Source of the DNA: Chlorobiota bacterium
Lineage (GTDB): Bacteria > Bacteroidota > Ignavibacteria > OLB7
Reading direction: 5' to 3'
Length of the DNA stretch: 33,857 nucleotides
Assembly: GCA_021296135.1 (NCBI GenBank)
Contig: JAGWAZ010000016.1
Location: 701 to 34,557 of the forward strand
Positions 1 to 33,857 of this stretch are shown piece after piece. Every line of letters begins with the position of its first letter. The first letter of the stretch is position 1. Made by a program: the position numbers and the translations under genes. Below the pieces are notes generated by a model, which saw only the letters and a list, made by a program, of their open reading frames with translations, was not told the DNA's origin and did not search any database.

Positions 1-35
1 TATCATAGCCCGGCGGTTTACGGCTGGGGCGAGGT
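1..35 (-). repeat. Copy of a dispersed hairpin repeat
   Basis: Read on the minus strand this is a CCAGCCGTAAAC...GGGCTAT element. It is the same family as the units at about 10228-10300 and 12880-12960, but in opposite orientation and slightly degenerate. It lies directly downstream of the propeller gene and is cut by the window edge. Confidence 0.6.
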
Positions 36-38
36 GAT

Positions 39-1754
39 TTAATCTGGCTCCTCTACATCGATCCGCATAAGCTGATTTTTAGCTGCATCGACGTACCAGA
101 TTCGTCCACCAGGGCCGATCTCGATGCCCATGATGCTCTCGGCAGCCGTAGAGATGCGATTCAGTTCTTTCCCGTTCAGCGGATCGAACGCAATGATCTC
201 TCCCGTCTTATTATCAGTGACAAACAAACGTTTTTCGTGTAGGGCTATACCACTCGGCCAAACAAGATTTTTGTCTGCCACGACCTCGTATGTCGCATTC
301 CCATAACGGGAGTATTCCATCAATGGTTCCCGCTGGCTGCGATCGACGTTGCCCCAATCGATCCACTTTCCTGTCTCTGTGTCCAGGCGCGTAACACGGC
401 TATTTCCCGGGTCGCAGATATAGAGCCGATCGGTGGTTTTGTCCAGAACCATGTGTCCAGGAACCCCCGGGAGGCGTTTCACCTTAGCATTCATATAGCG
501 ACGGACAATACCATCGGAGTGGTCGTCCCATCCCGGGCCATGATCCTGCTGGAAATCGTAGTAGACGATGTTGCCGTAGAATCCATCGAAGTACCAGTAG
601 GCATTCTCCTTATCGTGAGCTATGCCCATGCCGTTCGGACTTTCATGAAGCATATCGAGATGCGATCCTAAATCACCCCAGTCCGGCAAATCATGCTTGC
701 CGTAGATGGCGGTATCGGCAGTCCAGAGAGCCGGCCCCATAAAGTTGTTTCCCCTTGACTGACCATTATAAGTATTGATGCTCTCCTGAGCAGTCGCAAA
801 GAGTTCTCCTTCACTAAAGGCAATTGCGCTCACTTCTTCCATAAAGTGGTTTGCAAATCTATCTTGCACAGGCAGAAAAGCCATTGAATCGGTGCCCGGA
901 TGCCAATAGGTCACGGTACCATCGAACGCTCTGTTAACAACCCACAGCTCGTCTGAGCGAAGCGGGTGGAACTCCAGATCACGAGGAACATCGAGTCCGC
1001 TTCGTGCATCAGCAATCAGAGTAAATTTACGTGTTTCGTCCGTACCGAACTCCGGAATAAACTTGACCTCTGTCATCGAGACATACTGTGTTGTCTTTCC
1101 GTTGATCTCGAGGCTATCATAGAGAACCCAACGGTAATTCTGGTGGGAGATTTCAAGACGGAACGTGCCAGGGGCCGAAGGTTTGTCGGCTGCGATAGAA
1201 TTCGCTCCGGAGATTACCCGCACTTCAGCCGCTCGGCCCGATCTCGGTCCGGCATAATTCAGGATGGTCGAGCCGATCTCCCTTCCCCGACTGCTCAAGC
1301 GGAAGAGATACATGCCGGAAGGGAGTCCTCCCAGATCGACATCAAACCAATGAGAACCGGTAGCGAGCAGACGACCAGCCGTAGCAATCTCCCGTCCAAG
1401 AAGATCGTATACGGCTCCGGTAAGATTAGCCGGAGAACTGAGAGATACGGGAATCGATGTATGAGAAGCAAAAGGGTTTGGATATGGCTGTCCGAGACGT
1501 GTTGTGTAACGGGCTTTCAGATCGACACTTAATGTTGCGAGATTGAAACCGGCATTGCCATTCCCATCTGTTACCTCCTCGCCAATAAGTGTTTCTGTTT
1601 CGTCGTAGAGACGTACCGTTGCCTCTACTATCGGAGCGTTGTTTGCTGCATCCCTTACCTTGACAGTCAACGAATCTATTTCCTGCGCATTCAGATACGT
1701 CGTAAGAAGAGAACAACAACAAAAGACTATAAATAGATTGGAATAAAGCTTCAT
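39..1754 (-). CDS. Secreted beta-propeller (NHL/SMP-30-like) protein with internal PNPF sorting-type domain
   Basis: Predicted secreted protein of 571 residues. I chose the ATG at 1754 because it follows AAGGGG at good spacing and opens a clear signal peptide (residues 1-24, ending LNAQ); the frame continues upstream to 1892 without coding character. Residues about 27-80 resemble a carboxypeptidase-regulatory/Cna-B-like beta domain. Residues about 87-166 resemble the type IX secretion sorting domain, with YPNPF at 91-95, then VYDLLGREI and LPSGMYLFRL. Residues about 225-571 carry repeated blades resembling NHL/SMP-30 six-bladed propellers (for example VPGHMVLDKTTDRLYICDPG). Sorting domains normally sit at the C-terminus; here the domain is internal. 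It is the last gene of the metal-resistance run. The ligand or enzymatic activity, if any, is unknown. Confidence 0.75.
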   Translation of the reverse strand: MKLYSNLFIVFCCCSLLTTYLNAQEIDSLTVKVRDAANNAPIVEATVRLYDETETLIGEEVTDGNGNAGFNLATLSVDLKARYTTRLGQPYPNPFASHTSIPVSLSSPANLTGAVYDLLGREIATAGRLLATGSHWFDVDLGGLPSGMYLFRLSSRGREIGSTILNYAGPRSGRAAEVRVISGANSIAADKPSAPGTFRLEISHQNYRWVLYDSLEINGKTTQYVSMTEVKFIPEFGTDETRKFTLIADARSGLDVPRDLEFHPLRSDELWVVNRAFDGTVTYWHPGTDSMAFLPVQDRFANHFMEEVSAIAFSEGELFATAQESINTYNGQSRGNNFMGPALWTADTAIYGKHDLPDWGDLGSHLDMLHESPNGMGIAHDKENAYWYFDGFYGNIVYYDFQQDHGPGWDDHSDGIVRRYMNAKVKRLPGVPGHMVLDKTTDRLYICDPGNSRVTRLDTETGKWIDWGNVDRSQREPLMEYSRYGNATYEVVADKNLVWPSGIALHEKRLFVTDNKTGEIIAFDPLNGKELNRISTAAESIMGIEIGPGGRIWYVDAAKNQLMRIDVEEPD

Positions 1755-1965
1755 GCTCTGCCCCTTAATGATATTATAATGAACAAATGGACAAGTCGAT
1801 GATTCAGAAATTCGATCTTTTGCCTTTGACAATAAAAAGGCACCGAAAACTACGAAAATATTTCGGAGCAGAGGTAGTGATAAGAGGGCCAAATCTTACC
1901 TGGCATCGGAAATAAATGACCAGGCCACCAGGAATAACCTCGGCGACCCAATTCAGAGGCAAAAT

Positions 1966-2442
1966 TTACAGTTGAGTTCCTTCGCCGGTGGTTCCATCAT
2001 CCTCCACGATAATTGTTCCACGCAACATATCCATACCACATGAAAACTTGTAGGTTCCCGCTTTTTCCGGAGTAAACTCGACAGGAGTCTTTTCGCCCTC
2101 CGGAATACCGGTCAACTCGATACCGAGATCTTCGGACATGACATCCCAGGCGCATGCTGTGGTACCATGCTGGTCGAACACAATTTTTGCGGGCATTCCG
2201 GCTGTTAAAGCAATGTTCGCCGGCTCATACTTCATATCGGTAACCTTTACAGTAATCACCTGAATCCCCCCGACCACTTCCGGTCGTGCTGATTCAGTAG
2301 CCTGCTCTTCAGGTGTTGTCTGTTCCGTTCCCTCGGCAAGATCGTTTGTATTCTCGTTGGCCTCTTCTTTGGCACAAGCGCTGAAGAGAAGCGTCCCGCC
2401 AAGTGCGAACAATGCGAGTGTTCGTTTCATTGTCATCTTCAT
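1966..2442 (-). CDS. Cupredoxin-domain lipoprotein
   Basis: Small periplasmic or membrane-anchored copper protein of 158 residues. The N-terminus MKMTMKRTLALFALGG is followed by LLFSAC, a lipobox, so Cys is probably lipidated. A low-complexity Glu/Thr linker precedes a cupredoxin-like beta-sandwich (VITVKVTDMKYEPANIAL...), ending FSCGMDMLRGTIIV. That Cys-Gly-Met-x-Met motif is the likely metal site and resembles cupredoxin segments associated with heavy-metal ATPases and efflux systems. An upstream Cys (TTACAWDVM) may be another ligand. The start at 2442 has AGGA upstream; ATGs at 2436 and 2430 are alternatives. It lies downstream of a broken HMA chaperone and the CusA pump, so a role in copper/silver handling is inferred from domain plus context. 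Confidence 0.8.
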   Translation of the reverse strand: MKMTMKRTLALFALGGTLLFSACAKEEANENTNDLAEGTEQTTPEEQATESARPEVVGGIQVITVKVTDMKYEPANIALTAGMPAKIVFDQHGTTACAWDVMSEDLGIELTGIPEGEKTPVEFTPEKAGTYKFSCGMDMLRGTIIVEDDGTTGEGTQL

Positions 2443-2468
2443 TCGATAGTTATCCTGGTTGAATAGTG

Positions 2469-2700
2469 TTATGGTTTCTTCGTTCGCGGGCCACCTCGGA
2501 ACCCCGCGTCCCCGATTGCTTCGATAACTTGTCGGTATGAGACTTGTGCCCGTCATACTCAAGAGCGACACTTCCAATCTCCACCTCCGGATCCTCCACT
2601 CCTCCCTGCTTCAACCGGTTTGTCACGCTTGCGATACATCCGGCACAACTCATTCCTTCAATTTAATGGTTTCTTTATAAGTAGTCGTCACCTTAAACAT
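2469..2700 (-). pseudogene. HMA-domain copper chaperone (CopZ-like), two frameshifts
   Basis: Three reading frames in succession spell one heavy-metal-associated domain of about 75 residues. Frame 1 from the ATG at 2700 gives an N-terminus ending KETIKLKE. Frame 2 gives GMSCAGCIASVTNRL, with the metal-binding MSCAGC motif, and continues to EIGSVALEYDGH. Frame 3 gives VSYRQVIEAIGDAGF, the classic last helix and strand, ending with TAA at 2469. An intact homologue would deliver Cu(I) to an efflux pump, which fits the neighbouring CusA and cupredoxin. Two separate shifts in so short a gene suggest real decay, but sequencing or assembly error cannot be excluded from one copy. Confidence 0.72.
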
Positions 2701-3074
2701 TACCATTCAAGCTCTATACGGTTCTATTTGTGCAAAGCTCCCTGCGCAGTAATGCGTCACTCTTCGACAGGCTCAGGGTGACATCCCGAGCTTGTCGAAA
2801 GATGATTCTCGGCGTTCTTTTTTGCTATCGTGTTGCAAGGTTTTCATGGAATATCGCACTATTCTTGCAATTTTTAGAGGCCTATGTATCCACTTTTTTA
2901 GGTGATTGTCAACAATTTCAAGCAATTACCGACAATGTATGCCTTTTTTAAGAGACGACTAAGTAGACTGTAGCTTTCAGTACTTTGCATTCGGATAGCG
3001 GTAGACCGACCCGGCATCGAATGCATCGCTTCAAATTTTTCCATTTTTCGTCAGGTCACGGCGAATGAATTACT
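2701..3074. other. Intergenic stretch
   Basis: No gene is seen here between the CusA-type pump and the broken chaperone. The only clear structure is the palindromic element at 2762-2801, listed separately. Confidence 0.6.
2762..2801. repeat. Palindromic intergenic repeat
   Basis: CTTCGACAGGCTCAGG is followed after a short spacer by CCCGAGCTTGTCGAAAG, its near-perfect inverted complement. The pair would form a long imperfect hairpin. It looks like a short interspersed palindromic element rather than a terminator because no T-run follows. Confidence 0.7.
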
Positions 3075-6000
3075 CTATGCCATCCACTCCGCCATTCGGC
3101 TCTTCTGCAATGTTCCCTTCTTCAGTGCCCGTTCTTTGATGATAATGAAGAGAACCGGCGTCACGATGAGAACATGAACTGCCGAGGTCATCAGTCCGCC
3201 AATCATCGGAGCGACAAGTGGCTTCATCACATCGCTACCGACACCGGTGGCAAACATGATCGGCACCAGTGCCATCATCGATGTAGCAACGGTCATCAAC
3301 TTCGGACGAAGACGCCCGAGCGCACCCTCAACGGTAGCATCGTGAACCTCGTTTCGAGGAATACCATCCCCGTGATCTCCTTGCATCCTCGAACTCTCCA
3401 CTAACCTCCGATCGAGCGCCTGATGCAAATAGACGACCATCACAACACCGGTCTGCACAGCAACTCCGTAGAGAGCAATGAAGCCAACCCAGACGGCAAC
3501 CGACAGATTGTATCCGAGCATCGAGATCAGCCAAACACCGCCGATCAATGCAAACGGAACTGAGAGCATAACAACCGAGGCCTCCTTCCAGTCTTTCAGC
3601 GTCAGATAGAGCATGAAAAAGATGAGAAGGAAGACGACCGGAATCAGAAGAAGCAACCGACTCTCAGCCCGCTGCTGGTTTTCATATTGTCCACTCCAGG
3701 TAAACGTGTAGCCAGGCGGAAGGACCAAATCCTGTTGCAGGCGTTTCCGTGCTTCGCTCACAAAACTCCCCATATCCCGTCCTCTTACGTTCAGGAAAAC
3801 AGTCGACTTCAGATCACCATTCTCTGAGGGGATCATTGCCGGTCCCGGACTCAATGAAATCCCGGCAATATCCCCCAACCTCACGTATCCCCTGACAGAA
3901 CTGAATATTCCTTCCTTCATCGCTCCTCCCTTTCCACTCATCCCTGCAACAACCGGTACCAGTATCTCCTTTATCGCTTCGATATTATCCCTCAGTTCCC
4001 GTTGATACCGGACACGGACCGGATACCGCGCCCGACCATCGAGCATCAAACCGAGATTTTCGCCTCCAATTGCCGTTTCAATCAATGTCTGCACGTCTTC
4101 CAGTTGAACTCCATGCCGTGCTGCAACTGACTCATCGAGATCTATGTCGAGGAAAACACCTCCCTGTACCCGATCGGCCACAACGTCGGCTGCGCCCGGA
4201 ATGTCTTTCAGAATTCCCTCGGCCATAATTGCGTAGTGTTCCAACGAATCGAGGTCCGGTCCGAATATCTTGAGGCCAAGGTCTGTTCGCACACCGGTTG
4301 CAAGCATGTTGATTCGGTTGATAATCGGCTGCGTCCAGCCATTGCGAACGCCCGGTATCTGCAGTTGCCCGTCAAGGTCTTCTATGATCTTTTTCTTTGT
4401 GATGCCGGGACGCCACTCGCTTGGCTGCTTCAGAAGAACTATCGTCTCGATCATTGAAAGAGGCGCATTATCGGTTGCCGTCTCGGCACGTCCTGCCTTG
4501 CCAAGAACATGATCGACCTCGGGATAGGCAGCGATGATCCGATCCTGAATTCGCATCACTCGATTCACCTCGCTGATCGAAGCATTCGGCAACAGTACTG
4601 GCATAAAGAGAAGCGAACCTTCATCGAGTGGAGGCATAAACTCGGTTCCACGTGAGATAAGGAGTGGAACCGTTGCAGCCAGAGCAATCAGGTTCAGGGC
4701 AATTGCTGTTTTTCGCCACCTTAAACACCAGTTCAAGACCGGTTTGTAGAGCGCATGGAAGAAGCGCATTATCGGATTTTGTCGCTCGGTACGGAACTTC
4801 CCTTTCATCAAAAAGGTCATCAAAACCGGCACAAGCGTGATAGCAACAATTGCTGAAGAAGCAATCACAAAGGTCTTTGTCCAGGCAAGTGGATGAAAGA
4901 GCTTGCCCTCCTGTCCCTCCAGAAGAAAGACTGGCAAAAAGGAGATGACCATGATCGCTTCGCTGAAAAAGATCGCACGCCCCACCTGCTTTGCAGAAAG
5001 AACCGCGAGATCAAAATATTCCCTTTTTGAAAGCTCCCCCCTTATCCCCCCTTGTCCCCCCTTTCTTTTCTTCCTTTCCTGCGCTTCAGCAATGTTCCGA
5101 TACGCATTCTCCACAAGAACAATGGAACTATCAACAACAACGCCAATGGCAAGAGCGATACCGCCAAGCGACATGATGTTCGATGTGATGTCAAAGGCTC
5201 GCATCAAGAGGAAAGCGAGAAGAACCGAGATAGGAATTTCGATCAGAATCCTGAGAGCACTACGGACATGAAGAATAAAGAGAAGAACGATCAGCGTGAG
5301 AATCAATCCTTCCTCGATAAGTGCGTTCCGGAGCGTGGCAACGGCTTTGTCAATGAAAGGAGAGCGGTCGTAGCTTGGAATGATGTTTACTCCTTCGGGA
5401 AGGCCGGGCTCGATTTCCGCAATCTTCAACTTTACACGCTCGATCACCTCACGTGGGTTCTCCCCTTGCCGCATCACAACGATTCCGCCGACTACTTCGC
5501 CCTCGCCATTTTTTTCCAGCGATCCGCGACGGATATCGCCACCGAGCCGGACATCGGCAACCATGTCGATTGTGACCGGAATCCCGTTCTGTTTGGCCGC
5601 AACAAGCGTTTGCTCAATATCTTCACGATCCCTGAAGTAACCCTGCCCACGAACAAAGAACTCTGCATCGCTGCTCTCGATAAGCTTTCCACCTACTTCG
5701 TTGTTTGCACGACGAATCGCCCGGAGAACATCGGCAAAGGTCAATCCGAAAGACCGAAGGCGTTCAGGATCGACGTCAACCTGAAACTGCTTGACAAATC
5801 CTCCGATCGAAGCAACCTCGGCAACACCATCGACAGAAGTCAGCTTGTAGCGGACAAACCAATCCTGGACTGACCGGAGGGTTGCCAGATCATATCCATT
5901 CCCCTCTATCGTGTACCAATAGATATGGCCAACGCCGGTACCATCCGGTCCGATTGTAGGCGTGACACCGGGAGGAAGATCGGCCTTCGAAGTGGCAAGT

Positions 6001-6338
6001 CGTTCGGCAACCTGTTCACGCGCGAAGTATAGATCAATCCCATCCTCGAAGATCACAAAGATGAAACTCATCCCGAACATCGTCTGAGCACGAACGCCCT
6101 TTACGTCCGGAAGGCCATACAACGCTGTTGTCAAAGGATATGTGACCTGATCCTCAACCACCTGCGGCGAACGGCCCATCCACTCGGTAAAGACAATCAC
6201 CTGGTTATCCGAGAGATCGGGAATTGCATCAACCGGAGTTGTGACCACAGCCCAGCCCCCTGCTCCGGCAAGGAGCAAGAAAAAGAGACCGACAAGAAGT
6301 CGGTTGTTACTGGACCAGTCTATGATGCGTTCAATCAT
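3075..6338 (-). CDS. cusA: CusA/CzcA-type heavy-metal RND efflux pump
   Basis: Inner-membrane proton-driven RND pump of the heavy-metal-efflux (HME) subfamily, 1087 residues, near the usual 1030-1060. It starts MIERIIDWSSNNRLLVGLFF, the first transmembrane helix. The periplasmic porter domain begins VDAIPDLSDNQVIVFTEW. TM4 carries AIGVVVDSSIVLVENAYRN, with acidic residues expected in proton relay. The C-terminal half repeats the fold with GFIALYGVAVQTGVVMVVYL, typical of HME pumps. It would form a trimer with the CusB-type adaptor and TolC-type channel encoded upstream. Extra charged or Gly-rich loops (around EAQERKKRKGGQGG, VVAGMSGKGGAMKEG and SSRMQGDHGDG) explain the extra length. Cu/Ag as substrate is inferred from the neighbouring copper-binding genes; Zn/Co/Cd cannot be excluded. 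Confidence 0.92.
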   Translation of the reverse strand: MIERIIDWSSNNRLLVGLFFLLLAGAGGWAVVTTPVDAIPDLSDNQVIVFTEWMGRSPQVVEDQVTYPLTTALYGLPDVKGVRAQTMFGMSFIFVIFEDGIDLYFAREQVAERLATSKADLPPGVTPTIGPDGTGVGHIYWYTIEGNGYDLATLRSVQDWFVRYKLTSVDGVAEVASIGGFVKQFQVDVDPERLRSFGLTFADVLRAIRRANNEVGGKLIESSDAEFFVRGQGYFRDREDIEQTLVAAKQNGIPVTIDMVADVRLGGDIRRGSLEKNGEGEVVGGIVVMRQGENPREVIERVKLKIAEIEPGLPEGVNIIPSYDRSPFIDKAVATLRNALIEEGLILTLIVLLFILHVRSALRILIEIPISVLLAFLLMRAFDITSNIMSLGGIALAIGVVVDSSIVLVENAYRNIAEAQERKKRKGGQGGIRGELSKREYFDLAVLSAKQVGRAIFFSEAIMVISFLPVFLLEGQEGKLFHPLAWTKTFVIASSAIVAITLVPVLMTFLMKGKFRTERQNPIMRFFHALYKPVLNWCLRWRKTAIALNLIALAATVPLLISRGTEFMPPLDEGSLLFMPVLLPNASISEVNRVMRIQDRIIAAYPEVDHVLGKAGRAETATDNAPLSMIETIVLLKQPSEWRPGITKKKIIEDLDGQLQIPGVRNGWTQPIINRINMLATGVRTDLGLKIFGPDLDSLEHYAIMAEGILKDIPGAADVVADRVQGGVFLDIDLDESVAARHGVQLEDVQTLIETAIGGENLGLMLDGRARYPVRVRYQRELRDNIEAIKEILVPVVAGMSGKGGAMKEGIFSSVRGYVRLGDIAGISLSPGPAMIPSENGDLKSTVFLNVRGRDMGSFVSEARKRLQQDLVLPPGYTFTWSGQYENQQRAESRLLLLIPVVFLLIFFMLYLTLKDWKEASVVMLSVPFALIGGVWLISMLGYNLSVAVWVGFIALYGVAVQTGVVMVVYLHQALDRRLVESSRMQGDHGDGIPRNEVHDATVEGALGRLRPKLMTVATSMMALVPIMFATGVGSDVMKPLVAPMIGGLMTSAVHVLIVTPVLFIIIKERALKKGTLQKSRMAEWMA

Positions 6339-6395
6339 TCAGCAATAGTTAGCAGATAGTAGTTGACAGTAATTCTTTTGTTTCTCAGCCTTTGC

Positions 6396-6741
6396 CTATG
6401 ACTTTATTTGTCGTGTTATTGAATTCAAATAGCTATTAAGTCGGGGGAGCAGATTTTCCATAATCTCTCTTAACCCGACCACCTCCTTCGAGGTCAACAG
6501 TTTGCGGCGATAAACACGACCGAGCCAGTGTTGAACTTCGTACAGTGAGCCTCGCGAGATAAGAGCGAAGGGGCGATTGTCCTTGTAACTTCCTCGGCCG
6601 GCTCCCTCTGCAATGTTCGATCCTACACTGTCTGCCGTACGGATGAAATGAAGACCAACCCGGAACTATTTCCCAGATACGATCTGCAAGGATTTCTGAC
6701 GGTTGATAGATTCCCAGGTCTTGAAAATTTGAGTGCGCCAT
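6396..6741 (-). pseudogene. Four-helix-bundle protein (23S rRNA IVP family), frameshifted
   Basis: The first frame starts at the ATG at 6741 behind AGGGAG and reads MAHSNFQDLGIYQ...LADRIWEIV. The second half lies in another frame: FIRTADSVGSNIAEGAGRG, then FALISRGSLYEVQHWLGRVY, ending with TAG at 6396. Together they match the small four-helix-bundle family named after 23S rRNA intervening-sequence proteins, which is about 120 residues long. The frame switch falls near 6650, and a few codons seem to be missing there. The gene interrupts the cusB-cusA interval of an otherwise coherent efflux operon, so it is probably an insertion of a mobile orphan gene. Members of this family have no well-settled biochemical function. 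Confidence 0.78.
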
Positions 6742-6869
6742 TGATTTACTCCCTGAACAACACGATGATACTTTAGAAAATGATCTATACCACTCCACAA
6801 ACATTTCTCATACTCTTAGTTTTATAACTCTATACTGTTACCTGTTAACTCATAACTACCATCTGCTAT

Positions 6870-8174
6870 CTAATGCCGATCTCCATTCCCCATACCTTTC
6901 TTCAACTCTCTCTCCGAATCCAACAGATACCCTCCCTCAGCAACTACCTTGTCTCCACGATGCAAGTCACCACCAGTAATCTGGTAGTAGCCATCTCCTT
7001 TCATCCCAAGTTCTACCTCGCGTGCTTCAAACATCTGGTTGCCGACATCTACGTAGACCAAGTCCCGTCTGCCGGTACGGATCACCGCACCAACAGGAAC
7101 GGCAAGAGCATCGGTTGGTGGCTTTATTATTGATGCTGTCAGGTACATACCGGGCTTCAGGCGGAGTCCCGGGTTGATGAATACGCCTCTGACCTGAACG
7201 GTCCGGGAATCGGGGTCGATCATTGGGTAGACATAATCGATTCGACCTTCGATTCTCTCACCATTGAGTGATGGCCCGGTAACGGCCATTCTCATACCAG
7301 GTCGGATTTGATTGGCCTGGCTTTCATAGACATTGGCAATGGCCCAAACAGAGGAGAGATCGACAACTTCAATGAGCATCGTTCCTTCGTTCACGTACGC
7401 ACCCTCAACAACACCACGCCGCATGACAATCCCGGATGCGCTTGAAAAAACAGTTGTCGTTCGGGTAATCTTCCCTTTTTCTTCGAGCGACTCGATCTGT
7501 GCATCTGTCATACCAAGCAATTTCAGTCGCTCTCTCGATGCTTCCACCAGTTGATCTCCCCGATTCTCCTTGCTTTCTATCTCTCCCAGTCGATCGATCA
7601 TCGGAAGCAGTTGTCGATCCCGTGTATCAAGAGCAATCAGATATTCACGCTGAGCTATAATCAACTCAGGACTATATATCTCTGCCAGTGGAGCACCCCG
7701 TTTCACATACTGGCCGGTCTTGTCAACGTAAAGCTTCTCGATCCGGCCCGGATACCATGCCGTCACACTCTTCTGGGTTGCTTCGTTTACTTCGACGTTT
7801 GCGGGCGCCCTGATATCGACTGTAAGCTGACGGTAGTCGATCTCGGCGGTAACAACATCGGCTATAACCCGTTGGCGTGGCGTAACATGAACTCTCTCTT
7901 CCCCCACTTCATGGCCGGCCATCTCATCCGGATTTCTCTTCGGGACAAGGTCCATCTGACAGATCGGACAGACCCCCGGCTCATTCTGCTGAACATGCGG
8001 GTGCATGGGACAGTAGTAACCAGTCTCACCAGAGTGATCATGCTCATCACCATCAATAATCTTCGGTAAGAGGAAATGCCCGGCTACAATACCAACAGCC
8101 AGGAGGATTACGGCCCCAACCGAAAAAAGAATACTACGCCGACGAATACTGCTCATCTCGTTTTGAATTTTCAT
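6870..8174 (-). CDS. cusB: CusB-type membrane-fusion adaptor with N-terminal metal-binding domain
   Basis: Periplasmic adaptor of 434 residues linking the RND pump to the outer-membrane channel. Residues 15-36 form an N-terminal membrane anchor. Residues 53-79 form a heavy-metal-binding domain with YYCPMHPH and GVCPICQMDLVPK, Cys/Met/His ligands seen in many copper-associated CusB proteins. A lipoyl/barrel-sandwich region follows (VTAWYPGRIEKLYVDKTGQ and VFSSASGIVMRRGVVEG) around a helical hairpin, then a beta-barrel domain (VWAIANVYESQANQIRPGMR) and a membrane-proximal domain. Its ATG overlaps the stop of the upstream channel gene by four bases (ATGA), so the two are probably translationally coupled. 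The cusA gene follows after the broken helix-bundle gene. Confidence 0.92.
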   Translation of the reverse strand: MKIQNEMSSIRRRSILFSVGAVILLAVGIVAGHFLLPKIIDGDEHDHSGETGYYCPMHPHVQQNEPGVCPICQMDLVPKRNPDEMAGHEVGEERVHVTPRQRVIADVVTAEIDYRQLTVDIRAPANVEVNEATQKSVTAWYPGRIEKLYVDKTGQYVKRGAPLAEIYSPELIIAQREYLIALDTRDRQLLPMIDRLGEIESKENRGDQLVEASRERLKLLGMTDAQIESLEEKGKITRTTTVFSSASGIVMRRGVVEGAYVNEGTMLIEVVDLSSVWAIANVYESQANQIRPGMRMAVTGPSLNGERIEGRIDYVYPMIDPDSRTVQVRGVFINPGLRLKPGMYLTASIIKPPTDALAVPVGAVIRTGRRDLVYVDVGNQMFEAREVELGMKGDGYYQITGGDLHRGDKVVAEGGYLLDSERELKKGMGNGDRH

Positions 8175-9511
8175 TGTGAACTCTCCATTGTCATCTCCCG
8201 TATCTTCGCCTGAGCCCTTGCCCTCTCTCCCTCCTTCATTACCATATCTTTTCCGGTCATCACTAGCATCCGGTAGACATCAATCAGATCGGAGAATAAT
8301 GCACGATCGTTGATGTAGTCGGAGCGAAGGAGTTCGATCTGTTCTTCGAGCAATGGAATTTGTTTTTCGCGATAGAAGTCGATCATGATTGTTGCTCGCT
8401 CGATCGTGCCATATGGTTTACCAAGAGCTGCTATCAGGTCGCGTAGTACCGAGTTTCTTTCTGCAAGAGCGCCCCTGGCCATAAGGCGTGCTTCGCTTGC
8501 TTTCCCTTCAATGCCGGAACGCGCCCAGGGAACAATCGGTATCGAGATCATAGCACCGGCCATCAATCCGAAGTTGTCCCGATTGAGCATACCTTCTCGA
8601 TTGATTTCACCGAGCGTTAACCCAAGATTCTCCATACGAACCGGATGTCCATCCGGCATCCAGGAGAGGCCGCTACGGAGGGTAAGAGTAGGATTGAGGC
8701 CGCTTTCCACAGCATCAGCCTTCTTCTGCTGAGCCTGAGCAATCGCCTCCAGTCGCCTGAGTTGGGGATGGTTCTTCAGCAGTGCAACCAGTTCTTCGAA
8801 CGGTGGAAGTGGTGTAGACTCCGGCTTATCAACGATGATCACACTATCATCTAACGGTCGACCAAGGAGAGCGTTCAACCTCCTGGAACTTTCCCCGTAT
8901 TGACTTGCAAGGGTATTGAACTCCGCATTAAGCCGTTCGATCTCTACAGCAATTGAGTAGAGTTCTGATGGACGAGCGTTATCGACCTTGTACCGAATCT
9001 CAACATCTTCATAAAGCTTCTCAGCCAACTCACGACTTAAGCGGTTCAGCTTCCGTTCTTCTTCGATCTGCCAAATGGAGTAGTACTCGTCGGCAATCCA
9101 CGTATAAAAGCGTCGATAGTGTAGCTCTATTTTCGCCTCCTCGACCCTGGCCATGCTCTGTTCGGCCTCGGCCTTCTTTTTGTTCTGTCCGAAGAGCGGA
9201 ATCTCCTGTTCGACCACCAACATCGTCTCACCGGTTGAAAAGGGATTCGGGTTGAGAGGCGGGAGCATCCGGAACTCAACTCCGGCGCCGGGTACAGACC
9301 ATGCGCCGGCAGCACTGGCACGCGCTTTGGTCTGTTCAATCGCCAACTCCATTGCCTCAACGCCCGGATGGTTTCGAAGCCCGATTACATAGAGCGAATC
9401 GAGCGGCTGAGCCATGAGTTGCCCCATTGCGGGCCAAAGAGTAAGAAGGATCAGAAGGTATATCCTTTGACCCAGGCGCACGCGGGATCGATATGTCTGT
9501 TTGATATTCAT
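8171..9511 (-). CDS. cusC: TolC/CusC-type outer-membrane efflux protein
   Basis: Outer-membrane channel component of the tripartite efflux pump, 446 residues, a normal length for the OEP family. Residues about 15-35 look like a signal peptide ending MAQ. The mature part has the repeated long-helix pattern (AMELAIEQTKARASAAGAW, then AEQSMARVEEAKIEL) and strand segments such as PTLTLRSGLSWM, consistent with two OEP repeats. It overlaps the cusB-type gene by ATGA. The symbol is positional shorthand for the role; sequence divergence among outer-membrane factors means the exact subfamily is not established here. Confidence 0.88.
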   Translation of the reverse strand: MNIKQTYRSRVRLGQRIYLLILLTLWPAMGQLMAQPLDSLYVIGLRNHPGVEAMELAIEQTKARASAAGAWSVPGAGVEFRMLPPLNPNPFSTGETMLVVEQEIPLFGQNKKKAEAEQSMARVEEAKIELHYRRFYTWIADEYYSIWQIEEERKLNRLSRELAEKLYEDVEIRYKVDNARPSELYSIAVEIERLNAEFNTLASQYGESSRRLNALLGRPLDDSVIIVDKPESTPLPPFEELVALLKNHPQLRRLEAIAQAQQKKADAVESGLNPTLTLRSGLSWMPDGHPVRMENLGLTLGEINREGMLNRDNFGLMAGAMISIPIVPWARSGIEGKASEARLMARGALAERNSVLRDLIAALGKPYGTIERATIMIDFYREKQIPLLEEQIELLRSDYINDRALFSDLIDVYRMLVMTGKDMVMKEGERARAQAKIREMTMESSQ

Positions 9512-9730
9512 GATCGTCAGTATGCATGTAGTTTTTACACATGCCCTTGCACAACAGTAAATGTCCTAAACACCATCAGGCCTGGTGCTTTATGTGCACG
9601 CTGCACAGCTACAAAGGCTGTGGCTATTGGTACATCAAAACTTGAACGAATAGTGAGTTATCCTGCCACGATCACAGGCCTAAGGAATCCAACCAGATCG
9701 CACAGAATTCTGCAAGGCGAGCCGAACGAC

Positions 9731-10129
9731 TCAGATCAGGAAAGAAGAATTGAAGAGATAGATAGACTGGTTTCGCTTTTCGAGAGGGGGGGGATGGGCC
9801 TGTGAAATCGTTGTGGTATGAGCCTCAGCAACCTGCTCAACTTGAAGGAGAGGCCAACTCAGAACTGCGATGATAACCGGTGCAGAGATCTTGATCGCTA
9901 CGTTCGCCAACGATGCTTCATCAGTATGCTGGAGTTCGATTCTGTCATCACAGCAACCATTCGACCTGGAATCTTCCCTTTCCTGAGCAGGTTTCATCTC
10001 ACATATTCCACAGGTCTTTGCGGCCTTTATCTCTCCCTTCATTGCACAGGAGTGGACATTGACCGGCATACCGATTGTACCGATTAGCAGACCAAGAAGC
10101 GTTGCCAGTATGATAATTTTTCGTGGCAT
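9731..10129 (-). CDS. Small secreted Cys-rich protein, HYC_CC_PP-like
   Basis: Protein of 132 residues with a hydrophobic N-terminus (MPRKIIILATLLGLLIGTIG) that reads as a signal peptide. Then come VHSCAMKG, TCGICEM, GCCDD and, near the C-terminus, HPPPLE. This order of a His-x-Cys, a Cys pair and a proline run matches the pattern of the Bacteroidota family called HYC_CC_PP, whose members often sit beside metal-efflux genes. It lies directly upstream of the cusC-cusB-cusA run on the same strand, so a periplasmic metal-binding role is likely but inferred. The Cys spacing could alternatively be structural. Confidence 0.65.
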   Translation of the reverse strand: MPRKIIILATLLGLLIGTIGMPVNVHSCAMKGEIKAAKTCGICEMKPAQEREDSRSNGCCDDRIELQHTDEASLANVAIKISAPVIIAVLSWPLLQVEQVAEAHTTTISQAHPPPLEKRNQSIYLFNSSFLI

Positions 10130-10211
10130 CGGTTGTATTAAAAGTAGCCCTCCAGACGGAGTGATGCAAGCGATATTGTACTTCTCACGAGCTTCGTTGC
10201 ATCGATCTTTA

Positions 10212-10618
10212 GAGAATCACATCCTCCCAGCCGTAAACGGCCGGGCTATCATCCCAGTTGCCAGTTTTCTCTTCGTCCGTAAACGGCTGGGCTATCAACC
10301 GAGCGTCGCTATGCGACTACCCCCATGCTTTTGTATCGAGTACCTTCGCCACAGAGTGGCGGCCTGTCGGTAGCCCTGTGCGGGAGCGCAGGGAAAGCAA
10401 GAGGCTTGGCTTGAACAAGCTCCAGAGGAGCGAACCGTTTCCCTGAATCGGGCTTGCACCGATGGTGCTTTGAGTAATGGGGTAATCTTTAACCCCATGC
10501 TTCCCTATGGCTATGAATGGCACGTCGCTACGCGACTCGAATGGCATCAATCGTGCTCGAACCGCGGGATTGATCCGGGGAAGAGAAGGCCGTGGAACGG
10601 CCTGAGTCGAGGCCATTG
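10212..10618 (+). repeat. Hairpin-repeat cluster A
   Basis: About 400 bases made of short palindromes with tiny loops. They include CCGTAAACGG (10233-10242, again near 10278), GTCGC-TAT-GCGAC at 10305-10317, CGCCAC-AGA-GTGGCG near 10348, GCTCC-AGA-GGAGC near 10420, GCACC-GAT-GGTGC near 10457, GTCGC-TAC-GCGAC at 10524-10536 and GGCCGT-GGA-ACGGCC near 10588. Connecting sequence is shared with cluster B in the same orientation. Short open frames across it arise from the repeats and do not look coding. The remaining bases to 10817 hold only a small AGAGC-TTAC-GCTCT hairpin. Confidence 0.75.
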
Positions 10619-10817
10619 GTTTAAGATAATTTAAGGGTCACTGTATGAGTTCCGATTCACTATGCGCCAGGAAAACATGTACCGGTACCTGCTGAAATTG
10701 ATCCGAAACCACCACCTTACCTTATCTTGAACCGAGATTATCTAATATAGAGCGTAAGCTCTCTATTCCAACGAAGAAACTGCTGTTCGAGCCTTTGCAA
10801 TCATCATGTTCCGAACA

Positions 10818-11705
10818 TCATATCTGCCTTTCAATTAACGCACGCACCCCGATCCCCAACACATCCATTCTCCCGAATACCGGCATCTTCTCCAAGACCC
10901 GATAGTCGAGCCTCCTGATCTTCTCAACAACTTTCAGTCCTCCGAGAATAGTCGCTTTCAATTCAAGTCGGAGGCGTAGTGAAGGAATAGATCTCGGCAG
11001 CATTGCTCCGGCACGAAGATACTCTTCGGCAAGGTCGGTCAGGTAGATCATCATCTGCCGGAACCGATCGTTGAAGGCCCCTTGCTCCAGTTCTTCTTGT
11101 GAATACCCGAAACGTTGCATTGTCTGGCGTGGGATGGTTATTCGTTCACGGGGGATGTCGACTGATAGACCCTGCCAGAAGTTCGCAAGTTGCAGGCCTG
11201 TGCAGATTCGATCAGAGAACGCAAAACGTTCGGGCGTGGCATAGCCAAAGAGGTGGAGCACCAGACGCCCGACCGGGTTGGCGGAAAAACAGCAGTAACG
11301 AAGAAGATCTTCTTCCCGTTCGTAACCGAGATTGTGCGCATCCTGGCGGAATGCAGCCAGGAGATCTTCAAGCAAGGAAACAGGAATATCTGTTTCGTGA
11401 AGGGTTGCAGATAGGGCTCTGAAGATCGGGCCTTCAGCCTGGCCCCGCGTGGCTTCTTCGAGCCGTTGGCTCCAAAGATCGAGAGCGGTCAGCCGTTCTT
11501 CTACCGGCATCTCCCCTTCATCGGCAATATCGTCCGCTCCTCGAGCAAAGGCATAGATTGCCGCTACATGCTTTCTCATCTCCCTGGGAAGAAGGCGGGA
11601 GGCTACTGGAAAGTTTTCATAATGTTCCCGCGCCCTCCTCTCACACCAATCCCATGCTTCGGAAGGAGTCCATATCTTCTCTTCTGCCTTTTTATCTTCT
11701 TCCAT
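10818..11705 (-). CDS. hpnC: HpnC-like squalene/phytoene synthase family protein
   Basis: Head-to-head prenyl transferase family protein of 295 residues. HpnC acts with HpnD and HpnE to make squalene for hopanoids from farnesyl diphosphate. The N-terminal ENFPVASRLLPREMRKHVAA is characteristic of HpnC. The first Asp-rich motif is intact at ADDIADEG (D58, D59, D62). The second normally reads like QDxxxD, but here it reads NFWQGLSVD, so the first Asp is Gly179 while Asp183 is kept. That substitution sits in a Mg-diphosphate-binding motif and could reduce or alter activity. No hpnD, hpnE or squalene-hopene cyclase is in view. It is flanked by hairpin cluster A downstream and a degraded gene upstream. 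Confidence 0.82.
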   Translation of the reverse strand: MEEDKKAEEKIWTPSEAWDWCERRAREHYENFPVASRLLPREMRKHVAAIYAFARGADDIADEGEMPVEERLTALDLWSQRLEEATRGQAEGPIFRALSATLHETDIPVSLLEDLLAAFRQDAHNLGYEREEDLLRYCCFSANPVGRLVLHLFGYATPERFAFSDRICTGLQLANFWQGLSVDIPRERITIPRQTMQRFGYSQEELEQGAFNDRFRQMMIYLTDLAEEYLRAGAMLPRSIPSLRLRLELKATILGGLKVVEKIRRLDYRVLEKMPVFGRMDVLGIGVRALIERQI

Positions 11706-11783
11706 TCAACCCTTTTAACGCATATCAGGAATGTTCTGTCTGAACATTCTCCGTCGACCTGCATAGCTTCATACCACTCACTA

Positions 11784-12165
11784 TCACACGGTTCGATCTG
11801 TTATCCGAGGCTTGACGGTTGTTGGATATACCCTCTCACCATCAATGACGAGTCTTGCCGCCTTGAACGAGGATGATATACTCCCTTCCAAGATTGATAC
11901 CGTGAAATACCCGGAACTATCGGAGAGTTGGACTTCAGAGAAGTTCAATAACACCGACTACCTCCTGATCGTTCTCCGTATCGACTGTTAGCAGGGCATC
12001 TGGTGGATCGGCTGATATTGATTCCTGCAACGGAGCACTCTCCCACATCTCTGCAAACTCTTGTATGCTGTACCTCCCGGCGTTTCGCCCCGGGCGTTCG
12101 GCAAAGTAGATTGCCTTATCTGCAAGTCCCTCCAGAACCCGGACCTGCGGAAGTCAATGCGTGAC
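11784..12165 (-). pseudogene. Degraded small protein gene
   Basis: Two frames join into one protein-like sequence. The first runs VRVLEGLADKAIYFAERPGR through ADPPDALLTVDTEND to GVIELL and then stops near 11946. The second continues SEVQLSDSSGYFTVSILEG and LVIDGERVYPTTVKP, ending with TGA at 11784. The strand-rich pattern, with a PPDALL segment followed by a beta-hairpin, recalls small uncharacterised secreted beta proteins, but I cannot name the family. The start is missing: a stop lies just upstream of the first recognisable codons, and the ABM monooxygenase gene begins its 3' end nearby. It appears to be an old remnant with at least one frameshift and a lost N-terminus. Confidence 0.5.
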
Positions 12166-12192
12166 ATAGCAATGTGGTCTACATGAACGCTC

Positions 12193-12558
12193 TTATCGTA
12201 CAAAGCCATCGAGCGGCGACATGAACTGCGCACCAACTTTGGTGAGCGCTCCTCTGGCCGTCTCATCCGGATTACCATAAACGGTGAAGCGTTTGATATC
12301 AAGGGCATCCATAAAGTCTTTGGCATACTTTGTGCCGAAGTTTCCGAGGTGGGTCAGAACTGCCCCCGAGTCTGCATAGCGTTCATGGATGTGGCATTTC
12401 ATTCCATCTTCGCTGACAAACCACTCATAGTTCAGCGTGCCAGGCTCATCAGCCCGAGTCGCCTCTACCATCGTAGCCATCAACGATTTGAGGTCTTCGA
12501 GTTTATCCTCTTTGATATCAGCCTCAAGGTTCCAGAACACATGGTTATCTGCGCTCAT
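12193..12558 (-). CDS. Antibiotic-biosynthesis-monooxygenase (ABM) domain protein
   Basis: Small alpha/beta-barrel protein of 121 residues of the ABM/YgiN-like superfamily. The start at ATG 12558 is preceded by AAGGAG at good spacing. The N-terminal strand and helix (FWNLEADIKEDKLEDLKSLM), then DEPGTLNYEWFVSEDG and IHERYADSGAVLTHL, follow the usual ABM order, with a conserved Glu/His-containing strand and helix. Relatives act as quinol monooxygenases or haem- or quinone-interacting dimers; the substrate here cannot be told. It sits alone between hairpin cluster B upstream and a degraded gene downstream. Confidence 0.75.
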   Translation of the reverse strand: MSADNHVFWNLEADIKEDKLEDLKSLMATMVEATRADEPGTLNYEWFVSEDGMKCHIHERYADSGAVLTHLGNFGTKYAKDFMDALDIKRFTVYGNPDETARGALTKVGAQFMSPLDGFVR

Positions 12559-12728
12559 CAAAGATCGCTCCTTTTTTATTGCGTGTTGAAGTGCTTCATT
12601 ACAGAATTGCCATGAGCAGCAAGCTGTATTGAAGCAAAGCTAACAGGAAGATCGTCATTGAACAAACGTGAAGAGGGTGTGACTTCCCTGTCTGATTCAG
12701 CCGTTGATTAAGCATATAGCCAAAACAA

Positions 12729-12768
12729 CTACATCATACATCGAACATCGTTGATCGATATTCTTAGA
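12729..12768 (+). repeat. Dispersed repeat, copy 1
   Basis: The core ACATCGTTGATCGATATTCT is preceded by related TACATCGAACATCG steps. A clearly related sequence, ACATCGTTAATCGATCTTCT, lies on the minus strand at about 21822-21860. This copy abuts hairpin cluster B. It has no coding content. Confidence 0.55.
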
Positions 12769-13035
12769 TCGAACGTCGCTACGCGACTCATAAGGCATCG
12801 ATCCTCTCCAAAACGCGGGATTGATCCGGGGAAGAGAAGGCCGTAGAACGGCCTGAGTCGAGGCCAAGAGAATCACATCGTCCCAGCCGTAAACGGCTGG
12901 GCTATCTTCCCAGTTGCCAGTTTTCTCTTCGTCCGTAAATGGCCGGGTTCTCTTTGTATCGAGTACCTCCGCCAGGGAGTGGCGACCTGTCGGTAGCCCT
13001 GTGCGTCCTGTGCAGGAGCCCGAGGGCATAGCTCT
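12768..13035 (+). repeat. Hairpin-repeat cluster B
   Basis: Same family and orientation as cluster A but in a different order: GTCGC-TAC-GCGAC at 12775-12787, GGCCGT-AGA-ACGGCC at about 12839-12853, CAGCCGT-AA-ACGGCTG near 12885, a partial second CCGTAAATGG, then CGCCA/GTGGCG near 12970. Shared linker sequence such as GCGGGATTGATCCGGGG is nearly identical to cluster A. The 12559-13098 interval holds this cluster and the short repeat before it; I see no gene there. Confidence 0.75.
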
Positions 13036-13098
13036 ATCTTTAGATAACACTCTCGTTCAATGAAACTTGTGCAAGAGCTGAGTATTCCTGGATGAACC

Positions 13099-13737
13099 TT
13101 AATTGATCAGTGACTCCACATGCTTCAGAACTCTATCGATCCTCTTTCTCCGGGAATCCTTTTCAAGGTCACCATATCTCCTTTTCAATACTTCTCTGAA
13201 TTCAATGCCGTTCTGTGGTCGGACAGCTACAAGGGCTTTTTCAGCATATTGTGGCAGTTGTTTAATCGGGCATTCCTCAAGCTGATCGATCAAGATTGCG
13301 AACGTGATTCCACCATGAATCTCGTTGACGCTTGAGAGCTTCGCCAGCACTTCGATCCCGTTATCCCTCGCAATCACCGATCCACTCTCGATAGCCTCCA
13401 TCATAGCCGGGAGCAGATCGTAGACACCCTCAGGATTTTCAAAGACAATCGTATTGAGCGCCGTCATCCCTCCCCAAACCAAACGATTGTTCTTTTGTCC
13501 CAGAAGAGCGCCAAAGTCTTGACAGTAATCCGAGATCAAATCCGGCGCTTGCTCTCCGATCTCATAGAGCACTTTTATGCAGTCGCTCTGTACCTTTTTC
13601 TCTTTATTCTGAAGATTCCTCACGAGTTCAGCAATCGCCGCCTTGTCCCTTGTCTCCGATAGTTCAGCCGCAAGTTCCTTGTTTGGAACTTCGTCCCTTC
13701 TACCTAAAGAGCTTGAAAGTCTATCGATTACGCTCAT
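13099..13737 (-). CDS. HEAT/armadillo-like helical repeat protein
   Basis: Cytoplasmic protein of 212 residues with no signal peptide. It is made of paired amphipathic helices (ELVRNLQNKEKKVQSDCIKVLYEIGEQAP, split here by eye into two helices; then RLVWGGMTALNTIVFENPEGVYDLL, and ARDNGIEVLAKLSSV), typical of HEAT-like solenoids that act as protein or nucleic-acid binding scaffolds. The C-terminus is basic (KDSRRKRIDRVLKHVESL). It lies 21 bases downstream of the EndoQ-UvrD fusion on the same strand, so the two may be co-transcribed, but no functional link is shown by the sequence. Confidence 0.7.
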   Translation of the reverse strand: MSVIDRLSSSLGRRDEVPNKELAAELSETRDKAAIAELVRNLQNKEKKVQSDCIKVLYEIGEQAPDLISDYCQDFGALLGQKNNRLVWGGMTALNTIVFENPEGVYDLLPAMMEAIESGSVIARDNGIEVLAKLSSVNEIHGGITFAILIDQLEECPIKQLPQYAEKALVAVRPQNGIEFREVLKRRYGDLEKDSRRKRIDRVLKHVESLIN

Positions 13738-13758
13738 CCTGTTGCCGTTGCTTATCGT

Positions 13759-16700
13759 CTAAAAAAGTTCTAACTGAGGGCTTGGCTCATTTACGGTTTG
13801 CTTTTTAGTAGGCTCCGCCTTTTCCAGCTCCTTTAATGCATCCTCAATGTTGTTCAGAAACCGGGACGGAGAGTTTTGCATGGTCCGACCATAAAGGAAC
13901 CGCTTGTCGGCGTGAGTGAGAATCAGCCGTTCCTGTGCGCGGGTCATACCGACGTACATAAGACGCCGCTCTTCCTCGATATCCGGTTCCTCCTCTCCCT
14001 TTTGATATGGAACAAGTTTTTCCTCGCAACCAACGATGAAGACGACGGGAAACTCGAGCCCTTTCGAGGCATGTAATGTCATCAACGTTACTCGATCTGC
14101 CCGGGGATCATATTCGTCGCCCTCCTTCTGCAAGGCCATTGCTTCCAGAAACTCGCCCAGCCGGTTTTCATATCCATTTGCCTTTCGAAGCAAGCGTTCT
14201 ACTCGCTCCGTTCGCTTCCCAGCGCCATCGCCGGTATCCTCGGGATTGATAAATCGGGATACATGTTCAGTAAGGCTCGATACCCTATCTATCCCGGCTT
14301 TTTCTCGCAACTCATGCAAGAATCGCTCGATATCTCCTGGCGAAGCACTCCTACCCATATCAGAAGCTTCCAATACCTCTTGGTGAAAACGTGAGTCGAC
14401 GTCATGTATCAACCGGAGATATGTCAGGATTTGCTGAATCTCCTTGTACTCACGCAACGCCTTTCCACCGACCGTCTGGTACGGAATACCGGAACGTTCG
14501 AAGGCCTCCTCCAAAGGCTTGCTCAACGCTCCAAGTCGATAGAGAATCGCAAAGTCTGAAAAGGGGCGACTATCTTTTTCTTCTTCGGTTGTCACCCTTC
14601 CGGAATCGAGTGAAAAATAGGATGTCCCCCCAACCATTCGTTCGACTGTATGGACTACATATTCTGCCTCAGCCTTATAAGTCGACGCTCGATACATCTG
14701 GAGCTTAGCCTTGCCGACAATCTCTGAGCATAACTCCTCTCCTTTTGGCCCTTTCCCTTCAGCAATTACCTGACTTGAAGCCTCAAGGATCGGCTGGGTT
14801 GATCGATAGTTCTGATGAAGATGCAGCATAAAGGCATCGGGAAAATCGCCCCGAAAGCGGAGGAAATACTCACGATTTGCCCCTCTGAATCCATAAATGG
14901 CCTGATCGGGATCACCGATCGCGCAGAGATTTGTTTTTGATCCGACCAGTACTTTCAGGAGTCGATACTGGCCCATATTCACATCCTGGTATTCATCTAC
15001 TGAAATCCACCGAAAGCGGTCCTGGTATTTTACCCGAATCTCAGAATGCCTCTCAAGCAGATCTACGGTTCGTACAATCAGATCATCAAAATCGAGAATT
15101 CCTCTCTCCCGCAATCCCTTTTCGTATTGCTTGTATATCTCGATGAATTCGTTACGGTAGACGTTTACAAGCCCGGGAGAATCGGTGGTCAGGAGATGAT
15201 TTTTTGCCCACGAGATATGATCGAGATGGCCATCGACCTCTTTTTCCGGAACATCGGGGTTAACCATTTTGAAGAGCAGCCGCCGATCACTTTCACTACA
15301 AACAGCAAAGTTATTATCCAGCATAGCTCTGTCTGCTTCTGCCCGCAACACCATCGCACCAAATGAGTGAAACGTTTTGATGGTAACTCCGGCGGCAACC
15401 TCGGTCTTCAGCAGTGTTTCAAGACGACGTTGCATTTCTTCGGCCCCCTTGTTTGTAAACGTGATCGCCAGGATGTTCTCCGGAGCAACGTCTTCTTTCT
15501 TCACAACGTGCGCGATGCGATGTGTGAGTGTACGTGTCTTCCCCGTTCCCGGTCCGGCAACGATCACAACCGAACGATCAGTACAGGAGACTGCTTCCTG
15601 CTGCTGTGAATTCAACCCCTGAGGAGGGGAATCCTGGTTCGACTGCCTCTGCACACTATCTTCCATACTGGTAGTGTTGGTATCTAATCGGTCGGCTTCC
15701 CTCTCTTCCTCATTCAACGGAGAGATCGCAATATCGACTCGAACCCTTTCCGGAGGATGACCGGCAGGGATCGACTCCCCTTCATCTTCTTGAGTTTCTT
15801 TGGTCGATCCCTTCTCCAGCTCAAGCGCGAAAAGTGTGGATTGTCCGGAGAGGCTATCCCGTTCACTTTTCTCGAAAAGTTTTATAGTCCCGTATTCGCC
15901 ATCGTATCCACCCTCTATCGTAATCTGTCCGGACCGCATTCTCCTAATTCCCTCGGCTAACAGTGGGCCGCCAACTTGTTCGATCTCCTCAGGTGGAATC
16001 TCCTGCAAAATCGACAACTCGGGGCCGAGAGCAGCCAACAGCCCCTCAAAGCTCTTCTGAACACGTTTGGAGTTGACCCCGACACCATACACTTGGGCGA
16101 GAATTTCGGGGAGTGGGATCAGACTCGTAAAAGATTGGGCGTTTTCAGGCCGAACTCCTTCCTCCCGATCGGCAAGTAAGTCAACCCGATGCAACACTCC
16201 AACCGTCACCTGCTTACCACAAACAGGGCAGACACCACCATGTTCTTTTGTAGTCTTCGGCTCCCAGCTTATCTCACACTTGCGGTGTCCATCGTAGTGA
16301 TACTTCCCTTCTTCCGGGAAGAACTCTATTGTCCCCAGGAAGGATTCGGGATCACCGGTCTTTAGCGCATCAAAAAAGGCAGGGTAGGATAGTTCCGTAT
16401 CAAAAAGATTGGCTTCACGAGCGAGTTTCTGCGGCGAATGGGCATCGGAGTTCGAGACTAACGTGTAGTTATCAAGGGCTGAAAGCCTCCAGTTCATTGG
16501 AGGATCGGAAGATAGTCCGGTCTCCAACGCAAAGATATGGGGTGTCAAATCTTCGAAGCACTCCTCGATCGAATCGTATCCTGACTTCGACCCAAAGAGC
16601 GCAAACCATGGCGTCCAGATATGGGCAGGGATAAGGTGGCATTCGGGATCGACCTCCAAGATCAACTCGAGCAAGTCTCGCGATGGCAACCCAAGAATTG

Positions 16701-17112
16701 GTCGTCCATCCGACCTGATGTTCCCGATCTTCTCCAGCTCCGTCTGCAACTTCTCGAGCGCCTCGAACGACGGTGCAAAACAGACGTTATGGATCTTGCG
16801 AACTTTGTTGTTTTTCTTGTAGATGTTGCTGATCTCACCGGCAAGCATGAATCGAACCCTTCCATGACAAGCCTTCGGAACTTCTTCCTGAACCGATTGT
16901 AAGAATTCCTCTTTCAGACGGAACAGGCCTTCTTCAGCCGGCTCCAGCTTCTCCTTCATCTCCTGAAGCCAGCCGGGATGTGCAATGTCTCCGGTTCCGA
17001 CTACCTCTACCCCCTTGATTTGCGCCCACGTAGTCAGGTGCTCAAGGTTGAGGTTCTTGCTTGTAGCGCGAGAGTAATGGGAATGAAGATGAACATCAGC
17101 AACAAATTTCAT
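13759..17112 (-). CDS. EndoQ-like PHP endonuclease fused to UvrD/PcrA helicase
   Basis: Fusion protein of 1117 residues. I start it at ATG 17112, where MKFVADVHLHSHYSRATSKN begins the PHP domain; the frame remains open to 17244 without recognisable sequence. Residues 1 to about 420 resemble endonuclease Q: HLHSHYS metal motif, VVGTGDIAHPGW, SNSDAHSP, and a zinc-finger-like segment with C279 and C295PVC298. EndoQ nicks DNA 5' of deaminated bases such as hypoxanthine and uracil. After an acidic linker, residues about 510-1117 form a superfamily 1 helicase: AGPGTGKTRT (Walker A Lys about 525), DEYQDVN, GDPDQAIYGFRGA, LHQNYRST, TLHASKGLEFPVVF and RRLMYVGMTRAQERL. Together they suggest nick-and-unwind repair of deaminated DNA. 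The C-terminal tail ends PQLELF. Confidence 0.85.
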   Translation of the reverse strand: MKFVADVHLHSHYSRATSKNLNLEHLTTWAQIKGVEVVGTGDIAHPGWLQEMKEKLEPAEEGLFRLKEEFLQSVQEEVPKACHGRVRFMLAGEISNIYKKNNKVRKIHNVCFAPSFEALEKLQTELEKIGNIRSDGRPILGLPSRDLLELILEVDPECHLIPAHIWTPWFALFGSKSGYDSIEECFEDLTPHIFALETGLSSDPPMNWRLSALDNYTLVSNSDAHSPQKLAREANLFDTELSYPAFFDALKTGDPESFLGTIEFFPEEGKYHYDGHRKCEISWEPKTTKEHGGVCPVCGKQVTVGVLHRVDLLADREEGVRPENAQSFTSLIPLPEILAQVYGVGVNSKRVQKSFEGLLAALGPELSILQEIPPEEIEQVGGPLLAEGIRRMRSGQITIEGGYDGEYGTIKLFEKSERDSLSGQSTLFALELEKGSTKETQEDEGESIPAGHPPERVRVDIAISPLNEEEREADRLDTNTTSMEDSVQRQSNQDSPPQGLNSQQQEAVSCTDRSVVIVAGPGTGKTRTLTHRIAHVVKKEDVAPENILAITFTNKGAEEMQRRLETLLKTEVAAGVTIKTFHSFGAMVLRAEADRAMLDNNFAVCSESDRRLLFKMVNPDVPEKEVDGHLDHISWAKNHLLTTDSPGLVNVYRNEFIEIYKQYEKGLRERGILDFDDLIVRTVDLLERHSEIRVKYQDRFRWISVDEYQDVNMGQYRLLKVLVGSKTNLCAIGDPDQAIYGFRGANREYFLRFRGDFPDAFMLHLHQNYRSTQPILEASSQVIAEGKGPKGEELCSEIVGKAKLQMYRASTYKAEAEYVVHTVERMVGGTSYFSLDSGRVTTEEEKDSRPFSDFAILYRLGALSKPLEEAFERSGIPYQTVGGKALREYKEIQQILTYLRLIHDVDSRFHQEVLEASDMGRSASPGDIERFLHELREKAGIDRVSSLTEHVSRFINPEDTGDGAGKRTERVERLLRKANGYENRLGEFLEAMALQKEGDEYDPRADRVTLMTLHASKGLEFPVVFIVGCEEKLVPYQKGEEEPDIEEERRLMYVGMTRAQERLILTHADKRFLYGRTMQNSPSRFLNNIEDALKELEKAEPTKKQTVNEPSPQLELF

Positions 17113-17302
17113 GATATAGAGAAGGCTTGTTCGCTCGAATCGTTGCCTATCGTAGTTCCTGAAATTAAGATCGGGCCCTTTGCTAACCTTGCGTACCGAC
17201 CTCGAAATGTTGTGTGGAGTGCTTGCCCGAGAGGCTCGAACCAAAAAGGCTCATCACTTCGTGGAAGAACCTCACCCAAAATTCAGCGGTCTTGCCGGAA
17301 TT

Positions 17303-17520
17303 TTAGCGCAGACTTCTCTTCTTTTCCCGATCCCATTGGCCGTATAGAATCTCCTGAGGAAGCTTACGACCGAAAATGCGCACTGAAACCATGGCCAGAC
17401 CACGATGATGTGCCTCGTGTACAATTAGATAGCCCAGTTCCTTGCGAATCATGCCTAACGATCCCATACTATTGTGTTGATTCTCTTCGGATAGACTATC
17501 ATAAGAATGATCGACTAACG
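17303..17520 (-). pseudogene. DinB-like protein remnant (C-terminal part)
   Basis: On the minus strand an open stretch reads YDSLSEENQHNSMGSLGMI, then RKELGYLIVHEAHHRGLAM and LPQEILYGQWDREKK, ending TAA at 17303. The HEAHHRG histidine motif followed by a short loop and a LYGQWD ending is typical of the last helix of DinB/DUF664-type four-helix-bundle metalloproteins. The expected N-terminal helices are not in the same frame; a fragment reading NELGHTGLFNNLERATNAV occurs just upstream in another frame (to about 17600), suggesting a frameshifted, decayed gene. Bases 17113-17302 show nothing. Confidence 0.55.
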
Positions 17521-17708
17521 TACTGCATTTGTTGCTCGTTCCAAGTTATTGAAAAGACCTGTATGTCCGAGCTCATTGAAAACAAATCTTGGAAAATTTC
17601 GATACGGACATTCTCTGGAGAGTCTGTAGAGGCGATCCTGATAGCCGACAGTGTTGTGTTCCCGGTCGGTTATTATCGTGAGGGCTGAGGATTCACACTC
17701 CACTTCGT

Positions 17709-19115
17709 TCAGAGCTTAGCCGGAAGCGCCAGGCCCCCTCTCAGCTTCTCTATTATCCCTCCAAACCGACCATTGCTCATGACAACAACGACGTCATCCG
17801 GTCTTGATGTAGAGATCACATATTCTGCAATTGTGGGAACATCCCGAAGAAAATGAGCCTCAGTTCCATGATCTGCAATGTCCGCAACAAGGCGCTCGGT
17901 GTCGAGTCGTTCCTCAGGCGATAGTTCGTCAAGACGGTCAATTTGTGCAAGGGTTACCTCATCGGCATCGCGAAAACAGTCGGCAAGTTCCCGCTGGAAG
18001 ACGTTGCGACGTGTGGTGTTGCTGCGTGGTTCAAAGATTGCGCGAAGTCGTGCATCAGGATAGCGAACGCGAAGAGCATGGAGTGTTCCGGCAATCGCCG
18101 TAGGATGATGGGCAAAGTCGTCGTAGAGAACTACGCCGTTCCACTCCCCAATCCTTTCCAGCCTCCGTCGTGTATTGCGAAAAGAGCGGAAAGCAAAGCC
18201 AATCTCTTCGTAGCTAATTCCAAGATGACGAGCAATAGCTATCACGCCGAGAGCATTCCGCACGTTAAACTCTCCGAGCAAAGACAAGGTTATTTGTGCT
18301 TCTACCTGGCCACTGCGAACTACATCGAAGCTTGTCTTGCTTGTACCGAAGGAGATATTACTCGCCCGCAGGGTGCACTTCTTACCAAACCCGATGGTAC
18401 ATACAGGTGTGAAAGAATGCCCGATAGCGTTCATAGCGTTCGGATCATCCCCGTTTGCCACGATCAGGCCGTTTCGCGGCACAATGTTGACAAGACGACG
18501 GAAAGAAAGAAGTATCTCATCAAGCGAGGCGAAGATGTCGGCATGATCGAACTCGATGTTATTAATCAGGAGAATAGTCGGCAGATAGTGAACGAACTTC
18601 GATCTCTTGTCGAAGAAGGCTGTGTCGTACTCATCACCTTCCAATACAACGTAGTGGCTATCGGCATGAAAATGCCATCCCGCTTCAAAGTTTCCAGGCG
18701 CGCCTCCGATCATAAAGATTGGTTTGAGACCGGCTGAGTCCAGCACCCACGAAGTCATTGCGGATGTTGTTGTCTTCCCATGTGTGCCGGCCAAAACGAT
18801 AGAAGTCCGCCCACGAATAACCTCTTCCTTCAGCAATTCCGGCAACGATGTATAGCGAAGCTTCCGATCAAGCACTGCCTCGACTTCAATATTTCCGCGC
18901 GAAAGCTTATTCCCAATCACAACCAGATCCGGAACAGGCTCCAGGTTCTCAGATCCAAATCCTCTGATAATCTCTACACCCGCGTCAGCAAGCAATTCAC
19001 TCATCGGTGGATAGGTGTTCTCATCGCTACCAGTGACGGTATGTCCGATAGCGCGCATCATCAACGCAACGTTTCCCATTGCTGTACCGCAAATTCCGAT
19101 GAAGTGGATGTGCAT
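17709..19115 (-). CDS. mpl: UDP-MurNAc:L-alanyl-gamma-D-glutamyl-mDAP ligase
   Basis: Cytoplasmic ATP-dependent Mur ligase of 468 residues that recycles peptidoglycan tripeptide by joining it to UDP-MurNAc. The N-terminal domain starts MHIHFIGICGTAMGNVALMM, the Rossmann-like nucleotide-sugar site. The central ATP loop is LAGTHGKTTTSAMTSWVL. IFMIGGAPGNF then LEGDEYDTAFFDKRSKF favours Mpl over MurC, as does the later YDDFAHHPTAIAGTLHAL and FEPRSNTTRRNVFQ. It is the last gene of the haem-cluster run, 26 bases after hemD. Confidence 0.92.
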   Translation of the reverse strand: MHIHFIGICGTAMGNVALMMRAIGHTVTGSDENTYPPMSELLADAGVEIIRGFGSENLEPVPDLVVIGNKLSRGNIEVEAVLDRKLRYTSLPELLKEEVIRGRTSIVLAGTHGKTTTSAMTSWVLDSAGLKPIFMIGGAPGNFEAGWHFHADSHYVVLEGDEYDTAFFDKRSKFVHYLPTILLINNIEFDHADIFASLDEILLSFRRLVNIVPRNGLIVANGDDPNAMNAIGHSFTPVCTIGFGKKCTLRASNISFGTSKTSFDVVRSGQVEAQITLSLLGEFNVRNALGVIAIARHLGISYEEIGFAFRSFRNTRRRLERIGEWNGVVLYDDFAHHPTAIAGTLHALRVRYPDARLRAIFEPRSNTTRRNVFQRELADCFRDADEVTLAQIDRLDELSPEERLDTERLVADIADHGTEAHFLRDVPTIAEYVISTSRPDDVVVVMSNGRFGGIIEKLRGGLALPAKL

Positions 19116-19141
19116 AGTCGAGAGTTATTAGTTAACTGTAC

Positions 19142-19921
19142 TTAGAAAGAGGTTTTGAGAGTTTGAATCAGTGAGGGTGTTTCGGGATGTTCAGGTACAA
19201 TGAGATTAGTAATCCCTCGATCCTCCAATGCGGCAGCCGTTGTCCGACCAATGGCAGCACACTCCAACGTTGCAGGATCACCTTCCCAAAGACTGAAAAA
19301 ATTCTCAACAGCCGAAGGTGAGAAAAACGCAATAACGAACTGCCCACCGAATTCCTCCAGAACCCCGGAGAATTGCTCTCTACTCTCTTCCGGCAATATC
19401 GGCTCATAAAGAGGAAGCTCAACCACCCGATATCCAATCGCATTCAACCCCATCAGAAGCTCGTCACGCCGAACCGTACTGCATGGATACAAAACCTCCT
19501 CTGAACTTGCCCTCCCCTCTCCACGTTCTTCTTTCTCCTCGTTCCCCTTCCCTCCTCCAATCTTCTCCACTAACTCAATCCCCGACCCGGCAACAACCAA
19601 CACTCGAACATCATGCTCTGCACTCCGAATCATTTCCTCGCTCCGTTTCCCAACGATCATGTATCCTCTGACCTCAATATTCTTCACCAGTTCGTCCTCA
19701 CAGCGCAACCGAAGCCACTGCTCGGTCCCCCTTCTGCTTGTTAGCAACACTAATGGTGTTGAAGTCCGTCTTTCTGAGAACTGCTCTGCATTGAATTGAA
19801 GTTCACGAATAGCAATCATTGGCAAGGAGATGACCTGTATTCCGCTCTCTTCAAAGAAGGGAGCGATCTCTTGATTATCCTCCTGAGTTCGCGTAAGAAC
19901 GACAGTCAGTCTTCTGCTCAT
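19142..19921 (-). CDS. hemD: Uroporphyrinogen-III synthase
   Basis: Protein of 259 residues, usual length for HemD, which cyclises hydroxymethylbilane with inversion of ring D. It has the two-domain layout with low motif conservation typical of the family: SRRLTVVLTRTQEDN and VISLPMIAIRE at the start, VGKRSEEMI mid-protein, the linker LPLYEPILPEE, then FFSPSAVENFFSL and CAAIGRTTAAALEDRGI near the end. A Glu/Lys-rich insert (GKGNEEKEERGEG) lies around residue 125. Its start overlaps the stop of the preceding specificity-domain gene by ATGA, implying coupling. Position after hemC supports the call. Confidence 0.88.
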   Translation of the reverse strand: MSRRLTVVLTRTQEDNQEIAPFFEESGIQVISLPMIAIRELQFNAEQFSERRTSTPLVLLTSRRGTEQWLRLRCEDELVKNIEVRGYMIVGKRSEEMIRSAEHDVRVLVVAGSGIELVEKIGGGKGNEEKEERGEGRASSEEVLYPCSTVRRDELLMGLNAIGYRVVELPLYEPILPEESREQFSGVLEEFGGQFVIAFFSPSAVENFFSLWEGDPATLECAAIGRTTAAALEDRGITNLIVPEHPETPSLIQTLKTSF

Positions 19922-20760
19922 ATTTCCTGATCCGGCTGCTGACCAAAAAGATTCATTTGGGCAACAGAGTCCGGCACAAGGTCGGGCATCAACGCAACGA
20001 TACGATCGGCCGGAACGCTGGCAAGCTCCATCGGCTCGAGTTTTCCGCTCGCATCACCATAGATGCGGCTGCGATGCAGCACCTCATCGTTTCCCATATC
20101 GTTCAATGTTCCCCACAGCGTGACGCGAAGCGAATAATCATCCCGAAGACGGCGAGCAAGAGCCGGTCGTGGATACATCATCAGGTAAACATTCTGTGCT
20201 ATGGCTTTCGAATGGTTCAGGATAAACCGGAAGGGTGCATCGTCACCTTTGTTTGATTTCCCCATGTATGCACAGAGATAGGGTGCAGGTGGACGTCGTT
20301 CCTGTGAGTACCAGGGATTGCGATGGCGGCAGCTATAGCGTTCGTGCACGCAACGCTCCATTCCCATTTCAAGATATCGCCAGAGGGAAGGATAATCTTG
20401 TTTGATCTCCCATTCCTGCAATGGAGAGTTCAGAAGGAAGCGCTTATTGTCGAGAATCGGATCTCCTCTTGAATCGGCAACAATTTCCTGTTCCGCCAAA
20501 GCTGAAGGGCCTGGGAGGATTGGTCTGAGGAACTCTTCAGGCAGATCATATCCAAACACCTCCATCGGTGTCAGAATAAAGAAGTCGTTGCCCCCTGTCT
20601 CCACACCACGCTTGATTGTAAAGAAATCGCCAAGAGTGTAGGATCGTTCCTTATCACTATCACTTCGCTTTACAGGATCAGGAGCATCGGATACTTCCTG
20701 TTGACCGGAAACAACAGTTCGATCTACATTCGTTATAGATTTCTCTACGGGATTATCCAT
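19918..20760 (-). CDS. Orphan TaqI/Eco57I-type specificity (TRD) domain protein
   Basis: Protein of 280 residues resembling the C-terminal target-recognition half of N6-adenine DNA methyltransferases of the TaqI/Eco57I class. Recognisable stretches are LGDFFTIKRGVETGGNDFF, LRPILPGPSAL, YPSLWRYLEMG, RNPWYSQERRPPAPYLCAYM and FRFILNHSKAIAQNVYL. The SAM-binding motif and the NPPY/NPPF catalytic motif of a methyltransferase are absent, and only 12 bases separate its ATG from the hemC stop, so no upstream half is present. It overlaps hemD by ATGA. It is therefore a stand-alone domain embedded in the haem operon. It could be a leftover of an R-M gene or a re-purposed DNA-binding protein; the intact frame and coupling argue against recent decay. 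Confidence 0.78.
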   Translation of the reverse strand: MDNPVEKSITNVDRTVVSGQQEVSDAPDPVKRSDSDKERSYTLGDFFTIKRGVETGGNDFFILTPMEVFGYDLPEEFLRPILPGPSALAEQEIVADSRGDPILDNKRFLLNSPLQEWEIKQDYPSLWRYLEMGMERCVHERYSCRHRNPWYSQERRPPAPYLCAYMGKSNKGDDAPFRFILNHSKAIAQNVYLMMYPRPALARRLRDDYSLRVTLWGTLNDMGNDEVLHRSRIYGDASGKLEPMELASVPADRIVALMPDLVPDSVAQMNLFGQQPDQEI

Positions 20761-20772
20761 TCTCTTTACACC

Positions 20773-21783
20773 TCATCGGCCCGTTGCGATGCTCTCAAGA
20801 ATATGTCGGCCCCCTTTCTCCAACAATTCTTCAGCCAATCTCACTCCAATCTCACTCCCCGATGTACCGAATACAGTATCGTGAACAATCTCCTTCCCGT
20901 CAAGCGAAGCGATCAACCCTGTCAAACTGATGTTATCCCGGCTAACCTTCGCATGTGCTGCAATCGGCGCCTGGCATCCTCCTTCAAGACGACGAAGGAA
21001 GGCACGTTCAGCTCCGACAGCCATTCGTGTCAACGGTTGATCAATCGGAGAAAGAATTGATGCCACCTTTTCATCTCCCTCACGGATTTCTACCCCGAGC
21101 GCTCCCTGACCAACTGCCGGGATCATGATATCTGTCGGGATCACCTGAGCAATGGTATGGGCAAGACCAAGGCGCTCAAGCCCCGCCCGTGCCAGAATGA
21201 TTCCATCCCAATTACTATCCCGATACCTTTGTAGTCGCGTCGGCACATTACCCCGAAGATCAACGATCCTCAAATCCGGACGCAAGGCGAGAAGCTGCGC
21301 ACGACGACGAAGCGATCCGGTGGCAAGAATCCCTCCCTCCGGAAGATCGGCAATTGTCATGCCGAAAGAGGCAACAAGCGCATCTTCCGGAGCAGCCCGT
21401 TGGGTAATAGCGCCAAGCGTTAACCCTTCCGGAAGTACGGTTTGCATGTCTTTCAGAGAATGTACCGCAATATCTATCCGTCCTTTCAACAATGCATTCT
21501 CAAGCTCTTTCGTAAAGAGTCCCTTGTCTCCGATCTTCTCCAACGCAACGTCGAGCACCTTATCCCCCTTTGTCTCGATAATCTCTATTGATATATCCAG
21601 ACCAGGATGGGACTGGCGCAGCATAGCCCCGACAGTATTCGACTGCCAGAGCGCGAGATCGCTTCCTCGGGTTCCTATGACAAGACGAGAAGGCAAGTAG
21701 TCAGTAGTAAAGCTGCTGCCGGAGGCAACTCTATTGCAATTACTCTTTTGTGTTATTGTTTTGCCCAAAGAACTAAAAGCCAT
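20773..21783 (-). CDS. hemC: Porphobilinogen deaminase (hydroxymethylbilane synthase)
   Basis: Enzyme of about 336 residues that polymerises four porphobilinogens into hydroxymethylbilane. I favour the ATG at 21783 (MAFSSLGKT), with AGAAGG just upstream; the frame extends to 21870 through repeat-derived sequence. The conserved core begins LVIGTRGSDLALWQ, continues with IETKGDKVLD, GLFTKELENALL, DIAVHSLKDMQTVLPEGL, LRRRAQLLALRPDL and VGQGALGVEIR, and contains LEGGCQAPIAAHA, whose Cys anchors the dipyrromethane cofactor. Length and motifs are complete. It follows hemA after a 200-base purine-rich repeat region. Confidence 0.93.
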   Translation of the reverse strand: MAFSSLGKTITQKSNCNRVASGSSFTTDYLPSRLVIGTRGSDLALWQSNTVGAMLRQSHPGLDISIEIIETKGDKVLDVALEKIGDKGLFTKELENALLKGRIDIAVHSLKDMQTVLPEGLTLGAITQRAAPEDALVASFGMTIADLPEGGILATGSLRRRAQLLALRPDLRIVDLRGNVPTRLQRYRDSNWDGIILARAGLERLGLAHTIAQVIPTDIMIPAVGQGALGVEIREGDEKVASILSPIDQPLTRMAVGAERAFLRRLEGGCQAPIAAHAKVSRDNISLTGLIASLDGKEIVHDTVFGTSGSEIGVRLAEELLEKGGRHILESIATGR

Positions 21784-21982
21784 CCAACCTTCTAACTCCC
21801 GACCCTCGACCTTCGACTCCTTGATTTCAGAAGATCGATTAACGATGTACGATGTTAGAAGTTGAACCATTCATGGAAACTGCTTTCGGCTTTCGACCCT
21901 CGACTCCTTGTCCCCTTGTCTCCTGCTCTCCTTGTCTACTCCTCTCCCGACTCCCGACCCTCGACTCTCGACTCGACAAACT
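21784..21982 (-). repeat. Low-complexity spacer between hemA and hemC
   Basis: On the plus strand the decamer GACCCTCGAC occurs three times (21801-21810, 21895-21904, 21956-21965) amid CTCCTTGTC-like repeats; the transcribed strand is therefore purine-rich GTCGAG/ACAAGGAG repeats. A dispersed repeat related to the one at 12729 lies inside at 21822-21860 on the minus strand. No coding potential was recognised. It splits an otherwise tightly packed operon. Confidence 0.7.
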
Positions 21983-23245
21983 CTACTCCTCCTTTCTCAA
22001 TCCGAACAAGTCACGTACATGTTCAGCACGTCGTATTGCTGTTTCTGGGTCCTCGCGTGCATTCAGCAGGTGAGACATGGGTAGCCCTATGATTTTCTTT
22101 ACCACGCTCCCCACGAGCTTTTCTATGTTCTTGAAATCATCTTCCGAGAAGCGTCCTCGATTTGCCTCAAGCATCTCATGGGCAATCGACTCTGCATGTT
22201 GTTGCAGATCAGCAATTACCGGTCGCACCGGAGCCACCCGATGCCATGCTGCGAACTCCTCCAGTTCTTTGGTGATAATTGCCTCGGCTTTCGGGATCTC
22301 CTCTCGTCGCTTCTCAACGTTTGTCTCAATCACGCTGTTCAGATCGTTCAGGTCCTTGCAAAAAACATTTGGTATCTCCGAGACACGAGGGTCAACATTT
22401 CGCGGGACGGAAAGATCGACGATCAACATCTGATGACCTGACCGTGCAGCAGCAGCCTTCTCAACAGCCTCGTAGCTCAACACGTAATCGCGAGAGCCGG
22501 TCGCAACGATTACGATGTCATAGCGATGTAACTGCTCGATCATCGACTCCCATTGAAGAAGTTTCCCGAATCGAAGACGCCCTATCAACTCCTCAGCACG
22601 CAATGCCGTTCGATTCGTCACACTGACCCCCCGAACTCCACGCCCATACAGACTGACCGCTGTCAGCTCTCCGGTGTTTCCAGCCCCGACAACAAGAGCA
22701 TGCTGGCTTTCGAGCGGATAGAAGATTTTTCGTGCAAGCTCAACCGCCACATAGCTTACCGAGACCGCACCGGTGAAGAGATTTGTTTCGGTCTTTACTC
22801 GCTTGCCAGACCGTAGCGCTGTCTCAAAGAGGCGCGTTAGCATCGGGCCGAGCGAACTATTCTCTTTTGCTCGCTGGTATGCCTCTTTCACTTGCCCGAT
22901 AATCTGTATATCACCAATCACCTGTGAGTCGATACCGGCAGCAACCTCCATAAGATGACGGGCGGCCGAATGTGCCGAGAGGGAGAAGAATTGATTTGGC
23001 CCCAACTCAACATCTCTGTTGTCGGACAACCAGCCCATCAGTTTGTCGGGCGTTACCTCGCTCCTTTTCGGTACAACATAGAGTTCTGTCCGATTGCATG
23101 TTGAAAGAATAGCTGCTTCCTTGGCAAAACTTTCCTGTAGCTCCGCCAGGGCTTCCGGTAATTCCTCTTCAGCAAACGCAACCCGCTCCCGGACCTTTAC
23201 CGGTGCATGTTTATGTGAAGTCCCTATGGCAAAAATCTGACTCAA
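21983..23245 (-). CDS. hemA: Glutamyl-tRNA reductase
   Basis: NADPH-dependent enzyme of 420 residues converting glutamyl-tRNA to glutamate-1-semialdehyde, the first step of five-carbon tetrapyrrole synthesis. The N-terminus MSQIFAIGTSHKHAPVKVRE and the catalytic-Cys motif ILSTCNRTELY are intact. EVAAGIDSQVIGDIQIIGQV replaces the commoner GLDSMVLGEPQILGQV, a mild variation. The nucleotide-binding domain has LVVGAGNTGELTAVSL and VTNRTALRAEELI, and the C-terminal dimerisation helices are present (HEMLEANRGRFSEDD). It starts 5 bases after the ccsA-like gene, so the two are in one operon. Confidence 0.94.
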   Translation of the reverse strand: MSQIFAIGTSHKHAPVKVRERVAFAEEELPEALAELQESFAKEAAILSTCNRTELYVVPKRSEVTPDKLMGWLSDNRDVELGPNQFFSLSAHSAARHLMEVAAGIDSQVIGDIQIIGQVKEAYQRAKENSSLGPMLTRLFETALRSGKRVKTETNLFTGAVSVSYVAVELARKIFYPLESQHALVVGAGNTGELTAVSLYGRGVRGVSVTNRTALRAEELIGRLRFGKLLQWESMIEQLHRYDIVIVATGSRDYVLSYEAVEKAAAARSGHQMLIVDLSVPRNVDPRVSEIPNVFCKDLNDLNSVIETNVEKRREEIPKAEAIITKELEEFAAWHRVAPVRPVIADLQQHAESIAHEMLEANRGRFSEDDFKNIEKLVGSVVKKIIGLPMSHLLNAREDPETAIRRAEHVRDLFGLRKEE

Positions 23246-23250
23246 AAGGA

Positions 23251-24114
23251 TTAACGGAAGCTGTGAAATCCACTCAACAGAAGATTGACGATGGTCATTG
23301 AAAGAAACAGTCCGGCAAAGCCTGCGAGCGAAAAGATTATAAACCGGCGCTGATCAACGTGCATTCCGTACTTCATTACGATTGCAGTCGCGTAAAGAAT
23401 CCAGACGATAACGGTAGCGATCACTTTCGGGTCGTAGTAGGTAAAGCCAGGGATAACCTGTGGCAACCAGAGAAGAGCTATAACGATTGCCGCACTCAGG
23501 AAGATCAATCCAGCGACTGCGGCAACCGCGCTCATGCGTTCAAGCAACCCAAGGCTCGGCAGCCGATTATAGAGAAGACCGAAACGATTCGCCTTGATTT
23601 CGTGATGCTGCATCAGGTAGAGGACGCCCCAGACCGCGCTCATCGTAAACCCAGTATATCCAAAAATCGCTGTGGAGATGTGTAGTCCAACAGCATACTC
23701 CAGCAGAGGAGAATCGGCTGATACAGAGACATCCGGACTGAACATTCCTGAGAGAATCTGGAAAAAGAGGGCCAGGCCAAGAAAAAAAGCGCCTGTCCCC
23801 TTCTCACCGGTAACCAACTCGACAATCAGATAGGTAAGCATGACGGTGAACGCAATCATTGTCATCAACTCAAATGGCGAGTAGACCAGACAATGACCGA
23901 AGAATACAGTCTCAGCATAGATCAAAAGGGCGTGAATCGTCAGAACAACAAGGAGTAGTGGACGAGTCCATCTCTTCGCCCAACCCTCCGGACGTAGGAG
24001 CGCCACCCCGTAAACGGCTACTGCAGCACAATAAGCGGGCGTAAGGAGTGCCGACGTTATGTTGATTAACCAAGTCAAATAACAATCAAAAATTACCTTC
24101 GGCGAGGGCTTCAC
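23251..24114 (-). CDS. ccsA: CcsA/HemX-type cytochrome c assembly membrane protein
   Basis: Integral membrane protein of 287 residues with about eight hydrophobic helices. It belongs to the CcsA/CcmC/HemX haem-handling family: VYSPFELMTMIAFTVML, then YAVGLHISTAIFGYTGFTM with a conserved His before the WGVLYLMQHHEIKANRFG stretch, and a late YDPKVIATVIVWILYATAI. CcsA proteins present haem to apocytochromes in System II; HemX-like relatives are linked to hemA regulation. The first codon is GTG at 24114; no ATG lies nearby downstream before the membrane segments. It heads the hem cluster, and the downstream hemA supports either role. Confidence 0.82.
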   Translation of the reverse strand: MKPSPKVIFDCYLTWLINITSALLTPAYCAAVAVYGVALLRPEGWAKRWTRPLLLVVLTIHALLIYAETVFFGHCLVYSPFELMTMIAFTVMLTYLIVELVTGEKGTGAFFLGLALFFQILSGMFSPDVSVSADSPLLEYAVGLHISTAIFGYTGFTMSAVWGVLYLMQHHEIKANRFGLLYNRLPSLGLLERMSAVAAVAGLIFLSAAIVIALLWLPQVIPGFTYYDPKVIATVIVWILYATAIVMKYGMHVDQRRFIIFSLAGFAGLFLSMTIVNLLLSGFHSFR

Positions 24115-24201
24115 AGTTCAGAACAAAACGCTAAAAAAGGAGCAAGCTTCAGGATTTAACTAACCCCATTCGACCTTTTTTCCTTATTAGTCTTGAATAT
24201 C

Positions 24202-25476
24202 TTATCCGGTCCTTCGTATATCCGTTCTGAATCGATAAAAATTCAGGAGCAGGCCAACCATTGTCATGTTGACGAGAAGTGACGACCCACCTTTCGACAT
24301 GAAGGGAAGGGGTATACCAACAACGGGAGCAAGCCCCATTGTCATACCGATGTTCACCAACATGTGATAGAAGAAGATAACCCCAATACCGAAACAGACG
24401 ATCGACTCAAAACGATCACGCAATCGGAAGGCAGTATCGATCGCAAACCAGACAAGAAAGGTTAGCAAGAGAATCACAAGAGTTGCCCCGAGAAAGCCGA
24501 ACTCCTCCGCAGTCACGCAGAAGATAAAGTCCGTGTACTGCTCCGGTACATAGCTCAACTGGGTTTGCGTCCCTTGAAGAAAACCCTTGCCGGCCACTCC
24601 CCCTGAACCGATAGCCAACATTGACTGAATCAAATTGTAGCCATAGCCCTGTGGATCGAGGTGCGACCGATCGAAGAGGACCTCAATTCGTGCACGTTGA
24701 TACTCGGGGAGTTTCTGGAAAAGAATTGGCGTGGTAAATCCAACGACAACTGAAAGAGCACAACCGACAGCAGTCATAACCACAGAGCGACGAAAGGCGA
24801 CCATTCCGGCAAGGACGAGACCAAGGGCGATGTACATTGCCGTTGTACCCCAGAGAGCGAGGGTAGCAACCATAACCGAGGCCACGAGTGCAAAGAGAAG
24901 GAACAGATCGGCTCCTGCCCAGAGCAGAACCCCAATCAGCAATGTGCCAAAGACTGTTGCCGAACCGAGGTCTTCTCTGAGAATCAGTAGCATTGGTAAG
25001 CCGACGATCGCTGCAGTGATACCGAGATCACGCCAATTAGTCAACTCGCGTCCTTCTCTGGAGATAAAAAAAGCGGCCGCCATCAGTGCAGCAATCTTTG
25101 CGAACTCCAATGGCTGTAGCGAAACAGATCCCAACACAATCCAGCTCCTTGCACCGTTGATCTCAGTACCGATCACCATTAAAGCGAAGAGCAGAAGAAT
25201 TGCAAGGAGATAAGAAGGATAGCAGGCAACACGAATCCACCGTTCTGGCAGGAAGGCAACGCTGAGCATCACAACAAATCCAACCAACGCATAGATAAGC
25301 TGGGACTTGAACAGAGAGGAAGCACCCAGATCATACGTTGCGCTATAGAGAGAAATCAAGCCAATTGCGACCACTGCAACGGTGACCAGAAAGGTTCGGA
25401 AGTCAAACGTCAAGATAGTGGCCCCATCCGACTCAATACGCACGCGATCCGATCTGTTTCTATACGTTGTTGCCAT
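24202..25476 (-). CDS. rodA: RodA, SEDS peptidoglycan polymerase
   Basis: Inner-membrane glycosyltransferase of 424 residues that polymerises lipid II for cell elongation with a class B PBP. It has about ten transmembrane helices. Diagnostic SEDS stretches include INGARSWIVLGSVSLQPLEF, ALMAAAFFISREGRE, REDLGSATVFGTLL, the extracellular HLDPQGYGYNLIQSMLAIGS, YTDFIFCVTAEEFGFLGA and the C-terminal GLAPVVGIPLPFMSKGGSS. The Asp in the DPQGYGYN loop region corresponds to the area of the catalytic residue. It overlaps the upstream hypothetical gene by 17 bases. RodA is preferred over FtsW because of the length and the absence of division genes, though only moderately sure. Confidence 0.88.
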   Translation of the reverse strand: MATTYRNRSDRVRIESDGATILTFDFRTFLVTVAVVAIGLISLYSATYDLGASSLFKSQLIYALVGFVVMLSVAFLPERWIRVACYPSYLLAILLLFALMVIGTEINGARSWIVLGSVSLQPLEFAKIAALMAAAFFISREGRELTNWRDLGITAAIVGLPMLLILREDLGSATVFGTLLIGVLLWAGADLFLLFALVASVMVATLALWGTTAMYIALGLVLAGMVAFRRSVVMTAVGCALSVVVGFTTPILFQKLPEYQRARIEVLFDRSHLDPQGYGYNLIQSMLAIGSGGVAGKGFLQGTQTQLSYVPEQYTDFIFCVTAEEFGFLGATLVILLLTFLVWFAIDTAFRLRDRFESIVCFGIGVIFFYHMLVNIGMTMGLAPVVGIPLPFMSKGGSSLLVNMTMVGLLLNFYRFRTDIRRTG

Positions 25477-26152
25477 TCTCTTTGACCGATCTCAGCCCTT
25501 TCGGCTTGCCAAGTATTTCTGCCATAATCACCCCTCGTTGTACATCATCCATTGTAGAGAAGAGCAGATTGACCGGCGTTTGTCTTGAGGCTGACCTTCG
25601 TGTACCAGCAGTATGGATCGGAAGACTATGAGCTTGATCAAACTCTCCACGGTTGACCGCATCAGCATAGGCCGGCTCATCTGTCTCGCCGTAATGTATA
25701 CCATGCACCTGCTTGAAGCCACCGAACCCATGTCCATGATACGCTTCGTTAGGTACCTCTTCCATCAACGAATGAAAGCCAAAGGTCTCTTCTCCGGCTT
25801 TGCCTATCGGTTCCGATTCTACTTTGGATCCATACACCTCACGATCATAGAGAGTGCCGGCAGTTAACCGACCAATTTCGTTTGCAACCTGATCACTATC
25901 CGTAGAAGGACTTGCCTTACCACGTTCAGCCGCAGGGGCTTCTCCTTCACTCCTCTGCCCCTCAACACGAGCCTGCATCTCGCGCAACGCATCTTCAAGT
26001 CGATCCTGCAGCCCCTGTTTTGGCTCTAATTCAGTTGCCGGCCTTTGATTTTGTGCTTTACTCCTTGCTTCTTCAGCCTTTTTCTTTGCAGAAGACCCGA
26101 AGAGATAGAGCAAACCAATGATGATAAGAGGAATCAAGTCAATAATATCCAT
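25460..26152 (-). CDS. Conserved membrane-anchored hypothetical protein
   Basis: Protein of 230 residues that I cannot assign to a named family. Residues 1-20 (MDIIDLIPLIIIGLLYLFGS) form one membrane anchor followed by a basic Lys/Ala/Glu coiled-coil-prone segment and a Gln/Glu-rich linker. The middle is Gly/His-rich (NEAYHGHGFGGFKQVHGIHY). The C-terminus VNLLFSTMDDVQRGVIMAEI and LGKPKGLR looks like a conserved helix of the kind seen in several FCB-group hypotheticals next to cell-wall genes. It overlaps rodA by 17 bases, so translational coupling and a cell-envelope role are plausible but unproven. Confidence 0.7.
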   Translation of the reverse strand: MDIIDLIPLIIIGLLYLFGSSAKKKAEEARSKAQNQRPATELEPKQGLQDRLEDALREMQARVEGQRSEGEAPAAERGKASPSTDSDQVANEIGRLTAGTLYDREVYGSKVESEPIGKAGEETFGFHSLMEEVPNEAYHGHGFGGFKQVHGIHYGETDEPAYADAVNRGEFDQAHSLPIHTAGTRRSASRQTPVNLLFSTMDDVQRGVIMAEILGKPKGLRSVKENGNNV

Positions 26153-26259
26153 TCTGTCACCAACACCAATCTGTGAAACAGCAAGTGATCCCTAATTTAT
26201 CCGAGGCAAGTTCACCATACAAGTGTAGAGCCTTTCGGAGGCTGAATGTTACGAGAAAC

Positions 26260-26820
26260 CTATGAATCAATCACGATCGAACAGACTTTTTTGTCTTTTC
26301 CTGTCTCCCATCCGGACGGGTTGTTATATTCGCTGAACGGCCTCTATTACGTCGAGTACTCCGTTGGATACAGATAGACCTGAGTTCCACCCGTACTCCC
26401 ACAGAAGCCCGACTGCGATGTCTGCATTCCTTGCCAGACCGATAACTGCTCTTTGCTTCCGCCAGGAAGATAGTATGTCCACTCATACCCGGGAGCCGTT
26501 CCATCCCCCGACGGGTTCAACCACTCTCGTTTACTCTCTCGTTCATACTTCCGACTCGATCCACGCCGACTTCTGTATACAAAGCGCTCCTCTTGCTGCA
26601 GCAACTGATTCGGGCCGGCACTCGGGTCGGTTGTTCTGCCGATGTCATACACCATTTGTGGAAGTGGTGGGGCCGAGCCTGCAAAAACATCTGTACGAAA
26701 CGGTTGATGCGCACAATGCCCGGGGGCAATTTCCCCGTGTCGAGGAGCGCACATCAAGCAGCACGGGAACTCCTCGAAGCCACCGTTAGAGGGCGATCCG
26801 CACCTGCGAGCGATCCGCAA
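26260..26820 (-). pseudogene. RHS-repeat-associated core fragment
   Basis: The minus strand spells RHS/YD-repeat core sequence: GRTTDPSAGPNQLLQQEERF, GYEWTYYLPGGSKEQLSVW, then TGGTQVYLYPTEYST, followed by two successive stops at 26344-26349. The same frame then continues with FSEYNNPSGWETGKDK to TAG at 26260. A normal RHS protein is far longer and has no internal stops, so this is an isolated broken core without its N-terminal repeats or toxin tip. Such fragments commonly mark rearranged accessory DNA. It lies directly at the junction with the CRISPR-Cas island. Confidence 0.7.
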
Positions 26821-27124
26821 GAAGGGCAGAGCCGGGTGGAAGCCTCAGAGCGGTTATCATCGACGGAGTCCCGCAAAGACAACAGTCTCACGGTACAAGC
26901 CGATATTTGCAGGAGAGGTACATAGCGGAGTCCTCGAGAACGAGGTAACGGAGATATTGCTGAAGTGTTCGATTCTCAACCGGATGACCGCCCTTGGAAT
27001 GCCGCAGAGCTTCGCGGTCGGATGAGAGATGCTCTGCATTGCGAGGGAGGGGTATTGTATGAGTTATGTTCTCGTGCAACAACGTCTCCTTGAATCATAG
27101 AAGTCCGATTAACTTCCCCGGCTG
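26821..27124. other. Unassigned intergenic DNA
   Basis: I recognise no intact gene here. Short minus-strand frames (for example one reading NRTLQQYLRYLVLEDSAMYL) may be more decayed accessory sequence upstream of the RHS fragment, but I could not name a family. Confidence 0.4.
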
Positions 27125-27214
27125 AAAAGAAAAAGCCTCCTGATTATGGGCAAGAGGCTTAGAACCCAAATGTTTTCACAACGGAATAATCCTTATTGTG
27201 AATAGCTTCATCTT
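27125..27214 (-). ncRNA. tracrRNA-1
   Basis: Minus-strand RNA upstream of cas9. Its 5' part AAGCTATTCACAA (plus positions 27196-27208) is an anti-repeat that matches the CRISPR repeat at 12 of 13 positions. It is followed by a GGATTATTCC nexus-like hairpin, TTGTGAAAACATT, and a terminator hairpin AGCCTC...GAGGCT followed by TTTTTCTTTT. The layout and the shared core with tracrRNA-2 match type II-C tracrRNAs. The 5' end is estimated from the promoter box at 27221-27228. Confidence 0.85.
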
Positions 27215-27220
27215 GTGAGG

Positions 27221-27228
27221 CAAATATA
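27221..27228 (-). promoter_or_regulatory. Bacteroidota -7 box for tracrRNA-1
   Basis: The minus strand reads TATATTTG, a perfect TAnnTTTG box, about 13 bases before the anti-repeat. A TTTTG that could serve as the -33 element lies 23 bases further upstream, slightly more than the usual spacing. Confidence 0.65.
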
Positions 27229-27265
27229 AAGAAAGAACTATAAAGAAAAAACAAAATCAAAAAAC

Positions 27266-27358
27266 GTGAAGAAAATTTTAGGACCGGACATCGGGACGAA
27301 CTCTACCGGCCGGGCATCGGTCGACGAGACAGAGGCTGAGTAGCCGGATGAGAGATCA
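27266..27358 (+). pseudogene. Dead 5' stub of a second cas9
   Basis: From GTG at 27266 the frame reads VKKILGPDIGTNSTGRASVD then ETEAE and a TAG stop at 27341, resuming PDERS before identity fades. The living Cas9 starts MKRILGLDLGTTSIGWALVD, then EADPEKPSERS, so the stub aligns residue for residue across the RuvC-I motif and past the stop. The RuvC-I Asp8 position is kept but neighbouring residues are altered. Many differences are T to C or A to G, making the stub more GC-rich than cas9. It cannot encode more than 25 residues. Confidence 0.82.
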
Positions 27359-27364
27359 AAACAT

Positions 27365-27372
27365 TATCTTTG
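27365..27372 (+). promoter_or_regulatory. Candidate -7 box for the cas operon
   Basis: TATCTTTG, a perfect TAnnTTTG match, lies about 100 bases before the cas9 ATG, placing transcription start near 27379. No clear TTG -33 element is seen at the usual distance, so confidence is moderate. Confidence 0.5.
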
Positions 27373-27418
27373 CAAGTCAAAATATCGGACGAAGGTGGTT
27401 TTGAAGCCGAAGCTTTGG

Positions 27419-27445
27419 CTGTGAATAGTTCCAACTTGTGAAATA
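27419..27445 (-). repeat. Partial third tracrRNA 5' region
   Basis: The minus strand here reads TTTCACAAGTTGGAACTATT then CACAG, matching the tracrRNA-1 5' region (CTCACAAGATGAAGCTATTCACA) with several changes. The nexus and terminator are missing, and the corresponding promoter box is degraded. Together with the cas9 stub it shows that the tracr-5'/cas9-5' junction is duplicated in tandem. Confidence 0.65.
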
Positions 27446-27468
27446 AATACAAACAAAAAAGATTTAGA

Positions 27469-30400
27469 ATGAAAAGGATTTTAGGATTGGATTTAGGGAC
27501 AACTTCTATTGGTTGGGCATTGGTCGACGAAGCCGACCCCGAAAAACCAAGTGAAAGATCATCTATAATCAAGACAGGCGTACGGATCATCCCTTTAACG
27601 GCAGACGAAGAAGATGACTTTCAAAAAGGGAAATCAACTTCTATCAATGCAGATAGAAGAATAAAACGGGGAATGAGAAGAAACCGCCAACGCTACCAGT
27701 TGAGAAGGGGTACGCTCATCGAACTATTAAAAGAACACGGAATTATCTCGGATGAAACCGTCTTAGCGGAAAGTGGAAAAGATACTACCCATTCGCTTTT
27801 GGGATTGCGCACTAAAGCCGCTTCAGAAAGGATCGATCTTGAAGACTTTGCCCGTGTATTGCTGGCGATTAACAAAAAACGCGGTTACAAAAGCAACCGA
27901 AAAGCCAAAGACGAAGAAGACGGACAAGCTATTGACGGAATGGAAGTTGCGGTACAATTGTTTGAGCAAAACCGAACGCCCGGGCAACTGGTTTTGGAAA
28001 GATTAAAAGACGGTAAAAAGCTCATTCCTGACTTTTACCGTTCAGACCTTCAGTCGGAATTCGATAAGATATGGAATGCTCAAAGAACATTTTACCCGAC
28101 TATTCTGACCGACAAGCTGAAAGAAGAACTCGAAGGGAAAAATATAAAACAAACCTGGGCTATCTGCAAAGAACCCTTTGGAATTCAAGGAATAAAACGA
28201 ACCGGTAAGAAGGAAGAACAAAAACTTGAAAATTACCGCTGGCGAAATGACGGATTAGAACAACAGCTTGATCCGGAACATCTGGCTATTGTACTTCAGG
28301 AGATTAACGGACAGATCAGTAGTTCCAGCGGTTATCTCGGAGCGATCAGTGACCGGAGTAAAGAACTTTATTTCAACAAACAGACAGTTGGGCAATATCT
28401 CTATGGCCGATTAGAGAAGGATCCGCATATCCGATTGAAAAACCAGGTCTTTTATCGGCAGGATTATTTGGACGAGTTTGAAAAAATATGGAAAACACAG
28501 GCGCAATATCATAAAGAACTCACTCCTGAATTGAAAGCGGAAATAAGAGATACGATCATTTTCTATCAGCGCAGGCTAAAATCTCAAAAGGGATTGATCG
28601 GCATTTGCGAATTGGAGGGGAAAGAAGTGGAAATTGTAGTTGATGGCAAGAAGAAAAAAAAGATCATCGGCCCGAAAGTGTGCCCGAAGTCTTCGCCGCT
28701 TTTTCAGGAATTCAAGATTTGGCAAAAACTGAACGACCTGGAATTCAGAAACACTGAAACCAAAGAAAAATATGCAATATCTTTCTTTGATGAAGATCTG
28801 GAATTGCGAAACCTTCTGTTTGAAGAACTGAATGTAAAAGGCAATATATCCGAAGCAACGATCCTGAAAGAGGCAGGACTAAATAAAAAAGAAGGATGGG
28901 AGATCAATTTCAAAAAGGGGATCGACGGTAATAAAACCAATGAGTCCTTATACAAAGCCTACGCAAAAATCCTGGAACTGTCCGGCCATGAATTGAATTT
29001 CAAAATGCCTGCTCAGCAAATTAAAGAAGCTGTAAGAAAGGTCCTTACCATGCTAGGCATAAATACGGAAATTCTTGATTTCAATGCGGAATTGGACGGC
29101 AAGGCTTTTGAACAACAACCCGCATACCAGTTGTGGCATCTGCTCTATTCCTACGAAGGCGACGATTCAAAAACCGGTAATGAAAAACTGTATGAAAAAT
29201 TAGAAAGTAAATTCGGCTTTGCAAAAGAATATGCCAAACCCCTGGCACACATCGTTTTGAAAGACGATTATGGAAGTTTAAGCACCAAGGCGATGCGAAA
29301 GATCATTCCATACCTAAAAGCAGGACATGGATACTCCGAAGCAGCAGCACAGGCAGGATACGATCATTCTCATTCCGAAACCAAAGAGGAACGGGAAAAT
29401 AAAATACTGGAAGACAAATTGGAGTTATTGCCCAAAAACAGCTTGCGGAACCCCGTTGTGGAGAAGATTCTAAACCAGATGGTCAATGTCGTTAATGCGA
29501 TCATGGACACGTACGGTAAGCCGGATGAAGTTCGGATCGAACTGGCGAGGGAGTTGAAAAAGAGCGCCGAAGAACGAAAGGAGATGACAACAGCCATAAA
29601 TAATGCCAATAAGAAACACGACGAAATACGAAAAGAAATAGACTCTCTGTATCCGTTCAATACCGGAGTGCGTATTACGCGAAACGATATTATAAAATAT
29701 AAACTGTATGAAGAACTGGAAGGCAATGGCTATCGCACCCTTTATACCGACACCTACGTTTGTCGGGAAAAGCTCTTTTCGAAAGAATTTGACGTAGAAC
29801 ACATTATCCCCAAAGCCAAACTGTTTGATGATTCATTCTCCAACAAAACGCTTTCCACCCGGGATTTCAATCTCTTTAAAGGCGATAAAACCGGAATCGA
29901 TGCGGTGGCGGAAAAATATGGCGAGGAAAGCGAGGAATATGATAATTATCTTGCCCGGATCAAGAAATTGTACGAAATAGGGCAAAAGAAACAGAATGGG
30001 CAAAAGGGGATCAGCAAGGCAAAGTACAATAAACTGCAAATGAAGGAAAGCGAGATACCGGACGGATTCATAGAGCGCGACCTTCGCAACACCCAGTATA
30101 TTGCTAAAAAATCACGGGAAATGCTGGCGTCTGTGGTAAGAACTGTTCTTCCAACTACAGGCGGAGTCACCGATAGGTTGCGAAAGGACTGGCAACTGAT
30201 CAATGTATTGCAGGAACTGAATTGGGAGAAATATAAAAAACTGGGATTAACTTATTACGAAAAAAATAAGCACGAAAATCAAATCCCCAAAATAAAAGAC
30301 TGGACAAAACGCAACGATCACCGCCACCATGTGATGGATGCCATAATCGTGGCTTTTACTAAGCGTAGTCATATTCAATACCTGAATAACTTAAATGCAA

Positions 30401-31686
30401 GGAACGATAAATCGAGGAGTATTTACGGCATCGAACAAAACGAAACCTACACCACAATTGACAAAAACGGGGATAAAAAGCGACTGATAAAACCGCCGAT
30501 TCCATTGGATGACTTTAGAGCCGAGGCCCGAAGACATTTGGAAAACACATTGGTTTCTTTCAAAGCAAAAAATAAAATAGTAACGAAAAATAAAAATAAA
30601 ACGAAGAAAAAAGGAGGCGCAAATACCAAGACAGAGTTTACACCACGCGGGCAATTGCACAAAGAAACCGTCTATGGAATGCGATATCGATACGCTACCA
30701 AAATGGAGAAAGTAGGGAGCAAGTTCGATAGAGATAAGATACAGCAGGTAGCCCGAAAGCATTATCGTGAAGCGCTCTTAAAACGGCTGGCGAAGTTTGA
30801 TAACGATCCGAAAAAGGCATTTACGGGTAAAAACGCTCCCGCAAAAAATCCGGTTTATATTGACGAGTATCAATCCGACGTAGTCCCTGAAAAAGTAAAA
30901 TCGGTATCTCCCGAAGCGGAATATACCATTCGAAAAGAGGTCTCTCCCGATTTGAAGGTGGACAAGGTTGTCGATATAGGAGCAAAAAGGGTCTTGCAGA
31001 AAAGACTGGATGAATTCGGCGGTGACGCCAAAAAAGCATTTGCTAATCTGGAAGAAAATCCGATATGGCTCAATAAGGAAAAGGGAATACCGATCAAGCG
31101 GGTGACGATTACCGGAGTAAGCAATGCCATCCCTTTACATACGAAAAAAGATCGTTTTGGAAATGAAGTTTTAGATGATTCTGGCAATCGAATTCCGGTA
31201 GATTATATAAGCACCGGCAACAATCACCACGTAGCGGTGTACAGAGATGAGAAAGGCAATTTGCAGGAAAATGTAGTCTCTTTCTACGAGGCGGTTATTC
31301 GTAAAAACCAAGGCCTTCCGGTAATTGACAAAGATCATAATGCCGATCTCGGCTGGCAGTTTTTGTTTACGATGAAGCAAAACGAGATGTTTGTTTTCCC
31401 AAATGAAGAAACGGGTTTTAATCCCAATGAGATCGATTTAACGGACGAAAATAACTATCATCTGATCAGCCCGAATTTATTTCGGGTGCAGACGTTTTCC
31501 AAAGTCATGTACGGCAACAATGCGGTAAGAGATTATGTATTCAGACATCATCTGGAAACAACAGTGGAAAAAAAGAAGGAACTTAAAACCATTGCCTTTA
31601 AAAACATCAAGAGTTTAGCACCTTTGGAAAATATAGTTAAAGTCCGCATCAACCATCTCGGTCAGATCGTAAAAGTGGGAGAATAA
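27469..31686 (+). CDS. cas9: Cas9, type II-C
   Basis: RNA-guided DNA endonuclease of 1405 residues. RuvC-I is at the N-terminus (RILGLDLGTTSIGWALVDE, Asp8). An Arg-rich bridge helix follows near residues 63-85 (RRIKRGMRRNRQRYQLRRG). RuvC-II is PDEVRIELARELKK, with E691. HNH contains FDVEHIIPKAKLF (D775, H778), with N801 in DFNLFKGDKT. RuvC-III is HRHHVMDAIIVAF (H954, D957). All catalytic residues are present, so it should cut. TPRGQLHKETVYG and later segments lie in the wedge/PAM-interacting region; two related LxKRLxxF-D-KKAF units (about 1103 and 1176) form an internal repeat. Size plus the absence of csn2 and cas4 place it in II-C. It is A-rich and opposite in strand to the host genes, suggesting transfer. 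The next gene begins 2 nt after its TAA. Confidence 0.97.
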   Translation: MKRILGLDLGTTSIGWALVDEADPEKPSERSSIIKTGVRIIPLTADEEDDFQKGKSTSINADRRIKRGMRRNRQRYQLRRGTLIELLKEHGIISDETVLAESGKDTTHSLLGLRTKAASERIDLEDFARVLLAINKKRGYKSNRKAKDEEDGQAIDGMEVAVQLFEQNRTPGQLVLERLKDGKKLIPDFYRSDLQSEFDKIWNAQRTFYPTILTDKLKEELEGKNIKQTWAICKEPFGIQGIKRTGKKEEQKLENYRWRNDGLEQQLDPEHLAIVLQEINGQISSSSGYLGAISDRSKELYFNKQTVGQYLYGRLEKDPHIRLKNQVFYRQDYLDEFEKIWKTQAQYHKELTPELKAEIRDTIIFYQRRLKSQKGLIGICELEGKEVEIVVDGKKKKKIIGPKVCPKSSPLFQEFKIWQKLNDLEFRNTETKEKYAISFFDEDLELRNLLFEELNVKGNISEATILKEAGLNKKEGWEINFKKGIDGNKTNESLYKAYAKILELSGHELNFKMPAQQIKEAVRKVLTMLGINTEILDFNAELDGKAFEQQPAYQLWHLLYSYEGDDSKTGNEKLYEKLESKFGFAKEYAKPLAHIVLKDDYGSLSTKAMRKIIPYLKAGHGYSEAAAQAGYDHSHSETKEERENKILEDKLELLPKNSLRNPVVEKILNQMVNVVNAIMDTYGKPDEVRIELARELKKSAEERKEMTTAINNANKKHDEIRKEIDSLYPFNTGVRITRNDIIKYKLYEELEGNGYRTLYTDTYVCREKLFSKEFDVEHIIPKAKLFDDSFSNKTLSTRDFNLFKGDKTGIDAVAEKYGEESEEYDNYLARIKKLYEIGQKKQNGQKGISKAKYNKLQMKESEIPDGFIERDLRNTQYIAKKSREMLASVVRTVLPTTGGVTDRLRKDWQLINVLQELNWEKYKKLGLTYYEKNKHENQIPKIKDWTKRNDHRHHVMDAIIVAFTKRSHIQYLNNLNARNDKSRSIYGIEQNETYTTIDKNGDKKRLIKPPIPLDDFRAEARRHLENTLVSFKAKNKIVTKNKNKTKKKGGANTKTEFTPRGQLHKETVYGMRYRYATKMEKVGSKFDRDKIQQVARKHYREALLKRLAKFDNDPKKAFTGKNAPAKNPVYIDEYQSDVVPEKVKSVSPEAEYTIRKEVSPDLKVDKVVDIGAKRVLQKRLDEFGGDAKKAFANLEENPIWLNKEKGIPIKRVTITGVSNAIPLHTKKDRFGNEVLDDSGNRIPVDYISTGNNHHVAVYRDEKGNLQENVVSFYEAVIRKNQGLPVIDKDHNADLGWQFLFTMKQNEMFVFPNEETGFNPNEIDLTDENNYHLISPNLFRVQTFSKVMYGNNAVRDYVFRHHLETTVEKKKELKTIAFKNIKSLAPLENIVKVRINHLGQIVKVGE

Positions 31687-31688
31687 AC

Positions 31689-32296
31689 ATGACGCCCCTT
31701 CAACCCGACACTTTCTACCATATATACAACCGCGCAAACGGCAGGGAAAATCTGTTCGATGAAAAGCAGAACTATCATTTCTTTCTGGAGAAGTATAAAA
31801 AGTACATATCGCCCATTGCGGAAACGTGGGCGTACTGTTTGATGCCGAACCATTTTCATTTGTTGGTGGAAATACGGTCGGAAGAAGAATTAAAACGAAG
31901 GAGAAGGAGGAAAACTTTTCCAAAGTTCCAAACTTTGGAAAAGTTGGTATCCAGACAGTTCGCCAACCTATTCAGCTCTTACACCCAGGCGTTTCATAAA
32001 TTATATCAGCGAACCGGATCGCTATTCCAAAAGAACTTTAAAAGAAAAGAGATCGATTCCGGTGAATATCTGACGGAGGCCATATTATACATCCATACCA
32101 ATCCTGTACATCGCGGCGTTACCGATACAATAGACGATCGGTCCCATTTTTCCTATCCGGATGTTGTGTACGGAAAAAATGAATATATAGATTTATCCGC
32201 CTTGATCGATCGTTTCGGGACAAAAGAGCAGTTCGTCGGATGCCACAAAAATAAAACCGCCTGGGAATTGGGATCGGAAATTACTTTGGAAGAAGT

Positions 32297-32300
<4 letters not shown>
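31689..32300 (+). CDS. REP-associated tyrosine transposase (RAYT/Y1 HUH) inside the cas operon
   Basis: Protein of 203 residues of the Y1_Tnp/TnpA_REP family, single-strand DNA endonucleases that cleave next to hairpins using a tyrosine. It begins MTPLQPDTFYHIYNRANGRE, the usual RAYT start. The metal-binding HUH motif is LMPNHFHLLVE (H55, H57), and the likely nucleophile is Tyr98 in FSSYTQAFHKLYQRTGSLFQ. The tail of the core, EAILYIHTNPVHRGV, is also typical. It starts 2 nt after cas9 and overlaps the cas1 start by ATGA, so it is co-transcribed and probably coupled to cas1. Residues 75-86 are encoded by a perfect palindrome. Canonical II-C operons go cas9-cas1-cas2 directly; this gene is extra. 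It may be a passenger or an accessory in adaptation or array processing; the sequence does not decide. Confidence 0.88.
31913..31945 (+). repeat. Perfect 15-bp inverted repeat inside the RAYT gene
   Basis: AACTTTTCCAAAGTT, then CCA, then AACTTTGGAAAAGTT. The arms are exact reverse complements with a three-base loop, like a REP hairpin recognised by RAYT enzymes. It is in frame and encodes the TFPKFQTLEKL stretch. Confidence 0.9.
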
Positions 32301-33527
<1,227 letters not shown>

Positions 33528-33540
33528 AAGTGGCTTGAAA

Positions 33541-33613
33541 TAAAAATGCCCCGTAGAAAGACGAGGCAACTTAATGTTTTCACAACGGAATCATCCTTAT
33601 TGTGATTAGCTTC
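33541..33613 (-). ncRNA. tracrRNA-2
   Basis: Second tracrRNA-like gene, between cas2 and the array. The minus strand reads AAGCTAATCACAA (plus positions 33600-33612), a perfect 13-base match to the end of the CRISPR repeat. It continues with a GGATGATTCC hairpin and GTTGTGAAAACATTAAG, the same core as tracrRNA-1. It ends in a different terminator hairpin, TGCCTCGT...ACGGGGCA, followed by TTTTTATTT. No clear TAnnTTTG box stands at the right place directly upstream, so its 5' end is uncertain. Confidence 0.82.
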
Positions 33614-33674
33614 AAAGTGACATCCAAAAACGGACCTATAACCCATTGACTATAAGCACGTTTTGGCAGGGTCT

Positions 33675-33857
33675 CCTGTGCTAAGGTACAAAATGAAAGC
33701 TAATCACAACATAGAGACTGCAGCCGTTGCTGCACCTACACCTGTGCTAAGGTACAAAATGAAAGCTAATCACAACATCCCGTTGGCGGTATCGGGTCGC
33801 CTTTTGCCTGTGCTAAGGTACAAAATGAAAGCTAATCACAACCGGTAGCCCGGGAAG
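33675..33857 (-). CRISPR. CRISPR array (3 repeats visible, continues past window)
   Basis: Three identical 36-base repeats at 33675-33710, 33741-33776 and 33807-33842, separated by 30-base spacers at 33711-33740 and 33777-33806. A third spacer is cut by the window end. By its fit to both tracrRNAs the crRNA-sense repeat is on the minus strand and begins GTTGTGATTAGCTTTC and ends CCTTAGCACAGG. The array is therefore transcribed toward cas2, and the repeat at 33675 is the last one of the transcript. The leader, if any, lies beyond the window. Spacer targets cannot be judged from the sequence alone. Confidence 0.95.

Follow-up and report, generated by a model that had tools for sequence, protein, structure and literature searches.

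The junction between tracrRNA and cas9 in a type II-C CRISPR-Cas locus was found to occur in two copies, the left of which ends in a dead cas9 5' stub. The stub is best explained, with a probability of about 0.6, as the product of an old local duplication of the tracrRNA-cas9 junction, followed by decay. The window, namely the whole stretch of 33,857 nucleotides that was analyzed, represents the end of a contig (C125) in a 2.86 Mb draft genome of 132 contigs.

Examination of the ORFs found between position 27469 and the CRISPR array revealed live cas9 (27469-31686, plus strand; ATG at 27469), a gene for a REP-associated tyrosine transposase-like protein lying inside the cas operon (31689-32300, plus strand; NF047646, E=2.7e-14, under the curated cut-off), type II cas1 (32297-33199, plus strand; TIGR03639, 299.6 bits; cut-off 120) and cas2 (33189-33527, plus strand; TIGR01573, 69.1 bits; cut-off 24.5), with neither csn2 nor cas4 being found before the contig ends at the array. 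The cas9 product, a type II-C protein of 1,405 residues (NCBIfam TIGR01865, 493.6 bits; cut-off 100), matched both Pfam RuvC_III and HNH_4, as expected of a Cas9 with RuvC and HNH domains, and no other cas9 was found in the whole genome. The array (33675-33844, minus strand) shows three repeats, with the contig ending within it. Cas9 domains, gene content and tracrRNA-repeat pairing all identify the locus as type II-C. An Rfam scan over the locus returned no match, while comparison of the visible array spacers with the window revealed no target near cas9, the longest seed match being 8 nt.

The transposase-like gene has a homolog in 12 of 80 loci, and the window and loci L033, L101, L050, L059, L081, L035, L056, L073 and L075 carry such a gene a short distance downstream of cas9. 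Within the gene lies a perfect palindrome, AACTTTTCCAAAGTT-CCA-AACTTTGGAAAAGTT (31913-31945), the arm pair of which is found again elsewhere in the same genome (C98:165-197). The palindrome is possibly a REP element of the transposase-like gene's product.

As originally predicted, an anti-repeat, an A-rich leader and the start of cas9 were found at 27197-27358 and again from 27419. The anti-repeat, i.e., part of a minus-strand tracrRNA, was detected by motif search twice, relative to 0.00 matches expected; the left copy, delineated by motif and alignment searches, spans 27197-27218, and the right, partial copy spans 27419-27441. The cas9 stub (27266-27358, plus strand) begins with GTG at 27266 and reads for 25 codons up to an in-frame TAG (27341-27343), past which homology continues ungapped to give 31 alignable codons before breaking off sharply at about 27358. 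The earlier count of 13 identical residues among the 20 compared between the stub and live cas9 is correct, and at the DNA level 63 of 93 nt (68%) are identical.

The two copies have undergone reciprocal losses. tracrRNA 1 (27130-27216, minus strand), which overlaps the left anti-repeat copy, consists of the anti-repeat, a conserved core (AATAAGGATTATTCCGTTGTGAAAAC) and a terminator hairpin. Indeed, a single core matching AATAAGGATTATTCCGTTGTGAAAAC is the usual layout, being found in 72 of 77 named relatives just upstream of cas9 and on the opposite strand, the core-to-ATG gap usually being 38-126 nt. Next to tracrRNA 1 lies a -7 element of the Bacteroidota type, TATATTTG (27221-27228, minus strand), the sole minus-strand TAnnTTTG in 26901-27500; its offset from the core, 15, is usual in relatives, 50 of the 72 having such an element. 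This promoter element is present in the left copy only, with the right copy containing neither it nor a tracr core. Because the losses are reciprocal, each copy has kept a single member of a pair of functions whose sequences ordinarily overlap. Both tracrRNA 1 and cas9 are probably still expressed.

A second tracrRNA (tracrRNA 2; 33542-33620, minus strand) lies between cas2 and the array, where it follows the last repeat, and shares a 42-nt block with tracrRNA 1 that is 95% identical. When tracr cores were counted across the phylum (396 genomes) and one family (301 genomes), the genome of the window was alone among about 60 tracr-bearing genomes in having two. The pairing energy with the array repeat is -24.9 kcal/mol for the anti-repeat of tracrRNA 1 and -20.3 kcal/mol for that of tracrRNA 2, the latter tracrRNA being exactly complementary to the GATTAG of the array repeat. 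The array and tracrRNA 2 represent the GATTAG type, as opposed to GAATAG in tracrRNA 1 and the two leader copies, a mismatch suggesting that parts of the locus may differ in history. The last repeat is immediately followed by tracrRNA 2, both being on one strand, and a fold of 33542-33710 is predicted to join the two in one RNA; according to this model, pairing in cis of the repeat with the tracrRNA 2 anti-repeat could yield a single-guide RNA bearing the terminal spacer.

When the stub was compared with the cas9 genes of relatives, the nearest of 73 other sequences proved to be this very cas9; the comparison is one that the original prediction had itself proposed. In a tree of 74 sequences and 136 columns, in which the composition of the stub is unusual, the stub and live cas9 were sisters with support of 99/98 (bootstrap/SH-aLRT) when leader and coding sequence were considered, and of 100/99 with the coding sequence alone. 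Likewise, the top match of the stub by score was live cas9 (33), with the next relative scoring 23. In the product of live cas9, the SIGWA and GVR motifs are separated by 19 residues, as compared to 17 (67 sequences) or 16 (7 sequences) in relatives, none of which has 19; the stub aligns without a gap to live cas9 through codon 31 and so shares the length of this segment. Moreover, both leaders read CTTGTGA, a sequence found within 120 nt of cas9 in none of 77 relatives. Given the sister relation and the sharing of features absent from the 77 relatives, a donor from a different lineage is not needed and duplication is the simpler explanation. Thus, that the stub is a dead and GC-richer cas9 5' end has stood, while the proposed arrival of a cas9 from a different lineage is superfluous. 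Two observations had earlier been named as refuting replacement by another lineage, namely that the stub be closer to this cas9 than to any other and that it show the same phylogenetic age; the former is what was found.

Most of the change separating the two sequences falls on the branch of the stub (0.34 vs. 0.066 for live cas9). The start codon of the stub and residues L7, L9, I14 and W16, all conserved in relatives, are altered, indicative of decay without selection; the stub presumably has no function of its own. The higher GC content of the stub, relative to live cas9, was confirmed, although not its description as arising mainly from T-to-C changes, since the AT-to-GC changes comprise nine A>G and nine T>C. 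At codon positions conserved in relatives, the stub has changed at 6 of 16 A/T sites and at 0 of 14 G/C sites (p=0.019), pointing to decay in the AT-to-GC direction. Such a direction is unusual for a bacterial pseudogene. Of 18 AT-to-GC transitions, 11 fall at third positions, an excess (p=0.014) that a period of translation of the stub would fit. Selection on the live copy was considered as the source of this third-position excess and rejected, given that the tree assigns almost no change to the live branch.

In the course of events proposed, the back-to-back control regions of tracrRNA and cas9, which overlap, would have been copied locally, from within the anti-repeat to cas9 codon 31, with 60 nt of unrelated sequence being placed at the junction between the copies. 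The left copy would then have retained the tracrRNA body and promoter and lost cas9, and the core and promoter of the tracrRNA would have disappeared from the right copy, in which cas9 was retained. As a result, cas9 would have been moved away from the tracrRNA. The filler between the copies (27359-27418; 60 nt) contains TATCTTTG (27365-27372, plus strand), the sole plus-strand TAnnTTTG in 26901-27500, and may provide the current cas9 promoter through this element, a guess, given that no clear upstream element was seen. The possibilities that the filler is a continuation of cas9 (p=0.56) or a degenerate CRISPR repeat were both rejected, as neither similarity was significant. A clean tandem duplication would have extended cas9 into the filler, which was not the case; a continuous tandem unit without filler was not observed, and duplications with inserted filler remain compatible with the sequence.

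The same slot was considered in relatives, where cas9 5' stubs were detected at two other loci, L043 (Paenimyroides aquimaris; nhmmer E=5e-6) and L175 (E=5.8e-9). The 46-nt stub of L175 is identical to its own cas9 at 43 of 46 positions, representing a clear local duplication of a kind similar to that proposed for the window. For the L043 stub, other species provide a closer match than the resident cas9 does, such that replacement may occur elsewhere. At both loci, the stub adjoins a crRNA-like unit, that is, a guide joined to the 5' part of the locus' own repeat. Indeed, tracrRNA-cas9 gaps exceeding 300 nt usually hold such a unit. Units were found in L041, L043, L050, L097, L127, L132, L175 and L176, in most cases with a hairpin and T-run, and no unit was found in the gaps of that length in L080 and L119. 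In L041 (Flavobacterium sp. xlx-214), a tRNA-like sequence was noted by eye between tracrRNA and cas9, beside the crRNA-like unit. The 3' ends of the unit guides match the tracrRNA-to-cas9 region over 7-12 nt, with a combined p of 1.3e-6 relative to guides taken from every other position of the same gaps, for loci chosen because they carry a repeat-like element and among which L097, L132 and L175 are individually weak. In addition, the long gap of L163 (genome G653) contains, at L163:1620-1730, a second tracr core linked, on the same strand, with a repeat and a guide, the last 12 nt of which (TAAATATAGATA) match a site just upstream of cas9. Judged by its sequence, this element is a natural single-guide RNA in a Bacteroidota II-C locus, and the crRNA-like units of these type II-C systems could possibly be RNA-guided autoregulators of cas9. 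The window contains no recognizable unit of this kind: its would-be guide offers a seed match of 5 nt (shuffle p=0.395) and, on reading the sequence after 27441, no hairpin with a T-run was seen. The window as a site of a regulatory crRNA-like unit was, accordingly, rejected.

Local duplication was weighed against three other explanations. In one, a resident, older cas9 was displaced by the copy of a close relative, leaving behind the tracrRNA and the first 31 cas9 codons. Such replacement, the main rival and a possible if doubtful origin, would account for the higher GC content of the stub and its third-position excess, for the GATTAG type of the array and tracrRNA 2 alongside the GAATAG type of tracrRNA 1 and both leaders, and has a potential precedent in the L043 stub, the better matches of which lie in other species and not in the resident cas9. 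However, the sister of the stub is this same cas9 (99/98), so that replacement calls both for a donor nearer than all of the roughly 80 relatives known and for a second junction, which was not seen. No other Cas9 came nearer to live Cas9 than 66% identity, meaning that a donor closer than that is not visible and may have existed among close kin. A search for a closer cas9 in viral contigs and in 396 genomes of the phylum found none, nor was any cas9 match found in four other genomes of the same family; same-family genomes share the rodA-hemA neighborhood. On balance, we infer duplication rather than replacement by close kin.

It is very unlikely that the stub is instead the scar of an event in the tracrRNA-cas9 slot that once gave the window a crRNA-like unit, or left it a degenerate one. 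The stubs of L043 and L175 directly adjoin such units and the element after the filler in the window starts with GCTGTGAA, like the units of L127 and L132; against this stand the seed match of the would-be guide, no longer than expected by shuffling, and the lack of a terminator after the would-be unit. The broader proposal that insertions and duplications recur in this slot in Bacteroidota II-C loci and that RNA-guided autoregulators of cas9 arise there, with the stub of the window being the scar of one such event and perhaps accompanied by a degenerate unit that is now taken for part of the cas9 leader, is quite unlikely. Finally, chance resemblance or an assembly artefact is extremely improbable. 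Local alignment of the copies scored 92, as compared to a shuffle maximum of 52, and nhmmer with a profile of the cas9 5' end found the stub at E=3.4e-8. The draft state of the genome (132 contigs) might leave room for an artefact, but misassembly would yield near-identical copies, and the stub is only 68% identical. Decay following local duplication is thus retained as the preferred reading, with the window serving as a readable example of how duplication can separate control regions that lie back to back, here those of tracrRNA and cas9. As a scar, the stub is rather ordinary and of modest interest; the tracrRNA-cas9 slot is the more interesting subject.

Like other type II-C systems of Bacteroidota, such as Riemerella anatipestifer CRISPR1 (PMC5006608), the locus described here presents a tracr anti-repeat upstream of cas9, together with cas9, cas1, cas2 and an array; the window differs from these systems in its duplicated junction, its dead stub and the second tracrRNA by the array. 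L043 and L175 likewise have a cas9 5' stub in the tracrRNA-cas9 slot, yet theirs adjoin a crRNA-like unit whose seed matches a site upstream of cas9; near identity of stub and resident cas9 was seen in L175 and not in L043. RNAs encoded at a cas locus that steer the effector to a cas promoter are known, namely, tracr-L, the long form of tracrRNA, in type II-A (PMC11417352) and CreR RNAs in types I-B, I-E and V-A (PMC13131331), with regulatory RNAs of such kind having been reviewed for types I and V-A (PMC12737573). A search of a paper library that includes a minority of subscription journals found no such regulatory RNA for the II-C group considered here. The II-C units of the relatives suggest the same idea, in contrast to the window, which is without a recognizable unit. 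These units look like unreported autoregulators that would carry over to type II-C a regulatory principle already described for types I, II-A and V-A, with the natural single-guide RNA of L163 resembling type II-A tracr-L.

Follow-up and report, generated by a model that had tools for sequence, protein, structure and literature searches.

In the type II-C array of Campylobacter jejuni, a promoter element lies in the 3′ part of the repeat and mapped transcript starts fall at the spacer edge, according to the available portions of the report (PMC3656092). The accessible text of another paper takes repeat promoters as general for type II-C and describes the last repeat as the entry point for new spacers (PMC12080349). 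Repeat promoters in Bacteroidota type II-C arrays are already suggested in print: available excerpts note a TTG 33 bp before each spacer of Flavobacterium columnare, with eight array reads that run toward the leader (PMC8092290), and part of a further report repeats the TTG repeat-promoter proposal and says, in that part, that tracrRNA transcription was not revealed (PMC10309648). For Riemerella repeats, the available section of one study describes a general predictor that found no promoter (PMC5006608). With respect to the tracrRNA, two antirepeats are described upstream of cas9 in Prevotella intermedia (PMC5608340, in the accessible part), and the tracrRNA model CRISPRCas_38 is given as type II-C, drawn from Bacteroidetes in 578 of 599 cases and typically located up to 100 bases upstream of cas9 (PMC9067536, in excerpt). 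Here we describe a type II-C locus in which each visible repeat carries a putative promoter resembling that of Bacteroidota and a second tracrRNA lies between cas2 and the array.

Results

The window analyzed here is a 33,857-nt stretch that forms the end of a 34,557-base contig from a 2.86-Mb Chlorobiota genome (assembly GCA_021296135.1, contig JAGWAZ010000016.1). Its CRISPR-Cas features run in the order tracrRNA-1, cas9, a REP-transposase-like gene, cas1, cas2, tracrRNA-2, and the first three repeats of an array, with both tracrRNAs on the minus strand. The contig stops at window base 33857 and thereby truncates the array, whose other end is unseen. cas9 (27469–31686, plus strand, 1405 aa), the gene that resembles REP-associated tyrosine transposases (31689–32300, plus strand; 53.3 bits, under the model cut-off of 80), cas1 (32297–33199, plus strand; 299.6 bits with a type II model), and cas2 (33189–33527, plus strand) abut one another in this order. 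This operon is without csn2 and cas4 (within the contig), which places the locus in type II-C. A REP/Y1-transposase-like gene was found in 12 of 115 loci (among the relatives, L039, L107, L065, L112, L081, and L062), in several of them directly between cas9 and cas1, and may be accessory rather than a chance insertion. Window segments 27191–27327 and 27414–27530 are decayed tandem copies. tracrRNA-1 adjoins a broken cas9 start, one frame of which reads KKILGPDIGTNSTGRASVDETEAE and then a stop, and an antirepeat remnant without the tracrRNA core adjoins the intact cas9.

A chimeric locus, with cas9 and tracrRNA-1 from one source and cas1, cas2, the array, and tracrRNA-2 from another, was considered and dropped because Cas9 and Cas1 have common best matches. 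L038 is the first match for both proteins, and L039 is third for Cas9 and second for Cas1. Over all loci, the scores of the two proteins are negatively rank-correlated (−0.29), which we attribute to the loci having been picked by Cas9 similarity. No 20-base part of either complete spacer had an exact viral-contig match.

The repeat is 36 nt long and reads GTTGTGATTAGCTTTCATTTTGTACCTTAGCACAGG in crRNA sense, which is the minus strand because the antirepeats of both tracrRNAs, read on that strand, complement the minus-strand repeat. The three visible copies are identical (last, leader-proximal repeat, 33675–33710; repeat 2, 33741–33776; repeat 3, 33807–33842, beyond which the array is cut by the contig end at 33857; all minus strand), and a search allowing up to 3 mismatches found the repeat nowhere else in the genome. 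The original prediction placed a TTG at repeat bases 2–4 and TACCTTAG at bases 23–30, 18 nt apart, with one mismatch to the box TAnnTTTG. All 3 visible repeats confirm this arrangement, and TACCTTAG fits 5/6 fixed letters of the box. In the last repeat, the putative −33 element is the TTG at 33707–33709 and the putative −7 element is TACCTTAG at 33681–33688 (both minus strand), with a predicted start at ~33674–33676. Only the second element is informative because GTTG opens nearly all such repeats and pairs with the antirepeat.

Within a scan of ~33558–33857, the three repeat boxes were the best three minus-strand sites, at 8.27 each, and the next best scored 0.43. Across 39 sampled stretches of the host genome, a combined promoter score as high as that of the window repeat occurred approximately once per 3.2 kb per strand, and the score of the tracrRNA-1 box recurred approximately every 37 kb per strand. 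A single such site is weak evidence for a putative promoter, and the evidence beyond chance is comparative: the promoter-like element is present in every visible repeat and is conserved in relatives.

The comparison covered 81 loci (80 named loci plus the window), 61 of which yielded a repeat; the short repeats of L055, L071, and L106 were left out of the box-spacing count. Of 57 type II-C repeats from named Bacteroidota, 50 hold a TAnnTTTG-like box (≥5/6 letters) at a distance of 17–21 nt downstream of the TTG, compared with a mean of 4.1 and a maximum of 11 when the 3′ parts of the same 57 repeats were shuffled. After thinning below 80% identity, the box was present in 23 of 29 repeats (shuffles: mean 2.0, maximum 8), and control sets in which the 3′ part was reverse complemented contained one repeat with the box, both before and after thinning. 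The box is perfect in 17 of the 57. The six fixed box columns sum to 8.64 bits, compared with 5.72 ± 0.65 (maximum 7.71) for 300 shuffles selected in the same way; this sum was taken over 30 thinned repeats including that of the window, and 29 passed the filter. A spacing of 18 nt is common in the relatives' repeats, occurring in 14 of the 52 with a box of ≥5/6 letters. The spacing varies (18, 19, 20, or 21 nt) while the box letters stay, which we read as selection on the box.

Use of this promoter type by the host is apparent at its tRNA genes. A perfect TAnnTTTG was found in 9 of 27 host tRNA upstream regions (0.79 expected), and in 6 of those 9 a TTG stands exactly 20 nt before the box (TTG-N20-TAnnTTTG). 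The 27 regions came from 30 of 43 tRNA matches; an earlier look at host promoters had found 9 tRNAs in 22 sources. In the upstream regions of open reading frames from a genome sample, TAnnTTTG showed no clear enrichment (10 versus 8.0) and held a modest rank of 333 among 3969 words. There are 15 Sigma70_r2 matches in the host, the best of them in a short open frame of 294 aa, consistent with the primary sigma factor of Bacteroidota, which is short.

The proposed closeness of the repeat motif to the Bacteroidota −33/−7 type (TTG, ~19–20 nt, TAnnTTTG) stands in part. In its favor, the motif is conserved in Bacteroidota type II-C repeats, and TTG/TAnnTTTG is what the host uses; against it, the spacing is 18 nt in the window repeat and 20 nt in the host tRNA promoters, one of the six box letters is mismatched, and only 8 of 25 repeats from the host's class reach 5/6 box letters (1 of 25 reaches 6/6). 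A promoter with this spacing and mismatch is expected to be weak, and the repeat promoter is a credible, conserved element that would probably act weakly in this host. Most repeats of the class carry GTTCTTTG or TTTCTTTG, which lack the box TA, and the window repeat is more like other Bacteroidota repeats than those of its own class. Common to the class repeats (L189–L222) is [GT]TTCTTTGA, at the position that TATCTTTG occupies in other Bacteroidota, and several tracrRNA boxes in the class look like TAnnTT[TG]C. The class may have a different promoter preference, or its repeats may be read otherwise.

tracrRNA-2 (33547–33615, minus strand) has an antirepeat (~33600–33615), the conserved core (33573–33604), and an intrinsic terminator (33547–33568). 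tracrRNA-1 (27133–27209, minus strand) has its antirepeat at 27196–27209, its core at 27169–27200, and a terminator hairpin at 27133–27160, and its promoter box, TATATTTG (27221–27228, minus strand), fits 6/6 letters. At the usual position of the box, tracrRNA-2 has CGTTTTTG (4/6). Sufficient upstream sequence was available for 74 tracrRNA genes; in the stretch ahead of the antirepeat, 51 of them hold a perfect box, 22 hold 5/6 letters, and tracrRNA-2 is the sole case below 5/6. That tracrRNA-2 is without an obvious promoter of its own, as originally suggested, therefore holds for the TAnnTTTG box. Shuffled tracrRNA upstream sequences gave 5% perfect boxes, 51% with 5/6, and 42% with 4/6, so perfect boxes are telling and 5/6 boxes are not. 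Upstream of the relatives' tracrRNA boxes, the TTG stands at a spacing of 18 nt in 4, 19 in 7, 20 in 12, and 21 in 3 (of 73), which makes 18 nt less common there than in the repeats.

The predicted duplex of the repeat is stronger with tracrRNA-1 (−23.6 kcal/mol) than with tracrRNA-2 (−19.7 kcal/mol), and tracrRNA-2 is thus not obviously needed. The idea that tracrRNA-1 is non-cognate was dropped; it has one more antirepeat mismatch, yet the stronger predicted duplex.

A tracrRNA core was found in 73 of 81 loci, nearly always once and adjoining cas9. Only the window has a good second copy, and this copy is positioned between cas2 and the array; no leader tracrRNA was found in any of the 56 relatives whose leader is visible (L078, without cas2, was dropped from the leader counts). 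Second hits in L047 and L110, with 7 and 9 mismatches, were not counted as tracrRNAs. Whole-genome searches recovered the core in 25 of 391 genomes from the class, 13 of 79 from the family of G160, and 25 of 395 from the phylum, corresponding to 46 distinct genomes, and two copies were present only in the host and in G096. The second copy in G096 (L145, contig 14) was rejected as another leader tracrRNA: it appears to be a recent stray duplicate, for which no array was found. Its downstream flank is the same, and unrelated-looking sequence stands in place of the promoter region upstream.

A leader of 59 nt (33616–33674, minus strand) separates the last repeat from tracrRNA-2. It contains a hairpin and has neither a TAnnTTTG box nor, under the criterion of the scan, a terminator-like site; the sole minus-strand terminator-like site in 33450–33857 is that of tracrRNA-2 itself. 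The expectation that a promoter in the last repeat would run straight into tracrRNA-2 is supported in orientation, since the repeat faces tracrRNA-2, and in the scan, which places no terminator-like site between them. It is weakened by the leader hairpin, which is followed by T5 and could still terminate, maybe weakly; array RNA would therefore reach tracrRNA-2 unless this hairpin stops it. The antirepeats set the crRNA sense as minus, which would direct array transcription toward the leader and cas2. Terminator-like sites in the relatives' leaders are found in crRNA sense in 34 of 56 but also antisense in 20 of 56 (0.9 in shuffles). These counts rest on a simpler criterion because a tail-weighted formula was judged too strict; that formula gives −21.4 for the tracrRNA-2 terminator and −24.9 for the window leader hairpin and does not separate the two.

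In 14 loci (L062, L064, L065, L066, L067, L072, L076, L080, L085, L091, L093, L104, L108, and L114), the last repeat and the leader meet within a hairpin that in most cases precedes a T run. The repeat end takes part in the outer 4 pairs of this hairpin, which covary with it (54 of 56 pairs, compared with a shuffled mean of 44.4; 0 of 2000 shuffles as high). This junction hairpin may stop transcription out of the array.

The predicted fold of the window sequence from the newest spacer to tracrRNA-2 pairs the last repeat with the antirepeat in cis, at −66.6 kcal/mol (z −3.87), a value that none of 200 shuffles equaled.

Discussion

Sequence comparison leads us to propose, at about even odds (a probability of roughly 0.5), that repeat-borne −33/−7 promoters drive the array and tracrRNA-2 and that tracrRNA-1 is made separately. 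Each repeat would carry a promoter (TTG, N18, TACCTTAG) from which transcription would start at about the first spacer base, directed toward cas2. Transcripts begun at the last repeat and at those behind it would exit the array, cross the leader into tracrRNA-2, and end at the tracrRNA-2 terminator, and tracrRNA-1 would be made independently from the perfect box ahead of its antirepeat. tracrRNA-2 would most likely be expressed by this transcription leaving the array; we infer the start sites, promoter strength, read-through, and use of tracrRNA-2 by Cas9.

tracrRNA-2 could instead be a decaying or silent duplicate, with tracrRNA-1 serving the system by virtue of its 6/6 box and stronger predicted duplex, and the tracrRNA-2 terminator merely ending array-exiting transcription as relatives' leader terminators seem to. 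One tracrRNA suffices in relatives, leader terminators are common among them, and the tracrRNA-2 box position holds only the 4/6 sequence, all consistent with such a duplicate. We nevertheless regard it as doubtful: tracrRNA-2 retains its core (1 mismatch), a clean terminator, and an antirepeat that fits the present repeat at 13 of 14 nt, which together point to recent origin or selection. The single antirepeat difference does not fall in the segment that is mismatched in tracrRNA-1.

The source of transcription could also lie elsewhere. Transcription of the array might begin at a promoter past the end of the contig and continue through the repeats and into tracrRNA-2, with the repeat motif inherited without promoter function here; the unseen array end, the class repeats without TA, and the departure from the spacing of the host tRNA promoters would all suit a distal start. 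This is unlikely, however, given that the box letters persist while the spacing varies (18–21 nt) and their neighbors drift, and that repeat promoters are in use in other type II-C systems, as described in the available part of PMC3656092. A promoter of another type, located within the leader and belonging to tracrRNA-2 itself, would draw on the other sigma factors of the host (15 Sigma70_r2 matches in all), but we consider it highly improbable. A scan of 33450–33857 found no sigma-70-type site, the best TAnnTTTG-type site wholly within the leader scores −1.29, and TCACTTTG at 33613–33620 would start inside the antirepeat.

Transcription of tracrRNA-2 from the array would place the newest spacer, the last repeat, the leader hairpin, and tracrRNA-2 on one RNA. 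Based on the modeled fold, this RNA might act as a natural single guide, with the latest memory prioritized and tracrRNA-1 serving older spacers in trans; we think this quite improbable. Each new spacer inserts beside tracrRNA-2, and the spacer accompanied by a cis tracrRNA would therefore invariably be the newest.

If the repeats are promoters, then Bacteroidota type II-C arrays would express each crRNA singly with the phylum's own promoter type, in parallel to the arrays of Campylobacter and Neisseria. If the last repeat drives tracrRNA-2, then production of crRNA and tracrRNA would be coupled at the point where new spacers enter, a new guide-making layout and possibly a natural single-guide design. 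The conserved box makes the repeat-promoter idea directly testable in culturable relatives, among which Marinifilum and an Epilithonimonas have repeats with a perfect box. Our literature search, mainly of non-subscription papers, turned up neither a description of a conserved −7 box for Bacteroidota repeats nor one of a tracrRNA between leader and cas2; within that literature, the tracrRNA-2 arrangement is new.

The closest proposals concern F. columnare and F. psychrophilum, where a TTG 33–35 bp upstream of the spacers is likewise the proposed promoter and, in F. columnare, the repeats are also 36 nt; in the available parts of these papers, the argument rests on the TTG, without a conserved −7 box, a host promoter comparison, or a leader tracrRNA (PMC8092290, PMC10309648). 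Each repeat has a promoter element in the arrays of C. jejuni and Neisseria meningitidis, and a putative one in the window array. The C. jejuni element resembles an extended −10 (GGTAAAAT), whereas here the candidate is a Bacteroidota −33/−7 pair with predicted starts. Compared with the published description of CRISPRCas_38, tracrRNA-1 is likewise upstream of cas9, though ~260 bases away, whereas tracrRNA-2 sits between cas2 and the array. In Streptococcus pyogenes, the long tracrRNA, tracr-L, is a natural single guide. As in tracr-L, a guide, a repeat-like part, and a tracrRNA able to pair in cis would be joined on one RNA here, in a predicted fold where, in contrast to tracr-L, the guide is the newest spacer and its partner the true last repeat.
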